64,000 nucleotides of DNA from Parvularcula lutaonensis (GTDB lineage: Bacteria; Pseudomonadota; Alphaproteobacteria; Caulobacterales; Parvularculaceae), in NCBI RefSeq assembly GCF_014651915.1, contig NZ_BMXU01000002.1, forward strand, positions 315,507 through 379,506, given 5' to 3'. The notes beneath the pieces are model-generated. The model did no database searches. It was not told the origin of the DNA and was given only the letters and a program-made list of their open reading frames with translations. Shown here piece by piece: positions 1 to 64,000 of this stretch (its first letter is position 1; each line of letters opens with the position of its first letter). A program made the translations under genes and the position numbers.

Positions 1-400
1 TTCGGCCCAGGAAATCCTCGAGCGTGCGGTCTTCTCCGACCAGAACCTCCGCGCTTTCTCGAACGACTCCGGCTTCCGCGCCGTTGCTCGCCAGATCGAA
101 GTCGCTGACCCGGCCGTCGGTAACGTCCAAGCTGGCTTCGTCGTCGCCGACACCCTGATCAGCCGCGTCAACATCTCGGCCACGATCGTTGGTGTCTTCG
201 AATCGACCCTCAGCTCGCGTCAGGACTTCCTCAGCGACCTGACCGACAGCCTTGAGCTCGGCGTTGCTGCCCTGACGGAAGCCGACCTGACGGAAGAATC
301 GAGCCGTCTGCAGTCGTTCCAGGTGCAAGAGCAGCTGGCGACCCAGGCTCTCTCGATCGCCAACCAGCGTCCGCAGACGCTCCTCTCGCTCTTCCGTTAA
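1..400 (+). CDS. Flagellin, C-terminal part only (gene enters from the left edge)
   Basis: Reading in frame from base 2 gives 132 residues of a flagellin carboxy-terminal region ending in LLSLFR and a TAA stop at 398-400. Bases 2-54 and 272-403 are identical to 1530-1582 and 1800-1931 in the next gene, so the two genes are tandem paralogues. The segment carries the conserved C-terminal flagellin helix (Flagellin_C) that packs in the filament core. Substitutions against the second copy cluster in the stretch before the last 43 codons. The start and middle domain lie outside the window. A strong terminator follows at 429-458, so this copy is probably its own transcript. Confidence 0.93.
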   Translation, partial: SAQEILERAVFSDQNLRAFSNDSGFRAVARQIEVADPAVGNVQAGFVVADTLISRVNISATIVGVFESTLSSRQDFLSDLTDSLELGVAALTEADLTEESSRLQSFQVQEQLATQALSIANQRPQTLLSLFR

Positions 401-428
401 TCGTCAGGGAATTCTCCCAGATGATGGA

Positions 429-458
429 GGCCCCGGGGTTCTTCCCCGGGGCCTTTTT
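429..458 (+). terminator. Rho-independent terminator after first flagellin
   Basis: A perfect 10-bp inverted repeat (429-438 and 444-453) with a 5-nt loop is followed directly by TTTTT. It sits 29 nt after the flagellin stop. Confidence 0.92.
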
Positions 459-623
459 CGTTTTCAACGTGGTTAATCCGCCCGCGGAAAATCGAACTGT
501 GGTTTCACCCGCGCTTAATCTCACTTCTCTACAGATGTCGGTGCACGCGGTTCGTGAGGGACCGCACTGCTTTCGGCGTCAGAAGGCGCTCCTGTCTAAC
601 TTGAGAACCCAAGGAGCCCAATC

Positions 624-1928
624 ATGGCATCACTGCTGACCAACGCGTCTGCGCAAACCGCACTTCGCACCCTTCGCACGGTTCAGTCGAACCTTCAGGA
701 AACCCAGGACCGCATCTCGACCGGCCTGAAAGTGCGTTCGCCGAAAGAAAACCCGGCGTTCTTCCTCGTCGCCCAGACCGTTAAAGGCGACGTCGCCGTT
801 CTCGACGGCCTGAAAGACAACCTCACGGTTGGCGTCAACACGGCGAAAACCGCTTCGGCTGGCCTCAACGGCATCACCGAAGACATCAACCAGATCCAGT
901 CGGCGCTCACCACCGCCCAGACCGGTACCGCGCTGAACGAAGTTCAGTTCGCCATCGGCCAGGTCGTCGAGCAGATCGAAGGCCAGATCGACGCCACGTC
1001 GTTCAACGGTGTGAACCTGCTCGCAGGCACCGACACCACCACGATCACCACGACGATCACCCGCGACAACGGCTCGTTCGAGCTGTCGACGTTCACCCTG
1101 CAGGGCCAGAACCTCGACTCCATCGAGCTCGCTGGTGTTGCCCAGGGCGCCTACACCGCTGCCCAGGCCCAGACCCAGTTCGACAGCCTCTATGCGGCTT
1201 TCAACTCGGGCTTCGCTGACCGTCTCGACGTCAATGGCGACGGCGCTGTTGACCTTGCTGGTCAGACCGACTCCATCCTGACCGCTGAAGGCGGTACGGA
1301 AGCGGCCAACGAATTCACCTTCTACGGCACGCAGGACGACATCGACTTCCTGGCTTCGGTCGGCATCACCGCCACCAACCTCGGCAAGATCGGTTCGGAC
1401 ACCTCGCAGGACGTCATCCAGATCGCCGACATCACGGCGGCTCCGGGTGCTGGCGCCCCGCTCGACTACGAAGCTTCGCAAGCTGAGTACGGCACGGGTA
1501 CGGTCACCGCTGGCGGTATCGCGTTCGGCTCGGCCCAGGAAATCCTCGAGCGTGCGGTCTTCTCCGACCAGAACCTCCGCGCCTTCGCTGACGACTCCGG
1601 CTTCCGCGCCGTTGCTCGCCAGATCGAAGTCGCTGACCCGGCCACTGGCAACGTCCAGGCCGGTTTTGTGGTTGCTGACTCGCTCATCAGCCGCGTCAAC
1701 ATCGCCTCGACCGTCGTGGGTGTCTTCGAATCGACCCTCGACAGCCGCCAAAACTTCCTCAGCGACCTGACGGACAGCCTCGAGCTGGGTGTCGCAGCGC
1801 TGACGGAAGCCGACCTGACGGAAGAATCGAGCCGTCTGCAGTCGTTCCAGGTGCAAGAGCAGCTGGCGACCCAGGCTCTCTCGATCGCCAACCAGCGTCC
1901 GCAGACGCTCCTCTCGCTCTTCCGTTAA
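624..1928 (+). CDS. Flagellin with enlarged variable domain
   Basis: Structural subunit of the flagellar filament, exported by the flagellar type III system. The 434-residue protein has the Flagellin_N region (about 1-140) and the Flagellin_C region (about 345-434) expected of the family. The middle is longer than in short alphaproteobacterial flagellins of about 270-280 aa. Residues 202-210 read DVNGDGAVD, which matches the spacing of an EF-hand/dockerin calcium loop (D202, N204, D206, D210). The ATG at 624 is preceded by AAGGAG at 611-616. An 11-bp hairpin at 1945-1971 follows the stop, and flaF and flbT come next. Both genes are known post-transcriptional regulators of flagellin synthesis in Caulobacter. 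Identity to the upstream copy over 132 nt at the 3' end suggests recent duplication or gene conversion. Confidence 0.95.
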   Translation: MASLLTNASAQTALRTLRTVQSNLQETQDRISTGLKVRSPKENPAFFLVAQTVKGDVAVLDGLKDNLTVGVNTAKTASAGLNGITEDINQIQSALTTAQTGTALNEVQFAIGQVVEQIEGQIDATSFNGVNLLAGTDTTTITTTITRDNGSFELSTFTLQGQNLDSIELAGVAQGAYTAAQAQTQFDSLYAAFNSGFADRLDVNGDGAVDLAGQTDSILTAEGGTEAANEFTFYGTQDDIDFLASVGITATNLGKIGSDTSQDVIQIADITAAPGAGAPLDYEASQAEYGTGTVTAGGIAFGSAQEILERAVFSDQNLRAFADDSGFRAVARQIEVADPATGNVQAGFVVADSLISRVNIASTVVGVFESTLDSRQNFLSDLTDSLELGVAALTEADLTEESSRLQSFQVQEQLATQALSIANQRPQTLLSLFR

Positions 1929-1944
1929 TCGGTAGACTGACTTC

Positions 1945-1971
1945 GATGCCCGGGGGTCTTCCCCGGGCATC
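1945..1971 (+). terminator. Hairpin after second flagellin
   Basis: A perfect 11-bp inverted repeat (1945-1955 with 1961-1971) and a 5-nt loop lie 16 nt after the flagellin stop. There is no T-run, so it may stabilise the flagellin mRNA 3' end or attenuate read-through into flaF rather than fully terminate. Confidence 0.65.
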
Positions 1972-2019
1972 ACCCCATCTTCGGTAGAAGCCAAGATTAT
2001 AAGGACGAGAACAGTTCAG

Positions 2020-2472
2020 ATGTACGGCAGGGCACGGGCGAAACAGGCCTACAAACAGACCATCACCGAGACCGAGGAACCGCGCGAGATCGAGCGCAAG
2101 GTCTTCCTCCAAGTGACCGGCGAGCTGGAACGCGCCTCTCGGGAAGACAAGTTCCCCCTCTCCACGGCAGCACTCGACGCACTCAGCAGGAACCAGAAGC
2201 TCTGGGGCGAGCTGATGTTCGACTGCGCCTACAAGGACAATCCGCTTCCCGCGCAGCTCAAGGCCGGGATCATTTCCCTGGCTCTCTTTGTCGACCGCCA
2301 CACCCCCGAGGTGATCTCCGGTCAGAAAACGATCGAGCCACTTCTCGAAATCAACCGCAACATCATCCGGGGCCTCGCGGGCCAGCAGCCGGAACAGAAA
2401 ACCGAGGCCGCCGCTCCGGCTGCCGACCAAGCTGCCGAACCCGAGCAGCCACAACAGCAAGCAGCGGGATAA
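2020..2472 (+). CDS. flaF: Flagellar biosynthesis regulator FlaF
   Basis: FlaF-family cytosolic protein of 150 aa. In Caulobacter FlaF works with FlbT to couple flagellin translation and secretion to filament assembly. The family core covers about residues 1-120, with the typical start of a YGRA...AY segment and a LWGELMFD segment in the middle. The last 30 residues are a low-complexity Ala/Glu/Gln/Pro tail that is not part of the core. It lies directly downstream of the flagellin gene and 5 nt before flbT, the usual order. The ATG at 2020 is preceded by an AAGGACGAGA stretch. Confidence 0.93.
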   Translation: MYGRARAKQAYKQTITETEEPREIERKVFLQVTGELERASREDKFPLSTAALDALSRNQKLWGELMFDCAYKDNPLPAQLKAGIISLALFVDRHTPEVISGQKTIEPLLEINRNIIRGLAGQQPEQKTEAAAPAADQAAEPEQPQQQAAG

Positions 2473-2477
2473 CAGCG

Positions 2478-2960
2478 ATGGGCCTTCGACTTCGCCTGCG
2501 TCCACATGAGCGGATCATCGTCAATGGTTGCGTACTGACCAATGGTGACCGCAGGAACACGATCACCGTCTCGAGCTTCGGCCAGGTCCTTCGCGGCAAA
2601 TACGTGCTGCAGCCTGAAGACGCCAAGACGCCGATCCGCCGACTCTATTTCGCGATCCAGATGCTCCTGATCTCGGGCTGCGACGACCAGATGCTCCGCC
2701 ATGCGTCCAAGCTCGGCGCGTTCGTCTTCACCCATATGGAAAGCGACGACGAACGCGCGTCGCTCCTCCAAGCGATGGACATGGTCCACCTGCGCGACTT
2801 CTACAAAGCACTCGTGAAGCTGCACCCGCTTCTGGAGCTCACGCCCGCGGAAGCCGCGAACGAACGTGACGTTCCCAAGGAACTGGAGGCGGAAAACCGC
2901 GCCTTCCACGCCGCAGCTCAGGAACGCCTGGGCGGAAAGAGTCTCGAAGCGGCCCACTGA
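2478..2960 (+). CDS. flbT: Flagellin mRNA regulator FlbT
   Basis: FlbT-family protein of 160 aa. In Caulobacter FlbT binds the flagellin mRNA 5' leader and promotes its decay when assembly stalls. The N-terminus (LRLRPHERIIVNG) and the YFAIQMLLI segment are characteristic. The gene starts 5 nt after flaF and is almost certainly co-transcribed with it. The last 30 residues are Ala/Glu-rich and variable. Confidence 0.94.
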   Translation: MGLRLRLRPHERIIVNGCVLTNGDRRNTITVSSFGQVLRGKYVLQPEDAKTPIRRLYFAIQMLLISGCDDQMLRHASKLGAFVFTHMESDDERASLLQAMDMVHLRDFYKALVKLHPLLELTPAEAANERDVPKELEAENRAFHAAAQERLGGKSLEAAH

Positions 2961-2988
2961 ACGAGCCCCCGCGATAGGAACCTGAACC

Positions 2989-3786
2989 ATGGTCTCGACC
3001 TACACGAACTATCTCAGTGTCGAAAAAACCTTCGATCGCCGCGTCGAGGCAATCGAGAAGGATCCTGTCGTTGCGCGCGAGTCCCAGTATTTCCGCGAGA
3101 ATATCGGCAAGATTTCCACGGCCGAGGAGTTCGTCAATGATGACCGCCTCTACCGCTTTGCACTGACGGCCTTCGACCTCGAGAGCCAGATCTTTGCCCG
3201 CGCCCTCGTCAAGAAGGTGCTGGAAGAAGGTGTCGAGGATCCCAAGGCCCTGTCGAACCAGCTCGTCGATCGCAAGTGGAACAACTTCGCCCGCGCCTTT
3301 GCCTTTGCCGAGGTGGGCGACTTCAACGTGAAGAATCCGGAATTCGTCGAGGGCGTCATCGACAAGTATGAGCGCGTGCAGCTCGAAGAGCGCCTTGGCG
3401 AGGAAAACATCGCCGTGCGCCTCGCCGTTTACGGCGAGCGCAAGCTACCGGGCGTGTCCAACTGGTTCTCCGTCCTCGGGGACAAGGCCCTGCGGGAGGT
3501 GGTGTTCACTGCCCTTGGCCTGCCTGATGCGGTGGCGACCCAGAACCCGGATCGTCTGAAGATCCTCCTCGAAGACCGCTTCGACATCGAGGACTTCAAG
3601 GACCCGGCCAAGCTCGATAAGTTCCTGCAGCGCTTTGCCCTGCAATACGATATCAAGAACGGCACGTCGGGCCCGGTGTCCAACACCCTCGCCCTGTTCG
3701 GTATCTTCGGTGATGGCGGCGGCGGTGGCGGCAACGGCATCATTGGCATCGATCCCTCGACGCTCAGCGCCCGGAACCTGTTCTAG
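2989..3786 (+). CDS. DUF1217 flagellar-cluster protein
   Basis: The 265-aa protein matches the DUF1217 family, which in alphaproteobacteria sits in flagellar gene clusters and is often annotated as a flagellar basal-body protein of unknown role. It has the family signature of repeated helical segments with a YLSVEKTFDRRV-like start. A Gly-rich loop of GDGGGGGGNG type lies near the C-terminus (about 240-250). It is 28 nt downstream of flbT. Its TAG stop shares the tetranucleotide CTAG at 3783-3786 with the convergent ASCH gene. The molecular function is not known. Confidence 0.85.
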   Translation: MVSTYTNYLSVEKTFDRRVEAIEKDPVVARESQYFRENIGKISTAEEFVNDDRLYRFALTAFDLESQIFARALVKKVLEEGVEDPKALSNQLVDRKWNNFARAFAFAEVGDFNVKNPEFVEGVIDKYERVQLEERLGEENIAVRLAVYGERKLPGVSNWFSVLGDKALREVVFTALGLPDAVATQNPDRLKILLEDRFDIEDFKDPAKLDKFLQRFALQYDIKNGTSGPVSNTLALFGIFGDGGGGGGNGIIGIDPSTLSARNLF

Positions 3787-4241
3787 GCTTTCAGAACCAC
3801 TTCGAAACGCTCGCAGGCGATTTCCAGATCGCCCGAGAAGCTGTGCTCCGAGCCTTCCAGCACGCGGCGGTAGTAGGCCTCGTGTGCCTCGCGCCACCAT
3901 GAGAGTGTCAGGTCGCCCTCGCCTTCTTCGCGAGCGAACGTCTCGTCCACATCGTCAAAGCGGCGGATCTGCACCGACCGCGTGCGGATCACGCATTGCG
4001 CCTCCCCTGCCCAGTCCGTGACCACCGCGAGGTCGCCCGGCTTCGGAACAGGATCCCCTGTGATGGCAAGCTCGGCGAGAGAACAGGCTGTGGCGCGTTT
4101 GCGCCCCTCGACCACCAGGCGCGCGCAGATATCAGCGTCCTTTTCGTTGTCACAGAAATGGAGAACGGCCGGAGGCTCGCCCGGCGCAGCAGGGTCTTTT
4201 GATCTGTAGACGGCCCAAAGGGCACGGACGCTGTCATTCAT
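3783..4241 (-). CDS. ASCH-domain protein
   Basis: The 152-aa protein resembles the ASCH / DUF437 family: an RKRATA segment, the GDLAVVTDW core strand, and the WWREAHEAYYRR helix. ASCH folds are related to the PUA RNA-binding fold. Some members are nucleases or N4-acetylcytidine amidohydrolases, so an RNA- or nucleoside-related role is inferred. The ATG at 4241 was chosen because residues upstream of it in the same frame look non-coding. It is convergent with the DUF1217 gene, and the stops overlap in CTAG. The link to flagella is probably only positional. Confidence 0.75.
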   Translation of the reverse strand: MNDSVRALWAVYRSKDPAAPGEPPAVLHFCDNEKDADICARLVVEGRKRATACSLAELAITGDPVPKPGDLAVVTDWAGEAQCVIRTRSVQIRRFDDVDETFAREEGEGDLTLSWWREAHEAYYRRVLEGSEHSFSGDLEIACERFEVVLKA

Positions 4242-4481
4242 GACCCTGATATCGCTGCAGAAACTGTGATGTGCAAACGCGAAGAGCAATTCTTGTGATT
4301 TAGTCCGCAAGCTCCAGGCATCTTTCGCAGGCGCGGAATTCCGCGCACGGATGGCTGAAACCTCTGCGACCTCGAAGCGGTTTCGACTCCGAAAGCATGC
4401 TGCGGCGCAAGAGCCTTGTCGCAATGGCTGCGTGCCGCACTCTTCCTGCAACAACAATGAAGTCGGGAGGCAAACTCAGTC

Positions 4482-6548
4482 ATGGGATTGACGAAAAGGA
4501 GACTCCGCGGGGCTCTTCTCGCGGGCGCTGCGCTTGCTGCGACCTGCACGGGCGCCCAAGCGCAACAGGTCTACAGCTTCGGCGACAGCCTGTCGGACAC
4601 GGGTAACGTCAACAATCTCACGCTCGGGATTGCTGCAGGCGGGGACTATTTCGACGGCCGGTTCTCCAATGGCTATCTGTGGACCGACTATCTTTCCTGG
4701 CGCTCGACAGGGGAGCTGCAGAGGCTCAATGCCGGTCTCATCGGGCCGTACTTCACGAGGACGTCGAAGCCCTACAACTTCGCCCATGGCGGTGCGCTGT
4801 CAGGGCGTCCAAGCAGCGATGTCGATACCGGGCTTCTTTCAGGCCTCGGCTTCCTGTCGAACTTCGCGGCCTTCCGCGTCGTCGATCAGGCGAAACACTT
4901 CCGGGACCAGAGCTTCTTTGGACGGACATTCCGGTCAAGCCGCTATGACTACGCCACAATATCCGCAGGCGGAAACGACTATTTCGCTGGCGAAACAGAC
5001 TTCACGCGGGTCGTGAACAACATCTTCCAAGCGATCGACTACATAGACGATGGCGGGATCAGGTATTTCTTCCTGCTCGACGTTCCGAATGTCGGCGACA
5101 CGCCCGCGAACATCCTCACCAGCGACCGCTTCGCGCTCAACGCTCTGTCCCAGGCACATAACAGCCTGCTTCGCGACCGCGCCCTCTCCTACGAAGCCGC
5201 TAATCCTGGGAGCATCCTTGCGGTGGTGCCTGCGGCGCGGCTCTTCGAGCTTGTGCGGCAGGACGCGCTCTTCAATGGCGGCGGTGTTTACGGCTTCACC
5301 AATGTCCAGCCGGGGGCGGGAACGACAGGCAACTGCCTCGGCGACGGGCTGAAGCTTTCGGCCTGTCCGCGCGGATACCTCTTCTACGACGATATCCACC
5401 CGACCTCGCCGGCCCATGCCATCGTCGCGGATCTCGCCATCGCCACTTTCAACGCCAAGCTCTACGGCTATGCCGAGCCTCTCGCCCGCTCCGCCTCGTC
5501 AAAACAGGTGAGCACCACGTCGAGCCGGGTTGTCACGAGCCGCGTGCAGGCGCTGAAGCTCGGCCTCACAGGATCGGGCCAGCTAATCGATCCCTTCCAG
5601 TCGGCGAGCTTCGCTGGCCAGAATGGCGGGCTTGGCTTCCAGACCCTTCCGGGGGTCGAGCTCGGCGCGAGCAAGCTGTCAGTCTTCAGCTTCTCCGAAG
5701 GCTCATGGAGCGATCTCCTCGCCGCAGGCAGGCAGCTCGATGCCGCCCGGCAGATGGTGCCGAGAAGCCTGAGCCTCGCACCGGGCGAGGCGATTTTCAC
5801 CATGGGTGCTGACTATCTCGTTGGCGAAACCATGGCGATGGGCGCTGCGATGACCCGCGGCAGCTTCAGCCGCCAGCGGCTGACCACGGACAGTTATGAC
5901 GAAACCCAGTCGCTGACCCTCTATGGCACGATGTTCCATGGCCCGATGACCTACACCCTGTCGGCAACGAACACCGTCACGGACCAGGAAAGCCGTCGCC
6001 AGACAGGTTTCGTCTACCAGCCAGTGGTGACGAGCAGCAGCCGTTCGTCCATGCGTGAAGTTGTCGTCGAGGCCGACTACACCAAGGCCTTCGGCCCGGT
6101 GGAACTCCACGGCATCGCCCGCGTCGCGAGCACGGAGCTTGACCTTGAAGCCTTCGACGAAAGCGGTAGCCAGGGGCTGCTTGACCGATCGGTCGGTGAC
6201 CGGACGATCCAGGGCTTCTCCGCATATGCGGGCATCAGGGCCGAAACCGCGCTTCCCGAGAAGCTGGGCCTCGGCCGCTTCACGCTCGAAGCAGGCCCGG
6301 TTGCGGGCACGAGTGATGAGCTCGGCTATGCCTCTGTTGTCGGTGACGCGCTTCTCTTTGGCGTCGTTCCGGACGCGGTCAATCTGCGCAATCCGTTCGG
6401 CAACGCGGAGCGGATGGGCGTCTTCGGCTCGGCAAGCCTCGAACTGATGACCAGCGAGACCATGACCTTCGCAGCCCGTGCGGCAGCGGTCGATACCGCC
6501 GCCCGTACGGATCACGTGGTCGAGGTCAACCTGGCCTGGCGGTTCTGA
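4482..6548 (+). CDS. GDSL/SGNH esterase autotransporter
   Basis: Outer-membrane autotransporter of 688 aa. A signal peptide covers about residues 1-28 (ends AQAQ). The SGNH hydrolase passenger begins with FGDSLSDTGN (nucleophile Ser), then GGND (block III) and DDIHPT (catalytic Asp/His pair), spanning about 29-330. The C-terminal third (about 400-688) is an autotransporter beta-barrel ending in the aromatic LAWRF terminus needed for outer-membrane insertion. Family members such as EstA and ApeE are surface lipases/esterases. A GGGAGG ribosome-binding site lies at about 4463. The gene stands alone between the ASCH gene and fliI. Confidence 0.92.
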   Translation: MGLTKRRLRGALLAGAALAATCTGAQAQQVYSFGDSLSDTGNVNNLTLGIAAGGDYFDGRFSNGYLWTDYLSWRSTGELQRLNAGLIGPYFTRTSKPYNFAHGGALSGRPSSDVDTGLLSGLGFLSNFAAFRVVDQAKHFRDQSFFGRTFRSSRYDYATISAGGNDYFAGETDFTRVVNNIFQAIDYIDDGGIRYFFLLDVPNVGDTPANILTSDRFALNALSQAHNSLLRDRALSYEAANPGSILAVVPAARLFELVRQDALFNGGGVYGFTNVQPGAGTTGNCLGDGLKLSACPRGYLFYDDIHPTSPAHAIVADLAIATFNAKLYGYAEPLARSASSKQVSTTSSRVVTSRVQALKLGLTGSGQLIDPFQSASFAGQNGGLGFQTLPGVELGASKLSVFSFSEGSWSDLLAAGRQLDAARQMVPRSLSLAPGEAIFTMGADYLVGETMAMGAAMTRGSFSRQRLTTDSYDETQSLTLYGTMFHGPMTYTLSATNTVTDQESRRQTGFVYQPVVTSSSRSSMREVVVEADYTKAFGPVELHGIARVASTELDLEAFDESGSQGLLDRSVGDRTIQGFSAYAGIRAETALPEKLGLGRFTLEAGPVAGTSDELGYASVVGDALLFGVVPDAVNLRNPFGNAERMGVFGSASLELMTSETMTFAARAAAVDTAARTDHVVEVNLAWRF

Positions 6549-6584
6549 GGACCCCTTTCCAAGGACCCCTGGCGTCGGGATGCC

Positions 6585-8039
6585 TTATGGCGTCTCGACG
6601 ATCTCGGCTGGCGGCATTCGCCTGAGCCCGCCACCGACTGGCGCTCCCGCTCCGGCTTCGTCCGGCTGCGGAGCGCCACCCTGCCCGGCGCGGCCACCGC
6701 GCAGCTGCTGGTACAGCCTGTCCATGGCCTCCTTGGCGGGCACGGTTTCGTGGCGATCCTGGCTGCAGAACTTCTCGAGGCCCGGAACCTTCTCTACTGC
6801 AAGGTCCGTTTCGGGGTCGGAACCTTGTTTGTAGAGGCCGATCGAGATGATGTCCCGCTTCTCCTCATAGACCGACATGAGCCGCCGGGCCTCCGCCGCG
6901 ACCTCGGCGTCTGCGGGGTCGGGGTAGCAGTCCGGCGCGAGCCGCGAGACCGATCCGGGCACGTCGATCGCCGGGAAGCGCCCACGCGTCGCGATCGTCC
7001 GTGTCAGCTTCAGGTGCCCGTCAAGGATACCGCGCACGGCATCCGCCACGGGATCTTCATGGTCATCGCCGTCGACCAGCACCGTCGCGGCGAGGGTAAT
7101 GTCACCCTGCTCGCCCATGCCGGGACCGGAGCGCTCGAGCAGGTGCGCCAGCTCTCCGAACACGGAAGGGGGAAAGCCGCGGGCCGAAGGCGGCTCGCCC
7201 ACGGCAAGACCAATCTCCCGCAACGCATGGGCGAAGCGGGTCACCGAATCCATCATGCAGAAGACGTGACGGCCTCGCTTCCTCTGGTCCTCGGCCACGG
7301 CCATGGTGAGGTAAGCCGCCTGGCGCCGCGCGAGCGGGCTTTCGTCCGAGGTCGCCACGATGACGATCGACCGCGCAAGCCCCTCCTCGCCAAGGTCGCG
7401 CTGCAGGAATTCCTGCACCTCGCGCCCCCGCTCACCAATCAGCCCGATGACGTTGACATCGGCGGCGCTCGACCGCGCCAGCATCGAAAGTAGCGTCGAC
7501 TTGCCGACACCCGAGCCGGCGAAGATGCCCATCCGCTGGCCCCGGCAGATCGGGGTAAAAGCGTCGATCGCCTTGACCCCTGTCTCCACCATGTCGCCCA
7601 CCCGGCGGCGGGAGAAGGCGGGCGGCGGCGTGCCCTTGAGGGGCGTTGCAAATGGACCCTCGGGAAGCGGGCCCTTGCCGTCGATCGGTTGGGCCATCGG
7701 ACCGATCACCCGGCCAAGCCAGCCATCGGAAACCCGGATGCGGAACCTCTTCTCGGGAAAAGTCACGCGCGCGCCGGCCGCGACGCCCTCGGTGTCGGCG
7801 AAGCTCATCAGCAGCGAATGGTCCTGCTCGACACCCACGACCTGGCAGTTGAGCGGGCTCATGTTGCGACGCTCCACCGTGCAGAGGTCGCCAGCAGACA
7901 GGACGCCCGAAAGGCCACGGACCTTGAGGACCATTCCGAGGGCGGAAGCAATCTCGCCCTCCCACACAGGACCCGGCAGGCCACGCAGGCGCGAGGCTGC
8001 CTCGTCGATGGCGCGGCTGGCGGCGTTTCTCTCGCTCAT
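6585..8039 (-). CDS. fliI: Flagellar export ATPase FliI
   Basis: Energises the flagellar type III export apparatus together with the proton-motive force. The 484-aa F1-beta-like protein has Walker A GSGVGKST, the GLIGERGREV motif, and the export-ATPase specific stretch after MDSVTRFAHA. The start at 8039 (MSERNAA) is chosen because AGAAGGAGAG lies just upstream, while the longer frame to 8192 overlaps flgB. The C-terminal 30 residues are Gly/Ala-rich and longer than usual (about 440 aa in many homologues). It is divergent from flgB, sharing a 112-bp control region with a CtrA-like site. fliH and fliJ are not beside it. Confidence 0.96.
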   Translation of the reverse strand: MSERNAASRAIDEAASRLRGLPGPVWEGEIASALGMVLKVRGLSGVLSAGDLCTVERRNMSPLNCQVVGVEQDHSLLMSFADTEGVAAGARVTFPEKRFRIRVSDGWLGRVIGPMAQPIDGKGPLPEGPFATPLKGTPPPAFSRRRVGDMVETGVKAIDAFTPICRGQRMGIFAGSGVGKSTLLSMLARSSAADVNVIGLIGERGREVQEFLQRDLGEEGLARSIVIVATSDESPLARRQAAYLTMAVAEDQRKRGRHVFCMMDSVTRFAHALREIGLAVGEPPSARGFPPSVFGELAHLLERSGPGMGEQGDITLAATVLVDGDDHEDPVADAVRGILDGHLKLTRTIATRGRFPAIDVPGSVSRLAPDCYPDPADAEVAAEARRLMSVYEEKRDIISIGLYKQGSDPETDLAVEKVPGLEKFCSQDRHETVPAKEAMDRLYQQLRGGRAGQGGAPQPDEAGAGAPVGGGLRRMPPAEIVETP

Positions 8040-8081
8040 GGGCTCTCCTTCTGAAAGCACGCCCGGTTTGACCCGATCGCT

Positions 8082-8096
8082 TTTATCCGGGTTTAA
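8082..8096. promoter_or_regulatory. CtrA-like box between fliI and flgB
   Basis: TTTA-N7-TTAA, one mismatch from the alphaproteobacterial CtrA consensus TTAA-N7-TTAA, in the divergent fliI/flgB control region. CtrA activates early flagellar genes in Caulobacter. Binding here is inference. Confidence 0.35.
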
Positions 8097-8151
8097 ACGC
8101 CCGCTGATTTCCTGACCGGGAGCGACCCCGCGTGAGGAGAATTCCCGCACC

Positions 8152-8544
8152 ATGATCGACGGTATCAGCCTGTTCCAGACGATGACCCACAAGATGGATT
8201 ATCTTGGCGTGCGTCATACGCTCCTCGCACAGAACGTCGCCAATGCGGACACGCCGGGTTACAAGTCCCAGGACCTCAAGACGTTCTCGCAAGCCCTTCG
8301 CACCGTGAAGCCTGCGGGCATGCTCGCCACCCATGGCAACCACATGGTCGCAAATCTCGGCAACACCACTTTCCGTGAAGATACACGCGTGCAGGGTTGG
8401 GAGGTCGCCCCCTCGGGCAACGAAGTCACGTTGGAAGAGCAGATGATCAAGGCTGCGGACAATGGCCGGGACTACCAGCTCACCACCCAGCTCATGAAGA
8501 AGCACGTCAGCATGCTGAAAGCCGTGCTGTCGACGCGCAGCTAA
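8152..8544 (+). CDS. flgB: Flagellar basal-body rod protein FlgB
   Basis: Proximal rod protein of 130 aa. The N-terminal rod motif is present (LLAQNVANADTPGYKSQD), and the C-terminal helix (YQLTTQLMKKHVSML) is typical of rod/hook proteins, which form the D0 coiled coil. First gene of flgB-flgC-fliE-fliQ. GTGAGGAGAATT upstream provides the ribosome-binding site. Confidence 0.96.
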   Translation: MIDGISLFQTMTHKMDYLGVRHTLLAQNVANADTPGYKSQDLKTFSQALRTVKPAGMLATHGNHMVANLGNTTFREDTRVQGWEVAPSGNEVTLEEQMIKAADNGRDYQLTTQLMKKHVSMLKAVLSTRS

Positions 8545-8556
8545 GGGATCTGACCG

Positions 8557-8970
8557 ATGGACGCCATTTCCGCCACGATGAAGATCGCCGCCTCCGGCCT
8601 TGAAGCGCAGTCCCTGCGTGTCCGGATGGTCTCGGAGAACATCGCCAACGCGAACTCGCTCGGCTCGGCGCCGGGCGCCGATCCTTACCGCCGGAAGACC
8701 ATCGTCTTCGAGCCGACCTTCGACCGCCATCTCGGCGCGGACGTTGTCGGGGTAAAGAAGATCGGCACCGATCCGGGGGACTTCAAGCTCAGCTACGACC
8801 CCAGCCACCCTGCGGCTAATGCGGACGGTTACGTCAAGGTGCCGAACGTCAACCCGCTGATCGAAATGACCGACATGCGCGAGGCGACGCGTTCCTATGA
8901 CGCGAACCTCAACGTGATCGAACAGGCGCGCGGGATGGCCATGGCCACCCTGGCTCTCCTCGAACGCTAA
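8557..8970 (+). CDS. flgC: Flagellar basal-body rod protein FlgC
   Basis: Proximal rod protein of 137 aa with the SENIANANS N-terminal motif, the YVKVPNVNPLIEMTDM segment and a C-terminal helix that define FlgC. The length is normal for the family. It follows flgB by 12 nt and precedes fliE by 11 nt, the conserved order across proteobacteria. Confidence 0.97.
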   Translation: MDAISATMKIAASGLEAQSLRVRMVSENIANANSLGSAPGADPYRRKTIVFEPTFDRHLGADVVGVKKIGTDPGDFKLSYDPSHPAANADGYVKVPNVNPLIEMTDMREATRSYDANLNVIEQARGMAMATLALLER

Positions 8971-8981
8971 GGACACGGACG

Positions 8982-9290
8982 ATGATCGAAGCCACTGCAG
9001 CGATTAACGCAAGCCAGGTCGGCGGCGTCCAGCTCCGCCCCGCAGCCGCCACGGACCTCAAGGCCGCACCGGCCATGAGCTTCACCGAGGCGCTGAAATC
9101 CACCGCCATGCAGCAGGTCCAGACCGTGCAGCAATCGGAGCAGGCCTCGATGGCGGCGATGCATGGCCAGGCCTCTCTTCAGGAAGTCGTTCAGGCCACG
9201 GTGAAAGCCGAGCTGGCTGTCGAGACGGCGCTCGCAATCAGGAACAAAATGATTGAGAGCTACCAGGAAATCATGAGAATGCCTGTCTAA
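8982..9290 (+). CDS. fliE: Flagellar hook-basal body protein FliE
   Basis: Links the MS ring to the rod. The 102-aa protein has the FliE core (MSFTEALK then a long helix) and ends with the family-typical AIRNKMIESYQEIMRMPV tail. The stop TAA overlaps the fliQ start (TAATG at 9288-9292), indicating translational coupling. Confidence 0.95.
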   Translation: MIEATAAINASQVGGVQLRPAAATDLKAAPAMSFTEALKSTAMQQVQTVQQSEQASMAAMHGQASLQEVVQATVKAELAVETALAIRNKMIESYQEIMRMPV

Positions 9291-9562
9291 TGACAGAAGC
9301 GGACGTCATCCAGATCATCCGTGAGGGATTCATCACCGCAATGATCATCTGCGGTCCTCCCCTCATTGCGGGTACGGTCACGGGCCTCGGGGTCGCGCTG
9401 TTCCAGGCGCTGACCCAGGTGCAGGAGATGACGCTGACCTTCGTGCCGAAATTCGCGGCCATTTTCCTGACCATCGTGCTGTGCCTGCCGCTGACCTTCC
9501 AGCAGGTCTCGAACTACGCCTCGCTGGTCGGCGACAAGATCATCCGCAACCAGGCGCCGTAA
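9290..9562 (+). CDS. fliQ: Flagellar export gate protein FliQ
   Basis: Small inner-membrane component (90 aa, two transmembrane helices at about 16-38 and 52-75) of the FliPQR export gate. Conserved stretches include LIAGTVTGLGVALFQALTQ and the EMTLTFVPK loop. Its start overlaps the fliE stop. fliP is not in the window, whereas fliR lies 7 kb away with flhA and flhB. Confidence 0.96.
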   Translation: MTEADVIQIIREGFITAMIICGPPLIAGTVTGLGVALFQALTQVQEMTLTFVPKFAAIFLTIVLCLPLTFQQVSNYASLVGDKIIRNQAP

Positions 9563-9823
9563 CCGGCGCTGCTCCTTGCCGTCCCGGAACCGGAAGACAG
9601 TCCGGAACAACGCGAAGGGCGCGAATCAAGGCGAGCCAGGCTCTCCGGCGATCAACGCCATTGCCTTTGGCGCAATCTCACGGGTAGCCTCCATCAGGAG
9701 GCACAAGACCCGTTCGTTTGAGAATTCCCGTCAGCGCAATCCCTTTGATTTCGCCGTGGCCTCGAAGCTATCGCGACCTAAATGCCCGCGAATAAACGGC
9801 TCTTGCCCGAGGAACGCGTTGAA

Positions 9824-11179
9824 ATGTCCGATACGACCATGAGGCCAAGGGCCGCGATCTGGGCACGGAAATGGTTCCCCGACATGTTGGCACCATCAAG
9901 ACTTTTGCTCGCGCTGGGGGCGTTGTCGTTGATCCTCACCGGCGTCGCCTTGATCTATACCCGCAGCGTTGAGCGCGATGCCCGGCTCCATGCCGAGGAC
10001 AGCAGAGACACATTGAAATTGCTGCGCGAGGCCCTGCGCGCCGGGGTCGATGCCGAAACCGGGCAACGTGGCTACCTCCTCACCAGGGATGAGTCGTATC
10101 TTGAGCCTTATGACCATAGCGCGCGGGCCTGGGTCCCGGCGATCGACCGACTGTCCGAAGCGATGGGTGGCGGGACGGACGAAGCGGAAACAGCAACGCT
10201 GGGCCAGCTCCGGTCCCTCGCGGAGCAGAAGCTGGCCGAACTCGAGCAGACAGTCAGCCTGACCCGCCAAGGCCGGCATGAGGAAGCCATGACCGTGGTG
10301 AATTCTGGGCTGGGCAAGGATCTGATGGGAGAGTTCCGCGATTCGATCACCAGACTGGAGACGCAGGAGGAAATGGCTCTTGGCGCCTCGGTCGCACGGG
10401 CGGAGCGGACGGAGAGCGTGACGCGTCCCCTTCTTTTCATCCTCGCCCTCATCATCGTCGGCACTGTCGGTCTTGCCGTCTGGCTTGAGCGGCGCGCGGC
10501 CTTCGTTGAAGCCGCGGCGAAGGAAGCCGACGAGCTTCGCCGGTCGAGGGAGACGTCGGAGCTCCTCGTCAAGGAGCTGAACCACCGCGTGAAGAACCTT
10601 TTTGCCGTGATCCTGTCGATCGTCGGGCTCGCTGCACGCGACCAGACCGACGTCGCGGCGGTGGTTGCCTCGATCCGCGCGAGGATCCATGTGCTGTCCC
10701 TCGCCCATGCGATCTCCCAGGGAAAACATGGCTTCCAGATGGTGGACATGAAGAAACTCCTCGAAGCCACCTTGGCGCCCTATGGCGATGCCGAACGCAC
10801 CAAGGTGTCGTTCGATGGCCCTCCGGTCGAGCTGCCTGCGAAGGCGGTGACGCCCGTCGGGCTTCTGGTCCATGAGCTCGCCACCAATGCCAGCAAGTAT
10901 GGCGCTCTTTCAGACCGGAACGGCAAGGTCGACCTCTCCTGGAAGACGGTCATGTCCGAACAGGGTACCGAACTCGTCAAGCTCCGTTGGTCGGAGCGCG
11001 ACGGACCGAAAATCGAAAAACCGCCGGAGCGCGCCTCGTCTTCGGGGGGCTTCGGGACCCTGATGATGACATCGGCGATCCGCCAGCTTTTCGGGAAGGA
11101 AACCCGGACGTGGAACGAGGCTGGTCTGGTGTTTGAACTCGAATTCCCGCGCCACGGCATGAAGGGGGCGAAAGCGTAA
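9824..11179 (+). CDS. CHASE3 sensor histidine kinase (HWE/HisKA_2 type)
   Basis: Membrane sensor kinase of 451 aa. It has TM1 at about 27-46, a periplasmic CHASE3-like domain (with a GQRGYLLT motif) to about 190, TM2 at about 202-221, and a dimerisation domain with phospho-acceptor His254 in the sequence ELNHRVKNL. That motif is typical of the HisKA_2/HWE class used in alphaproteobacterial light and general-stress sensing. The catalytic domain has the N-box HELATNASKYGAL. The ATG at 9824 is chosen over 9782 because GAGGAACG precedes it. The stop overlaps the next gene (TAATG), a two-gene operon. No signal is known. Confidence 0.88.
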   Translation: MSDTTMRPRAAIWARKWFPDMLAPSRLLLALGALSLILTGVALIYTRSVERDARLHAEDSRDTLKLLREALRAGVDAETGQRGYLLTRDESYLEPYDHSARAWVPAIDRLSEAMGGGTDEAETATLGQLRSLAEQKLAELEQTVSLTRQGRHEEAMTVVNSGLGKDLMGEFRDSITRLETQEEMALGASVARAERTESVTRPLLFILALIIVGTVGLAVWLERRAAFVEAAAKEADELRRSRETSELLVKELNHRVKNLFAVILSIVGLAARDQTDVAAVVASIRARIHVLSLAHAISQGKHGFQMVDMKKLLEATLAPYGDAERTKVSFDGPPVELPAKAVTPVGLLVHELATNASKYGALSDRNGKVDLSWKTVMSEQGTELVKLRWSERDGPKIEKPPERASSSGGFGTLMMTSAIRQLFGKETRTWNEAGLVFELEFPRHGMKGAKA

Positions 11180-11664
11180 TGGGCATCCAATTGATCCGCG
11201 GCATCATCGCCTCCGGTCCTGCATCCCTGGACTATCTTCTCTCGGCGGGGTCCCCCGCATCGGCGGGCTCGCGGCCGGGGACAGGGGATGACAAGGACGG
11301 CTCCGCCCTTTCCGGCAAACGGATCCTGGTCGCTGAAGACGAGATCATCGTGGGGCTGGAGATGCAGCACGCCCTCGAGAACGCCTCCGCCGATGTCATC
11401 GGTCCGGCAGGCAGCCTGTCCGAAGCGCTGAACATCCTCGCGACGGAAGAGATCGACGGCGCGATCCTCGATCTCGACCTCCACGGCGAGGAGGTCTTCC
11501 CCGCTGCGGACATCCTCCAGAGCCGGGGCGTGCCCTTCCTCTTCCACACCGGTCACGGCGAGCGGGCGGAGATCCTGCGCCGCTACAACCGCTCGGCGGT
11601 CTGCGTGAAGCCCTGCCTGCCCGAAGACCTGCTGGCCCAGCTCGCCCGCCTGATGGCGAACTAA
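11179..11664 (+). CDS. Single-domain response regulator
   Basis: Receiver-only regulator of 161 aa. An unusual 45-residue leader is followed by a receiver domain with acidic pair E53-D54, probable phospho-acceptor D98 (ILDLDLHG), a Thr switch residue in FHTGH, and conserved Lys in VKP. No output domain is present. The start overlaps the kinase stop, so it is the probable partner. HWE kinases often pair with such receivers acting as phosphate shuttles. The real start could be downstream near residue 40, because the leader is low-complexity. Confidence 0.85.
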   Translation: MGIQLIRGIIASGPASLDYLLSAGSPASAGSRPGTGDDKDGSALSGKRILVAEDEIIVGLEMQHALENASADVIGPAGSLSEALNILATEEIDGAILDLDLHGEEVFPAADILQSRGVPFLFHTGHGERAEILRRYNRSAVCVKPCLPEDLLAQLARLMAN

Positions 11665-12045
11665 CCGACGAGGAGAGGGCTCAGGCACGCGGACATTCCG
11701 GGGAAACCTGGGATACTGGAGCGGACGGTCCGTCCACGCTCCAGTCTATGTGTATGTGCGCGAACGCACCGTCCGCTCCCGGCGCTTTAGCGAGAGGCCC
11801 ACAGAGCACTTTAAGCTCTCGTCGAGCCACTGACGGACGTCATCCCGCCAGCACCCGAGCACCGTCCCCCCACCAGAAACCGCGACGTCCGGACCGTCCC
11901 AGCATGGGAGGAAGCGGGGTGATTATGCGGGAGGTCTGGGGTGGCGGGGATAAGTTGCGCTGGACCGAATCGGCGAACCTCCCGAACGTTTCCATCTTGA
12001 ACCCGTAGCCAATGTTCGTTAGTTGTTCTTTTTTGAGGGGTAGCC
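11665..12045. other. Intergenic region before the restriction-modification island
   Basis: No gene is recognised in these 381 bases. It holds an inverted repeat with 9-bp arms, ACTGGAGCG at 11715-11723 and CGCTCCAGT at 11737-11745, with a smaller palindrome GGACGGTCC inside. A second copy of the theme CCGTCCGCTCC follows at about 11769. GC content falls toward the right end. It may contain the left junction of the island, but I see no clear direct repeat pair. Confidence 0.4.
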
Positions 12046-13011
12046 ATGCCGCTGACGTCAGTGGAAGTATGCGCTGGAGCGGGAGGTCAGGCCCTCGGCC
12101 TTGAGGCTGCTGGTTTCCAGCACGAGTGTCTGGTCGAGATAGATCGAGACGCATGCGATACTCTTTTGCTCAACCGTCCAAGTTGGCGCGTCGAATGTGC
12201 CGATATGAACGATTTCGACCCTGAACCCTATAAAGGCGCAGACCTATTGGCGGGAGGGCTTCCATGCCCCCCCTTTTCTGTAGCCGGCAAACAGCTCGGG
12301 GAATCAGGCTAAAGGAACCTCTTTCCACGAATGCTAGAGATCATCGATCAAGTTCGCCCTTCAGCGATCATGATTGAGAACGTTCGTGGCTTCATGGGCG
12401 CGGTGTTCGAGGACTATCGCGAACGCCTCCGTAAACAACTGAAGTCGATGAATTACCAAGTGGCATGGCGGCTTCTGAGTGCTTCTGACTACGGCGTCCC
12501 GCAACTTCGGCCCCGCGTCGTTATCGTCGGCCTCCAAAACTGGGCGGCGGATGGCTTCAAATGGCCCGAGCCCAATCCGTTTGACGCACCGACCGTTGGT
12601 GAGACCCTGCACGAACTGATGGCGTCAAACGGATGGCGAGGTGCGGAAGCGTGGGCTCAAGCGGCGGACGATATTGCACCGACCTTGGTAGGCGGCTCCA
12701 AAAAACACGGCGGTCCAGACCTAGGCCCAACACGTGCACGCGCCGCATGGGCTACGTTGGGCGTAAACGGAAAGTCCATCGCGCCGGAACAACCCGAGCG
12801 GGATTTCGTTGGGATGCCTCGGCTTACAGTGCCGATGGCTGCTCTTATTCAAGGCTTTCCTCGTGAGTGGCAATTCGCCGGGAAGAAAACCAGCGCTTAC
12901 AGGCAAGTTGGAAACGCTTTCCCTCCGCCCGTTGCGAAGGCCGTCGCCGAACAAATCTCGACTGCGCTCGAGGCAAATCATCTGCTCTATCCTATCCGTA
13001 GGTCGGCTTAG
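12046..13011 (+). pseudogene. DNA (cytosine-5) methyltransferase interrupted by one in-frame stop
   Basis: C5-cytosine methyltransferase of about 321 codons, partner of the NaeI-like endonuclease that follows. Motif I is AGAGGQALG, motif IV with catalytic Cys is GGLPCPPFS, motif VI is IENV, and motif X is QVGNAFPP. Codon 89 (TAA at 12310-12312) sits between GKQLGESG and RNLFPRM, where homologues read GKQLG-xDDE-RNLFP. Spacing is preserved exactly, so this is a point nonsense change at a normally acidic codon, not a frameshift. An ATG 18 nt downstream could restart translation but would lack motifs I and IV. The base composition is clearly less GC-rich than the flanking flagellar genes, which suggests transfer. 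Confidence 0.85.
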
Positions 13012-13064
13012 TTTCGGCTTAAACCAACGGAAGTCTCTTCTGGCGGCACTTGCCGGAGCAGATC

Positions 13065-13925
13065 ATGTTGGACCGCGAAATCCCTGAAATCCAGAGAGCA
13101 ATTACGATCGCAGCAGGCGGCCAGGACGTTCTCGTTCGAGAACTTCCATTTATTTTTCGGCAGGCCGTCGACGAATTAATTGATGCGCCGCGGACGCGGC
13201 GCCTGACTCTAAGCGAGCTAGAATCAAATGAGAAGTCGGTACTCGGAACAAAGGTTGAGGCGGCTCTCCGTCAACTTTTGAATTTCCCGCGGGGCCGCCT
13301 CGATTTTCGGATTGGCCCTCACGATCACGATGTCAAGTTCAGCGTTGGAACCGGTTAGATGATTCCTCCGGAGGCCGTCGGCAGCGTCTGCATCCTTGCG
13401 TCTGCTGACGAAAGCACCGGGCGATGCAGCCTTGGGCTGCTTCGCGCAGTGCCCCCATTCATCCGTCCCGGAAAAAATAGAGATCAGAAACAAGGTGTGT
13501 CTGCTGAAGGGCGAGAGAACGCTTTGTGGATTCTTCGGGACGTTCCTTACCCTAGGAATATTTGGGAGGGATTCGGTGTCGACGAGATAAACAGCATCTT
13601 TGAACCCAAGGGCGGCACGGATCGACTCGTTCGCTTTCTGAAGCTGATGCTCGAAAAGCCGGTCCATCGATCTGCGATCCAAGCGGTCGCTCGACAACAC
13701 GATTACATGAAGCGACTACGGGCAAATCATGGCGCCCGCGATATCCTTCATCCAGAAGGTATCGTCATTCTCTCAGGACAGCAGGACGGACCGCTTTTGA
13801 GGCAGCTCAAGATTGATTTGGGACAGGACTATTTCTTACCTTTCCGCCTGTCGAAACAAGATCCCAAGGCGCAGATCATTTTAACAAAGACCCGGCACCG
13901 AAAACGGTTTGCTTTCGCAGACTAA
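13065..13925 (+). pseudogene. NaeI-family restriction endonuclease interrupted by one in-frame stop
   Basis: The two frames joined across TAG at 13356-13358 match the type IIE enzyme NaeI along the length I can recall. A catalytic part has E65, D80, D89 and K91 in the pattern of NaeI E70, D86, D95, K97. Then come the MIPPEAVG segment and the C-terminal part with KNRDQK and the GARDILHPEGIVIL block. NaeI has Trp immediately before M(L/I)PPE, exactly at the stop, so TGG to TAG is the simplest explanation. The ATG at 13065 is preceded by GGAG at 13054-13057. An ATG follows the stop directly (TAGATG), so re-initiation is possible. Native activity would need both halves. Confidence 0.85.
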
Positions 13926-13941
13926 GCTCGCCCCACCCCAC

Positions 13942-13956
13942 ATAAACCCCCTTTAA
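13942..13956 (+). promoter_or_regulatory. CtrA-like box upstream of flhA
   Basis: ATAA-N7-TTAA, one mismatch from TTAA-N7-TTAA, about 85 nt before the flhA start. A similar one-mismatch site is in the fliI/flgB control region. CtrA control is inference. Confidence 0.35.
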
Positions 13957-14040
13957 ACTCAAATCGCTCCACTGCCGCTCGGGAACATCCCTCTTTTTCC
14001 GGGCGGCAGAAGCTGCCCCACGCGCAGATGGACGATAAAC

Positions 14041-16107
14041 GTGGACGCAGCGCTTCGCCTGATCGGCAATGATTCGAACCGGGACGTGGTCTTCGCGCTC
14101 GGGGTTATCGGTATCCTGGTGGTGCTGTTCGCGCCGCTGCCTGCGTGGGCGCTGGATGTCGGGCTGACCTTCTCCCTCGCCTTTTCGATCCTTATCCTGA
14201 TGGTCGCGCTGTGGATCGAGAAGCCTCTCGATTTCAGCTCGTTCCCGACCGTCCTGCTGATCGCGACAATCTTACGTTTGGCGCTGAACATCGCCTCGAC
14301 GCGCCTGATCCTCGCCAATGGGCACACAGGGACGGATGCCGCGGGCGGGGTCATCTATGGCTTCAGCCAGCTGATGATCGGGGGCAATTACGTCATTGGC
14401 CTGATCGTCTTTGCGATCCTCGTCATCATCAACTTCATCGTCATCACCAAGGGTGCGACCCGGATCGCGGAAGTCGGCGCGCGCTTCACCCTCGACGCCA
14501 TCCCCGGCAAGCAGATGGCTATCGACGCCGACCTCGCCGCGGGCCTGATCGACGATGTCGAGGCGCGGGACAGGCGGAAGACGCTCGAAGACGAAAGCGC
14601 CTTCTTCGGCTCCATGGACGGTGCGTCGAAATTCGTCCGCGGCGACGCCATGGCGGGCATGATCATCGTCTTCATCAACATCATCGGCGGCATCATCGTC
14701 GGCGTTGCGCAGATGGGGATCACCATGGGCGAGGCGGCGTCGTCCTACACGACGCTGACCGTTGGCGACGGCCTCGCCTCGCAGATCCCGGCGCTGGTCG
14801 TCTCGCTCGCCGCGGGCCTCCTTGTCACCAAGGGCCGGAACGTCGGCTCCACCGACAAGGCGGTGATGGCGCAGCTGGGCGAGTATCCCAAGGCGCTCCT
14901 CATGGTGGCAGGCATGATGGCCGTGATGGGCTTCATCCCCGGCCTGCCGTTCCTGCCCTTTGTCGGCATCGGCGCGGCGATCGCCATTGGCGGGGTCCTG
15001 ATGCCGAAGCGGAAGAAAGCCGCCGCGGCGATCCTCGAAGCGCAGCAGGAGACCCAGGTCGCGCCGAAGGAGATCCCCGCCGAGGAGAGCCTCAAGATCG
15101 AGGACCTGCAGCTCGAGGTGGGCTCGCGCCTCCTGACCATGATCTCGAACCCCGAGCGCGGCCTGCCGAACAAGGTGAAGAGCCTGCGCCGCCGCTTTGC
15201 CAGCGAGTTCGGGTTCCTGCTGCCCCCCGTCCGGATCAAGGACAATCTCTACGTGCCGCCGGACGAATACAGAATTTCCGTGCAGGACGTGGAAGTGGCC
15301 AAGGGCATCGTCCGTCCCGGCTGCGTCATGGCCATCGATCCGACCGGTGCCGATGTGGACATGCCCGGCGAGCCGACGCGGGACCCGAGCTTCGACATGC
15401 CCGCGCGCTGGATTTCCGAAGCGCAGGCTGAAGAAGCCGAGGGCAAGGGCTACACCGTCGTCAGCGCTGACAGCGTGCTCATCACCCACCTCTCGGAGAC
15501 GATCAAGGACCACCTGCCGAGCCTCCTGACCTATTCGGCGATGCAGAAGCTGATCGAAACGCTGGAGCCTGAGTACCGCAAGCTGCTCTCCGACATCGTG
15601 CCGGGGCAACTGAGCCAGGTCGCGCTGCAGCGGGTGCTGCAGGGGCTTCTGGCCGAGCGGGTGTCGATCCGGAACCTGCCGGCGATCCTCGAAGCGGTGG
15701 CGGAGGCGACCGGCTGGACCCGCAACCCGCAGCCGATCATCGAGCATGTGCGCCAGCGCCTGTCGAAGCAGATTTCAAGCTCGGTCCAGGGCGAGGACGG
15801 CTTTGTGCCGGTCATCGCGCTGTCGGGCCGTTGGGAGCGCTGCTTCATCGAGAGCCTGCAGGGCGGGGAAGGCGGCGAGCGTGTCTTCGCAATGCCGCCC
15901 AACCAGGTGCAGGAGTTCATCACCGCCGCCCGCGCGACCCTGCACAAATACAAGGACGCGGACATCATGCCGGTGATCCTCACCTCGGCCGATGCCCGCC
16001 CCTTCGTCCGTTCGCTGCTCGAACGCGCAGCGCCATCTGTGCCCGTCATTTCGCACAATGAGCTGCACAGCTCGGTCGCTATCAAGACGGTGGACCAGAT
16101 CGCATGA
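14041..16107 (+). CDS. flhA: Flagellar export protein FlhA
   Basis: Central export-gate protein of 688 aa that forms the nonameric cytoplasmic ring. The N-terminal membrane half (about 1-320) carries the FHIPEP-family signature around NIASTRLIL and the cytoplasmic FHIPEP loop (RFTLDAIPGKQMAIDADL). The soluble C-terminal half (about 350-688) docks chaperone-substrate complexes. The start is GTG at 14041, since the nearest ATG is out of frame or would delete the first helix. The stop overlaps the formyltransferase start by 4 nt (ATGA). Confidence 0.96.
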   Translation: MDAALRLIGNDSNRDVVFALGVIGILVVLFAPLPAWALDVGLTFSLAFSILILMVALWIEKPLDFSSFPTVLLIATILRLALNIASTRLILANGHTGTDAAGGVIYGFSQLMIGGNYVIGLIVFAILVIINFIVITKGATRIAEVGARFTLDAIPGKQMAIDADLAAGLIDDVEARDRRKTLEDESAFFGSMDGASKFVRGDAMAGMIIVFINIIGGIIVGVAQMGITMGEAASSYTTLTVGDGLASQIPALVVSLAAGLLVTKGRNVGSTDKAVMAQLGEYPKALLMVAGMMAVMGFIPGLPFLPFVGIGAAIAIGGVLMPKRKKAAAAILEAQQETQVAPKEIPAEESLKIEDLQLEVGSRLLTMISNPERGLPNKVKSLRRRFASEFGFLLPPVRIKDNLYVPPDEYRISVQDVEVAKGIVRPGCVMAIDPTGADVDMPGEPTRDPSFDMPARWISEAQAEEAEGKGYTVVSADSVLITHLSETIKDHLPSLLTYSAMQKLIETLEPEYRKLLSDIVPGQLSQVALQRVLQGLLAERVSIRNLPAILEAVAEATGWTRNPQPIIEHVRQRLSKQISSSVQGEDGFVPVIALSGRWERCFIESLQGGEGGERVFAMPPNQVQEFITAARATLHKYKDADIMPVILTSADARPFVRSLLERAAPSVPVISHNELHSSVAIKTVDQIA

Positions 16108-16754
16108 GCTTCGACCGGCGGATCATCTTCCTCTGCGGCAAGGCCGAGGGCGAAGCCTTCCGCGCCCACGTCGCCAGCGTGAAGCCCGATCTCGAGACCG
16201 TCTGGGTGTCGAGCGTCGCGGGGCTGGACTTCGCAACGCGGAGCGGCGGGCACAGGACAAGGCTGATCAGCTTCCTGACAGGGGTCATCGTGCCCAAGAC
16301 GATCCTGGACCGCCTGCGGCCCCAGCCGATCAACGTCCATCCCGGGCCGCCTGAATATCCCGGCGCCCACGGCCTGACCTTCGCGATCTTCAACGGTGCC
16401 CATGAGTTCGGCGTCACGGCACACGAAATGGCGGCAAAGGTCGATGCAGGCCCCATCCTACAGGTCGCGCGTTTTGCGCTCCCGTCCGATGCGGATCTCG
16501 TGGGTTTCGGCAACGAGGTCTACGCCCGCGCGGTGTCCGTGGTGAACGACGTCATCAACCACTGCATCGAGACGGATGGCCCGATGCCACACGCTCCGCG
16601 GGAGCGATGGTCGGACAACCACTGCACGAATAAGCGTCTTAACGCTTTGCTGACCGCTTCTGAATACCTCCTGCCTGAGGACCGCAAGCGCCTGGTGAGG
16701 GCATGCGGACCCCATCTGGAAGAATTCAGGAGGGCGCAGCGTCGGCATGGTTGA
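16104..16754 (+). CDS. Formyltransferase-family protein inside the flagellar export operon
   Basis: The 216-aa protein has the formyltransferase fold of methionyl-tRNA and sugar-amine N-formyltransferases. The catalytic triad is intact: N77 and H79 in INVHPGPP and D114 in VDAGPIL. In this family it transfers formyl from 10-formyltetrahydrofolate to an amine. The protein is shorter than Fmt (about 310 aa) and lacks its C-terminal tRNA-binding domain. It overlaps flhA by 4 nt and fliR by 8 nt, so it is translationally coupled to both. A role in modifying flagellin or its glycan is inference from context only. The substrate cannot be read from the sequence. Confidence 0.85.
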   Translation: MSFDRRIIFLCGKAEGEAFRAHVASVKPDLETVWVSSVAGLDFATRSGGHRTRLISFLTGVIVPKTILDRLRPQPINVHPGPPEYPGAHGLTFAIFNGAHEFGVTAHEMAAKVDAGPILQVARFALPSDADLVGFGNEVYARAVSVVNDVINHCIETDGPMPHAPRERWSDNHCTNKRLNALLTASEYLLPEDRKRLVRACGPHLEEFRRAQRRHG

Positions 16755-17511
16755 GATACCGCTCTCTGGGGCGTCCGATCAGCTCACGGTGCTTCTCCTG
16801 ACCTTTGCCAGGATCGGGACGATCTGCATGCTGATGCCGGGCCTCGGGGAGAGCTATGTCAGTCCCCGGATCCGCCTCGGGATCGCAGCTTCGATCTCGC
16901 TCATCATTTCCGTCACGGTGGCCCATCGCCTGCCTTTCCTGAACGGCTTTGGCGAGGTGATCTTTGCCATGATCTCCGAGATCGTCGCCGGGCTGATCTT
17001 CGGTGGAGCCATGCGGATGTTCCTCGCGGCGCCCCAGATCGCGGGCCAGATGACCTCGCAGCTGACCTCGCTGTCCAACATCTTCGCCTCGGGCGCTCCG
17101 CTCATGGAAGCAAGCTCGATCCTCGGCGCGTGGTTCGTGGTCGGCGCGATCCTCTTCACCTTCGTCAGCGGTATGCATTACCTGATGATCGACGCCCTCG
17201 CGATCAGCTACAACGTGATCCCGCTCGGCGGTTTCCCGAATATGGGCGACGCGGCGGAGGGCCTGGTGAAGGTCTTCGCCGGGGTCTTCGCCCTGGGGGT
17301 CCAGATGGCAGCGCCTTTCATCCTCCTGTCGCTCATCTTCAACCTCGGCGTGGGTCTCACCAACAGGATGCTCGCCTCGCTGCCTCTCTATTTCGTCGCC
17401 ATGCCGATCTCGATCCTCGGGGGGATGTATGTCCTCGCCTATGCGATCGGGCCGGTGCTTGCCGCATTCCGGGCCGCATTCTCGACCTGGCTGACGGCGC
17501 CTTTCTCGTGA
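16747..17511 (+). CDS. fliR: Flagellar export gate protein FliR
   Basis: Integral membrane protein of 254 aa with about six hydrophobic segments, part of the FliPQR export gate. Family segments include ARIGTICMLMPGLG at the N-terminus and MTSQLTSLSNIF in the middle. It starts inside the last codons of the formyltransferase gene and ends 10 nt before flhB. Confidence 0.95.
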   Translation: MVEIPLSGASDQLTVLLLTFARIGTICMLMPGLGESYVSPRIRLGIAASISLIISVTVAHRLPFLNGFGEVIFAMISEIVAGLIFGGAMRMFLAAPQIAGQMTSQLTSLSNIFASGAPLMEASSILGAWFVVGAILFTFVSGMHYLMIDALAISYNVIPLGGFPNMGDAAEGLVKVFAGVFALGVQMAAPFILLSLIFNLGVGLTNRMLASLPLYFVAMPISILGGMYVLAYAIGPVLAAFRAAFSTWLTAPFS

Positions 17512-17521
17512 TGGAGGGCGC

Positions 17522-18604
17522 ATGAGCGAGCAGCCGGACGAAAGCCAGAAGACAGAAGAACCCTCCCCAAAAAAGCTAGCGGATGCCCGCAAGAAAGGTG
17601 ACGTCCCGGTCTCCAAGGAGGTCGCGACCCTCACATCGATGATCGCGACGATCCTGCTGATCGCCTTCGCTGGCCCGCCCCTGGTCAGGACGATGTCGGC
17701 GTCCATGTCGCCCTTCGTGGCGTCCGTGCACGACATCCGTGTCGAAGAGACGACCTATGACGTGACGGCGGTCTTGGGCGAGCTGTTCTTCAAGATCTTC
17801 GCGGCCATGTCGCCGCTTTTCCTCGCCTTTGCAGCAGCTGCCCTTCTCGCTGCCTTCGGCCAGAACGCGCTGGTCTTCGCCGTCGACCGCATCAAGCCGA
17901 AGGCCGAGCGTCTCAATCCGATGAAGGGCCTCAAGCGGATCTTCAGCCAGGACAGCCTCGTCGAGCTCGGCAAGAACCTGACCAAGGTTGCTGTGGTGAC
18001 GGGCGTGGTCGCGCTCTTCACCATGAACGAGCTCGAGAACTTCACCGCGATGGCGAGCTACGATCTCAACCAGATTCCTCTGCGTATGCAGAGCATGGTC
18101 ATCAAGCTGCTCTCCGCTGTCCTCGTCGTCATGGTGCTGATCGCCGTCATCGACGTCATCTGGAAGCAGATGGAATACAAGAAGAAGCAGCGGATGACGA
18201 AGCAGGAGGTCAAGGACGAGTTCAAACAGACCGAAGGCGACCCCCAGATCAAGCAGCGCATGGCCGAAATCCGCCGCTCGAAGAAGCGCCGGGACTCGAT
18301 CGCCAAGGTCCCCGACGCGACGGTCCTCATCATGAACCCGACCCACTACGCGGTCGCCCTGCGCTATGTCCCGTCAGAAGGCGACGCGCCCGTGTGCATC
18401 GCCAAGGGTCGCAACCTCATCGCGCTCCAGATGCGCGACAAGGCCAACGAGCACAACGTGCCGGTCATCGAGAACCCGCCCCTCGCCCGCGCGCTTCACG
18501 CCGCCATCGAGGAAGACCAGCCGATCCCGCCGCAATTCTTCAAGGCCGTGGCTGAGGTCATCAACTACGTCTACCGCACCGGCCAGCGCAGCCTGACGCT
18601 TTGA
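17522..18604 (+). CDS. flhB: Flagellar export switch protein FlhB
   Basis: Export-specificity switch of 360 aa, with four membrane helices (about 30-210) followed by the cytoplasmic FlhB-C domain. The autocleavage motif NPTH begins at N272, as required for the switch from rod/hook to filament substrates. The N-terminus (ESQKTEEPSPKKLADARKKG) is classical. Last gene of the flhA-formyltransferase-fliR-flhB operon. Confidence 0.96.
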   Translation: MSEQPDESQKTEEPSPKKLADARKKGDVPVSKEVATLTSMIATILLIAFAGPPLVRTMSASMSPFVASVHDIRVEETTYDVTAVLGELFFKIFAAMSPLFLAFAAAALLAAFGQNALVFAVDRIKPKAERLNPMKGLKRIFSQDSLVELGKNLTKVAVVTGVVALFTMNELENFTAMASYDLNQIPLRMQSMVIKLLSAVLVVMVLIAVIDVIWKQMEYKKKQRMTKQEVKDEFKQTEGDPQIKQRMAEIRRSKKRRDSIAKVPDATVLIMNPTHYAVALRYVPSEGDAPVCIAKGRNLIALQMRDKANEHNVPVIENPPLARALHAAIEEDQPIPPQFFKAVAEVINYVYRTGQRSLTL

Positions 18605-18680
18605 TCCGACTGCGGGCGCTTCTTGCGGCGCCAGCCAGCCTCTGGGACCCTGTCACAGTCAGGGGTCTGGGAGGCTTCTC

Positions 18681-20213
18681 ATGAACAGGATATCAGCGGC
18701 GCTTCTGGGGATCAGCGCCCTCGCTCTTGCTGCCTGTGACGGCGTGGAATGGCATATTTTCCAAGGGGATGACGAAGGCGCTGCGGGTCCTGAGAAGGTT
18801 GCCAGCCAGAAGACCGCGGACGTGGAGGACGAAACCGAAGAGGTGCCAGCCAGCCCCGCCCGCAAGCCAGCGCTGGGTGAGGCCGAAGGGACTTTCGCGC
18901 TCACCGGTGCCCGCCTCCTCACCATGGCCGGCGACCCGATCGCACGCGGCACGATCCTTATCGAGGACGGGCGGATCAGCGCCGTTGGCGCCGATCTCGA
19001 CATCCCGCGGGGCATGCCCGTGATCGACGCCGGGGGCCTGACGATCATCCCCGGTCTTGTCGACATGCATGTCCACCATTTCGGTGAGGCGGAGGGCCCG
19101 CTCTATATCGCCAACGGCGTGACCACGGTGCGCAACCTCTGGGGCACGGTGCAGACGGTCAGCCTCGACCGCGGCGCGGCCGATGGCGATTATCCCGGCC
19201 CGAGGGTCTACACGCCCGGCCCGCTGACCGACGGGCCCGAGCCGGTATGGGGCGATCAGTCCCTTGTCGTCACCTCGCCGGAGATGATGCGCGGGGCCGT
19301 CCGTGCCCAGAAGGCAGCAGGTTTCACCGCCGTGAAGCTCTACGAGACCATGACACCCGAGATCTATCGCGCCGGCGTGGCCGAGGCGAAGGCCCAGGGG
19401 ATGAAGATCTACACCCACACCCCGCGCGCCATGACTGTCGAGGAGGTGATCGCCCTGGAAGTCGACAGCCTCGAGCATCTCGAAGACGTGCACAATGCTC
19501 TGCTGCCTGACGGTTACGAGGGCGGCGATGGCCGCAGGGACTATCTCCAGCGCTGGGCCGCCGCCGACGAAGATAAGATGCGGGACCTGGCGCGGAAGTT
19601 CGCCGAGAAGGGCGTCGCCAATTCCGCCACCCTCGAGGTCTCGATCAACCGCTACCGCGACATGATGGATACGGAGCGTTTCTTCGAAAGCGAACAGGGG
19701 GCCTATGTGGCGAAGGGCATCCGGGACTGGTGGCAGGGGAGCGCCGATCGTTCCAGGCCGTGGCTGACCCCGGAACTGGTCAACGCCGCACGGGACAAGC
19801 AGCTGCGCTTCGTGAAGATATTGCATGACGAAGGTGCCCCGGTCCTGATCGGCACGGACACGCCGAACCCCTTCATCGTCCAGGGCTTCTCGCTCCATGA
19901 CGAGATGGCGAGCTTCAGGGACGCGGGCTTCACAGAGGAGGAAATCCTCGACATTGCGACGCGGAAGGCTGCCGCATTCCTAGATGCCTCGGAGGAGTTC
20001 GGCCAGATCAGGGAAGGCCTGCGCGCCGACCTCGTAATCGTCGAGGGCGATCCGCTCGCGGACCTCTCCGTCCTCAGGAAACCGGCGGGCGTGATCGCGG
20101 GAGGAAGGCTCTATGACCGGGCAGCCCTCGACGACATGCTGGCCGAGGCCCGCGCCGCGGCGGAGAACAGCTACGTCGAAACCGTGGACGAAGAGACGCC
20201 TACAGAGGAATAA
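18681..20213 (+). CDS. Amidohydrolase-family lipoprotein
   Basis: The 510-aa protein has a lipoprotein signal (lipobox LAAC, Cys19), so it should be lipid-anchored in the envelope. The amidohydrolase core has the metal-binding HxH in DMHVHH, a Lys in AVKLYE that may bridge metals, His in YTHT and SLEHLED, and Asp in IGTDTPNP. It resembles imidazolonepropionase-like/prolidase-like amidohydrolases with unknown natural substrates. Residues 35-60 form an acidic linker. GGGAGG precedes the ATG. The gene ends 3 nt from the convergent mechanosensitive channel gene. Confidence 0.88.
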   Translation: MNRISAALLGISALALAACDGVEWHIFQGDDEGAAGPEKVASQKTADVEDETEEVPASPARKPALGEAEGTFALTGARLLTMAGDPIARGTILIEDGRISAVGADLDIPRGMPVIDAGGLTIIPGLVDMHVHHFGEAEGPLYIANGVTTVRNLWGTVQTVSLDRGAADGDYPGPRVYTPGPLTDGPEPVWGDQSLVVTSPEMMRGAVRAQKAAGFTAVKLYETMTPEIYRAGVAEAKAQGMKIYTHTPRAMTVEEVIALEVDSLEHLEDVHNALLPDGYEGGDGRRDYLQRWAAADEDKMRDLARKFAEKGVANSATLEVSINRYRDMMDTERFFESEQGAYVAKGIRDWWQGSADRSRPWLTPELVNAARDKQLRFVKILHDEGAPVLIGTDTPNPFIVQGFSLHDEMASFRDAGFTEEEILDIATRKAAAFLDASEEFGQIREGLRADLVIVEGDPLADLSVLRKPAGVIAGGRLYDRAALDDMLAEARAAAENSYVETVDEETPTEE

Positions 20214-20216
20214 TCG

Positions 20217-22679
20217 TCAGGCAGGATCGCCCGGTTTCGGCGGGAAGGCCCGGTCGAAGAAGTCCTCGGGCAGGTCGCGCATATTGATATCGCGTTGTGG
20301 GAACGGGATTTCGATCCCCTCCTCCCGGAACCGCTCATGGATCGCGACCCGGAGGCGCGTTCTGACACGGAGCGATTCGGAGACGTCCCGGATATACGCC
20401 CTGAGCGAGAAATCGAGACTCGACGCACCGAAATCCTCGAACACCACGAAGGGTGCCGGGTAGTTGAGGATGTCGGTCGATTCCCTGGCCACCTGTTCGA
20501 GGATCTCGATCACCCGTTTCGCATCGGACGAATAGGCAGTGCCCACATTGATGATGATCCGGCCGATGCGGTCCTTATGGGTCCAGTTGGTGACCGAACT
20601 GGAGATGAGCTCGGAGTTCGGCACGATGACCGAGGAGCGGTCGAAAGTCTCGATCTCCGTCGAGCGCACGGAGATCCGCTTGACGATTCCCTCACCGGAA
20701 CTGGTGATGATCCAGTCACCAACCTTGATCGGCCGCTCGAAAAGCAGGATCAGCCCACTGACAAAGTTGTTAACGATCGACTGAAGCCCGAAACCGATGC
20801 CGACAGACAGGGCGCCGGCAATGATCGCGAGATTGGACAGGTCGAAGCCCAGCGTGCCCACGCCGGCCGCGAAGGCAATGACAAGACCGATATAGCCCAT
20901 CAGGGTGCGGAGCGAGTTCTGGACACCCTTGTCCATGCGTGAGCGCGGGAAGATCTGGGTTTCGGCCGCTTTCTGCGCCTGGCGAGTCAGCCAGAGAAGC
21001 AGGGCGAAAATCGCGACTGCAGTCAGGATCTTGGCAAGGCTGATCCGCACATTGCCGATCTCGAAACCGATGAAGGCGTCGACGATCCAGCCCCTGACAT
21101 CGGCCCAGGCAGCACCGAGGATCAGGAGGGCTGGCGGCACGAAGACCGCAAGCGCGAGAAGGTCGATGATGATCCCGATCCAGGAAAGCAGCAGCCGCTC
21201 GTCGCCCTCGGCTTCCTCGAGCGCCTTGGAGGAGAATTTCCGGTCGGCAAGACGGACCATCTCGCGCATGAGAGCCCGCAGCGACCAGACGAGGCCGAAG
21301 AGAGCGAACAGCGCGAAGGTCCGTGTCGCGATGAAATAACCGAGATTAGTATATCCGACCAGCGGGGCAAGGACGGCGATGACGGCCAGGATGCGGACGA
21401 AGACCCTGATCCTCGTGCGCGCCTTGCGCGGTTCCTCCCTCGATGTTTCTGCCGGTGCGACGACGCGCGCCGGCGCCTCGGGGGCACCGGGGGGCGCCTC
21501 TCCTTCGATCACCCGGGCAGGACCTGCCGCCTCGGCCCCGGTGTCTTCCCCCCTGCTCCACAACCTGTCCCGGGCGAGGAGGAAGAGCAGGATGCCGAGG
21601 GTCATCGAGACCAACCCTTCCTGCACGGTGGTCAGCGCAGGCGAGCCTCCGAAGACCTCTGCACCGCGGATCAGCACGCGGTCGACGACGATCACCACGG
21701 CGGAGCCCAGCAACAGCCCCCGTATGACGAAGACGCTGCGCGTCTCGAGGCGCAGCACACGCCATGCAGGCAGGCGCGGCGCGAAGACGGCACTGGCGAC
21801 GCCGTCGGCCAGGAGAAGGACGATGAAGCCGAACCAGATGGCCCGCGCGAGCACCTCGCCCTCCTCGGGGATGGCACCGTTCAGCCGCAGCGCCTCGTAG
21901 AGGAAGAAGCCGCCAAGCACTCCGGGCAGGACGCTCGCGGCGGTCCGAACGGCGGCAAGGATGACCCGGCGGGAGGGATAAGGTTCAAGCCCGGCGATCC
22001 TCTTGGCGATGAGCCTGTTGAGCGCACGCCTCACCGGAACGAGGAGGGCAATGGCCAGTACGAGCGCGCCAATGATTGAACCGAACGCCACATCGAGGCG
22101 GCCACGCTCCGATGTGCTGTCATACCAGCCCCTGTAGGCGGCCACCGCATTGCCGTATCCCTCCTGGAACCCACGCAGGGCATCCGTCCAAAGCTCTGGC
22201 GAAATGAGGAACGGCGTGCGCGCGAAGAGGTCTTCGGTGAAGGCTTCGCGCCGCAGCTCGGCAATTCGCCCGGCGAGCCGTTCGGCCGCCGCTATGTTGA
22301 GAGCGATCTGCGCCCGCGCGGCTTCGGCTTCGGCGAGCTGCTGGTTGAGCCGCCTGCGCTCGCGCTGGATGTCCTCGCTCTCGGCCGGCTCGCCCTCCGC
22401 CGGCGGCGGGCCGAGGGCTTCGAGTTCTGCCCTCAAGGCATCGATCTGGCGGGCGACAGGCGCTTCGGCGAGCGCTGCCTCCTGGCGCAGCCGCCGAACC
22501 TCCTCGCTGAGCGCGACAAGGTCGGCCTCGCGGGGATCCTCGCGAAGGAGGCTCTCGATGGCTTCGAGCTGGACCCGCCGCGCCTCAATCCCGGCGCGGA
22601 CCTCGGGATCGATGGTCTGGCCGAATGCGAGACCGGACAGCAGCAGGATGGCGACGAGAACGGGAAGGATCAGGCGCAT
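20217..22679 (-). CDS. Large MscS-family mechanosensitive channel (DUF3772 type)
   Basis: The 820-aa protein has a signal peptide (about 1-20), a long periplasmic coiled-coil region (DUF3772-like, about 25-170), and multiple membrane helices. The C-terminal MscS core has the pore-lining helix with Gly/Ala pattern (AIIAGALSVGIGFGLQSI) followed by the FVSGLILLFERP beta-domain start. Such large MscS proteins (KefA/MscK-like) gate on membrane tension during osmotic downshock. It is an isolated gene, convergent with the amidohydrolase. Confidence 0.9.
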   Translation of the reverse strand: MRLILPVLVAILLLSGLAFGQTIDPEVRAGIEARRVQLEAIESLLREDPREADLVALSEEVRRLRQEAALAEAPVARQIDALRAELEALGPPPAEGEPAESEDIQRERRRLNQQLAEAEAARAQIALNIAAAERLAGRIAELRREAFTEDLFARTPFLISPELWTDALRGFQEGYGNAVAAYRGWYDSTSERGRLDVAFGSIIGALVLAIALLVPVRRALNRLIAKRIAGLEPYPSRRVILAAVRTAASVLPGVLGGFFLYEALRLNGAIPEEGEVLARAIWFGFIVLLLADGVASAVFAPRLPAWRVLRLETRSVFVIRGLLLGSAVVIVVDRVLIRGAEVFGGSPALTTVQEGLVSMTLGILLFLLARDRLWSRGEDTGAEAAGPARVIEGEAPPGAPEAPARVVAPAETSREEPRKARTRIRVFVRILAVIAVLAPLVGYTNLGYFIATRTFALFALFGLVWSLRALMREMVRLADRKFSSKALEEAEGDERLLLSWIGIIIDLLALAVFVPPALLILGAAWADVRGWIVDAFIGFEIGNVRISLAKILTAVAIFALLLWLTRQAQKAAETQIFPRSRMDKGVQNSLRTLMGYIGLVIAFAAGVGTLGFDLSNLAIIAGALSVGIGFGLQSIVNNFVSGLILLFERPIKVGDWIITSSGEGIVKRISVRSTEIETFDRSSVIVPNSELISSSVTNWTHKDRIGRIIINVGTAYSSDAKRVIEILEQVARESTDILNYPAPFVVFEDFGASSLDFSLRAYIRDVSESLRVRTRLRVAIHERFREEGIEIPFPQRDINMRDLPEDFFDRAFPPKPGDPA

Positions 22680-23019
22680 GGGCGCCCTCTGTCATCTCTA
22701 AAAGGCCGCTTCAAGGGAAGGGGAGGCGGCCGGTGCGGATGTCAGGGGGGAGGAAGCACCGGCCGCCGACCGAGGTCCCGGTCGATCATGCTCTGGGGGC
22801 ACAGAAGCATGAGACCATGATGGTTCCTCGGGCACGCCGGGCGGCTGGCTTCCGAAAAGGCCGTAACCTGAGGAAACGCCCCTCACGGAAGGCCAACCGC
22901 CCGGTGGGAGGAGGGAAATAGTGGGATCAATCGGGCTTGGGAAGGGGCTTGGGCGTGAAATCTGAATTGCGCGCCGATCGTCCAAAACCGGCGCTGCGCT
23001 TGGCAAATTTTCGCAGGAT
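22680..23019. other. Intergenic region with two long inverted repeats
   Basis: No gene is recognised in these 340 bases. A perfect 12-bp inverted repeat has arms at 22725-22736 and 22756-22767. A second, imperfect one of about 18 bp has arms 22837-22854 and 22886-22904. Both could fold in RNA reading through from flgD on the minus strand. Neither is followed by a T-run. They may act as a structured 3' end for the fliK-flgD transcript. Confidence 0.5.
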
Positions 23020-23700
23020 CTAGACGCCGACGCGCTGAATATCATCCGCGTCGATAATCATTCCCTGATCGAGGACGAGCTTGGTCGCGCCATTTTCGAA
23101 GCGCACCTCCTGCACCGTGCCGCCGGACAGGATCTCCCCGGTCAGGGTCGCGTTTTTCGGATCGTCGAGCGAGACCACCTGGGCCTTGTAAAGACCGGGC
23201 CCGGCGATGGAGCCGGTCAGGGTGGTGCCGTCCCATGCCGCGTTGTAGCGGCCGATATCGCCATTCACCTGGAACTGGGCGACGAGGTTGCCGCCCTGGT
23301 CGAAGATCCGCATCTCGGCATTCTTCGCAGGCTGGGTGATCTCATAGGCGAACTGCGTGCCGCCGGGATTGAGCGGCAAGATGTCGCCCCGCGCCTCGAC
23401 CGTGCGGCCGAGCAGCGCCACGCCTTCCTGACGGTCGCCGGCACCGACGGCCTGGGCGATCTCGGTCAGGGTCTGGTTGGTCTCCACCCCCTGTTCGAGC
23501 TCGGAGAACTGGGTCAGCTGGTCGACGAACTGGTTCGTGTCCATCGGCTGGAGCGGGTCCTGGTTCTCGAGCTGGGTTGTCAGCAGGGTGAGGAAGGTAT
23601 CGAGATTGTCCGTCAGCGCCTGGCGCGCGATGGAGGCACGGCTCGGGCTTTCGGTCTCGGCTGCCAGGGGGTTCTGCTGGATCGGCGTGATGGTGCTCAT
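23020..23700 (-). CDS. flgD: Flagellar hook-assembly scaffold FlgD
   Basis: Hook-cap protein of 226 aa. The N-terminal export region has the family motif FLTLLTTQLENQDPLQPMD (about 36-54), followed by QFSELEQ. The C-terminal FlgD Ig-like/tudor part spans about 80-220. It lies 18 nt downstream of fliK on the same strand, the usual fliK-flgD pairing. Confidence 0.95.
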   Translation of the reverse strand: MSTITPIQQNPLAAETESPSRASIARQALTDNLDTFLTLLTTQLENQDPLQPMDTNQFVDQLTQFSELEQGVETNQTLTEIAQAVGAGDRQEGVALLGRTVEARGDILPLNPGGTQFAYEITQPAKNAEMRIFDQGGNLVAQFQVNGDIGRYNAAWDGTTLTGSIAGPGLYKAQVVSLDDPKNATLTGEILSGGTVQEVRFENGATKLVLDQGMIIDADDIQRVGV

Positions 23701-23718
23701 GGGTGCTCTCGCAAAATC

Positions 23719-24732
23719 CTAGAGGAAGACCCGGCGGTCTTCGGAACTGATGGCCGGACGGATGATGACCTCGCGGCGCTCGTCATCGAGGGCTTCGTCG
23801 AAGCCGCGCCGACTCTCATGGCGCTCGCGGCGTTCGTCAGCCTGCTGCTGTTCGCGCTGGCCGCCTTCGCCATCGCGATGCTCGAAGCGCATGTCATCGG
23901 CATCGAAGCCTGCCTGCTGCAGGCTCTGCTGAAGGCCATGGGCACCGCGGGCGAGCGCTTCGAAGGCCTGGGCCGTCTCGGTGATGATGACGAGGCGGGT
24001 GGCGCCGTTTGTCTTCTGCATCTGGACCTGCACGCGGCCAAGCTCCTCGGGGAAGAGGTCGAAGCGAACGCGCTCCATCTCTCCGCGTGCGACATATTGA
24101 AGGTTTGTTGCGACCTGGCGGACGACGGGGTTCGAGGTCTCGCCGGAGCTTTGCTGCGCAAGGGCAGCCTCGACCTGCGGCATCGAGGCGACTTGGCCTT
24201 CGAGCTTCACGGCGGGCGCGGTCTGGCGGTTGATGAGGGCCGCTTCGGCTTCCTCAGCAAGCATCATGGCCGGGTTCTGGACAGGGGCCTGTCCAGGCTG
24301 GACGAGGGGCCTGAGCGGCAGCACCTCGCGACGCTCGGCGCCTTGCTGGGTCTGCTGCTGGATCAGTTGGTCGAGGGGGGAGCCCTGTTTGATCTGGCCG
24401 ATCGGCTTGTCAGTAGGCAGAGCGCGCGCCACGGTGGCGACGGCGCTCTGGGCGACGCCGGTGAGGTCGCGACCAAGCGCCGGTCCTGCTTCGGTGAGGA
24501 TCTTGAGAGGCTGGCCCTGTCCTTGGAGTCGGGCGGCGGCCGCGTTCTCGGCGATCACCTGCGTGCCTTGCGCGGCGAGTTCCTCGACGGCGACGAGCAA
24601 TTGCGAAAAGGCTGCCTCGGCACCCTCCCCGCCCTGCTGCTGGCCAGCGTTCTGACGCAGGCCCTGTCCAAGACCCTTGGCAGGGATGACGGCCGCGTTC
24701 TGCGACGGCGAGAGAATAGAAGCAGCGTTCAT
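23719..24732 (-). CDS. fliK: Flagellar hook-length control protein FliK
   Basis: Secreted molecular ruler of 337 aa. A Gln/Ala-rich disordered N-terminal half is followed by the Flg_hook domain (about 215-300), which has the signature LFPEELGRVQVQM and interacts with FlhB to switch export. The C-terminal 40 residues are rich in Glu, Arg and Gln. GAGGACTGTCG before the ATG at 24732 gives a ribosome-binding site. It is co-transcribed with flgD. Confidence 0.9.
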   Translation of the reverse strand: MNAASILSPSQNAAVIPAKGLGQGLRQNAGQQQGGEGAEAAFSQLLVAVEELAAQGTQVIAENAAAARLQGQGQPLKILTEAGPALGRDLTGVAQSAVATVARALPTDKPIGQIKQGSPLDQLIQQQTQQGAERREVLPLRPLVQPGQAPVQNPAMMLAEEAEAALINRQTAPAVKLEGQVASMPQVEAALAQQSSGETSNPVVRQVATNLQYVARGEMERVRFDLFPEELGRVQVQMQKTNGATRLVIITETAQAFEALARGAHGLQQSLQQAGFDADDMRFEHRDGEGGQREQQQADERRERHESRRGFDEALDDERREVIIRPAISSEDRRVFL

Positions 24733-24796
24733 CGACAGTCCTCTTTCAGACCGCAGAGGACCACAAGTGGTTTTGAGTGGGATTAAAGGGGGCGGA

Positions 24797-24818
24797 GACG
24801 GAGCCGGACGGCTCCGTC
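24797..24818 (-). terminator. Hairpin terminator after PcfJ-like gene
   Basis: Perfect 9-bp inverted repeat (24797-24805 with 24810-24818) and 4-nt loop, 8 nt beyond the stop of the minus-strand gene. No clean T-run, so efficiency is uncertain. Confidence 0.55.
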
Positions 24819-24825
24819 CCTTCTC

Positions 24826-25779
24826 TTACCAATAAGACGGGTCCGTCCAGACATGGACGCCCCGGGAGCCCGCGGGCACCGCCAGCGCGACCTCCGACGC
24901 CTCGGCGACCACCCTTGCCTCCTGTGCAGGCGACAGTGGCTTGTTGTCGGGCCCGTTGATCTCATCAACGACCCAGAGACCATCGGTCACGCGGACGAAT
25001 TCGACCACAGCCGTCAGGCCATCGCCATCTTCGAAGAGGTAGAGATAGTGCGAACCCGAGCGCACCTCGCGCACATAGTCCCGGATGCAGTTCCGGAACC
25101 GGATCGCAGTTTTCTCCACCGCCTGCCAGCTGGCGAGCGGCTTCAGCTTCGCTGTCCCGGGCCACGGCGGATCGGGAAAGCTCGCTTCGCGGAAATGGCC
25201 CCTCGCCCACGCTTCCAGCGAGGTCTTGGACCGGGTCTGGGCGAGGCTCCGCAGCACGCCAGCGCGTCCAAGATCTGGCCGGATCCTCTCGACCAGTCCG
25301 ACGGCAAAGACGACTTTCTCGGCGTCCGAGATCCGGTGCAGGCGTGCGAAGACGGCCGGGCAGCGGAAGGTGGCCGGAACCCGCGCGAGCGCCAAAACCC
25401 TGCGACGATCAATCGACCGTGTGCGAAGCAGGAGGCGCGCCGCCTCTTTGTCCTCAACCAGCTCGGCGAGGCGCCGGTAGGTCGGCGGACGCCAGATTCT
25501 ACCCTTGAGCTTATCGCAGAGGCGAATCAGACGCGGGTCCGCCGAGGGCGCGACATCCGCGAGGATCTCTTTTTTCGTCCGAACAAAGAGCATCGCCTCC
25601 ACATCGGCATTGCGCTCCTCATCATCGAGGAGTGCGAAGGCCATCGCTGCGAAGTGCCACTCTGGACGCGTCGCCGCCAGCCAAACGGCAAGACGACGGG
25701 GTTCCCGCTCGATCGCGGGAAAGATGATATCGGTCATCCAGCCAAACGGCCGGGTGCGGATGGGGGCTGTTTTCTTCAT
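24826..25779 (-). CDS. PcfJ-like protein of unknown function
   Basis: The 317-aa cytosolic protein resembles PcfJ-like proteins in its C-terminal third: a NCIRDY segment, then GSHYLYLF, a beta strand of AVVEF type, and IN...N(K/P)LS. PcfJ proteins are known from conjugative plasmids and many chromosomes and have no established function. The N-terminal two thirds look like a helical repeat with many Arg and Leu residues. The ATG at 25779 is chosen for the strong GGAGGTGG just upstream. It follows fliK on the same strand but is separated by the serial arrangement of start and stop signals, so it is probably not flagellar. Confidence 0.6.
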   Translation of the reverse strand: MKKTAPIRTRPFGWMTDIIFPAIEREPRRLAVWLAATRPEWHFAAMAFALLDDEERNADVEAMLFVRTKKEILADVAPSADPRLIRLCDKLKGRIWRPPTYRRLAELVEDKEAARLLLRTRSIDRRRVLALARVPATFRCPAVFARLHRISDAEKVVFAVGLVERIRPDLGRAGVLRSLAQTRSKTSLEAWARGHFREASFPDPPWPGTAKLKPLASWQAVEKTAIRFRNCIRDYVREVRSGSHYLYLFEDGDGLTAVVEFVRVTDGLWVVDEINGPDNKPLSPAQEARVVAEASEVALAVPAGSRGVHVWTDPSYW

Positions 25780-25967
25780 GACCACCTCCGAAGGGATTTG
25801 TTTTCCCCTCGCGGCGTGCACCGGTCAGGGAGCTAGATGTTCTGTGCGCCTCCAAGCGCAAGGAGCAGACGTTTCGTCATCACTCTGACCTTTCTCTGAC
25901 AGCACGACGCTGCCGAATTCCCGCGCTCGATGGCGGAGGACTGCGGAGGAGTCAACGCGCACAAGTA

Positions 25968-26002
25968 AAAAGGGCGCGTTCCATCGAGGAGCGCGCCCTT
26001 TT
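25968..26002 (-). terminator. Rho-independent terminator after SDR gene
   Basis: Perfect 11-bp inverted repeat (25968-25978 with 25992-26002) with A-run and T-run on the two sides, so it can work in both directions. It lies 23 nt after the minus-strand SDR stop. Confidence 0.88.
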
Positions 26003-26024
26003 CGCAACAGTGCTTACCCGTCGA

Positions 26025-26930
26025 CTAGCCCCGCGCCATCGCCTTCTGCAGGAACTTCATCGTCTGGCCTGAGCCGTCTTCGAGCATCTGCTCGCCATCC
26101 TCGCTGAGGATTTCTTCCATCCTGGCCTGGATCTCCTCAGGCGTCTGATGATCAGGCGCGAGAGAGATGCCGTCGGTCTCGGTGATCCGGGTCGCGGCAT
26201 AGCCCCCTGCCCCGGCGGCGAGGATCAGGCGCGACGGTGCCTCGTCGCAGACGAGATAGAGAAGCGCCGCGGTGACGGACTCCGGCGTCATCAGCTTGAG
26301 CATTTCCTCCGGGATCAGACCTTCGGTCATCCGCGTCGCTGCGGTCGGTGCGAGGGTGTTGACGTGGATACCTTTCTTTGCGCCCTCGATGTGCAGCACG
26401 TTCATCAGGCCGACGAGGCCCATCTTGGCCGCGCCGTAGTTGCTCTGGCCGAAATTCCCATAGAGGCCCGAGCTCGACGAGGTCATGACGATCCGTCCGT
26501 ACTCGCGCTCGCGCATGTGGTCCCAGACCGCCTTGGTGCAGGTGACCGAGCCCATCAGGTGCACGTCGAGGACGAACCTGAAATCCTCGAGAGTCATCTT
26601 GGAGAAGCTCTTGTCACGCAAGACGCCGGCATTGTTCACGAGAATATCGATATGTCCGTAGGCGGACATCGCCTGCTCGACCATCGCGCCGACGCCGTCG
26701 GGGTCCGTGACGGACGCGCCATTGGCGATGGCTTCGCCGCCCGCGGCCTTGATCTCCTCGACCACTTTCTCCGCAGCCTCGGACGAGGCGCCCTCACCCG
26801 AGACAGAGCCGCCGAGGTCGTTGACGACCACTTTCACGCCCCGCTTCGCAAGGGCCAGCGCGTGGCTGCGGCCAAGCCCCGCTCCCGCGCCGGTGACGAT
26901 CGCGACGCGGTTGTCGAAACTGATGCTCAT
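26025..26930 (-). CDS. Short-chain dehydrogenase (3-hydroxyacyl-CoA dehydrogenase-like)
   Basis: NAD(P)-dependent SDR of 301 aa. The Rossmann motif is TGAGAGLGRSHAL (about 12-24), the structural motif is NNAG, and the active site Ser/Tyr/Lys is in SSSSGLYGNFGQSNYGAAK. The conserved NDLGGS stretch after the Rossmann fold and the C-terminal extension resemble bacterial homologues of the dehydrogenase unit of peroxisomal multifunctional enzyme 2, suggesting a beta-oxidation-type hydroxyacyl-CoA substrate. The ATG at 26930 is backed by AGGAGAG. The next gene upstream on the same strand is arfB, with a 55-nt gap. Confidence 0.88.
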   Translation of the reverse strand: MSISFDNRVAIVTGAGAGLGRSHALALAKRGVKVVVNDLGGSVSGEGASSEAAEKVVEEIKAAGGEAIANGASVTDPDGVGAMVEQAMSAYGHIDILVNNAGVLRDKSFSKMTLEDFRFVLDVHLMGSVTCTKAVWDHMREREYGRIVMTSSSSGLYGNFGQSNYGAAKMGLVGLMNVLHIEGAKKGIHVNTLAPTAATRMTEGLIPEEMLKLMTPESVTAALLYLVCDEAPSRLILAAGAGGYAATRITETDGISLAPDHQTPEEIQARMEEILSEDGEQMLEDGSGQTMKFLQKAMARG

Positions 26931-26985
26931 GGATCTCTCCTGAAAACTTTGGCGGTAAGATGCACCCTTCGGCGCGGAAGCCAAG

Positions 26986-27408
26986 CTAGTCGTCGCGCGA
27001 AGGCGGGCGCCTGTTCGCCTTGACCTGCCCGCGCCGGGCCTTGGACTTCAGCCGCCGCTCGACAGAACCGCGGGTCGGGCGCGTCGGACGGCGTTTCTTC
27101 GGCCTCGGCAGGGCCTCCCGGATCATCTGGGCGAGGCGGCGCCGTGCTTCCTGGCGGTTGGCGTTCTGGGAGCGGTTCGCGCTTGCCTCCAACACGATGA
27201 CATCATCCTGGGTCAGGCGACGGCCCGCGATCTTCCGCAGGCGCTCTTTCTGGTCCTCCCGGAGGGAAGAATTCCTCGAAAGGTCGAAACGAAGCTGCAC
27301 CGCCGTCTCGACCTTGTTGACGTTCTGCCCGCCAGGACCGGACGCGCGGATGAACTGCTCCTCCAGCTCATGCTCCTGAATAGCGAGGGCATCGTTGATG
27401 TAGAGCAC
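26986..27408 (-). CDS. arfB: Ribosome-rescue peptidyl-tRNA hydrolase ArfB
   Basis: Releases nascent chains from ribosomes stalled without a stop codon. The catalytic GGQ is at about residues 26-28 (RASGPGGQNVNKV). The C-terminal basic tail, with many Lys and Arg, inserts into the empty mRNA channel. A GTG start at 27408, with AGGAGG 12 nt upstream, gives 140 aa, the length of Escherichia coli ArfB. The open frame extends further upstream, but those residues do not look like the family. The gene lies 66 nt downstream of the 40-aa ORF and may share its SoxR-type promoter. Confidence 0.93.
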   Translation of the reverse strand: MLYINDALAIQEHELEEQFIRASGPGGQNVNKVETAVQLRFDLSRNSSLREDQKERLRKIAGRRLTQDDVIVLEASANRSQNANRQEARRRLAQMIREALPRPKKRRPTRPTRGSVERRLKSKARRGQVKANRRPPSRDD

Positions 27409-27474
27409 GGATGTCGGGCCTCCTGACAGGCGGGGCCCTAGCGGCAACCGGGCGGCGGCGGAACCGGCTGGTTC

Positions 27475-27597
27475 TCACTTCCACGGCAGGCCCAGCTGGC
27501 CCATCCGGCCAATCGCCTTCCACCATGGCGCACGGGCTTTCGCAGCTTCACGCGGACGGAGCTGGGGTTTCGGTGTCATGTCAGGGGGCTTCAGCAT
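27475..27597 (-). CDS. Small 40-aa ORF under a probable SoxR promoter
   Basis: The ORF (40 aa) starts MLKPPDMTPKPQLRPREAA and ends LGLPWK. It is basic and Pro/Trp-containing with no membrane segment. AGAGGAG lies 10-15 nt before the ATG at 27597. A MerR-type promoter reads into it: -35 TTGACC (27666-27661) and -10 CATAGA (27641-27636), separated by 19 bp containing the SoxR box. Transcription would start near 27629, giving a 32-nt leader. I do not recognise a family. The arrangement of promoter, ribosome-binding site and frame makes coding plausible. An alternative is that this is leader RNA for arfB. Confidence 0.55.
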   Translation of the reverse strand: MLKPPDMTPKPQLRPREAAKARAPWWKAIGRMGQLGLPWK

Positions 27598-27603
27598 CGC
27601 GGG

Positions 27604-27634
27604 GGGTCTCCTCTCGACAAAGATGCGGAGACCC
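27604..27634. promoter_or_regulatory. Inverted repeat near the SoxR-type promoter start
   Basis: GGGTCTCC (27604-27611) and GGAGACCC (27627-27634), 8-bp arms with a 15-nt spacer, cover the expected transcription start and leader of the 40-aa ORF. It could be a second operator or an RNA hairpin that includes the ribosome-binding site. Confidence 0.4.
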
Positions 27635-27644
27635 TTCTATGGAA

Positions 27645-27662
27645 CCTCAACCTTTGTTGAGG
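27645..27662. promoter_or_regulatory. SoxR operator
   Basis: The 18-bp palindrome CCTCAACCTTTGTTGAGG matches the arms of the known SoxR box (CCTCAA...TTGAGG, 18 bp total). It lies 7 bp before the soxR start codon. On the minus strand it occupies the 19-bp spacer of a TTGACC/CATAGA promoter, the geometry used by SoxR to activate by DNA distortion. Confidence 0.88.
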
Positions 27663-27669
27663 TCAAGCC

Positions 27670-28116
27670 ATGACGCTGCCAAAAGCACTGACCCCCGGCG
27701 AAGCCGCTGCCCGCGCAGGGCTGTCGGTCTCCGCACTGCATTTCTACGAGCGCGAGGGGCTGATCCGTTCATGGAGGACCGAGGGCAACCAGCGCCGCTA
27801 CGACCGCGCGACCCTCCGCCGCCTCGGGATCATCAAGGCGGCCCAGGCGATCGGCATTTCCTTGAAGGAGGTCAAAGAGAAGCTTGCCCCTCTCCCGCAT
27901 GACCGAGCGGCGAAGAAGGCCGACTGGGCCCGCGTCGCCACGGATTGGCAGGGCGATCTCGACGCCCGGATCACGCGCCTCCAGCGGCTTCGCGACTATC
28001 TCGAGGGCTGTATAGGCTGCGGTTGCCTGTCGATGGATCACTGTCCGCTCTATAATCCCGAAGACAAGCTGCGGGCAGAAGGACCGGGGCCGAGAACCAT
28101 CGAAGAGAATCTCTGA
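27670..28116 (+). CDS. soxR: Redox-sensing regulator SoxR
   Basis: MerR-family [2Fe-2S] regulator of 148 aa. The N-terminal winged HTH has LTPGEAAARAGLSVSALHFYE (about 7-27) and the wing around RTEGNQRRY. The dimerisation helix leads to the iron-sulphur motif CIGCGCLSMDHC (C114, C117, C119, C125), which is diagnostic. SoxR senses superoxide or redox-cycling compounds. In non-enteric bacteria it directly controls a few genes instead of soxS. Its operator lies between soxR and the 40-aa ORF, and the downstream neighbour is a ferredoxin-NADP reductase, a classical SoxR-regulon function. Confidence 0.95.
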   Translation: MTLPKALTPGEAAARAGLSVSALHFYEREGLIRSWRTEGNQRRYDRATLRRLGIIKAAQAIGISLKEVKEKLAPLPHDRAAKKADWARVATDWQGDLDARITRLQRLRDYLEGCIGCGCLSMDHCPLYNPEDKLRAEGPGPRTIEENL

Positions 28117-28124
28117 ACACCCTT

Positions 28125-28166
28125 AAGAGGATCGCGAACCTCTTTCGCCCCGCGCCGCGAACCTCT
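28125..28166 (+). promoter_or_regulatory. Repeats in the fpr upstream region
   Basis: Direct repeat GCGAACCTCT at 28134-28143 and 28157-28166 (23 bp apart), with AAGAGG-N8-CCTCTT at 28125-28144 overlapping the first copy. It lies just before the ferredoxin-NADP reductase gene. The binding factor is unknown. Confidence 0.35.
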
Positions 28167-28204
28167 ATGTGCGCCGCAAAAGAACGAACGAGAAAGACCT
28201 GCCT

Positions 28205-29017
28205 GTGAGCCAGACTGCCGCCGCCCTCGCGCCGAAAGTGAACCCCAAGCTCGCCACGATCGAGAAGGTGCTGTCGGTGCATCACTACACCGACCGTCTT
28301 TTCAAGTTTCGCATCACCCGCCCCCAGAGCTTCCGCTTCCGCTCGGGCGAGTTCGTGATGATCGGTCTCCTGCAGGATGACGGCAAGCCGCTGCTGCGCG
28401 CCTATTCGGTCGCAAGCCCGAGCTGGGACGAAGAGCTCGAATTCTTCTCGATCAAGGTTCCCGATGGCCCGCTCACCTCAAGGCTCCAGAAGATCCAGCC
28501 GGGCGACGAAATCCTCCTTGGCAAGAAGCCGACGGGCACGCTGGTTCTCGATGCCCTGACACCGGGCAAGCGGCTCTACATGTTCTCCACCGGCACCGGC
28601 TTCGCCCCTTTCGCCAGCCTGATCCGCGATCCCGAAACCTACGAGAAGTTCGACGAAGTCATCGTGACCCATACCTGCCGGCAGGTGAACGAGCTCGCCT
28701 ATTCGGTGGAGATGGTCGAAGGCCTCATCAACGACCCGCTCATCGGTGAGATGGCCCAAGGCAAGCTGCGCCACTACACCACCTGCACCCGCGAGGACCA
28801 TCCGCATACGGGCCGCATCACGACGCTGGTCGAGAACGGCCAGCTTTTCGATGACCTCGGCGTGCCCAAGCTCGATCCCGCCACCGACCGCGCCATGATC
28901 TGCGGCTCGATGGAGATGATCCGGGACACGGCCGAGCTGATGGAGAAAGCAGGCCTGACCGAAGGCTCCAACGCCAAGCCGGCCGAATACGTCATCGAGA
29001 AGGCTTTCGCGGGTTGA
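28205..29017 (+). CDS. fpr: Ferredoxin-NADP(+) reductase
   Basis: FAD enzyme of 270 aa that exchanges electrons between NADPH and ferredoxin or flavodoxin. The FAD-binding motif RAYSVASP (about 72-79), the NADP-binding STGTGFAPF segment (about 127-135) and the ICGS motif are all present. The C-terminus ends EKAFAG, as in bacterial Fpr with a short tail. Two in-frame GTG codons (28169 and 28205) are possible starts. The second gives the usual family length and is used here. It stands 88 nt after soxR on the same strand, consistent with oxidative-stress duty. Confidence 0.92.
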   Translation: MSQTAAALAPKVNPKLATIEKVLSVHHYTDRLFKFRITRPQSFRFRSGEFVMIGLLQDDGKPLLRAYSVASPSWDEELEFFSIKVPDGPLTSRLQKIQPGDEILLGKKPTGTLVLDALTPGKRLYMFSTGTGFAPFASLIRDPETYEKFDEVIVTHTCRQVNELAYSVEMVEGLINDPLIGEMAQGKLRHYTTCTREDHPHTGRITTLVENGQLFDDLGVPKLDPATDRAMICGSMEMIRDTAELMEKAGLTEGSNAKPAEYVIEKAFAG

Positions 29018-29073
29018 GGCTGGCGCCTCCCGCCTTCCTGCGCGGAAAACGGGGAGGCGATGGCTGCAGGAAA

Positions 29074-29526
29074 ATGCTCCGTATACTTTTTGTCCTCGCT
29101 GCTTTCGCCATGGCCGCCTGCGCCACCCCTCAAAAGGAATCCGTCATGCTTGACCTTCAGAACGTCCAGAAAAGCCCGAAACCGAACCAGTATCTCGTTG
29201 CACCGGAGGGCTGGCTCGCCAATGAGACACCGGACGCCATCGCCCCTGTCTTCACGCAGGGTCCGGACGAAGTCTTCGCCAAGCTCCTGCAGGTGATCGA
29301 GAACACGAAAGGCACAAGCAACGTCTCCGCTTCCAAGGAAGCAGGCCGCATCGCCTATGTCGCGAAGGTCGTCATCTTCAAGGACGATGTCGACATCGCT
29401 GTCCTTCCGCACCCGGAGGGCTCTACCCTCGCCATCTATTCGCGCAGCCGCGTCGGCTATTCCGATCTCGGTGTGAACAAGAAACGGGTGGAGAGACTCC
29501 TCGCTGACCTCAAGGCCGCGCTCTGA
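29074..29526 (+). CDS. DUF1499-like lipoprotein
   Basis: The 150-aa protein has a lipoprotein signal: lipobox MAAC, Cys17 when started at 29074. The body resembles DUF1499 proteins, with a LLQVIENT segment, a DDVDIAVLPHPEGSTLAIYSRSRVGYSDLG core and a VERLLADL end. The ATG at 29074 is chosen because it begins a clean signal sequence with AGGAAA upstream, while the longer frame overlaps fpr. The function is unknown. Confidence 0.78.
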   Translation: MLRILFVLAAFAMAACATPQKESVMLDLQNVQKSPKPNQYLVAPEGWLANETPDAIAPVFTQGPDEVFAKLLQVIENTKGTSNVSASKEAGRIAYVAKVVIFKDDVDIAVLPHPEGSTLAIYSRSRVGYSDLGVNKKRVERLLADLKAAL

Positions 29527-29595
29527 CGCAAAAGGGCGGAAGACGCCTGCGATCCGCCTTATCCCCGCCTTGCCGCGCGCCGCTAGACTCTCCCC

Positions 29596-29730
29596 ATGCC
29601 GCGCCCGAGAAAACCCACCGCAGGTCCCAAGGCCCTTCTTCGCCTCAAGCTGAAGCAGGAGCGCCTGAAACTCGCCCGGCTGAAACGCGACGACGAGATG
29701 GCAAAGCGACGGAGGCGGAGGGTTTTTTAG
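29596..29730 (+). CDS. Small very basic ORF (44 aa)
   Basis: Open frame MPRPRKPTAGPKALLRLKLK... ending RRRRRVF. About 45 percent of residues are Lys or Arg, and the middle is a likely amphipathic helix. No ribosome-binding site of good quality is visible. It could be a small RNA- or DNA-binding protein or chance. I do not recognise a family. Confidence 0.35.
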   Translation: MPRPRKPTAGPKALLRLKLKQERLKLARLKRDDEMAKRRRRRVF

Positions 29731-30288
29731 CCTAGACGGCACGGCGCGCGCGGCTGCTTCGCCGCTGCAAAGAGGCGTCAGCTCGACGCGAAGAAGCATC
29801 GGACAACTTATTCCCGCCCTTCCCGCTTCCGCTATCGTCTCCTTGCCCCCACGGCATGAAGGGACGGACCGGTCGTCGCGGAACGGCTCGTGGGGCGGTG
29901 CTTGCGCGCATCTGGGCGGAGTGACGCTCCGTTTGCTGAGGGACCGAGAGGACATGGCCTCGGCATTTGCCGGGTGACGTGCCGAGGGCTTGAAGTGCTG
30001 ATCCTTGCCGGTGAGGGCCTGAAGGTCCCCTCCCCTGGCGTCGGCCCCTCGCACAAAGGCACTGCCGGGCGCGGATGATCCTGCGCGTTTGTTTGATACT
30101 GAGAGCGCGAGACCATGCGCGCCCGGGCTTCCCTTCGCCGTACGGTCCCGCTTTGCCGGGCCGGGTTCCATCGTGCCCCGTTGGTCCCCGCGGGCAGAGG
30201 ACCGGCCGGAACCGATCGGTCCCGGATACTGCCCCGCCCTCGCCTTTTCGCTTGCTTCCGGTCCCATGCCGACAGAAACGGCACGGCC
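29731..30288. other. 558-base region without recognised gene
   Basis: Very GC-rich. No frame shows family features or a convincing start signal, although long open frames exist on both strands, as expected at this GC content. An inverted repeat CCTCGGCA (29958-29965) / TGCCGAGG (29980-29987) and several GCCGGG-containing repeats suggest RNA structure. It does not look like tmRNA, RNase P, 6S or SRP RNA by eye. Confidence 0.4.
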
Positions 30289-31683
30289 ATGACCGCCCTG
30301 TTCCTTGGCCTCTACGTTCTCCTGCAAGTCGGTATCGCCGCCTGGGCCGCACGCGGGACAAAGACCGATACCGACTACCTCGTTGCCGGACGGACGCTCG
30401 GGGTCTGGCAGATCGCTTTTTCGATCTTCGCCACCTGGTTCGCAGCGGAAACCGTGATCGCCACCTCGGCCGAGGTGGCCTCAGATGGCCTCGCGGGCGC
30501 GCGGGTGGAGCCCTTCGGCTATGCCTTCGGGCTGGTGGCGCTCGGCACCTTCATCGCCTACCGGCTCCGGCAGGAGGGCCACATGACCCTCGCGAGCTTT
30601 CTGGGGTCGCGCTTCGGGCCGCAGGTCGAGATTGCGGCCGCCTGTTTCACCGCGCTCAGCGCCACCGTCTGGGCAGCAGCGCAGCTCAGCGCGCTGGCGA
30701 TCATCCTGTCCGAGGCGACAGGGCTGGGCGTTCCGTTGATGCTGGTCGCCAGCATGGCGATCGTCCTTGTCTATGCGTGGGTTGGCGGGCTCAAGGGCGA
30801 CGTGATCACCGATGTCCTGCAGGGCGCGGTGATCATCCTCGTGCTGCTCGTGCTTTTGTTCCTTGTCATCGACTTCGCAGGTGGCCTGGGCGCCGCCGTC
30901 GCGGCGATCCCCGAGGGTGCCCTGTCCATGCGCAAGGAAGGGGAAAGCTGGCTCGAGCGGATCGAGCTCTGGTCGCTGCCGATCCTCGGGACAATCGTCA
31001 GCCAGGAGGTGATCGCCCGGACCCTGGGCGCGAAGTCGCCGGAGACGGCACGGCGCGGCACGTTTCTTGGCGCAGGCATCTATCTGGCGATCGGGATGGT
31101 GCCCGTCCTGCTCGGCCTGGTCGGTCCGGGACTGGGCCTGGGCCTTGATGGGGGCGATGGCTATTTCACGAGCCTTGCGAGAACGATCCTCCCGGCCTGG
31201 CTCTATGTTATCATTTCGGGCGCGATGATTTCCGCCATTCTTTCCTCCGTGGACAGCGCGCTTCTCGCCGTCTCGGCAGTGGCCACCGAAAACGGCCTCG
31301 TGAAGCTGCGGCCACGGAGCAACGGCCGGCAGCGCCTCGCCATGGCTCGGTTCGCGACTGCGGCAGCGGCAGTCTCAGCGATGGCGATTGCCGCTGCCGG
31401 GGACTCCATCAGGGCCATCGTCCTGACCGGCGAAGGAATCGCGGGCCTTCTCGTTCTGCCGGTCGTCGTTGGCCTGCTGGTGCCCGGAACAGGCCGGGTG
31501 CCTGTCCTGGCCGCCCTTCTCGTCTCGCTGGCCCTGACGGCCTGGCTCGACTGGATCAGCGGCACACCCGGCGCTTTTCTTTTCGCGCTGGCAGGCGGCG
31601 CGATGGCCTTTGTTCTGACGCGGCTTGTCCTTATGCAGACCAGTCGCTTTGCGGGATCCCCTGGATCGCAAGAAGCGCCGTGA
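30289..31683 (+). CDS. Sodium:solute symporter family (SSF) transporter
   Basis: Integral membrane transporter of 464 aa with about 12-13 hydrophobic segments. SSF-family features include the DYLVAGR motif after TM1 and GGLKGDVITDVLQGAVI in the middle, a variant of the family signature around TM6. The substrate cannot be predicted. The ATG at 30289 matches the first membrane helix. The 3' end overlaps the convergent serB by 53 bp. Confidence 0.87.
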   Translation: MTALFLGLYVLLQVGIAAWAARGTKTDTDYLVAGRTLGVWQIAFSIFATWFAAETVIATSAEVASDGLAGARVEPFGYAFGLVALGTFIAYRLRQEGHMTLASFLGSRFGPQVEIAAACFTALSATVWAAAQLSALAIILSEATGLGVPLMLVASMAIVLVYAWVGGLKGDVITDVLQGAVIILVLLVLLFLVIDFAGGLGAAVAAIPEGALSMRKEGESWLERIELWSLPILGTIVSQEVIARTLGAKSPETARRGTFLGAGIYLAIGMVPVLLGLVGPGLGLGLDGGDGYFTSLARTILPAWLYVIISGAMISAILSSVDSALLAVSAVATENGLVKLRPRSNGRQRLAMARFATAAAAVSAMAIAAAGDSIRAIVLTGEGIAGLLVLPVVVGLLVPGTGRVPVLAALLVSLALTAWLDWISGTPGAFLFALAGGAMAFVLTRLVLMQTSRFAGSPGSQEAP

Positions 31684-32491
31684 GATCCGCATGACGAAGG
31701 ACGACATTGGCCACTTCTTCGAGGGCGGGTTTGGGGCGGTAGCCGACACCGATCCCGGCGACTGCGATCATGTCCCGGTCGTTGGCGCCATCACCGACCG
31801 CCATGACTTGGCCCGTGTTGAGGGAAAGCTCGGCACAAAGAGCGTCGAGACGCTCTTTCTTGGCCTGGGGTCCAAGGATCGGCTCCGAAACGACCCCTGA
31901 CAGGACACCGTCTTCGGACCGCAAACGGTTGGCGTAGGTCTCGGAAAATCCCACCCGATCAGCCACCGGCGCGGCAAAGATGTCAAAGCCGCCGGTGACC
32001 AGGGCGCAGCGTGCCCCCCGCTTCCGCATGGTCCGGACAAGCGTCTCGGCGCCCTTGTTGATGGTCAGCCTTTCGCGCAGCGCCTGCGCGGCGGCGTCGA
32101 TCCTGAGGCCCTTGAATAGAGCCACCCGTGCACGCAGAGCCTCATCGAACGCGATCTCGCCGCGCATAGCCTTGTCGGTGACCTTGGCCACCTCGCGACC
32201 GAAACCGAATGCCTCGGCCAGCTCGTCAAGGGTTTCCTCACCGACAATGGTCGAGTCCATGTCACAAAGGAGAAGCTGCTTCTCCCGGCCTTCAAGCGGG
32301 ACAACGGCGACGTCGAAGCCGCCATTGTCCTTCAGCGCCTTGGCCACGCGCCACGCCTGTTCCTCCGGCAGATGGACCTCGGACGCCTCGTCCGACAGGT
32401 CGATCGGCGCGATCTCCACCCGCCGCATGGCGATGGCCATGCCCTCGGGCGCCCGAGGGCCGAGAAGGAGAACGGCGTGGGTGTTCGTCAT
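31631..32491 (-). CDS. serB: Phosphoserine phosphatase
   Basis: Last step of serine synthesis (O-phosphoserine to serine). HAD-family enzyme of 286 aa with motif I DMDSTIVGEE (about 77-86), motif II Ser/Thr in VTGGFDIF, Lys in KKERL, and motif III GDGANDRDM. A short N-terminal domain precedes it, as in SerB. Its start abuts the serA stop, so serC-serA-serB form one operon with the complete pathway from phosphoglycerate. The 3' end overlaps the SSF gene on the other strand by 53 bp. Confidence 0.95.
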   Translation of the reverse strand: MTNTHAVLLLGPRAPEGMAIAMRRVEIAPIDLSDEASEVHLPEEQAWRVAKALKDNGGFDVAVVPLEGREKQLLLCDMDSTIVGEETLDELAEAFGFGREVAKVTDKAMRGEIAFDEALRARVALFKGLRIDAAAQALRERLTINKGAETLVRTMRKRGARCALVTGGFDIFAAPVADRVGFSETYANRLRSEDGVLSGVVSEPILGPQAKKERLDALCAELSLNTGQVMAVGDGANDRDMIAVAGIGVGYRPKPALEEVANVVLRHADLTALLAIQGIPQSDWSA

Positions 32492-34072
32492 CTAGAACTT
32501 CAGCGGCGCGGCCCGTTTGATTTGCGGCAGAGCGTTGATGGCTCGGAGCGTATCGTCCGACAGTTCTTGGTCGAGGGCAATAAGCGCCATGGCCTCCCCC
32601 CCAGCCTCCTGCCGGCCAAGGTTGAAGGTCGCGATGTTCACCTTGGCATCGCTGAGCACATCGCCGAGGGCGCCGATAAAGCCCGGCTTGTCCTCATTGA
32701 TGACGAAGAGCATGTTGGGCGCAAGGCTCGCCTCGAGCCTGACGTCCCCGATCCTGACGATCCGCGGCTCTCCGCCGAACAGCGCGCCAGTGACGGAGAA
32801 GGCGCCATTGGCCGTCTCGACTTTCACCGTCAGGGTGCTGCCGAAGTTGGGCGAGGTCTCGGTCTTCTCCTCAGTGATGCTGATGCCGCGGTCCTTGGCC
32901 AGGCTGGTCGCGTTGACCGCGTTCACCGTGGCGAGCTGCGGCTTGAGCGCCGAGGAAACCACGCCCGAGACGATGGGCCCGGCCTTCAGCTCACTGACAT
33001 GCCCTGCGAAGCGAACGGAGATGCCAGTGATCGCTCCATCGACGAGCTGGCCTGCAAGACTGCCAAGCTTCTCGCCAAGATTGATGAACGGCTTGAGCTT
33101 GGGCGCTTCATCGGCGGTGACCGACGGCATGTTGAGTGCGTTCTGCACCGCACCAGTGAGGAGGTAGTCCGCGATCTGCTCGGCAATCTGGACGGCGACG
33201 TTTTCCTGCGCCTCCCGGGTCGATGCACCGAGGTGCGGCGTGACAACGACATTCTCGCGCTCGAAGATCGGATGGTTTTTCGCCGGCTCCTCCGCAAAGA
33301 CGTCAAGGGCAGCGCCGGCCACCCGGCCGTCATCGAGAGCTTCGGCCAGAGCGTCTTCATCGATCAGGCCGCCGCGGGCGCAGTTGATGATGAACGCGCC
33401 AGGCCGGATGACCTCCAGCGCTTCGCGACTGATGATGTTGCGCGTCTTGTCGTTGAGCGGGGTGTGGAGGCTGATGAAGTCCGCACGCTGCAGAAGCTCG
33501 TTCAAGGAGACGAGCTCAACGCCCATGTCGTTGGCCTTCTCCTCCGACAGGAAGGGGTCGAAAGCGATGACCTTCATGCGCAGTCCCTGGGCACGGCTGG
33601 CGACGATACCGCCAATATTCCCTGCGCCGATGAGGCCGAGAGTCTTGCCGAAAAGCTCGCGGCCCATGAATTTCGACTTCTCCCACTTCGACTGCTTGGT
33701 CGAAGCATCCGCCTGCGGAATCTTCCGGGCGACGGCGAACATCATGGCGATGGCGTGCTCAGCCGTGGTGACCGCGTTTCCGAACGGGGTGTTCATCACC
33801 GCGATGCCGGCTGCGGTGGCGGCATCGATGTCGATGTTGTCGACACCGATCCCTGCCCTGCCGATCACCTTGAGCTTTGGCGCAGCCTCAATAAGCTCCG
33901 CCGTCATTTTGGTGGCAGAACGAATGGCGAGGCCGTCCACGTCCTGCAGCGCCTCTTTCAGCGCGGCAGGGTCCTTGCCGAGGTCGGGATTGAAGACGAC
34001 CTCAATCTTGCGGGCTTCGAGGATGCGGACGGCGTCATCGCCTAGCTTGTCGGAAATCAGTACCTTGACCAT
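32492..34072 (-). CDS. serA: D-3-phosphoglycerate dehydrogenase
   Basis: First step of serine synthesis. The 526-aa protein (long type) has a substrate-binding segment, a Rossmann motif GAGNIGG (about 147-153), catalytic Arg/Glu/His (His in TPHLGAS), an ASB intervening domain, and a C-terminal ACT domain (about 455-526), which usually mediates serine feedback. Placed between serC (21-nt gap) and serB (adjacent). Confidence 0.97.
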   Translation of the reverse strand: MVKVLISDKLGDDAVRILEARKIEVVFNPDLGKDPAALKEALQDVDGLAIRSATKMTAELIEAAPKLKVIGRAGIGVDNIDIDAATAAGIAVMNTPFGNAVTTAEHAIAMMFAVARKIPQADASTKQSKWEKSKFMGRELFGKTLGLIGAGNIGGIVASRAQGLRMKVIAFDPFLSEEKANDMGVELVSLNELLQRADFISLHTPLNDKTRNIISREALEVIRPGAFIINCARGGLIDEDALAEALDDGRVAGAALDVFAEEPAKNHPIFERENVVVTPHLGASTREAQENVAVQIAEQIADYLLTGAVQNALNMPSVTADEAPKLKPFINLGEKLGSLAGQLVDGAITGISVRFAGHVSELKAGPIVSGVVSSALKPQLATVNAVNATSLAKDRGISITEEKTETSPNFGSTLTVKVETANGAFSVTGALFGGEPRIVRIGDVRLEASLAPNMLFVINEDKPGFIGALGDVLSDAKVNIATFNLGRQEAGGEAMALIALDQELSDDTLRAINALPQIKRAAPLKF

Positions 34073-34093
34073 TTTTGTGTTTCCCTTGGTCGG

Positions 34094-35242
34094 TCAGAGC
34101 GTTTCGGCTTCGGCGGCGAAGGCCCAGTCAAGCCACGGTGTCAGGGCTTCGATGTCGGCGGTTTCGACCGTCGCCCCACACCAGATGCGAAGGCCCGGAG
34201 GCGCCGCACGGTATCCTGCGATGTCATAGGCAGCTTCGGCATCAGCGAGGCGCTTTGTCATCCGTTTGATGAAGGCCTGCTGTTCCTCCGCAGGCAGAGC
34301 AGCAACGCGCTGATCGGTAACCTTCAGGCAGACAGAAGTGTTCGACCGGATCGGCTTCTCTGCGAGGAAATCGACCCAGCCGGTCCTCCCGACCCAGCTT
34401 TCGAGCGCTTCGAGGTTGGCATCGGCTCGTGCTTTCAGGGCCGAAAGACCACCGAGACTTTCCGCCCATTCGAGCGCGTCGATATAATCCTCGACACAAA
34501 GCATGGATGGCGTGTTGATCGTCTCGCCGCGAAAAATGCCCTCGTTGAGCTGGCCTTTCTTCTTGAGACGGAAGATCTTGGGCAGAGGCCATTCGGGCTG
34601 GTAGCTGTTGATGCGCTCAATAGCACGAGGCCCGAGAATGAGGATGCCGTGCTGGGCCTCGCCGCCCAGAACCTTCTGCCAGGAATACGTGACCACATCG
34701 AGCTTCTCCCAGGGAAGATCCTGCGCAAAGGCTGCCGAGGTGGCATCGCAAATCGTCAGGCCCTCGCGGTCGTCGGAAATCCAATCCGCGTGCGGAACCC
34801 TCACCCCCGAGGTCGTTCCGTTCCAGGTGAAGACAATGTCGTGGCCCTGGTCGACCTTCGTGAGATCGGGGATGTCGCCGTAGTCGGCTTGCAAGACGGT
34901 CGGGGAGAGGCTGAGCTCGTCGACCGCATCCTTGACCCAGTCGAGGCCGAAGCTTTCCCAAGCGAGGGTCGTGACGGGCCGCGCACCGAGAAGGTTCCAC
35001 ATGGCGATCTCCACGGCGCCGGTGTCGGACGCGGGCACGATGCCGATAAGGTGGCTAGCGGGAACCTCGAGAACCGCGCGGGTCTTGTCGATCGCTTCTT
35101 TGAGCCGCGCCTTGCCGATCGAGGAACGGTGCGAGCGGCCAAGGGTCGGGCTCGACAGGCATGCAGGCGACCAGCCGGGGCGCTTGGCACATGGACCGGA
35201 CGAGAAGGATGGCTGGGCGGGGCGACGCGTAGGTTGTTCCAT
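34094..35242 (-). CDS. serC: Phosphoserine aminotransferase
   Basis: PLP enzyme of 382 aa that makes phosphoserine from phosphohydroxypyruvate and glutamate. It begins with the family motif PSFSSGPCAKRPGW. The PLP lysine is in YSWQKVLGGEAQHG, and the WNGTTSGVRVP segment is typical of the alphaproteobacterial branch of SerC. AGAGAGCC precedes the ATG. First gene of the ser operon, and divergent from the HTH gene of the partition region. Confidence 0.96.
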   Translation of the reverse strand: MEQPTRRPAQPSFSSGPCAKRPGWSPACLSSPTLGRSHRSSIGKARLKEAIDKTRAVLEVPASHLIGIVPASDTGAVEIAMWNLLGARPVTTLAWESFGLDWVKDAVDELSLSPTVLQADYGDIPDLTKVDQGHDIVFTWNGTTSGVRVPHADWISDDREGLTICDATSAAFAQDLPWEKLDVVTYSWQKVLGGEAQHGILILGPRAIERINSYQPEWPLPKIFRLKKKGQLNEGIFRGETINTPSMLCVEDYIDALEWAESLGGLSALKARADANLEALESWVGRTGWVDFLAEKPIRSNTSVCLKVTDQRVAALPAEEQQAFIKRMTKRLADAEAAYDIAGYRAAPPGLRIWCGATVETADIEALTPWLDWAFAAEAETL

Positions 35243-35338
35243 GGCTCTCTTTGGAAGGCTCTATGTTGCAGCGCAAGAGAAGCACGAATTGTCCTCGAAA
35301 ACACGAGGCGATTTGCGCCGATCTCTCCACAGGCGGAA

Positions 35339-36268
35339 ATGTCGCGACAGAGGAACCGATGGCTGATAGAGCGGTTCCTTATGGCAAATCTCGATCCCTC
35401 TGTCTGGTCATCCTGCGGGTATTACTTGGGACAGCTATCGGCAGCAATCGACCGCTCTGCCTTGCGTTCGCTGTGGCTCAGCCATGAGACGGCAAGGGTC
35501 GTCGCCCGCCTCTACTCGCGAGGGGCAGCGCCTGTCTCCCAGGAGGATCTTCTCGCCATGGCCGCGGGCGTCCCTTCAGGGGCGCCGTCGGTAGAAGAAG
35601 CAGCGGCCCGCCGGTTTTGGGGCGGCGCCCTCCGTCTCTGGCGGCCGAGGCTGACGCGTGAGCCGGTGGCTAACGTCCCCGAAATCACGAATCAGATCGC
35701 TCGGCTCCTGGCAGAGGGCCTGCCTCCGGGCGATCTCGCCATGGAAACGCCGCTGCGCGTGGCCGCGCTGACCGGCTGGCCCCTGCCCTGCTCCGCCTTG
35801 GCGCTCCCGCGCGAGGATGCCCCCGATTGGCAGGCGGCCTTTGTTACGGGACTTGCCGAGGAAGCACGGCAAAGCCTCCTGAGGCTCCAGGCGCTGGAGC
35901 GGGATTTCGGACGGTGGCGGTCTCTCCTCCCGCCGACGCGTTCGGACAGCCGGCTTGAGGAAGCGGTCGTGCTTTTAGGGACAGTTCATGCGCTGACCCC
36001 GCGCTATGTCGGGCAAACGCTAGGATTGACGAGGCAAGCCGCGGCAAGGCTCTGCAAGCGGCTCGAGGGGTTGGGAATTGTCCGCAAAGCCACGAGCCGC
36101 AAACGCTGGCTTGTCTATCTCGCAGAGAATGCAACCTCGCTCCAGGCAGTCCGCGAAAACACGACCGACATCCCCACCGGCGCGGCGGTGGATGTGGAGG
36201 AAATCGACCGGGTCCTCGAGAGCGCCTATGCGGCGCTCGACCGCTCGGTGAAGAGGGACGACGCTTAG
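35339..36268 (+). CDS. HTH protein next to the partition genes, unknown
   Basis: The 309-aa protein has no family that I can name. The C-terminal third contains a convincing winged HTH (YVGQTLGLTRQAAARLCKRL, followed by GIVRKATSRKRWLVY). The N-terminal two thirds are helical and Leu/Ala/Arg-rich. The start is uncertain: the ATG at 35339 is used, and 35381 also fits. Its TAG shares TTAG with the parB stop (36265-36268). Position between the ser operon and parB suggests a role in copy control or partition, but this is inference. A small palindrome CCTCG-N6-CGAGG at 35293-35308 precedes it. Confidence 0.6.
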   Translation: MSRQRNRWLIERFLMANLDPSVWSSCGYYLGQLSAAIDRSALRSLWLSHETARVVARLYSRGAAPVSQEDLLAMAAGVPSGAPSVEEAAARRFWGGALRLWRPRLTREPVANVPEITNQIARLLAEGLPPGDLAMETPLRVAALTGWPLPCSALALPREDAPDWQAAFVTGLAEEARQSLLRLQALERDFGRWRSLLPPTRSDSRLEEAVVLLGTVHALTPRYVGQTLGLTRQAAARLCKRLEGLGIVRKATSRKRWLVYLAENATSLQAVRENTTDIPTGAAVDVEEIDRVLESAYAALDRSVKRDDA

Positions 36269-37230
36269 AAGAGCGCGTCCTCGATCGCTTTGAGGACAGC
36301 CTTCTTGTCGGATAGCTGGCCGCGGGGAATCGTGAGGACATGGGTCCGCGCGCGGCGTTCGACGGTAAGAAGCGTGCGGCCTTCCCCGTCGAGGATCGTG
36401 TCCATGTCCTTCTGTTTGGGGGCCTTCGCGGCGGATTTGAGGGCTGCAAGAACCTGCGCAGCACTTTTCCTGTCCCCGTTTGCACGAGCCTCGGCGAGAT
36501 CAGCCGCAGCCTTCAGGACGAAAGGTGCAGCTTCGGACGCCAAGAGCGGCGAAAGCTCGGCCGCGTGCCGGATGCCGATGTCGCGGACATCGGGATAGGC
36601 ATCGAGGATGGCCTGCGGAAGCTCCCCGATGCGAAGATAGCGGCTAAGCCAGCTTCGATCGACGCCAATGCGTTCCGCCATCAGGGACTTGTTGCCATCG
36701 TAGTAAGCATCGAGCGCCCGGCCATAATCCCGGCTGCGCTCGTAGTCGGAAATGTCCTCGCGCTCCCGGTTTTCGAGATCGGAGAGGCGGAAGGCCTCCT
36801 CGTCCGAAATCTCGCGAATATCGACAAGATAAAGGATGTCGTTGCGGTGCTCGGCCTCGCGGAGGTGACTGATCGCGAAATGACGGCGTGCGCCGCAGAT
36901 GACTTCGTACCGGTATTTCCCGCCGGACAGGGGCCGCACGATGGCAGGCATTTCCTGACGCCCGACGGCCTTGATGGACTTGATCAGGTCGCTGCAGCTT
37001 TCAGGGGTCAGGAGGTCATAGAGGCGGTTGTGACCCTCCCACATCCGGCATTCTTTAGGGTCCACCAGGCGCAGCTTGCCATTGCGGAGCCGGCCTTCCG
37101 AGGCTTCGGAGATCAGGCTCTCGCGCTCGGCGGTGTACTCGCGTCGCGGGGCCTCGCGCTCTTGCTTTTGGCTGCTTTCGAGGCGGGCATTGATGGCGTC
37201 GGCGAGGATTCGGGCGCGTTTGCGGGCCAT
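36265..37230 (-). CDS. parB: Partition protein ParB
   Basis: Centromere-binding CTPase-type ParB of 321 aa. The N-terminal nuclease-like domain has box II written as CGARRHFA (GERR-type CTP-binding motif). The central HTH is LMAERIGVDRSWLSRYLRI, and the C-terminal dimerisation part is from about 250. The ATG at 37230 is preceded by AAGGGG. Frames upstream of it cover the palindrome array and are not coding. The gene is downstream of parA on the same strand, with three palindromes between them. Confidence 0.93.
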   Translation of the reverse strand: MARKRARILADAINARLESSQKQEREAPRREYTAERESLISEASEGRLRNGKLRLVDPKECRMWEGHNRLYDLLTPESCSDLIKSIKAVGRQEMPAIVRPLSGGKYRYEVICGARRHFAISHLREAEHRNDILYLVDIREISDEEAFRLSDLENREREDISDYERSRDYGRALDAYYDGNKSLMAERIGVDRSWLSRYLRIGELPQAILDAYPDVRDIGIRHAAELSPLLASEAAPFVLKAAADLAEARANGDRKSAAQVLAALKSAAKAPKQKDMDTILDGEGRTLLTVERRARTHVLTIPRGQLSDKKAVLKAIEDALF

Positions 37231-37252
37231 GGGCTCAGTCCCCTTCTGCGGT

Positions 37253-37316
37253 GTGCACATGTGCACGGTGATTGGCTGTGCACATGTGCACAATGGCAAA
37301 GCGTGCACATGTGCAC
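37253..37316. repeat. Three GTGCACATGTGCAC palindromes at 25-bp spacing: candidate parS
   Basis: Three perfect copies of a 14-bp palindrome lie at 37253-37266, 37278-37291 and 37303-37316, each starting exactly 25 bp after the last. The second and third extend to 16-bp palindromes through flanking bases. They fill the 96-bp gap between parA and parB. The sequence is unlike the chromosomal parS consensus (TGTTTCACGTGAAACA) and the repABC consensus. A centromere and/or parB operator is the likely role. Confidence 0.8.
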
Positions 37317-37326
37317 GCCCATACCA

Positions 37327-38517
37327 TCAGGCGATTCCTTCCTGACGCAGTTTCGAGCGATGGCTCGGCCAGGTCTGGCGGACCTTCACCTCGAGATCGT
37401 GCATCACGGCAAGGAGGTTGTTGCGGCAACGGCGTGCCGTGCGCGACTGACCTCCTGTGGCTTCGAAAACAGTGCGCATTTCGACCGACGCGGTGTCGAA
37501 CTCGGCTGAATCGAGCAACGCTGTCGGCAGGATCGACCCTGAAAAAGCCCTGCCCATCACGTCGCGCATGACTTCGTGAGCGCCCTTCTGCTCAACAACC
37601 TTGGTCGCGAGAAGCGTCACGAAACTATACTCGACCGGATTGGCCGTCTGCGTGTTCAGTGCCTCGACCACCTCTTCGAGCATCGCGAGATAAGCCGCGG
37701 TGGACGCGAAATCGATGGAACTCGGCGGTGTCGGGATGAGGATCGCGGTCGCCGCCTGCAGCACTGAAAGCGAGATCATGCCGAGCGCCGGTGGCGGGTC
37801 GATGATGACGACGTCGTAGCTTGCCGCGGCTTCCATCAATCCTGCCTTGAGGCGGGAGAGACGTGAAACATCTCCCTTCACCTGCTGGCTGAGAATGTAC
37901 TCAGCCGAATAAAGCCCAAGATTCGCCGGGATGAGGTCGAGGCCGTCCCAACGCGTGGGGCGAACGGCGTAACCGATCCCGTCAGACCGGTCAGCGATCA
38001 GGTAAGGAAGGAGTGTCGTGTCGGTCTCGATATCGACATCCGGATTGAAACCGAAGAGCGTGGTGGTGGATGCCTGGCTGTCGGTATCGACAATCAGGAC
38101 CCGGTAGCCCCGCTCAGCGAAATATTGCGCAGCATGGGCGGAGATGGTGCTCTTCCCCACCCCGCCCTTGAAGTTCTGAACAGCGAGGATGACCGGCGGG
38201 TCCTCCGGTGCGCGCGACGGCCGTGTGCCGAAATGCTCGCGCATCCGGTTCACTTCATGAAGCGTGTACCCTGCCCTTTGGCCCGACGCGCGGAGTTCGG
38301 GCTTCGGCAGGTCGCCAGCAGCCTCGGCCCTGCGGATCGCATCCACCGAGCGGCCGACAAGTTGGGCGGCCTCGGTCAGGCGGTAACGGCGAGGCCCGGT
38401 CTCGGCGACACGGTCATCGGCCACGTCGCGCATGGAGCCGATGATTCCATCTGCCGTGTTGACCAGCCTGCTGATCGTATCCAGCGTCGCGACACCCGGC
38501 GTATTCTGCTGATCCAT
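37327..38517 (-). CDS. parA: Partition ATPase ParA (plasmid type with N-terminal HTH)
   Basis: Deviant Walker ATPase of 396 aa that moves ParB-bound DNA. Residues 44-98 form a MerR-like HTH (YRLTEAAQLVGRS...GYTLHEVNRM), typical of long plasmid and chromid ParA/RepA proteins that also repress their own promoter. The deviant Walker A is KGGVGKST at 117-124, followed by DTDSQAS and IIDPPPALG. The ATG at 38517 is supported by GGGAG upstream. Divergent from repA across the origin. A perfect 14-bp inverted repeat starts 16 bp before its ATG. Confidence 0.95.
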   Translation of the reverse strand: MDQQNTPGVATLDTISRLVNTADGIIGSMRDVADDRVAETGPRRYRLTEAAQLVGRSVDAIRRAEAAGDLPKPELRASGQRAGYTLHEVNRMREHFGTRPSRAPEDPPVILAVQNFKGGVGKSTISAHAAQYFAERGYRVLIVDTDSQASTTTLFGFNPDVDIETDTTLLPYLIADRSDGIGYAVRPTRWDGLDLIPANLGLYSAEYILSQQVKGDVSRLSRLKAGLMEAAASYDVVIIDPPPALGMISLSVLQAATAILIPTPPSSIDFASTAAYLAMLEEVVEALNTQTANPVEYSFVTLLATKVVEQKGAHEVMRDVMGRAFSGSILPTALLDSAEFDTASVEMRTVFEATGGQSRTARRCRNNLLAVMHDLEVKVRQTWPSHRSKLRQEGIA

Positions 38518-38532
38518 GCTCGGCTCATCTCC

Positions 38533-38571
38533 CGCTGCAGTTTTCGCGAGTAAGGACCGAAAACTGCAGCG
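38533..38571. promoter_or_regulatory. Perfect 14-bp inverted repeat, probable parA operator
   Basis: CGCTGCAGTTTTCG (38533-38546) and its complement (38558-38571), 11-bp spacer, 16 bp upstream of the parA ATG. Likely site of parAB autoregulation, or an RNA hairpin in the parA leader. Confidence 0.65.
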
Positions 38572-38606
38572 AGCGCAAGCACCACGATTCGAGACGCGGA
38601 GTCTTC

Positions 38607-38721
38607 TCGTGGTTTCAGGGATAGCCCGTGCACCTCTGCTCGTGCTTTCACCGCCACAAGGTCGTGTCTTCACGGACAGTCTTTTCGTGGAATGACGGAC
38701 GGATGTTCGTGATATCACGGT
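38607..38721 (+). repeat. Iteron cluster A (5 copies, direct)
   Basis: Fifteen-base copies of the theme TCGTGcTTTCAcGGA begin at 38607, 38640, 38662, 38685 and 38707. The last four are spaced 22-23 bp, about two helical turns, so they fall on one face of the DNA. Matches are imperfect in the centre but TCGTG and the GG(A) end are kept. Confidence 0.8.
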
Positions 38722-38896
38722 CGCAATACCGGGTATGGCCTAATGAATCCAGTGCCTTACGCCGGCGTTAAAGAACTAAACCAAGATAACCACCTTAATC
38801 GGCGTTTGCCGGGGTTTTTGGGGTGGAGGAGAAAATTCCGCAGCATAGCGGGCCGGACGATTCGGGCGTGAACGACTCAATGACCGAAAGCTAGCT

Positions 38897-39066
38897 TCGT
38901 GCTTTCACGGATAAACGAGCCGATTCGTCCTTGAAAGCACGAGAGAGGCGAAGGAACGTCCCCTTTTCCCGAGAAAGCTCGGGATTCCTGGCCTTTCCGC
39001 CGTGGTACAACCGCAGGATCGCACGCAGTCTCTCGTGCTTTTGGGGATGAATCCCTGAAGACACGA
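38897..39066. repeat. Iteron cluster B (4 copies, mixed orientation)
   Basis: Copies of the same 15-base theme: 38897-38911 (+, best match TCGTGCTTTCACGGA), 38928-38942 (-), 39033-39047 (+), 39052-39066 (-). The last pair is inverted, ends 70 bp before the repA ATG, and may be the autoregulatory operator of repA. Confidence 0.75.
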
Positions 39067-39135
39067 ACCCGAATCGTGGACTCTCTATGCGTGCGTGCTC
39101 CGAATGACGGGTCACGTTCGAACCGGAGAGCCCCG

Positions 39136-40278
39136 ATGGCTGAACAAATGAGCCTCGCCTGCCTCGACAGTCCCCTCCATGGTCAGGTGAAGGGCGAACG
39201 CTCGGTAATGGCGTTCCCGTTTTTCGCCCTCTCCAAAGGGCGCCGCATGCAGCCGATCACCTATTCGGACGACTATGTGTCCATCGAAGTCCGCCCGAGC
39301 CAGACCGGTGTCGCCACAATCTATGACAAGGAAATCCTGCTTTACATCGCGAGCCTGCTGGTCAGCCAGATGAAGCGCAAGGAGACGCCGAGCCAGGAAT
39401 ACAGCTTCACGGCCCACGACTTCCTGCGCGTGATTGGCGGTAACCGCTCGGCCCGCAGCTACCAGAGGATCAACGGCGCACTGGAAAGGCTGCAGGGCAC
39501 TCAGATCAAGACCAATATCGAAGCTGGCGGGGAGGGGGAGGACGGCTTCTTCTCCTGGGTCTCCGAGGCGAAGATGAGCTACACGAAGACGGCGGACGGC
39601 CAAAAGCGCCTCAACCGCGTCAAGGTCCGGCTCTGCGACTGGCTCTACCGGGCGCTGATCAAGGACCAGAAGATCCTCACCTATGACAGCCACTACTTCC
39701 AGCTCTCGCCGATCGAGCGCCGGCTCTATGAGATTGCGCGGGTCCATTGCGGCAACCAGCGTTTCTTCCATATCGGGCTGAAAAAGCTGCAGACGAAGGT
39801 CGGCTCGGAAGACCGGCCGGCGAAATTCAAATCGGCGCTGCGGGAAATCGAGACCCGGCAGCCGATCCCGGAATATGATCTCGTGGTGGTCGACGATCCC
39901 CACTCCGACGGTGCGCGGTTGATCGCCTCGGCGGGTTTCGGTGCCGCCATCAGCAAGCGGAACCCCATGGTCCTCTTCCGCCCGAAGGGCAGGCCGCGGC
40001 GCCAGCGCGTCGAGATCGAAGCTCCAGCCGAGCAGAGCGTCCAGCCAGCACGTGCCGATGCACCCAAGCCAATCGAGAAGCCCTGCGAGCCATCTGATCT
40101 CGAGGTGAGCTCCTACGCTCTCGAACAGGCTGCGCGAATGTTCCCCGGCTATGACAAATACGCGGTCCTGGAAGAATGGAAGCGCTGGGCGTTGACCAAG
40201 GAGGCGCCGCGCCGTCCCGATGCCGCGTTCCTCGCCTTCTTCACCACCTATGCGAAGCGCAACCCGCTGCCGAACTGA
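39136..40278 (+). CDS. repA: RPA-type replication initiator
   Basis: Initiator of the Replication protein A (RPA) family found on alphaproteobacterial plasmids and chromids, 380 aa. The family start MAFPFFALSKGRR (about 25-37) is clear. The winged-helix initiator core follows, with TAHDFLRVIGG, RINGALERLQGT and YDSHYFQLSPIERRLYEIAR. A Pro-rich linker and a C-terminal helical segment that may bind DNA or DnaB end the protein. The ATG at 39136 has GGAGAG 7-12 nt upstream. The stop overlaps the next gene (TGATG), so initiator and nuclease are coupled. Confidence 0.93.
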   Translation: MAEQMSLACLDSPLHGQVKGERSVMAFPFFALSKGRRMQPITYSDDYVSIEVRPSQTGVATIYDKEILLYIASLLVSQMKRKETPSQEYSFTAHDFLRVIGGNRSARSYQRINGALERLQGTQIKTNIEAGGEGEDGFFSWVSEAKMSYTKTADGQKRLNRVKVRLCDWLYRALIKDQKILTYDSHYFQLSPIERRLYEIARVHCGNQRFFHIGLKKLQTKVGSEDRPAKFKSALREIETRQPIPEYDLVVVDDPHSDGARLIASAGFGAAISKRNPMVLFRPKGRPRRQRVEIEAPAEQSVQPARADAPKPIEKPCEPSDLEVSSYALEQAARMFPGYDKYAVLEEWKRWALTKEAPRRPDAAFLAFFTTYAKRNPLPN

Positions 40279-41339
40279 TGGGCTTCCGTTTCGTCCATAC
40301 GGCTGACTGGCAGCTCGGCAAGCCTTTCGGACGTTTCGGACCCGAAAAGGCCGCGCTCCTGCAGCAGGCTCGGCAGGCCATCCCGGAGAGGATCGCGAAG
40401 CTGGCCCGTGACGAAGGCGCGTCCCATGTCCTCGTGGCTGGTGATGTCTGGGACCAGGAAGTCCCGGCGGATCGGGTGCTGCGCCAGCCCCTCGACCGGA
40501 TGGCGGATGCTTCGGATCTCACTTGGTGGCTTCTTCCGGGGAACCACGATCCGGCGAAGGAAGAAGGTCTCTGGGACCGTCTTCGTGCTTTCGGAGTCCC
40601 CGAGAATGTTCGCCTGCTGACCGAGGCTGTTCCCCAGGAGATGGAGCAGGGGATCACGCTTCTCCCAGCCCCGTGGCATTCGAAGCGACCGGGCCGGGAC
40701 CTGACAGCCTGGTTCGGAGGGGAGGGGACCTTGATCGGCCTCGCCCATGGCAGCGTGCAGGATTTCAGCTCCCGCGCCGATGGCAGTGCGGTGATCGCCA
40801 AGGACCGTGCTGACCAAGCGGGTCTTGCCTATCTCGCGCTCGGCGACTGGCACGGCATGCGCGAAGCCGGGCCACGGGCGTGGTATCCCGGCACGCCCGA
40901 GCCCGATAATTTCAGGCAGAACGACCAGGGCCATGCCCTGGTGGTCGATCTCGACACGCCGAACAAGCCGGTGGCCCATGCCACCGGGATCTATGACTGG
41001 CTGCGCCACGAGGTTGTTCTCGAAGACCTCTCGTCGATCGACAGCTATCTGCCCGATCAGAGGGCTCTCGACCGGACGCTTCTCCGCCTGAAGCTCACCG
41101 GTGCGGTGTCCTTTGCCGACCGAGCCGCGCTCGAGGAGAAATTGGCTTTGGAGGAGGGGCGCTTCTTCACGCTCGAGGTGGATTGGGCGGGCGTGGAGAC
41201 GCGCCTCGACGAGGCTGATCTCGATGAACGCCTGGGCGACGGCATGCTGCGCCGGGTGGCTGACCGGCTGATCGCCATGGACGGCCATCCGGAAGCTGCC
41301 GAAGCGCTGCGGCTCCTTGACAGGATGCTGAGGGACTGA
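40278..41339 (+). CDS. SbcD/Mre11-like DNA repair nuclease
   Basis: Calcineurin-like phosphoesterase of 353 aa with the Mre11/SbcD motif set: HTADWQLG (motif I), GDVWDQ (II), LLPGNHD (III), GLAHGS and LALGDWHG (IV-V). Family members cut DNA ends with a two-metal centre. It starts within the repA stop and is followed after 3 nt by an SMC-like ATPase, so the pair looks like an SbcCD-type or YhaO/YhaN-type complex tied to the replicon. It is smaller than Escherichia coli SbcD (400 aa). Confidence 0.88.
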   Translation: MGFRFVHTADWQLGKPFGRFGPEKAALLQQARQAIPERIAKLARDEGASHVLVAGDVWDQEVPADRVLRQPLDRMADASDLTWWLLPGNHDPAKEEGLWDRLRAFGVPENVRLLTEAVPQEMEQGITLLPAPWHSKRPGRDLTAWFGGEGTLIGLAHGSVQDFSSRADGSAVIAKDRADQAGLAYLALGDWHGMREAGPRAWYPGTPEPDNFRQNDQGHALVVDLDTPNKPVAHATGIYDWLRHEVVLEDLSSIDSYLPDQRALDRTLLRLKLTGAVSFADRAALEEKLALEEGRFFTLEVDWAGVETRLDEADLDERLGDGMLRRVADRLIAMDGHPEAAEALRLLDRMLRD

Positions 41340-41342
41340 GCG

Positions 41343-43958
41343 ATGCGCATCAATGCCATACGCCTGCGGAACGTGCGTCGTTTCGGACCCGAAGGGATTG
41401 CCCTCGAGGATCTCGCGCCGGGCCTCAACGTCCTGACCGCGCCAAACGAATTCGGCAAGAGCACGCTCCTCGATGCCCTGCGCTTCGCGTTTTTCGTCAA
41501 GGACAGCTCACGAGAGCAGAAAACGGCGGGGAGCCTGCGCTCCCATGGAGCGACGGATGATCCATTCGTTGAGGTTGCCTTTGAGGCGGGAGGCGAGCGA
41601 TACCGCCTCGCCAAGCGCTTTGCCGAGGGCCGGAAGGGCTCGATGACACGGCTCGAGCTTCTCTCGGGCGGGGCCTCGTTGCTTGGCGACGACGCCGATG
41701 ACCGGCTCAAGGCGCTTCTTGGGGCGGACAAAATGCAGGCGGGTCCGACCGGCCTTCTGTGGGTCGGGCAGGGCGACAGCCTTCGGAGCATTGTCACCCA
41801 GGACAAGACCAGCGCGACGCGCGAGCAGGCCGAGACCATGGCGAGCCTTCTGGCCGGGGAAGTGTCCGCGATCAGCGGCTCCGACGATGCCAGGAAGGTG
41901 GCTGCAGCGGCAACCGAAGCGCTGAAGGCGTTGGAGACCCCGAAGAACCGCAAGGCGACGGGCAAGCTGGCCGAAGCCGAGGCCATTGTTGGGGCGCTAA
42001 GGCAGCGCCTCCAGGCGGCGCAGGCACGGGTCGATCGATCGGCAAAGCTCCGGGACGAGCTCGCGGCGAAGCGCGCCGAACTCGCGTCGCTTGACGATCC
42101 GGAGGACGCCGCCCGGCGCCGGGCAGAGCTGGCCGAGGCGGAGAAAAGGGCCGCCGATGGCGAGCGGTTGCGCTCCGAGCGTGGTCATACCGAGGAACTC
42201 ATCGAGCGGGATCGCCTTGAGCAACAGCGCGCGGAGGAGCGGCGGCAGGAACTGGCAGATAAGGTCAAGCGACTGAGCGAGCTGAGAAAAACAGCCGGTA
42301 TGGCCGCGCATGCGCTGGACGGACTGGAACAGGATCGCGGTATGGCCAAGAAAGACCGCGAGGCCGCACGGCGAAAGCGCGCCGCGGCGCAGGAGCAGTC
42401 GGCCGTGATCCGTGAAAAGCTCGATCGCTGGCAGCGGATCGACAATGCGAGGCGGGCACGAAGCGAACGCAAGCAATTGCTGGATAATCTCGACGCAGCG
42501 CAGCAGGCGGCTAAATCCCTAGTGGAGATCGAGCAGGTCGCTTCCCAGCCGCCGATCGACCTCAACAGGCTCCGCGAGGCCGAACAAGCGGTTGACCGGG
42601 CCGAGGCGAGGCTGAGCGCAGCTTCGCCGGAACTGACCGTTGAGAGCGGCGGCCCGGTCTCGGTCGATGGTGTGGAGGTTGGTGCAGGGCAAGGCGCCCG
42701 TATTTCGGGGGAGGGACGGATCAGTGTGGCCGGCACGGTGATGACCCTCGCTTTGCCCGGCCGCGAGGCTCTCCGCGAGGAGGTGCAGACTGCAAAGGCG
42801 AATAGGGACCGTTTGTTTTCCGAAATGAACGTCACGAGCCTTTCGGAGGCGCAGGACCGGGAAGACGCCCGGATCCGTGCCGGGGCGATGCGTGACGCGG
42901 CGCGCCGGGAGCTTCGTCGCCTGGCGCCCGATGGCATCGATGCACTGCGGGTGCGGATCGGCACGCTTGAGGAGGGCGCGTCGGAGGGTGCCGCGCCTGA
43001 CGAGGGTCGCCCTGAGCTTGAACAGGCCCTTCTGAAGGCGGCGGAGGCAGAACGGGCGGCTGCAGAAGAGGAAAGGAGGCTCTCCGAAATTCTCGACCAG
43101 CTGGCTGACAAGCGCACCCAAGCTGCCTTGGAACTCGAAGTGATGCGTCGCGAAGCAGCGGCGCTCGACGCTGATCTTGGCGACGAAGCCGAGCAGGAGG
43201 CCTCGAGAAAGAAGCTCGACGAGGAGATCGCAGCTGTGGAGAGCCGGATCGGCGCTCGCCGCCTGCAGATTGAGGCGATCGAAAAAGCGCTCCGGGACGT
43301 CAAACGCGCCGAGAAGGACGTCGAACGCCTGCGCGGTGTGGAAGCGAACGAACGGCGCCGGAGCGAGAGTCTCGGTAAGGACATTGTCCGGATCGAAACT
43401 GAGCTGAAGGGTCTCTACGCCGACGGGGTCGAGGCCGAGCTTGCAGAGCTCGCCGACGAACTGGCCATCGCAGAACAGCGGCTGGCCAAACTTCAGGAGC
43501 GCCGCGGTGCGCTCCGCCTGATCGTCGACCTCATCGCAGAGGAGGAAGAAACCCGTCGCGAGACGATCGTCGCGCCGGTGATGAAGGCACTCGACCCGAT
43601 GCTCGAACGGGTATTCGGTGACGCCCGGCTTCGTTTCGATAGCGAATGGAACCCGGAAAAACTTGAGCGGCCGGGGCAGCCCGAGGATGTCCGCAGTCTT
43701 TCGGCGGGAACGCGAGAGCAGATCGCGATCCTCACAAGGCTGGCCTTCGCAAGGCTGATGGCCGAACGCGGCAACCCCATGCCCGTCATCCTCGATGACG
43801 CACTCGGCTACGCAGACGACAGCCGGGCGCGAAAGCTCTTCGGCGTTTTGCACGAGGTGGCCGAGGAGACCCAGATCATCGTGCTGACCTGCCATGACCG
43901 GCTGTTCCGCGACCTTGGCGGACAGGGCCTGGAACCAACGCCCTTTCCCGAAACCTGA
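41343..43958 (+). CDS. SMC/Rad50-like ATPase (YhaN type), partner of the nuclease
   Basis: The 871-aa protein has an N-terminal ABC ATPase half with Walker A around NEFGKST (about 35-41). Long coiled coils at about 190-430 and 530-740 flank a small beta domain near 445-480 (GGPVSVDGVEVGAGQGARI). The C-terminal half has the signature LSAGTREQIA and Walker B VILDDALGYAD. No CxxC zinc hook is present; the only Cys I see is near the end. This resembles YhaN-type ATPases rather than Rad50/SbcC. A perfect 7-bp hairpin overlaps the stop (43958-43975). Confidence 0.87.
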   Translation: MRINAIRLRNVRRFGPEGIALEDLAPGLNVLTAPNEFGKSTLLDALRFAFFVKDSSREQKTAGSLRSHGATDDPFVEVAFEAGGERYRLAKRFAEGRKGSMTRLELLSGGASLLGDDADDRLKALLGADKMQAGPTGLLWVGQGDSLRSIVTQDKTSATREQAETMASLLAGEVSAISGSDDARKVAAAATEALKALETPKNRKATGKLAEAEAIVGALRQRLQAAQARVDRSAKLRDELAAKRAELASLDDPEDAARRRAELAEAEKRAADGERLRSERGHTEELIERDRLEQQRAEERRQELADKVKRLSELRKTAGMAAHALDGLEQDRGMAKKDREAARRKRAAAQEQSAVIREKLDRWQRIDNARRARSERKQLLDNLDAAQQAAKSLVEIEQVASQPPIDLNRLREAEQAVDRAEARLSAASPELTVESGGPVSVDGVEVGAGQGARISGEGRISVAGTVMTLALPGREALREEVQTAKANRDRLFSEMNVTSLSEAQDREDARIRAGAMRDAARRELRRLAPDGIDALRVRIGTLEEGASEGAAPDEGRPELEQALLKAAEAERAAAEEERRLSEILDQLADKRTQAALELEVMRREAAALDADLGDEAEQEASRKKLDEEIAAVESRIGARRLQIEAIEKALRDVKRAEKDVERLRGVEANERRRSESLGKDIVRIETELKGLYADGVEAELAELADELAIAEQRLAKLQERRGALRLIVDLIAEEEETRRETIVAPVMKALDPMLERVFGDARLRFDSEWNPEKLERPGQPEDVRSLSAGTREQIAILTRLAFARLMAERGNPMPVILDDALGYADDSRARKLFGVLHEVAEETQIIVLTCHDRLFRDLGGQGLEPTPFPET

Positions 43959-44031
43959 ATCGCGCGTCCGCGATTGCCGAGATGCCTCTTTGTGTTAAGG
44001 TATCAGTAAGGGTTAGTGGGATCTTCCGGAC

Positions 44032-44874
44032 ATGACTTACGGTGACGGCAAGCGTGCATATGCCGACAGGGACTACGGTCCCGTCAATGTCATTGGCTTC
44101 GGCCTGGCTTCAGCGCTCGGTATTGCGGCTGCGGTCATCGTCGATCTCGTCCAGCAGCGCGAGGCTTCAGCCCTCTATGTTATCAACCGCTGGGTCATCG
44201 AAGTAACGAGCATGCTCGGCATATCCTCTGTTCCGCTCTATGGCGTGATGCTGTTGCTCATGGCGATTGGCGCGATATCCGTCGTTTTCACCCAGCCGAC
44301 GACCCTTCGCGGCGCTTTCGCACAGGGCTTTGGTGCGCTCGCTGTTCTCGTGACAGTTGCCCCGGCTGACCTCGGTGCTCCTCTCGAGGCGCCTGCCGAG
44401 GAAACCAGGTCACCGGAGATGATGAACTTCGACGAGGCTTTCGCGGAGCCTGCACGGATCGGCGGGGCGCAGCTCGTGCCTGTCGCGGTGCAGCGCCAGG
44501 GCCAATACTACCAGCTCCGGATCAAGATCGACTTCCCGAACGGGCTGAAACAGGACATCGACGAGATGATCCGCCGCAACCGCCTTGTGGGCAAGCTCTG
44601 GAACCCCGAAACGGGCAAGCGCTACAACATCTTCCGCACGTCCGGCGCCGAGATCGACTATGATGAGAGCGATGGCACGCTGCGCATCATCACCAAGGTT
44701 GCCGCGGCGGATGAGGAAGCTGAGCTGTGGATCCTGATCGAGGCCGAGGGCTACCGGATCACCGAGGAGCGTTTCGTCGCGAAGGTCGGACCAAATCCGA
44801 TCTGGACCGTCGACATGCAGCCTTCGACCACGCCACTGCTCGTCCAGCGACTGCGGCATTCCTACCGGTTCTGA
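44032..44874 (+). CDS. Membrane protein of unknown function
   Basis: The 280-aa protein has three hydrophobic segments in the N-terminal 115 residues (about 20-42, 65-85, 95-112). A long polar region follows (after about 130) that should lie on one side of the membrane and looks like a beta-rich domain, with YYQLRIKIDFPNG and ILIEAEGYRITEERF. pYEATS-type domains look superficially similar, but I cannot assign it. A free-standing gene between the SMC-like ATPase and an oxidoreductase. Confidence 0.7.
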   Translation: MTYGDGKRAYADRDYGPVNVIGFGLASALGIAAAVIVDLVQQREASALYVINRWVIEVTSMLGISSVPLYGVMLLLMAIGAISVVFTQPTTLRGAFAQGFGALAVLVTVAPADLGAPLEAPAEETRSPEMMNFDEAFAEPARIGGAQLVPVAVQRQGQYYQLRIKIDFPNGLKQDIDEMIRRNRLVGKLWNPETGKRYNIFRTSGAEIDYDESDGTLRIITKVAAADEEAELWILIEAEGYRITEERFVAKVGPNPIWTVDMQPSTTPLLVQRLRHSYRF

Positions 44875-44927
44875 CCGGCTTTCTTTGAGCGGGAAGCGGT
44901 ATAGGTCCCTTGGTGAAAGGGGACCTT

Positions 44928-45899
44928 ATGGCCGTGCCTTCCATCTTCATCATCGGTGCGGGTATCGCAGGCCTCGCCTGCGCCCGTGAGCTGCATCGTG
45001 CGGGACTCGATGTCAGGCTGGGCGACAAGGGGCGCGGTCCGGGCGGCAGGTGCTCGACGCGCAGGAGCTCCATGGGTCGTTTCGATCACGGAGCGGCTTT
45101 TTTCACAGCCCGCGACCAGCGGTTCAGGGCGCAGGTCGAGCGATGGATGGGCGAAGGTATCGCGGCGCAGTGGGAGGGGCGGTTTTTGAAAGCCGGAACC
45201 TTGCAGCACGATGCCGAGTGGTTCGTCGGCGTGCCGGGGATGAGCGCGATGGTCAAGCATGAGGCGACCGCCCTCGGCGCCGAGTTCGGTCTTGAACTCG
45301 GGCAGCCGGTCCAGGGGCGTGATGGGCGGTTCGATCTTGTGACCCGCTCGGGTCATCAGGTGGCCGATGCGGATTTCGTCGTTATCGCCGCTCCTGCGCC
45401 ACAGGCTGCGATGCTCCTTCCCGAGACTTCGCCTCTCAAGATCGCCGCGGACAAGGCGAGGATGGCGCCCTGCTGGACCCTGATGGTGGGTTTCGGAGAG
45501 GATGCGGATCCGGGCTTCGATGCGTCGATGCCGGAGGACCCGGTAATTGACGCGATCTTCCGCCAGGCGAGCAAGCCTGGGAGGGAGCCGGGCGGGCGGC
45601 TCGTGGTCCACGCCACAGAGGCATGGTCCGAAGCGCATCTCGAAGACGACCCCGACGATGTCAGTGACGCACTGATGTCCGCCCTGCGCGAGCAGGTGCC
45701 GGGCCTTCCGAAAGCCGAGGGGACAATGGTGCACCGCTGGCGCTACGCACGCGTGACCGAAGCGGCGCCCGGTGACTATGGCCTCGACCTTGATGCGGGA
45801 TTGGCCACCTGTGGCGACTGGCATATCGCGCCGCGGGTGGAGAGCGCGTGGGTCAGTGGCCACACGCTTGGGAAGAGGCTGGCAGAAGAGCTCGGCTAG
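44928..45899 (+). CDS. Renalase-like FAD-dependent oxidoreductase
   Basis: The 323-aa protein has an N-terminal dinucleotide-binding GAGIAGLACARELHRAG (about 9-25). The RCSTRR and FDHGAAFFTARD stretches follow, typical of the renalase-like family. Bacterial renalases oxidise isomeric forms of NAD(P)H. The ATG at 44928 is chosen for AAGGGG upstream. Convergent with the photolyase-like gene, sharing CTAG at 45896-45899. Confidence 0.85.
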   Translation: MAVPSIFIIGAGIAGLACARELHRAGLDVRLGDKGRGPGGRCSTRRSSMGRFDHGAAFFTARDQRFRAQVERWMGEGIAAQWEGRFLKAGTLQHDAEWFVGVPGMSAMVKHEATALGAEFGLELGQPVQGRDGRFDLVTRSGHQVADADFVVIAAPAPQAAMLLPETSPLKIAADKARMAPCWTLMVGFGEDADPGFDASMPEDPVIDAIFRQASKPGREPGGRLVVHATEAWSEAHLEDDPDDVSDALMSALREQVPGLPKAEGTMVHRWRYARVTEAAPGDYGLDLDAGLATCGDWHIAPRVESAWVSGHTLGKRLAEELG

Positions 45900-47122
45900 C
45901 GCCAGGCACTCATCAGCATAGGAATCTTTTCTTTCAGCTTGAAAAAGCCTTTCGAGCAGTGAGGCCAAGCGTCGCTGTCATATGGGCGGAGCATGGCCCG
46001 CACACTCAGGCCGGCGTCTTCCCATTGCGCACGAGCAGCGTCGAGGCGGTCCTTGACGGGCCCGACCGGTGCATACGGATAGATGATCTGCGTCGCGCCG
46101 ATGTCCTTGGCATGATCGAGAGCGGAAGAGGGGCTTGCGAGCTTCACCGCGTCAACCGGCAGGTTGTCGTCAGCGCGGTTAAGGGCGTCCTCGACTGCGC
46201 CAATGCTGAACTGCTTCACCTTCTCACTGGCGCCGAGGGGCGAGCGGTCGTCGGTGACGGTAATCCCTGCCACCCCCGCAAGATCCAGCCCGTCGAGAGG
46301 CAGGCTTTCGAAATCGAGATCATCCTCATGAAGCAGAAGGAGCGTCCTCATCCCCTTCGCCGGCGTTTCGTGGACGGGGAGCGAGCCGGGCTCGCCGTTC
46401 CAGTCATCTTCCAGCGGCGCCGGGTCTTCAGCAAGCTGACCTTCGGGATTGAAGCGGCCATCGGTGAACTTGCGGATGTTCGAGGCGGTGGCGACATAGT
46501 TCTTGCCGGGAGTATGGAGCCCCGCGACCCACCGCCAGGAGAGGGTGTTCGATGCGGCATCGCCGTCGAGAAGGTGGCGGTAGAAGAAATCCGCACCAAG
46601 CATCCACGGCAGGCGGAGCGTGAAAATCCAGATCGATGCAAACCACATGCGCGCATGGTTGTGCAGATACCCTGACGATGTCAGCTCCTGAGCCCAGGCA
46701 TTCATGCACTCGATATCCGTTGCTCCAGCGACGGCCTGGTCATAGGCCTTCTTCTGGCCGCCGGAGAGGCCTTCGAGCTGGCTCTTCACGGCGGATTTGT
46801 ACCGGGTCCAGACTGACGGACGGTGTTCAAGCCAGCCTTTGAAGTAGGTCCGCCAGTAGACTTCCTGGATGAACTTCTCGGCTTCCCTGTCGGAATGCTT
46901 CTCGAGCGCCGCGGCGATCGTTTCCTTTTCGAGGAGGAGGCGATGGCTGTGATAGGGCGAGAGGCAGGAAACGTTGAACCGCTTCTCCGGTCCGTAGTCG
47001 AAGTTCCGTTCTTCCGCATAGACCTCACCCATCTGGGGCTGGAAGGCCTCGACCCGCGCGAGGGCGTTCTCGCGCGTGGCGGGGAAGAAGTCCGGTGCGT
47101 TCAGCAGTGGATCCTGGGACAT
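45896..47122 (-). CDS. Photolyase/cryptochrome-family protein, apparently domain-swapped
   Basis: The 408-aa protein begins directly with the FAD-binding domain of photolyases/cryptochromes. It carries SCLSPYHSHRLL, the substrate/FAD segment EVYWRTYFKGW, and the conserved MWFASIWIFTLRLPW and TLSWRWVAGLHTPGKNYVA stretches (together about 10-230). The usual N-terminal antenna domain is absent there. Instead, residues about 250-400 look like the alpha/beta antenna domain: a MRTLLLLHEDDL start, then ASALDHAKDIGATQIIYPYAP-like repeats and a KGFFKLKEKIP end. Order FAD domain then alpha/beta domain would be a circular permutation. DNA repair versus light sensing cannot be decided from sequence. Confidence 0.83.
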   Translation of the reverse strand: MSQDPLLNAPDFFPATRENALARVEAFQPQMGEVYAEERNFDYGPEKRFNVSCLSPYHSHRLLLEKETIAAALEKHSDREAEKFIQEVYWRTYFKGWLEHRPSVWTRYKSAVKSQLEGLSGGQKKAYDQAVAGATDIECMNAWAQELTSSGYLHNHARMWFASIWIFTLRLPWMLGADFFYRHLLDGDAASNTLSWRWVAGLHTPGKNYVATASNIRKFTDGRFNPEGQLAEDPAPLEDDWNGEPGSLPVHETPAKGMRTLLLLHEDDLDFESLPLDGLDLAGVAGITVTDDRSPLGASEKVKQFSIGAVEDALNRADDNLPVDAVKLASPSSALDHAKDIGATQIIYPYAPVGPVKDRLDAARAQWEDAGLSVRAMLRPYDSDAWPHCSKGFFKLKEKIPMLMSAWR

Positions 47123-47128
47123 GGGCCC

Positions 47129-48760
47129 TCAGAGACTCGTTTTAATGGCCTCATTAACCACGGGGTCGCTTTCGATTCCGTTACGGAAGGTCGGCACGAG
47201 CCGCGGAGGAAGGACCTGTTCCATCGCGTGACCCGCCGCGAGGACGTCGGCGTCATCCCATTTCGTGCCCATGATCGAGAAGCCGAGCGGCAGGCCTTTG
47301 ACGTTGCCCATCGGGATCGTCAGGTGCGGGTAACCGGCGATCGCGGCAGTCCAGCCAGCGCCTGCACTGTTGGCGATGACATCGCCCCGGACGAGATCGA
47401 TCTTGAAGGCCGGTCCGAAGCTCGGGGCAACAAGCAGGTCGACTCCATGCTCGGCCAGCATCCTGTCGATGCCGTCTTCTCGTGTGCCCTTCTGGATAGC
47501 GGCAACGGCATCGAGATACCCTTGGTCATCAAGGCCGGGCATGGCGTCGCTGTCGATGAGAATGTCCTGGCCGAACAGGGCCATCTCGCGCTTGTTCGCT
47601 TCATTGAAGGCGATGAGGTCGGTGAGCGTCCGGGTCTCGACCTCGGGTGCAGCGTCGGCGAGGTACTCGTTGAGCGAGGCCTTGAACTCTGCCTTGAGGA
47701 CGGTGAACGCATCGCCCCCATTCACCTCGCCCGGAAAGGCGTCGATATCGACGAGGATCGCCCCGGCATCCTCGGCGCGGCGGAGGGCTTCTTCGAAGAC
47801 GGCCTGCTCGCGGGGGTCATCGGACTGCGCCCAGCGAAGAACGCCGAGGCGGAGACCTTCGAGCGAAGCGCCCTCCAGCGCGGCGACGTAATCGGTCCTG
47901 CGCGCGTCGGCCTCTTCAGTGGCACGGTCGTTGTCATCGCTACCTGCGAGGGCGGTGAGGATCATGGCCGCGTCGCGAACGCTGGTAGCCATCGGGCCGA
48001 TCGTGTCCTGGCTCGGCGAGATCGGGACGACGCGGTAGCGACTCACAAGGCCCACCGTGGGCTTGAAGCCGACAATCCCATTCGAGGCCGAGGGGCAAAT
48101 GACGGAGCCGTTCGTTTCGGTCCCGAGAGCACCCCAGGCAAGGCCTGCCGCGACCGCGGCGCCCGAGCCTGACGAGCTGCCACAGGTGTTGCGGGTGAGG
48201 TCGTGGGGATTGCGGCTGAGGCCACCAACGGCGGACCAGCCCGAGACCGATTGCGACGACCTGAAATTCGCCCATTCGGAAAGGTTCGTCTTGCCCAGGA
48301 TGATGGCGTCGGCCTCGCGCAGCCGGGCGATTGCCGGGGCGTCACGCCGGGTCATGTTGCTCTTCAGCGCCATCGAGCCGGCCGTTGTCGGCATCTCTGT
48401 CGTCTCGATGTTGTCCTTCACGAGGATCGGGAGCCCGTAGAGAAGGCCGGGTTCCTCGCCTTTGGCGGCAGCCTGCTGGAGCGCCTGCGCCTGGGACACG
48501 GCCTCGGGGTTGACGGCGATGACGGCCTGGATCTTCGGTCCGCTGTCGTCGAGAAGTTCGATCCGGCGCAGATAGGTGCCCACGACCTGCACCGGCTGGG
48601 CGTCGCCGTCCTTGAGGGCCTGGGGTAGGGATCGTGCGTTGGGCGCGGGCGCAATTTCGGGCCTTGTGGTCTGGGGCGCCTGGGAGGTTGCCTCCGCAGG
48701 CCCGTCGTCACATGCCGCCAGCAGCGCAATCGTCGCAGCGCCGATCAGAAAAGCCCTCAT
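47129..48760 (-). CDS. Amidase-signature lipoprotein
   Basis: Amidase signature family enzyme of 543 aa. An N-terminal lipoprotein signal (LLAAC, Cys16) puts it in the envelope. The catalytic Lys is in LPILVKDN, with cis-Ser and nucleophile Ser in CGSSSGSGAAVAAG and ETNGSVICPSASNGIVGFKPT. The family hydrolyses amides, and here the substrate is unknown. GAGAGGAGACGGG is a strong ribosome-binding site for the ATG at 48760. It is 6 nt from the photolyase-like gene on the same strand. Confidence 0.92.
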   Translation of the reverse strand: MRAFLIGAATIALLAACDDGPAEATSQAPQTTRPEIAPAPNARSLPQALKDGDAQPVQVVGTYLRRIELLDDSGPKIQAVIAVNPEAVSQAQALQQAAAKGEEPGLLYGLPILVKDNIETTEMPTTAGSMALKSNMTRRDAPAIARLREADAIILGKTNLSEWANFRSSQSVSGWSAVGGLSRNPHDLTRNTCGSSSGSGAAVAAGLAWGALGTETNGSVICPSASNGIVGFKPTVGLVSRYRVVPISPSQDTIGPMATSVRDAAMILTALAGSDDNDRATEEADARRTDYVAALEGASLEGLRLGVLRWAQSDDPREQAVFEEALRRAEDAGAILVDIDAFPGEVNGGDAFTVLKAEFKASLNEYLADAAPEVETRTLTDLIAFNEANKREMALFGQDILIDSDAMPGLDDQGYLDAVAAIQKGTREDGIDRMLAEHGVDLLVAPSFGPAFKIDLVRGDVIANSAGAGWTAAIAGYPHLTIPMGNVKGLPLGFSIMGTKWDDADVLAAGHAMEQVLPPRLVPTFRNGIESDPVVNEAIKTSL

Positions 48761-48896
48761 TCCCGTCTCCTCTCACTTGACGGTCCCTTCTGGCCTGCTA
48801 CTGACCCGCTCTTCAAGACGGGAAGCCCGGGAAACCGCCGTTGAGATCGTCTGTCGCATGGGGCGACGGACCGGAGCCGGGCCTAGAGAGTGAAAA

Positions 48897-49514
48897 ATGT
48901 CGAAGCGGATTTCCGCCAAGTACAAAATCGACCGCCGGGTCGGTGAGAACATCTGGGGTCGCCCCAAATCCCCGATCAACCGCCGTGACTACAAGCCCGG
49001 CATGCATGGCCAGCGCCGTGGCGGCAAGCTGTCGGACTTCGGCCAGCAGCTGATGGCGAAGCAGAAGCTCAAGGGCTATTACGGCAACATCTCCGAGAAG
49101 CACTTCGAGCGTCTTTACACCGAAGCCGCGCGTGCCAAGGGCAACACCGCGGAGAACCTGATCGGTCTTCTCGAGTCGCGCCTCGATGCCGTGGTCTACC
49201 GCGCCAAGTTCGTGCCGACCGTGTTCGCCGCCCGCCAGTTCGTGAACCACGGCCATGTCCTGGTGAACGGCCGCCGCACCAACATCCCTTCCTACCGGCT
49301 TCGTCCGGGTGACGTCGTTGAGATCCGCGAGAAGTCCAAGAACATGGCTCTCGTCCTCGAAGCGCTCCAGCTCGCCGAGCGTGACATCCCCGACTACATC
49401 GATGTCGATCCGAAGAAGATGACGGCGACCTATGTCCGCGTCCCGGAATTCTCCGAAGTTCCGTATGCGGCGACGATGGAACCGAACCTCGTGGTCGAAT
49501 ACTACGCTTCGTAA
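48897..49514 (+). CDS. rpsD: 30S ribosomal protein S4
   Basis: Primary 16S rRNA-binding protein of the small subunit, 205 aa. The N-terminal part has no zinc Cys cluster (C- type). The S4 RNA-binding domain (about 95-160) has [13 protein letters not shown] and [13 protein letters not shown]. It stands alone with its own terminator at 49541-49567. Its presence close to a plasmid-type origin is evidence that this replicon is essential. Confidence 0.98.
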
Positions 49515-49540
49515 GTTCGAAGCCAAAACAATCTCGAGAA

Positions 49541-49567
49541 AGCCCGGCCCTTGCGCCGGGCTTTTTT
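49541..49567 (+). terminator. Rho-independent terminator after rpsD
   Basis: 8-bp inverted repeat (49541-49548 with 49555-49562), 6-nt loop, followed by TTTTTT. Confidence 0.93.
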
Positions 49568-49697
49568 CTTGGCCGACGCGGCTTGATGTGTCGAGATGCC
49601 AAGATACTGAATCACAACTGCCATTGAGATTCTGTTCAGGTTGCGCCTGAACTGCGGTCGCGACAACCTCATTTGGCCAACAAAGAGGAGGCGACTG

Positions 49698-49895
49698 ATG
49701 TTGATGATGAAGAAGCGCGCGGCCAAGGTTGTGCTGGCCGGGGTCGCGGCCAGCATGCTCGGTGGTTTCGCGGCCCTCGGGATCGCGGCAGCTACCGGCA
49801 CCGAGGACGATCCGTGTCCCTGCCCCTGGTGGTTCCGGCTCCCATGGAATCCGTCGGTCTGCATGATCGAGCAGCCCTGCGATCTCGAACCTTGA
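49698..49895 (+). CDS. Small secreted Cys-rich peptide
   Basis: The 65-aa ORF starts MLMMKKRAAKV, has a hydrophobic signal region (about 10-31, ending AAATG), and a mature part of about 33 residues with four Cys, in the order DDPCPCPWW...SVCMIEQPCDLEP. AAAGAGGAGG before the ATG is a very good ribosome-binding site. The four Cys could make two disulphides. I know no family. It could be an exported stress or signalling peptide, or a bacteriocin-like molecule; no processing genes lie next to it. A hairpin at 49903-49935 follows the stop. Confidence 0.62.
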   Translation: MLMMKKRAAKVVLAGVAASMLGGFAALGIAAATGTEDDPCPCPWWFRLPWNPSVCMIEQPCDLEP

Positions 49896-50075
49896 TCGAA
49901 GCGCTCCGGGGCCGGCCTCGGTCTTGCTCCGGAGCCTGACTGAGATCGTGGAGGTTGGCCGATCCTTAAGACCCGGTCGTGAAGCTGGCCAGCGCTGTTG
50001 ATTCCGCGCGCAATAATCGCTGCCCAAGCGGTTACCTGCCTGGGCGCACGGAATGCGAAGATGCCCGAAGCCGGA

Positions 50076-50408
50076 TCAGGCGGCTTCGAGGACGCCTTTT
50101 TCCTGCAGATACGGACGCAGCTCGCCCTTTTCGAACATTTCACGGACGATGTCGCAGCCGCCGACGAACTCGCCTTTGACATAAAGCTGCGGAATCGTCG
50201 GCCAGTCGGAATAGGTCTTGATGCCCTGCCTGATATCCTCGTCAGCGAGGACGTTCATGGACCCGTACTGAACCCCAAGATAATCAAGGATTTGTACAAC
50301 CGCAGCTGAGAAACCGCACTGCGGAAACTGGGGCGAGCCCTTCATGAAGAGCATCACGTCATTGGCTTCGATTTCGGACTTGATGGTCTGGTGCGCGGCG
50401 TCGGTCAT
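50076..50408 (-). CDS. grxD: Monothiol glutaredoxin (Grx4 type)
   Basis: Fe-S cluster carrier of 110 aa with active site CGFS (31-34), preceded by the MKGSPQFPQ loop, and the [19 protein letters not shown] segment that binds glutathione. Monothiol CGFS glutaredoxins assemble and deliver [2Fe-2S] clusters together with BolA proteins. It is divergent from miaA with a 36-bp gap between start codons. Confidence 0.97.
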
Positions 50409-50444
50409 AGAAAACTCCGTTTCGCGTCAGCTAGAGATCAGAGC

Positions 50445-51368
50445 ATGAGCGCGCAAGGTGGCCCCCCTGTCGTCATTGTCGGCGGCCCGACGGCTTCAGG
50501 CAAATCCGCCGCTGCGGAGATGCTCGCCCGGATGGTTGGTGGAGAGGTCATCAACGCTGACTCGATGCAGGTCTATCGCGACCTCCGTATTCTATCGGCA
50601 AGGCCCACGGCCTCCGATCAGCGGAGCGTGCCCCATCATCTCTACGGTCATGTCGATGGGTCCGAGAGGTACTCCGCGGGTCGTTTCGTGTCCGAAGCGG
50701 TTCCGATCATCGAGAAGCTGCGGGCTGAGGGTGCCATTCCCGTCATCTGTGGAGGCACGGGGCTGTACCTCAAGAGCCTGACTGAGGGGCTCTCGCCGAT
50801 CCCGGAGGTGCCTGAAGAGGTGAGCGTCAGGGCGGGCGTGGCCTTCGATGCTGACCCGGCCGCGTTCAGGACGAAGCTGCTTGAAGCCGATCCGGCGATG
50901 GAACGACTGGAGCCGAATGACCGCCAGCGCCATGTCCGCGCGGTAGCCGTCCTCGAAGCGACGGGCAGGCCGCTGTCTGACTGGCAAAAGGAGCCGCGGC
51001 GCAAACCGCTTGACGCGCCGTTCCTTGAAACGTGCCTGCTGCCGCCGCGCGAGACGCTTTACGAGAATTGCGACCGGCGTTTTCTCAAGATGATGGAAGA
51101 GGGGGCGGTCCAGGAAGTCCGGGCTCTCATGGCGCGCGGGCTGTCTCCAATCCTGCCGGTCATGAAGGCGCTGGGCGTTCCTGAACTCGCTGCATTCATC
51201 CGCGGCGATCTCGAGGAAGGGGAGGCCGTCGAGATGGCGGCGCAGGAGACCCGACGCTTTGCCAAGCGCCAGATGACCTGGTTCCGCAACCAGACCGACT
51301 GGCCGGTGTTCAGCGCGGGCGATCACCTTGTCGAAGCTGCGGCGAAAAAGGTGATGGCGCGGCGGTAA
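50445..51368 (+). CDS. miaA: tRNA dimethylallyltransferase
   Basis: Adds dimethylallyl to A37 of tRNAs reading UNN codons. The 307-aa protein has P-loop GPTASGKS (about 14-21), the NADSMQVY segment, the GGTGLYLK segment and the family's C-terminal RQMTWFRNQ. The ATG at 50445 is chosen because it directly precedes the first strand, since the longer frame overlaps grxD. MiaA substrates link it to MiaB, whose clusters depend on Fe-S supply. The proximity to grxD may reflect this, but it is only suggestive. Confidence 0.96.
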   Translation: MSAQGGPPVVIVGGPTASGKSAAAEMLARMVGGEVINADSMQVYRDLRILSARPTASDQRSVPHHLYGHVDGSERYSAGRFVSEAVPIIEKLRAEGAIPVICGGTGLYLKSLTEGLSPIPEVPEEVSVRAGVAFDADPAAFRTKLLEADPAMERLEPNDRQRHVRAVAVLEATGRPLSDWQKEPRRKPLDAPFLETCLLPPRETLYENCDRRFLKMMEEGAVQEVRALMARGLSPILPVMKALGVPELAAFIRGDLEEGEAVEMAAQETRRFAKRQMTWFRNQTDWPVFSAGDHLVEAAAKKVMARR

Positions 51369-51383
51369 CTTCCTACGCCAAGG

Positions 51384-51417
51384 CCCCGAAGATCCGTCCG
51401 GACATTTCGGGGTTTTT
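51384..51417 (+). terminator. Terminator after miaA
   Basis: CCCCGAA (51384-51390) and TTCGGGG (51406-51412) with T-run 51413-51417. It ends 4 nt before the next start codon, so the redoxin gene may be expressed by read-through or leaderless. Confidence 0.7.
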
Positions 51418-51420
51418 GCC

Positions 51421-51939
51421 ATGCTTCTCGCTTTTCTTCTCTCGCTCGCGCTCGGCGCGGATCTTGGCCCTGCCGTGGGCTCCACCATTCCGGCGGCGGA
51501 ACGATTTGAGGCCGCCACGGGAGAGGAGGGCGCAACGATCGTCTTCGTCCGCTCGGTCGACTGGTGCCCCTATTGCAAGAAGCAGGTGGCGGAGCTTGAT
51601 GCTGAGGCTCGGGCATTCGCTAAAGAAGGCCGTCCGCTGATCTTCGTCAGCTATGATACGCCGGCGAAGCAGATGGCGTTTGCGGAGAAAATGGGCATCG
51701 ACGCTGCCCTGATCTCGGACGAGGGCTCGGAGATCATCAAGGCCTTCGGGATCCTCAACGAACAGCACCGCCCGGGCAGCCGGGTCCACGGCATTCCGCA
51801 CCCGGCGGTCTTTATTGTCGACAAGAACGGTGTCGTGGAGGCCAAGCTCTATGAGGATGATTACGCCACCAACGACAAGAGCTATCGTAACAGGCCCGCG
51901 GTGGAGACGATCCTCGAGGCGGTGCGAGGGGCTGAGTAA
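51421..51939 (+). CDS. Exported redoxin with CPYC active site
   Basis: Thioredoxin-fold protein of the AhpC/TSA-redoxin type, 172 aa. Hydrophobic signal-like start (about 1-14), active site WCPYC (about 48-52), and cis-Pro region in GIPHPAVFIVDKNG. The CPYC dithiol is glutaredoxin-like, while the rest resembles peroxiredoxin/TlpA proteins. It likely keeps envelope thiols in balance. No good ribosome-binding site is visible because a terminator occupies the space. Confidence 0.85.
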   Translation: MLLAFLLSLALGADLGPAVGSTIPAAERFEAATGEEGATIVFVRSVDWCPYCKKQVAELDAEARAFAKEGRPLIFVSYDTPAKQMAFAEKMGIDAALISDEGSEIIKAFGILNEQHRPGSRVHGIPHPAVFIVDKNGVVEAKLYEDDYATNDKSYRNRPAVETILEAVRGAE

Positions 51940-52065
51940 CCGAGCTCTCCGCCGGAGCCGTTTGCTTGTTTGTGCCGGTCGCGAGCTTCGGGAGGAGAAG
52001 GCACCCTGAGGGATATCGGCGAATTCGGGTTGGTCGATATCCAGACGCGGCTTCGCCTGACGAGT

Positions 52066-53535
52066 TCAGGCGACCTTCATGAAGTCTGGCACGTGGTCGC
52101 CGAAGCCTTTGACGTTGTCCGCGTGCTGCATGGCAGGGACTTCGTCGCGGCGGCCACGGCGTCCCCGTCCTCCGCGTTCTGAGCGCTCTCCTCGCTCGGA
52201 ACGGTCGGACCTGTCGCGCTTGCCGCGACCGCCCCGGTCGCCTTCATCGTCCTTGTAGCTCTCAAAGAACTCCTTGAGGTCGAGCTCGTCAATGGAATCC
52301 ATGCCCGTGGTCTTGAGAACGGCGTCCAGGGCCTTCTCGTCCGCTGGCGTGACCATCATCAGGGCAGTGCCCTTGCGGCCGGCGCGGCCTGTCCGGCCGA
52401 TGCGGTGGACGTAATCGTCCGAGTTCACCGGGACGGCAAAGTTGAAGACGTGGCTGACCTCCGGGATGTCGAGGCCACGAGCCGCGACATCGGAGGCGAC
52501 GAGCAGCTTGAGCTCGCCATCGCGGAATTTCTGCAACGTCTCCATGCGGAAGGACTGCGCAAGATCGCCGTGGATCGGGCGGGCATTGTAGCCGTGCTTC
52601 TGGAGCGACTTGGCGACGATATCGACGTTCTTCTTCCGGTTGCAGAAAATGATGCCGTTCTGGAGGCCCTCGGCGTCGTCGATCAGTTTACGGAGAGTCG
52701 CGCGCTTGAGGCGGTCATCGTTCTTCGGCAGGCGGACAATCTTTTGGGTGATCGTGTCCGCCGTCTGTGCCGGGCGACTGACCTCGACGCGCGCGGGCGC
52801 GGAGAGGAACTGCTGCGTCAGCCGGGTGATCTCCGGCGGCATGGTCGCGGAGAAGAACAGGGTCTGCCGCGTGAACGGCGTCAGGTTGAAGATGCGCTCG
52901 ATGTCGGGGATGAAGCCCATGTCGAGCATCCGGTCGGCCTCGTCGACCACCATGACCTCGAGGCCGGTGAGGAGAAGCTTGCCGCGCTCGAAATGGTCGA
53001 GAAGCCGACCCGGCGTGGCGATCAGGACGTCCACGCCGCGGGTAAGGGCGATCTCCTGGTCCTTGAAGCTGACGCCACCGATCAGCAGCGCCATCGAGAG
53101 CTTGTGGTACTTGCCGTATTTCTCGAAGCTCTCGGCCACCTGTGCCGCCAGCTCGCGCGTCGGGGCAAGGACCAGGCTGCGCGGCATGCGCGCCCGGGCG
53201 CGGCCGCGCGACAGGCGGTGGATCATCGGAATGGTGAAGGCGGCGGTCTTGCCGGTCCCTGTCTGCGCGATGCCGAGGACGTCGCGGCCCTTCAGCGCTT
53301 CGGGAATGGCTTTCGCCTGGATCGGCGTCGGCGTGTCGTAGCCGGCGTCGATGATGCCCTTGAGAAGCTTCTCGTCGAGGCCGAGATCGGCGAATTTCAC
53401 TTCGACAGGCGCGTCGTGGGCGACGACGCCTTCCTCAGCCGGAGCGTCCGCTTCGGCCTGGGTCGTTTCGGTCTCGGTTTGGGTCGGCTCCTGGGCCTCG
53501 GCGTCCACTTCCTGGACGTCGTTTTCAGAACTCAT
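52066..53535 (-). CDS. DEAD-box RNA helicase (RhlE-like)
   Basis: ATP-dependent RNA helicase of 489 aa. An acidic leader (about 1-45) is followed by the Q motif, motif I AQTGTGKT, DEAD motif VVDEADRMLDMGF, SAT motif and the HRIGRTGRAGRKG motif. The C-terminal tail (about 415-465) is strongly Arg/Gly/Asp-rich, with repeated RSERGERS-like units, typical of RNA-binding tails in cold-shock or ribosome-assembly helicases. It is closest to RhlE-type by eye. It may act in ribosome biogenesis, but this is inference. Confidence 0.95.
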   Translation of the reverse strand: MSSENDVQEVDAEAQEPTQTETETTQAEADAPAEEGVVAHDAPVEVKFADLGLDEKLLKGIIDAGYDTPTPIQAKAIPEALKGRDVLGIAQTGTGKTAAFTIPMIHRLSRGRARARMPRSLVLAPTRELAAQVAESFEKYGKYHKLSMALLIGGVSFKDQEIALTRGVDVLIATPGRLLDHFERGKLLLTGLEVMVVDEADRMLDMGFIPDIERIFNLTPFTRQTLFFSATMPPEITRLTQQFLSAPARVEVSRPAQTADTITQKIVRLPKNDDRLKRATLRKLIDDAEGLQNGIIFCNRKKNVDIVAKSLQKHGYNARPIHGDLAQSFRMETLQKFRDGELKLLVASDVAARGLDIPEVSHVFNFAVPVNSDDYVHRIGRTGRAGRKGTALMMVTPADEKALDAVLKTTGMDSIDELDLKEFFESYKDDEGDRGGRGKRDRSDRSERGERSERGGRGRRGRRDEVPAMQHADNVKGFGDHVPDFMKVA

Positions 53536-53791
53536 GCGTTGATCGTTTTCGCTTATCTGTCGGTCGTTACGTTTGCGGTCGGTTTTTCCAAGCGCCTAAC
53601 TCGCGAAACGGGCAGAGCAAGCAAGACGCCAATCGGCAGTCGCGGACGTCTGACCTTGATCCTGAAAACAGGCTGCGCCCACGAAACGCGGGCACTACGA
53701 CGGGTCCCCGCCCCTGTAAAGGGCTGACGGGGTGAGGACTTGTTGAGGACAGAGAAGTCCGTCCTTCGTGACTAGAAAAGCACAGTCGAAG

Positions 53792-54805
53792 TCATGGCTG
53801 TCGCGTCAAAACCACACGGTAGCGCGCCTTGCCATCCCGCAAATGCTGCATCCCGTCATTGCAGTCGTCCATCGAGAACCGGTCGGTGATCGGTGCGATG
53901 CCGTGGCGGCCGCAGAATTCAAGCATACGCTGCATGATGACAGGCGGGGCGAGGCCCGAGCCGCCGACCCTCTTTTCCTGACCGATCAGGTCGAAGGCAC
54001 CGACCGAGATCGGCTCTTCGACATTGCCGCCGACATTCACGAAGCGGCCCTTGGCACAGAGCGCCCCCACATAGTCGCTCCACGGAAGGCCGACCGCCGT
54101 GGTGTTGAGGATGAGATCGAAGCTGCCACGCAGTTTCTTGAGCGTGCCCTCATCGCGGGTGTTGGCGACGTGGTGCGCGCCAAGGTCCTTTGCCTGCTGC
54201 GCCTTGTCGTCCGAGGTGGTGAAAGCGGTGACCTCGCATCCCCATGCGCGGGCGAACTGCAAGGCGAGGTGGCCAAGGCCACCAATGCCGATGATGCCGA
54301 CCCGGTCCATCGGACTCACCTCGTACTGGACCAGCGGGTTGAAGACTGTCGCGCCGCCGCAGAAGAGGGGACCGGCGGTGACAGCGTCCACGCTGTCCGG
54401 GATCGGGATGCACCAGAGCTCCGACGCGCGGACCCTGTCGGCAAAGCCGCCATGGCGACCAACGATGGTGGCGGTGGAGTTGGTACAGAGATTGTGGTGC
54501 CCAGAAAGGCAGGGGCGGCATCGTCGGCAGCTCTCGGCGAACCAGCCGAGGCCAACGCGCTGGCCGACCTGAACGGCCTTCACGCCATCACCAGTCTTGG
54601 TCACCTTTCCGACAACTTCATGTCCGGGAACAAGGGGGTAGGTAGAGAAACCCCACTCATTGTCGATCATCGACATGTCGGAGTGGCAGATGCCGCAGCT
54701 TTCAATCTCGAGTTCGACCTCGTCGAATCCCAGGTCGCCGAACTCATATTCGAACGGCTCGAGCTTCCCGCCTTTTTCCATGGCGGCGTAGGCGTTGACG
54801 GGCAT
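53792..54805 (-). CDS. Zinc alcohol dehydrogenase (cinnamyl-alcohol-dehydrogenase-like)
   Basis: NADP-dependent alcohol/aldehyde oxidoreductase of 337 aa in the YahK/CAD branch of medium-chain dehydrogenases. The catalytic zinc ligands are in CGICHSD and GHE, the structural zinc Cys cluster is in CRRCRPCLSGHHNLC, and the cofactor loop is GIGGLGHLALQ. The ATG at 54805 is chosen for AACAGGAGG upstream. It transcribes away from the PepSY gene. Confidence 0.93.
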   Translation of the reverse strand: MPVNAYAAMEKGGKLEPFEYEFGDLGFDEVELEIESCGICHSDMSMIDNEWGFSTYPLVPGHEVVGKVTKTGDGVKAVQVGQRVGLGWFAESCRRCRPCLSGHHNLCTNSTATIVGRHGGFADRVRASELWCIPIPDSVDAVTAGPLFCGGATVFNPLVQYEVSPMDRVGIIGIGGLGHLALQFARAWGCEVTAFTTSDDKAQQAKDLGAHHVANTRDEGTLKKLRGSFDLILNTTAVGLPWSDYVGALCAKGRFVNVGGNVEEPISVGAFDLIGQEKRVGGSGLAPPVIMQRMLEFCGRHGIAPITDRFSMDDCNDGMQHLRDGKARYRVVLTRQP

Positions 54806-54904
54806 GGACCTGTTCCTCCTGTTCGGCTTTGCGAAGTAGAGCGTGGCGAGCCCCAAGGCGAGGCCGCGAAGCAGGACACCGCCAACGCCCTTTCCTGCCG
54901 CGAA

Positions 54905-54919
54905 TGCTCATGATAATCA
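54905..54919. promoter_or_regulatory. Fur-like box upstream of PepSY gene
   Basis: TGCTCATGATAATCA matches 11 of 14 informative positions of the 7-1-7 Fur motif (TGATAAT-N-ATTATCA). It sits in the divergent region between the alcohol dehydrogenase and the PepSY gene. PepSY proteins frequently accompany iron uptake. Binding is inference. Confidence 0.35.
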
Positions 54920-54951
54920 CTCGCAAGGAATTCTTCTTTGGCGGGCTTGCG

Positions 54952-55650
54952 ATGACGACGATGGAACCGACGAAAACCAAGAGGCGGAAGCTCCACCCCT
55001 TTCTCCCGGAGAAGCTGCAGCGCGGGACCTTCCTGCTCTGGTTGAAGCGGACCCACGCCTGGACCGGGCTTTTCGGAGCGCTGATGTTCGTGGTGCTCGG
55101 GTTTTCGGGGATCCTCCTGAACCATCGCAACGTGATGAAGATCGAGGTGGGCACGCCTCAGGTGTCCTCGGTCGAGTTCGTTCGCGAAGGGATGCCGTTT
55201 GAGAGCCGAGACGATTTTGCGGCGTGGGTGCAGGCGACCTATGGGGTGATCCAGGAACCTTCCGCCTCGCGCAAAGCCCCAAGGATCGAGGCTGTCAGTT
55301 TCGAGGGGACGGAGCAAAAGCCTGTGGAGCGCTGGGACATGCGGTTCCGTGGCCCCAACGCAGCGATCGAGGCGAGCTACGTGCCCGCGGCCAACCTGGT
55401 CGCCCTCGAGCGGACGGGGTATTCCTTCCTCGCGCTCCTCAAGGAGCTTCATATGGGACACGGCATCGGCGTCGTCTGGATCCTCCTGATCGATGCTATT
55501 GCGGGGGCGCTGTTGCTCATGAGCCTGTCGGGGATCCTGCTCTGGTCGCGACTTCATGGGCCAAGGCTGGCAGCGGCCGGGCTGCTTCTCGCCTGCGCTG
55601 TCTGGGTCCTCTTGGGTGCAGCGCCGTACATGATTGGAGGGATCGGTTAA
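54952..55650 (+). CDS. PepSY-type membrane protein
   Basis: The 232-aa protein resembles PepSY-associated TM proteins. An N-terminal helix has the [27 protein letters not shown] signature-like stretch (His and Arg residues flanking the membrane). A periplasmic domain of about 100 residues follows, then a LKELHMGHG segment and two more helices near the C-terminus. Similar proteins occur near TonB-dependent receptors and iron reductases. The start at 54952 is favoured if the Fur-like site at 54905 is promoter DNA; 54904 is an alternative start. Confidence 0.75.
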
Positions 55651-55717
55651 TTTCGCGCGGCGCAGGCGTTGCACGAGTGCTCTCAGGCCATTAGCGTCAA
55701 AGGCCAGGAGTAAGGTC

Positions 55718-57073
55718 ATGTGGCATCCGTCAAGCTGGCGCGCGAAGCCGGCGAAGCACATTCCGGACGACTATCCCGATCCCGCGGCTCTTGAAGCTGT
55801 GGAGAAAGAGCTCGCGAGCTATCCTCCGCTGGTCTTTGCCGGCGAGGTGCGCTCGCTGAAGGAGCGCTTGGCGGCGGTCAGCCGCGGGGAAGCGTTTCTC
55901 CTGCAGGGCGGGGACTGTGCGGAAAGCTTCAAGGAGTTCTCAGCCGACAACATTCGCGACACCTTCCGCGTGCTGCTCCAGATGGCCGTCGCCCTGACCT
56001 ATGGCGCGGCCGTGCCGGTGGTGAAGGTCGGACGGATTGCCGGCCAGTTCGGCAAGCCGCGTTCCTCGCCCACCGAGACGCAAGGCGATGTCACCCTGCC
56101 AAGCTATCGCGGCGACAACATCAACGGCTCGGAGTTCACGGCCGAGGCGCGCATTCCCGACCCGCAGCGGCTTCTCAAGGGCTATGGCCAGTCGGCGGCG
56201 ACGCTGAACCTGATCCGGGCCTTTGCCAAAGGGGGCTATGCGTCCCTTCGCAACGTGCACCGCTGGAACCTGGAATTCGCCAGCGGCCCGCAGAATGAGC
56301 GTTACACGGAGCTTGCCAACAAGATCTCCGACGCCATGGACTTCATGGACGCCTGCGGGCTTGGAACGAGCTACACCAAGGCATTCAACGAGGTCGAGTT
56401 CTACACCAGTCATGAGGCTCTTCTTCTGGGCTATGAAGAGGCGCTGACCCGGACAGACTCCACCAGTGGCGATTACTACGACACCTCCGCCCACATGGTC
56501 TGGATCGGTGACCGGACCCGCCAGCCCGGCGGTGCGCATGTCGAGTTTTGTCGCGGGATCGCCAACCCCATCGGCATCAAGTGCGGGCCGACCATGCAGC
56601 CTGATGAGCTTATCCAGCTCCTCGATATTCTGAACCCTGATGACGAGGCCGGGCGGATTGTCCTGATCTCCCGTTTCGGGACCGAAAAGATCAGCCAGCA
56701 CCTTCCCGGACTGGTTCGCCGGGTGCAGGAGGAAGGCCGGACGGTCGTCTGGTCTTCGGATCCCATGCACGGCAACACGATCAAGGCCGACAATGGCTAC
56801 AAGACGCGAAAGGTTTCGTCTGTTCTGGGAGAAGTTCAGCAGTTCTTCGACCTCGTTCGGGGAGAGGGCGCCTATCCCGGCGGTGTGCATTTCGAGATGA
56901 CCGGCCAGGACGTGACCGAGTGCCTCGGCGGATTGCAGGCAATTGACGAGGAGGCGCTCTCGAAGCGCTACCACACCCATTGCGATCCTCGCCTCAATGC
57001 CAGCCAGGCGCTGGAGCTGGCCTTCACGCTGGCAGAAGAGCTCCGCGCGGTGCGCGAGCGACAGGCAGCCTAG
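55718..57073 (+). CDS. Class II DAHP synthase
   Basis: First enzyme of the shikimate pathway (phosphoenolpyruvate plus erythrose 4-phosphate to DAHP). The 451-aa protein is of the plant-like type II. It has family stretches [11 protein letters not shown] (metal Cys), [14 protein letters not shown], and the [11 protein letters not shown] and [10 protein letters not shown] segments. The ATG at 55718 follows GGAGTAAGG. It shares CTAG at 57070-57073 with the convergent HisKA-receiver gene. Confidence 0.97.
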
Positions 57074-57825
57074 GCCAGACAGTCCCGCAACGAGACCTTC
57101 ACCTTCGTCAGTTCACGGAGGCGATCCTGCAGGTGCCGGACGGCAATCGGCTTCGTCATATAGCCATCCGCACCCATCGCCTGGGCAAGCTGCGGTCCGT
57201 CCGGATCGGCGTTGGCTGTCAATATGATGATTGGCGTCCTGGACCATGCTTCGCCGCTGGACCTGATCGCCTTGATGGCTTCCTGGCCGCTCATCACCGG
57301 CATCTGGAGGTCCATCAGAATTCCGTCCGGTGACTGTTCTGCCAAGAGGTTCAGGGCTTCAGCACCATTTTCGGCTTGCGCGCTCCGCATACCGATCGCC
57401 TCCACGGCAGCCTTGGCGACCATGCGGTTCACGGAGTTGTCGTCAACAATGAGAATAAGGGGGGTGTAGTCGGGCACATCGGCTTCCTGCTCGGAGCATG
57501 TTCCGTTCACCCGTGCCATTTCGATGGCGGTTTCAAGAAATTCGAGGAGTTCCCGCGCGGACCGCTCTATCATGTCACCCCAGCCGCGGACCGCTTCGGG
57601 GATGTTCTCTGCCTGCAGCAGTTGCGCGGGCCCGATGATTCCATTCATCGGTGTACGGAATTCATGATTGATATTCCGGAGAAACCGCTCCTTCGTTCGC
57701 GCGGCCTCGTAGAGCTCGAGCGAGCGCTCCTCCAGGAGCTTTTCCGCTCTCAGCCTCGCCGCCCGTTCGCGCTCGTAGCGCTGGCGTGCGACGTAGCCGG
57801 TCTTCACCGCCGCTCCCTCCCTCAT
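57070..57825 (-). CDS. HisKA-receiver protein without ATPase domain
   Basis: The 251-aa protein has a coiled-coil leader (about 10-45, Arg/Glu-rich), a HisKA dimerisation domain with His54 in [11 protein letters not shown], and a receiver domain (about 121-245) with D127/D128, phospho-acceptor D172 in [11 protein letters not shown] and Lys in MTKPI. No HATPase_c domain lies between them: only about 15 residues separate the second HisKA helix from the receiver. It can therefore accept but not create phosphate. It is the second gene after the H-NOX-like sensor (3-nt gap), so a NO-linked relay is inferred. A GTG at 57807 with AGGGAGGGAG upstream is an alternative start. Confidence 0.85.
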
Positions 57826-57828
57826 GCC

Positions 57829-58374
57829 CTAGTCCTGTTCGATGATAAACTGGTGGGAGGGGAGCCCGCCGACGGTGCCAAGGTCCAATTGCCGGATCGA
57901 TGCAGGTGTACCGAAGTGGAGCAGGCAGCCCTCGATCAGGCCGCGGCAGAAAGAGGGCATGTTCTGGCGCGACCGGTAGGTCAGGATGAGGGCCTTATCG
58001 GAAGGACGCTCGGCGGAGAGATGCGGCAGGGCGGCATTCGGGTCGAGCTTGCGGACGTCCCGATGGATTTCGCCGCCGACGCGGGAAAGCATCTCGAATG
58101 CCGAGCGGTAGCGCCTGAAGATCTCGGGGTGCACCTCTTCGAACCGACTGAACAGCTTGCGTCCATAGGCGCGCTGGAGCTGCTCGACCGAAAGCTTGGT
58201 CCGGTCGCTCAGCGCACCAACGAGAAGATGCAGCTCGCTCCCGTCATAGATGTCCACCGCCGTATAGGCGCCGCCACTATCGAGGTGGCAGGCGTCAAGA
58301 ATTCTATCTGTCGTTTCGGGGCCAAAACTTTGGTCGACCATGTCGAGAAACTCAGTGAAGACGATGCCTTTCAT
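57829..58374 (-). CDS. H-NOX/HNOB-like haem sensor
   Basis: The 181-aa protein of the H-NOX (haem-nitric oxide binding) family starts at the ATG at 58374 (GGGAG upstream). The proximal haem-ligand His is probably H104 (GEIHRDVRKL). The YxSxR propionate-binding motif is Y133-R-S135-R-Q137, so the conserved Arg is replaced by Gln. Known H-NOX proteins bind NO or O2 and control kinases or cyclases encoded next to them, and here the neighbour is the HisKA-receiver protein. Haem binding with this motif change needs testing. Confidence 0.82.
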   Translation of the reverse strand: MKGIVFTEFLDMVDQSFGPETTDRILDACHLDSGGAYTAVDIYDGSELHLLVGALSDRTKLSVEQLQRAYGRKLFSRFEEVHPEIFRRYRSAFEMLSRVGGEIHRDVRKLDPNAALPHLSAERPSDKALILTYRSRQNMPSFCRGLIEGCLLHFGTPASIRQLDLGTVGGLPSHQFIIEQD

Positions 58375-58561
58375 GGCGGCTCCCACAGCTAGAGGTTGTG
58401 GCTATCAAGAAAGGGCTAAGTGTCGATGAACGCCGTGGACTCGAGTCATCGGATCCGCCAGAGAATTTCTCGAGCGGGGGCAGGCGGTTGGCATATCTTG
58501 TGAAGCCTTCCGCAAAGGGGACCAGCGCTCTTTTGGTGCTTGGCCCGAAACGGGAAGCCTG

Positions 58562-59620
58562 ATGTCGGACACTGTCCCCAGCGCAGCAATGACCTCTCCG
58601 ATCGCGCCAGCACAGGGAGAGGCAGGCTTGAAGCAGCCTCTGGACCGGGCCGCGGGGATGGCCTTTGGACGTGTCCTTGCGTGCTTTCTCGTGATCGCAG
58701 CGCATCAGGACTACCGGATCTATGGCGATTTCGCCTCTGTTGGCAGCGCCTTCTTCGTGGCTTTCGGCTGGGTCGTCCCCTTTTTCCTGATCGCATCGGG
58801 TTACTTTTACGGCCGCACGCGCTCCTTGCGCCCGGTCCTGCGCTTCGCGGTCAGAAGGTTGTTACCGCTCTATGTCATCTGGGTGCTGATCTACTTGGTT
58901 GCAACCGAAACATTCGGCCGTGTTCTGAACAATCCCGCAGACCTCAAGACCTGGTTCTGGCTGTTGGCCGAGGGGGGCGAGGGCTACCATCTTTGGTTCC
59001 TGAGCTCGCTCGGCGCGAGCCTCGTGGCCGTCCATCTGGTGGCCCAATACGTTAGCATGCGAACGATCATGGTGCTCGGTGCCGTGTGTTTCGCAGGCGG
59101 GCTGCTTCTGGGCTCATACGCTCCAGTCGCCGGGCTTCCCGACTTGCGGACACCAGAGCTTTCGCGTGTCTTCCCGTTCTACCCGGTAGTTTTCGTCGCA
59201 TTCGGCCTGTGGGCGCGACGCAGCGGATTCGAGCTCTCGTGGCAAAAGGCGGCTATGCTTGCGATGGCGGGGATTACGCTTTCCGCAGCTGAGCTTTGCC
59301 TCTTCCGGTTCGGGTTCGGTGTTCCGTTTACGGAGAACGATTTTGCGATCGGCACGGTTCCGTTCGGTATCGGCATGTTCTTCCTGTTTCGGCGACTTGC
59401 CCTGCCGCGGAACCTGCTTTCGAAATGGTCGCGGCGCCTGGCACCCGCCACGCTAGGAATTTTCGCCGCGCATCTCATCGTCCTCAAGCAGCTCGAAAGC
59501 CACGCTCCCGCGCCGGGTCTTCTGACGGGCGCGAGCATCCTTGTGCTCACGTTCCTGCTGACGACTGCTCTCGTGCTAGGTTTGAGACAGGTTCCGTTGC
59601 TCAAGCGTCTTGCCGGCTAG
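58562..59620 (+). CDS. Acyltransferase family 3 membrane protein
   Basis: The 352-aa protein has about ten membrane helices. Acyltransferase_3 features include the N-terminal FLVIAAHQDYRI (family His) and the VVPFFLIASGYFYGR segment. Such proteins O-acylate sugars, lipids or glycans. The substrate is not evident. It ends 3 nt from the convergent phhA. Confidence 0.82.
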   Translation: MSDTVPSAAMTSPIAPAQGEAGLKQPLDRAAGMAFGRVLACFLVIAAHQDYRIYGDFASVGSAFFVAFGWVVPFFLIASGYFYGRTRSLRPVLRFAVRRLLPLYVIWVLIYLVATETFGRVLNNPADLKTWFWLLAEGGEGYHLWFLSSLGASLVAVHLVAQYVSMRTIMVLGAVCFAGGLLLGSYAPVAGLPDLRTPELSRVFPFYPVVFVAFGLWARRSGFELSWQKAAMLAMAGITLSAAELCLFRFGFGVPFTENDFAIGTVPFGIGMFFLFRRLALPRNLLSKWSRRLAPATLGIFAAHLIVLKQLESHAPAPGLLTGASILVLTFLLTTALVLGLRQVPLLKRLAG

Positions 59621-59622
59621 GC

Positions 59623-60516
59623 CTATTCGGCCGCGAACCGTCCGCCCCGATTGGCGTAGGCCTGGGTGCCGCGGTTGAAAACCTTGTCCGTGTCCAGAAC
59701 GTCTGCCGGGGAATATTCGTAACTCGACGCGTGGCCCTCGTCCCGGAGGGCCTCGTAGAGCGGCGCGAAATCCGTGCGGAGCGTTTTCTCGAGCAGGTCT
59801 TCGTAGCTGTCGATGACGAAATAGGTCTGCTGGAAATCGTCGATGCGGTAATCCGTCCGCAGCAGGCGATCGACGTCGAAGCCAATCCTGTTCGGCGAGG
59901 GGTCTTCGAGGCTGAACACACTCTCAGCCGGCGATGAGACGATGCCGGCGCCGTAGATGCGCATGCCTTCATCGGTGTTGATGAGGCCAAATTCGACCGT
60001 GTACCAATAAAGTGCGGCGAGGTTCTTGAGGCAGCCCGAATCGAGGCTCCTGAGCCCGCCTTGGCCATAGGCCTGCATGTAGTCGGCGAAGACCGGATTC
60101 GACAGCATCGGGACATGGCCGAAGACATCGTGGAAGACGTCGGGCTCCTGAATGTAATCGAGCTGGTCCGGCTTGCGGATGAAATTGCCCGCCGGGAAGC
60201 GCCGGTTGGCAAGGTGGTCGAAGAAGACCTCATCCGGAACGAGGCCCGGAACGGCAACCACGCGCCATCCTGTGAGTGCTTCGAGCTCGTCGGACATGCG
60301 TTCGAAATGGGGGATGCCGCCTTTCCCGAGGTCGAGCGCCTTGAGCCCTTCAAGGAAGGCCTTGTCGGCCCGTCCCGGAAGCACCTCCATCAGGCGCTTG
60401 TAAAGCGTGTCCCAGGTCGCATGCTCTTCGTCGGTGTAGCTCTCCCAGTCCTGCGGGATCGTGTAATCCTCAGCAGGGGCCTGACTTGCGCGGTGAAACT
60501 CTCCGGTTTCCTTCAT
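59623..60516 (-). CDS. phhA: Phenylalanine 4-hydroxylase
   Basis: Iron- and tetrahydropterin-dependent enzyme of 297 aa converting Phe to Tyr. Iron ligands are the two His in FHDVFGHVPML and Glu in YWYTVEFGL. The catalytic domain spans about 40-280 and lacks a regulatory ACT domain, as in bacterial enzymes. The ATG at 60516 has GTCGGAGG upstream. Confidence 0.96.
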   Translation of the reverse strand: MKETGEFHRASQAPAEDYTIPQDWESYTDEEHATWDTLYKRLMEVLPGRADKAFLEGLKALDLGKGGIPHFERMSDELEALTGWRVVAVPGLVPDEVFFDHLANRRFPAGNFIRKPDQLDYIQEPDVFHDVFGHVPMLSNPVFADYMQAYGQGGLRSLDSGCLKNLAALYWYTVEFGLINTDEGMRIYGAGIVSSPAESVFSLEDPSPNRIGFDVDRLLRTDYRIDDFQQTYFVIDSYEDLLEKTLRTDFAPLYEALRDEGHASSYEYSPADVLDTDKVFNRGTQAYANRGGRFAAE

Positions 60517-60582
60517 GGCGTGTCCTCCGACAGGTGAGCGCAATAGCCCAAACCCGCCGGGGACCCAAGTCAGGGTGACTGC

Positions 60583-60765
60583 TTAGAAAATCCGCAGGAT
60601 CTTCGCCGTGCGGCCTGCGTTCTCGATCGGACAGGGCAGGGGCCTTGCGAACGGGTTCGGCTGGACCTCCGCCAGCACCCGGCCGCGAAGGGTCACGCGA
60701 AGCCCTTCCAGCGCCTCGGCCCAGGCTTCTTCACACATTCTCGCACTTGGAAACGGGATACGCAT
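60583..60765 (-). CDS. Small conserved-looking ORF (60 aa)
   Basis: The 60-aa frame from ATG 60765 (GGAGG 9-13 nt upstream) starts MRIPFPSARMCEEAWAEAL. It contains a single amphipathic helix, then a beta-strand-like LRVTLRGRVLAEVQPNPFARPLP, and ends ILRIF. It lies 66 nt upstream of phhA on the same strand and could be a leader gene of that operon. I recognise no family. Confidence 0.5.
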   Translation of the reverse strand: MRIPFPSARMCEEAWAEALEGLRVTLRGRVLAEVQPNPFARPLPCPIENAGRTAKILRIF

Positions 60766-60796
60766 CCTCGAGACCTCCAACCCACCTTACCACCAC

Positions 60797-60845
60797 GCAA
60801 GGTCCTTGCAGCCTATTGGGGCTTCCTTGCGCAAGAACTGAGGCA
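60797..60845. promoter_or_regulatory. Two GCAAG-type palindromes between the 60-aa ORF and the oxidoreductase
   Basis: GCAAGG-T-CCTTGC at 60797-60809 and CTTGCGCAAG at 60836-60845 share the half-site CTTGC. They fall in the 196-bp divergent control region. An unknown regulator could bind both. Confidence 0.4.
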
Positions 60846-60961
60846 ATTTGTGGACACCGTTACGCAAGTCTTAACGGGGGGCTTGCTTCTAGGCCCGCTC
60901 CTCATCATTGGTGACCAACCGTGAGGCGCGGCCTTGCGAGAAGAATGATAGGCGGAGCAGC

Positions 60962-61882
60962 ATGACAGACGTTCTGAAAGCTGGCGTGGCGGGTGCCGGG
61001 GTCTTTGGCGGCTACCACGCGAACAAATACGCCGAGACCGAGGGCGCGGAACTCGTCGCGATCTACGATCACGATATTGAGCGCGCCAAGGAGCGTGCCG
61101 ACAAGTTCGGCGCGAAGGGCTTTGATAATTACGATGCCTTCCTTGCACAGGTCGATGTCCTGACCATCGCGACGCCCGCGACGACCCATGCATCGCTTGC
61201 CGCGAAGGCGATCGCGGCCGGCAAGCACGTGCTGGTCGAGAAGCCGATCGCCATGACGGTGGACGAAGCCGACGCCCTGATCGAGGCCGCCGAGGCGAAG
61301 GGTGTCTTCATTCAGGTGGGTCATCAGGAGCGCTATGTCGCTGCCGCTTTCGGGTTGTTTGACCGCGAGGTGCCCCAGAAGGTCACGTCCCGCCGGATGA
61401 ACCGCTACAGCCCCCGCGCTGGGGATGTCTCGGTGGTGCTCGACCTGATGATCCACGATCTCGACCTGCTGGCCCAGCTGACCGGACGTTCGGACGCCGA
61501 CATCCTCAGGATCGAGAGCCGCAAGGAGAAGGGTGATTTCGCCGACTATGTTGACGTGACCCTCGATATTGGCGGCGTGCAGGCGCGGCTCATCGCTTCG
61601 CGGCTTGAGGATGATCCGGTGCGTGACCTGAGGATGGAATATCTCGACGGCCAAGTGCATCTCGACTTCCTGAAACGCGAAGTCGCCAACACCACGCCGG
61701 AGCCGGTGGCGGCCGATTTCTCTGGTGACGACCTGCCATTGGCCTTGAAGGACCCGCTTGGTTTTGGAACCGAAAGCTTTCTTGCCGCGGTGAGGTCGGG
61801 TGTCAGCCCGGCCGTTCCGGGCCAGGCGGGTCGCCGTGCTCTCGCCATGGCGCTGGCGATCGAGGAAGCCATTGATGCCTGA
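60962..61882 (+). CDS. Gfo/Idh/MocA-family oxidoreductase
   Basis: NAD(P)-dependent oxidoreductase of 306 aa. The Rossmann motif is GVAGAGVFGGYHA (about 8-20), followed by the VEKPIAMT motif with Lys in EKP (about 94-101), typical of glucose-fructose oxidoreductase relatives. Substrate unknown, often a sugar. GGCGGAG precedes the ATG at 60962. Overlaps nadE by 8 nt. Confidence 0.9.
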   Translation: MTDVLKAGVAGAGVFGGYHANKYAETEGAELVAIYDHDIERAKERADKFGAKGFDNYDAFLAQVDVLTIATPATTHASLAAKAIAAGKHVLVEKPIAMTVDEADALIEAAEAKGVFIQVGHQERYVAAAFGLFDREVPQKVTSRRMNRYSPRAGDVSVVLDLMIHDLDLLAQLTGRSDADILRIESRKEKGDFADYVDVTLDIGGVQARLIASRLEDDPVRDLRMEYLDGQVHLDFLKREVANTTPEPVAADFSGDDLPLALKDPLGFGTESFLAAVRSGVSPAVPGQAGRRALAMALAIEEAIDA

Positions 61883-63527
61883 GCGGCTGCGGATCGCCCT
61901 GGCGCAGCTCAACCCTGTTGTTGGCGACCTGTCCGGCAATGCCGCGAAAATCCTGGATGCGCGGGCAGAGGCTGGCGACGCTGATCTGGTGGTGACCCCG
62001 GAGCTGTCGGTCTCAGGCTATCCGCCCGAGGACCTGGTCTTGCGCCCGAGTTATGTCGATGCCTGCATGAAGGCAGCGGCAGCGCTGGCGCAGAAGACCG
62101 TCGATGGTCCGGGCGTGATTGTGGGATGTCCGTGGAAGGACGACGGGCATGCCGATCGGCCCTACAACGCGGCACTCCTGCTTGACCGGGGCAAGGTCGC
62201 AGGCGTTGCGCGCAAGGTGCATCTTCCCAATTACGGTCCCTTTGACGAGCCGAGGACCTTTGCCGCTGGTCCGAGCCCGCAGGCGCTGAAATTCCGTGGC
62301 TGGCAGCTGGGCCTCATGGTCTGCGAGGACATGTGGTTCCCGCATGTGAGCCGGCGTCTGAAAGAAGCAGGCGCCGACATGCTCATCGCTCCGCATGGCT
62401 CGCCCTTCCGCAGGAATGTGAAACGGGAGCGGCGCGACCATGCCGAGGCGCGCTCCTTGGAGACCGGCCTGCCCCTCTTCTTCGTCAATCAGGTGGGCGG
62501 GCAGGACGAGCTGGTCTTCGACGGCGGGTCCTTCGCCGTGAGCGCGGGCCGGGTCCGAGGCCAACTGCCGCTGTTTGTCGAGAAGGTGCAGGGCTTCGAC
62601 ATCGTCAAGGACGATGGCTCCTTGCAGGTCAGCAGGTCGGAATATGCCGATTGGCCCGAGGACGAGGCGCTGGTCTACGAAGCGGTTCTGGTCGGAACGC
62701 GGGACTATGTGTTGAAGTCCGGGTTCCGTCAGGTTGTCCTGGGACTATCCGGCGGCATCGACAGTGCCCTCGTCGCCGCCATCGCCGTCGATGCTTTGGG
62801 CGCAGCGAATGTGCACTGCGTCCGCCTGCCTTCGCGCTATACGTCCGAAGCGTCGATGACCGATGCCGAAGCCTGCGCCAAGGCACTGGGGACGCGGCTC
62901 GACACCATCCCGATCGAGCCGGGGGTCGAAGCGATGACCGGGATGCTGGCGGGCATCTTCGCAGGTCGCCAGCCGGGCCTTGCGGAGGAGAACATCCAGT
63001 CGCGCCTTCGCGGGACCGCGCTGATGGCGATCTCGAACAAGCTCGGCTCGATGATGCTCACCACCGGCAACAAGTCGGAAATGGCAGTGGGCTACGCCAC
63101 GCTCTATGGCGACATGAATGGCGGCTATAATCCGCTCAAGGATGTTTACAAGGTCGATGTGTTCAGGCTCGCCCGCTGGCGCAACGCGAACAAGCCGGAT
63201 TGGGCCTTGGGCCCAGGCGGAGAAGTGATCCCCGAGGCGATCATCGCCAAACCTCCGTCAGCAGAGCTTCGTGAAGACCAGAAAGACGAGGACAGCCTCC
63301 CGCCCTACGAGGTGCTCGATGCGATCCTTCATGGCCTGGTCGAGGAAGAGGCGAGCGTCGACGCGATCGCTTCACGCGGCTTTGACGAGGAGCTGGTGCG
63401 CCGTATCCAGACGATGCTGTTCAGGGCGGAATACAAACGCAGGCAATCTGCGCCGGGACCGAAAGTCTCGACACGGTATTTCGGGCGCGACCGGCGCTAT
63501 CCGATCGTGAACCGGTTCACGGGCTGA
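61875..63527 (+). CDS. nadE: Glutamine-dependent NAD(+) synthetase
   Basis: Final step of NAD biosynthesis, 550 aa. The N-terminal nitrilase-type glutaminase (about 1-260) has Glu in VTPELSVSGYPPEDL, Lys in VARKVHLPNYG and Cys in MVCEDMWFP. The C-terminal synthetase has the P-loop LSGGIDSALVAAIA and the family segment TTGNKSEMAVGYATLYGD. Start overlaps the stop of the oxidoreductase gene, indicating coupling. Essential in most bacteria. Confidence 0.97.
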   Translation: MPERLRIALAQLNPVVGDLSGNAAKILDARAEAGDADLVVTPELSVSGYPPEDLVLRPSYVDACMKAAAALAQKTVDGPGVIVGCPWKDDGHADRPYNAALLLDRGKVAGVARKVHLPNYGPFDEPRTFAAGPSPQALKFRGWQLGLMVCEDMWFPHVSRRLKEAGADMLIAPHGSPFRRNVKRERRDHAEARSLETGLPLFFVNQVGGQDELVFDGGSFAVSAGRVRGQLPLFVEKVQGFDIVKDDGSLQVSRSEYADWPEDEALVYEAVLVGTRDYVLKSGFRQVVLGLSGGIDSALVAAIAVDALGAANVHCVRLPSRYTSEASMTDAEACAKALGTRLDTIPIEPGVEAMTGMLAGIFAGRQPGLAEENIQSRLRGTALMAISNKLGSMMLTTGNKSEMAVGYATLYGDMNGGYNPLKDVYKVDVFRLARWRNANKPDWALGPGGEVIPEAIIAKPPSAELREDQKDEDSLPPYEVLDAILHGLVEEEASVDAIASRGFDEELVRRIQTMLFRAEYKRRQSAPGPKVSTRYFGRDRRYPIVNRFTG

Positions 63528-63532
63528 AAGGC

Positions 63533-63931
63533 GTGGATCCGGTCGCGCTCATCGCGAAGTTCATCGTTGCCCTCGCGATCATCTATCTCTTCGTCCTCGG
63601 TATCATAGCGATAGCCAGACCGAAGCTCGCCTGGCGATTCCTGTCAGGCTTCGCCTCCACGCCTCAGGCGAACGCGCTTGAAGCCGTCATCCGGGCAATC
63701 ATTGGCGTTGCGGTGATGGTGGAGGCAGGGAGCTTCAGGTTCGCGGCCTTCTTCTTTGTCTTCGGCGCGTTCCTCACGGTTTCGGCCATCGCCATGCTGT
63801 TCATGTACAGGCAGCATCGCAGCTTTGCGCAGAAGGTCGTGCCTCCGCTCAAACGCCTGCTCTGGCTCTATGGTTTGGCCTCGATCGGTCTCGGCATCGT
63901 TCTGTGGCGGCTCTGGAGTCCCGCTTACTGA
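63533..63931 (+). CDS. Small integral membrane protein, unknown
   Basis: The 132-aa protein starts at GTG 63533, 5 nt after the nadE stop. Hydrophobic segments lie at about 8-28, 48-64, 68-90 and 106-127, suggesting four helices with short loops. No family is recognised. Co-transcription with nadE is likely from the tight spacing. Confidence 0.7.
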   Translation: MDPVALIAKFIVALAIIYLFVLGIIAIARPKLAWRFLSGFASTPQANALEAVIRAIIGVAVMVEAGSFRFAAFFFVFGAFLTVSAIAMLFMYRQHRSFAQKVVPPLKRLLWLYGLASIGLGIVLWRLWSPAY

Positions 63932-64000
63932 ACGTAGTCAGTAACCGTTTGGCCAGCGCCCCGAACAGAAGGGCATCAGGCTAACAACAGGATGCACTGA

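What the first reader, a model, noticed from the sequence alone, without database searches (positions are those of the whole stretch)
37253..37316. Three perfect GTGCACATGTGCAC palindromes at exactly 25-bp steps: possible new parS class
The array fills the parA-parB gap. Spacing is invariant (37253, 37278, 37303). The motif differs from both the chromosomal parS and the repABC parS consensus sequences as I know them. Two copies extend to 16-bp palindromes. Periodic perfect palindromes beside parB are what a ParB-CTPase centromere or parB operator would look like.
Basis: partly seen in the sequence, partly recalled or inferred. Interest (0 to 1): 0.8.

Follow-up and report, generated by a model that had tools for sequence, protein, structure and literature searches.

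The report
Replicon-specific parS centromere array beside parB
Three copies of a short DNA palindrome between two DNA-segregation genes are very probably the docking site by which a large replicon of this bacterium is pulled apart at cell division; the letters are new, but the kind of site is well known.

Summary
Three perfect GTGCACATGTGCAC palindromes stand 25 bp apart in the 96-bp gap between parA and parB, and nowhere else in the searchable 2.95-Mb genome. In 398 genomes of the order, a tandem pair of GTGCACNNGTGCAC occurs in six: exactly the six with the closest ParB relatives, and each pair lies in the parA-parB gap. There the GTGCAC hexamers are invariant, while steps (25, 25, 33, 25, 25, 41, 30 bp) and the central two bases vary. 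More distant ParB relatives carry other perfect palindromes, between parA and parB, after parB or beside rep (assigned in 32 of 37 loci), and the half-site changes with the ParB recognition helix. Three contigs of this genome carry three parB genes with three different, contig-restricted palindromes. Best reading: parS of a type Ia (SopB/RepB-like) ParABS locus of an RPA-type replicon, probably a megabase chromid with serC-serA. It is a new sequence member of a known kind (as in repABC or Burkholderia secondary replicons), not a new class. Binding is untested.

The parts
37253..37266 (.). parS copy 1 (nearest parB), GTGCACATGTGCAC, 14-bp perfect palindrome
37277..37292 (.). parS copy 2, 16-bp perfect palindrome around GTGCACATGTGCAC
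37301..37318 (.). parS copy 3 (nearest parA), 18-bp perfect palindrome around GTGCACATGTGCAC
36265..37230 (-). parB, 321 aa: ParB_N region with GARR and ENxxRxD motifs, SopB_HTH domain with WLSR recognition helix
37327..38517 (-). parA, 396 aa: ParA/AAA_31 ATPase (KGGVGKS), matches SopA/RepA partition ATPase models below their equivalog cut-offs
38533..38571 (.). 14-bp inverted repeat with 11-bp spacer 15 bp upstream of parA; candidate parA operator (inference). Exact outer 8-bp arms kept in 1 (G079) of 5 relatives examined
38607..39051 (.). six degenerate 19-bp repeats (TCGTGCTTTCACGGA-like) between parA and rep; candidate iterons of the origin (inference); two similar repeats found in L007
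39136..40278 (+). replication initiator of the RPA family (PF10134), divergent from parAB

Best explanation
The three palindromes are parS, the centromere-like site of the ParABS locus of the replicon in which the window lies. Proposed working: a ParB dimer docks on each GTGCAC-N2-GTGCAC with its SopB-type HTH; docking lets the N-terminal CTPase domains close as a clamp that slides onto flanking DNA; the ParA ATPase encoded next door pulls the loaded sister replicons apart. Three clustered copies raise loading at one place beside the RPA-type origin. The site is specific to its own ParB, so it does not mix with the chromosomal parS or with the parS of the 84.8-kb contig in the same cell. Shown here: sequence, copy number, position, conservation with ParB, association with the HTH. 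Inferred from the ParB family: binding, CTP clamp, sliding, cognate specificity, segregation.
For: Only three copies in the genome, all in the gap; no one-mismatch copy in the 1,080,651-bp contig. Of 398 genomes of the order, 5 hold the exact 14-mer (9 places): 8 lie in the parA-parB gap of the four genomes whose ParB is 70-100% identical, 1 elsewhere in G265. The tandem degenerate form is in 6 of 398, the six genomes with the best ParB matches. In the aligned six gaps the invariant columns are the GTGCAC hexamers plus one C. ParB has SopB_HTH above Pfam's cut-off, matches TIGR00180 above cut-off, and GxRR and ENxxRxD are kept in 37 of 37 aligned ParBs, the window's included. 32 of 37 parAB loci have a perfect palindrome of 14 bp or more that I assigned to the locus: 18 between parA and parB, 13 at or after the parB end, 1 only beside rep. 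Recognition helix WL[SN]R goes with G at position -5 of the half-site in 21 of 21 loci, other helices in 1 of 11. Three parB genes, three palindromes in one genome: C1 TGTTTCACGTGAAACG twice, 2-4 kb from its parB match; C2 this motif; C3 GTTCAACGCGTTGAAC twice.
Against: No binding or segregation data. Five of 37 related loci have no assigned palindrome (L014, L021, L096, L097, L142), so the rule is not universal. Assignment was by eye (repeat or position), and L018 and L019 are identical loci. ParA, ParB and Rep are inherited together, so covariation with ParB alone is not separable from ParA or Rep. The helix-base pattern was noticed after looking, the loci are related (the tree needs about three changes), and L020 has an R at that helix place without the G. 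ParB_N scored slightly under Pfam's cut-off (23.7 against 26.3). One exact copy in G265 has no parA, parB or rep match within its 3-kb locus.
Confidence: 0.9

Rival explanations
1. The array is mainly an operator: ParB (or ParA) binds it to repress transcription of parB from a promoter in the parA-parB gap. Partition would use another site.
For: The array lies immediately upstream of parB. SopB and P1 ParB act as co-repressors stimulated by their centromeres (passage of PMC7205306), so parS can also regulate.
Against: In 14 of the 32 assigned loci the palindrome is not upstream of parB but at or after its end, or only beside rep. On this contig no other 14-bp perfect palindrome occurs more than twice, and the seven that occur twice are at least 27 kb apart, so no obvious alternative partition array exists. 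A separate inverted repeat stands upstream of parA, where an autoregulatory operator is expected (inference).
Confidence: 0.06
2. The array binds the replication initiator (Rep) or is part of the origin rather than the partition site.
For: Eight of the 12 plasmid loci carry the same palindrome next to rep (L091-L095, L098, L100, L101).
Against: The window has a different set of repeats next to rep that look like iterons, and the array is separated from rep by the whole of parA. In L099 and L102 the annotated rep lies about 3 kb from the palindromes, which sit after parB. The half-site follows the ParB helix, though Rep covaries too.
Confidence: 0.02
3. Chance, or a mobile or methylation-related repeat unrelated to parB.
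For: One exact 14-mer occurs away from parAB in G265.
Against: 0 of 100 shuffles; GTGCAC is not enriched on the contig (193 observed, about 186 expected from its pentamers), yet six of them stand within 64 bp here; the tandem form was found only with this ParB in 398 genomes.
Confidence: 0.01

Closest known systems
repABC parS of Alphaproteobacteria (GTTNNNNGCNNNNAAC; PMC9040568, passages)
   Same: Palindrome bound by a RepB/SopB-like ParB, often repeated (up to four), may lie between repA and repB; ParA is RepA-like
   Different: Motif does not fit the consensus (centre AT, no GTT...AAC); initiator is RPA, not RepC; rep is divergent from parAB. The C3 palindrome GTTCAACGCGTTGAAC does fit the loose consensus
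Burkholderiales secondary-replicon (Bsr) parS sites (PMC5450999, abstract and introduction)
   Same: Different palindrome for each replicon of one cell, cognate ParB only, on secondary chromosomes and plasmids
   Different: 16-bp sites with a T-rich end and central CG in another order of bacteria; here 14-18 bp with a variable centre
F plasmid sopC / SopB
   Same: Type Ia parAB; SopB-type HTH; clustered inverted repeats at a regular step
   Different: sopC has 43-bp repeats and lies downstream of sopB (recalled); here three copies at 25 bp between parA and parB
Chromosomal parS TGTTTCACGTGAAACA
   Same: Palindromic ParB loading site; two one-mismatch copies on contig C1 near its own parB match
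   Different: Different half-site; no copy with fewer than three mismatches on C2

Membership tests
Type Ia ParABS partition locus (SopAB/RepAB-like) | ParA-family Walker ATPase gene next to parB | tested here: met
   AAA_31 105.6 bits; SopA model over residues 34-368 and RepA model over 43-383, both below their equivalog cut-offs
Type Ia ParABS partition locus (SopAB/RepAB-like) | ParB with N-terminal CTPase motifs and HTH | tested here: met
   SopB_HTH 42 bits over cut-off 27; TIGR00180 over cut-off; ParB_N just under cut-off; GxRR and ENxxRxD in 37 of 37; PDB matches are ParB, Spo0J, Noc and SopB chains
Type Ia ParABS partition locus (SopAB/RepAB-like) | Palindromic site(s) at the par locus, restricted to the replicon | tested here: met
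Type Ia ParABS partition locus (SopAB/RepAB-like) | Site conserved with its cognate ParB | tested here: met
Type Ia ParABS partition locus (SopAB/RepAB-like) | ParB binds the site and the site stabilises the replicon | not testable with these tools
   needs wet-lab work
Type Ia ParABS partition locus (SopAB/RepAB-like) | Predicted ParB fold agrees with solved ParB structures | tested here: inconclusive
   AlphaFold model from a two-sequence alignment had mean pLDDT 46 and was not used
repABC replicon | parS matching GTTNNNNGCNNNNAAC as a palindrome | tested here: not met
   8 matches to the loose pattern on C2, none of them palindromic
repABC replicon | repC initiator downstream of repB | tested here: not met
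   initiator is RPA PF10134, divergent from parAB
Chromosomal ParABS | parS TGTTTCACGTGAAACA | tested here: not met
   no match to TGTTNCACGTGNAACA in the genome; one-mismatch copies only on C1
Chromid (secondary chromosome) | Plasmid-type replication and partition genes on a large replicon with core genes | tested here: met
   RPA rep and parAB, serC and serA, 16 tRNA genes on a 1.08-Mb contig; in G079 the one serA match is on the 1.37-Mb contig
Chromid (secondary chromosome) | Physically separate from the main chromosome | tested here: inconclusive
   contig ends suggest it; no closed assembly of these replicons seen

The most novel reading that the evidence does not exclude
The array is the centromere of a second chromosome of Parvularcula-like bacteria (1.1-1.4 Mb, with serC-serA and tRNA genes) that no paper listed describes. 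It belongs to a broad set of RPA/Rep-linked parS palindromes whose half-site can be read from the ParB recognition helix: WL[SN]R with G at -5, WLSK with T, LLSS with C. The self-complementary half-site GTGCAC with a variable two-base centre would be an unusual parS that offers ParB two symmetric readings.
Probability: 0.45. Interest if true: 0.5.

Novelty: new member of a known kind. Interest (0 to 1): 0.35.

Why it matters
It gives a defined, testable ParB-parS pair in a group for which the papers searched showed none, and a natural series of about a dozen palindromes with their neighbouring ParBs from which the specificity of SopB/RepB-type ParBs could be worked out. It also points to a likely second chromosome in a genus in which two single-contig genomes have one chromosome and lack this ParB.

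Tried and rejected
Rejected: the idea that the 25-bp step is functionally fixed (steps in relatives 33, 25, 25, 41, 30); membership of repABC parS and of chromosomal parS; an operator as main role (positions in relatives).

Led nowhere: structure prediction of ParB from two sequences was too poor to use, so no fold search was made; a class-wide protein search (385 genomes, E 1e-25) found one genome beyond the window's own; near-palindromes in the five loci without an assigned site gave no clear answer, although L021 (WLSK helix) has a one-mismatch candidate with T at -5, as the pattern would predict; SSU rRNA could not be placed, since no match was returned for this genome and four short contigs read N at their tips. 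The GC skew of C2 is only weakly informative: its maximum (893,389) lies half a contig length from the array, but its minimum is at 85,996, not at the array. In the chromosomal-parS search with three mismatches allowed the backward control also gave one match, so only the two one-mismatch sites on C1 count. Papers: a text search for six of the palindromes found no paper in the library; searches for Parvularcula with chromid, plasmid or second chromosome showed no paper on such a replicon in the listings (15 of 185 and 10 of 278 listed). Older papers on palindromes of RPA and DnaA-like plasmids may exist outside the library (recalled, not seen). An earlier count said 18 tRNAs; the count is 16.

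Full report
Observation. GTGCACATGTGCAC stands at 37253, 37278 and 37303, three exact copies at steps of 25 bp. With two mismatches allowed the window holds no further match, and none of 100 dinucleotide shuffles reaches three. The copies are perfect palindromes of 14, 16 and 18 bp. They lie in the 96 bp between the stop of parA (37327) and the start of parB (37230), both on the minus strand. The window holds 13 perfect 14-bp palindrome centres in 64 kb, these three included, so three identical ones in 96 bp are far from chance.

Genes. parB (321 aa) matches SopB_HTH above Pfam's cut-off and ParB_N just below it, and TIGR00180 above cut-off. Its matches in the Protein Data Bank are Noc, Spo0J, ParB and SopB chains. 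parA (396 aa) is an AAA_31/ParA ATPase, similar to SopA and RepA models but below their equivalog cut-offs. The divergent rep is of the RPA family PF10134. Between rep and parA lie six degenerate 19-bp repeats that look like iterons, and a 14-bp inverted repeat upstream of parA.

Where the motif occurs. In its own genome (2,954,603 bases, 10 contigs) the 14-mer occurs three times, all here. On the whole contig C2 (1,080,651 bases) there is no one-mismatch copy and there are three two-mismatch copies. Among 398 genomes drawn from the order, 18 have a ParB match at E 1e-20 or better. The exact 14-mer is in 5 of 398, at nine places. Eight are in the parA-parB gaps of G000, G079, G169 and G104, whose ParBs are 100, 83, 75 and 70% identical to the query. 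One is in G265, in a 3-kb locus without parA, parB or rep match. The tandem form GTGCACNNGTGCAC-N5-35-GTGCACNNGTGCAC is in 6 of 398: the same four plus G119 and G109 (ParB 57 and 56%, 55 and 54%). Steps are 25+25, 33, 25, 25, 41 and 30; centres are AT, CT, CC or CG. In the alignment of the six gaps the invariant columns between parA and parB are four GTGCAC hexamers and one C. What is conserved is therefore GTGCAC-N2-GTGCAC, at least twice, not the 25-bp step.

Wider family. I examined 37 parAB loci: all 24 matches of the order search (the window's own, L005 and L008-L029), the one new match of the class search (L142), and 12 plasmids picked by hand for diversity, 11 from the 222 records matched by ParA and one from the ParB search. 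A perfect palindrome of 14 bp or more could be assigned in 32 of 37; in 21 of these the same core occurs at least twice in the stretch examined. The place is between parA and parB in 18, at or after the parB end in 13, and only beside rep in 1; eight plasmids have a copy beside rep. Examples: AATTGCACCGGTGCAATT in Sphingobium and Brevundimonas plasmids; palindromes around TTGCCAATTGGCAA in Paracoccus, Jannaschia and Rhodovulum; AATTGCCCATGGGCAATT in Sulfitobacter; GTTCAACGCGTTGAAC on the 84.8-kb contig of this genome and in four relatives. L014, L021, L096, L097 and L142 have none that I could assign. Assignment was by eye, and L018 and L019 are identical.

Recognition. In the 32 loci, ParBs with WL[SN]R in the recognition helix have G at position -5 of the half-site in 21 of 21; the others in 1 of 11. 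The Fisher value is 1.7e-7, but the pattern was noticed after looking, the loci are related, and the tree needs about three changes. WLSK goes with T (3 of 3) and LLSS with C (5 of 5). L020 (TLAR) has an R but C at -5, and L017 (TLGK) has no R but G. L011 and L012, whose helix is the same as that of L009 and L010 through WLSR, keep GTGCAC and change only the centre. Specificity changes in ParB/Noc through a few HTH residues are established (passages of PMC7383237).

Replicon. C1 (1,695,218 bases) carries a third parB match (31% identity), probably the chromosomal one, and two TGTTTCACGTGAAACG sites 2-4 kb away; C3 (84,839 bases) a ParB 51% identical and GTTCAACGCGTTGAAC twice; C2 the present motif. 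The exact C2 and C3 palindromes and the one-mismatch chromosomal sites were found on no other contig. C2 holds serC and serA, 16 tRNA genes in the 54 of 55 stretches scanned, and GC near 0.63. Its ends lie in an element shared with C4 and C6, while those of C1 are shared with C3. Its C1 (1,726,715) and C2 (1,367,241) each end in direct repeats of their own, as circles broken at a repeat would. Two single-contig genomes of the genus (2.90 and 3.08 Mb) have serC-serA side by side on that contig and no ParB match at E 1e-20. I infer a chromid; the assemblies do not prove it.

Mechanism. By the established ParABS model, ParB loads at parS, closes as a CTP clamp and slides, and ParA moves the complex; SopB is among the ParBs with CTP-binding motifs (passages of PMC7205306). 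GxRR and ENxxRxD, which I recall as parts of the CTP-binding motifs, are present in 37 of 37 ParBs. Binding, CTP use and segregation are inferred here.

Known and new. Replicon-specific palindromic parS sites on secondary chromosomes and plasmids are described for Burkholderia (abstract and introduction of PMC5450999) and for repABC replicons, including repeats and sites between repA and repB (passages of PMC9040568). Passages of PMC9025767, PMC3925955 and PMC3832669 gave no parS of this type. The six palindromes searched as text were in no paper of the library. The finding is a new member of a known kind.

Noticed in passing
window 32492-35242; contig C2; L007: serC and serA, core biosynthesis genes, end about 1 kb from parB of the plasmid-type rep-par locus on a megabase contig; a likely chromid in Parvularcula-like bacteria, while two single-contig genomes of the genus have them on one contig without this ParB.
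   Followed up: partly
L005 (C3 51380-51521): The 84.8-kb contig carries a paralogous parAB with GTTCAACGCGTTGAAC twice in its parA-parB gap, matching the loose repABC parS consensus; same pattern in four relatives (L025-L028). Whether a repC lies near was not examined.
   Followed up: partly
window 38533-38571: Perfect 14-bp inverted repeat with 11-bp spacer, 15 bp upstream of parA, with exact outer arms in one of five relatives; candidate ParA-bound operator.
   Followed up: partly
window 38607-39051: Six degenerate 19-bp direct repeats between parA and rep, with two similar ones in P. mediterranea; candidate iterons of the origin.
   Followed up: partly
window 40275-43958: SbcD-like and Rad50/SbcC-like genes (below their family cut-offs) directly after rep; such enzymes cut palindromic DNA (recalled), so their place near a palindrome array is curious.
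   Followed up: no
ends of C2, C4 and C6: Contig ends carry copies of one transposase-like element (label from reading, not searched), in inverted orientation at the two ends of C2, which breaks the assembly.
   Followed up: no
window 34649-36268: ORF between serC and parB (overlapping serC) with weak MarR-like and DUF1403 matches below their cut-offs; an ORF of like position and sequence is in P. mediterranea L007.
   Followed up: no
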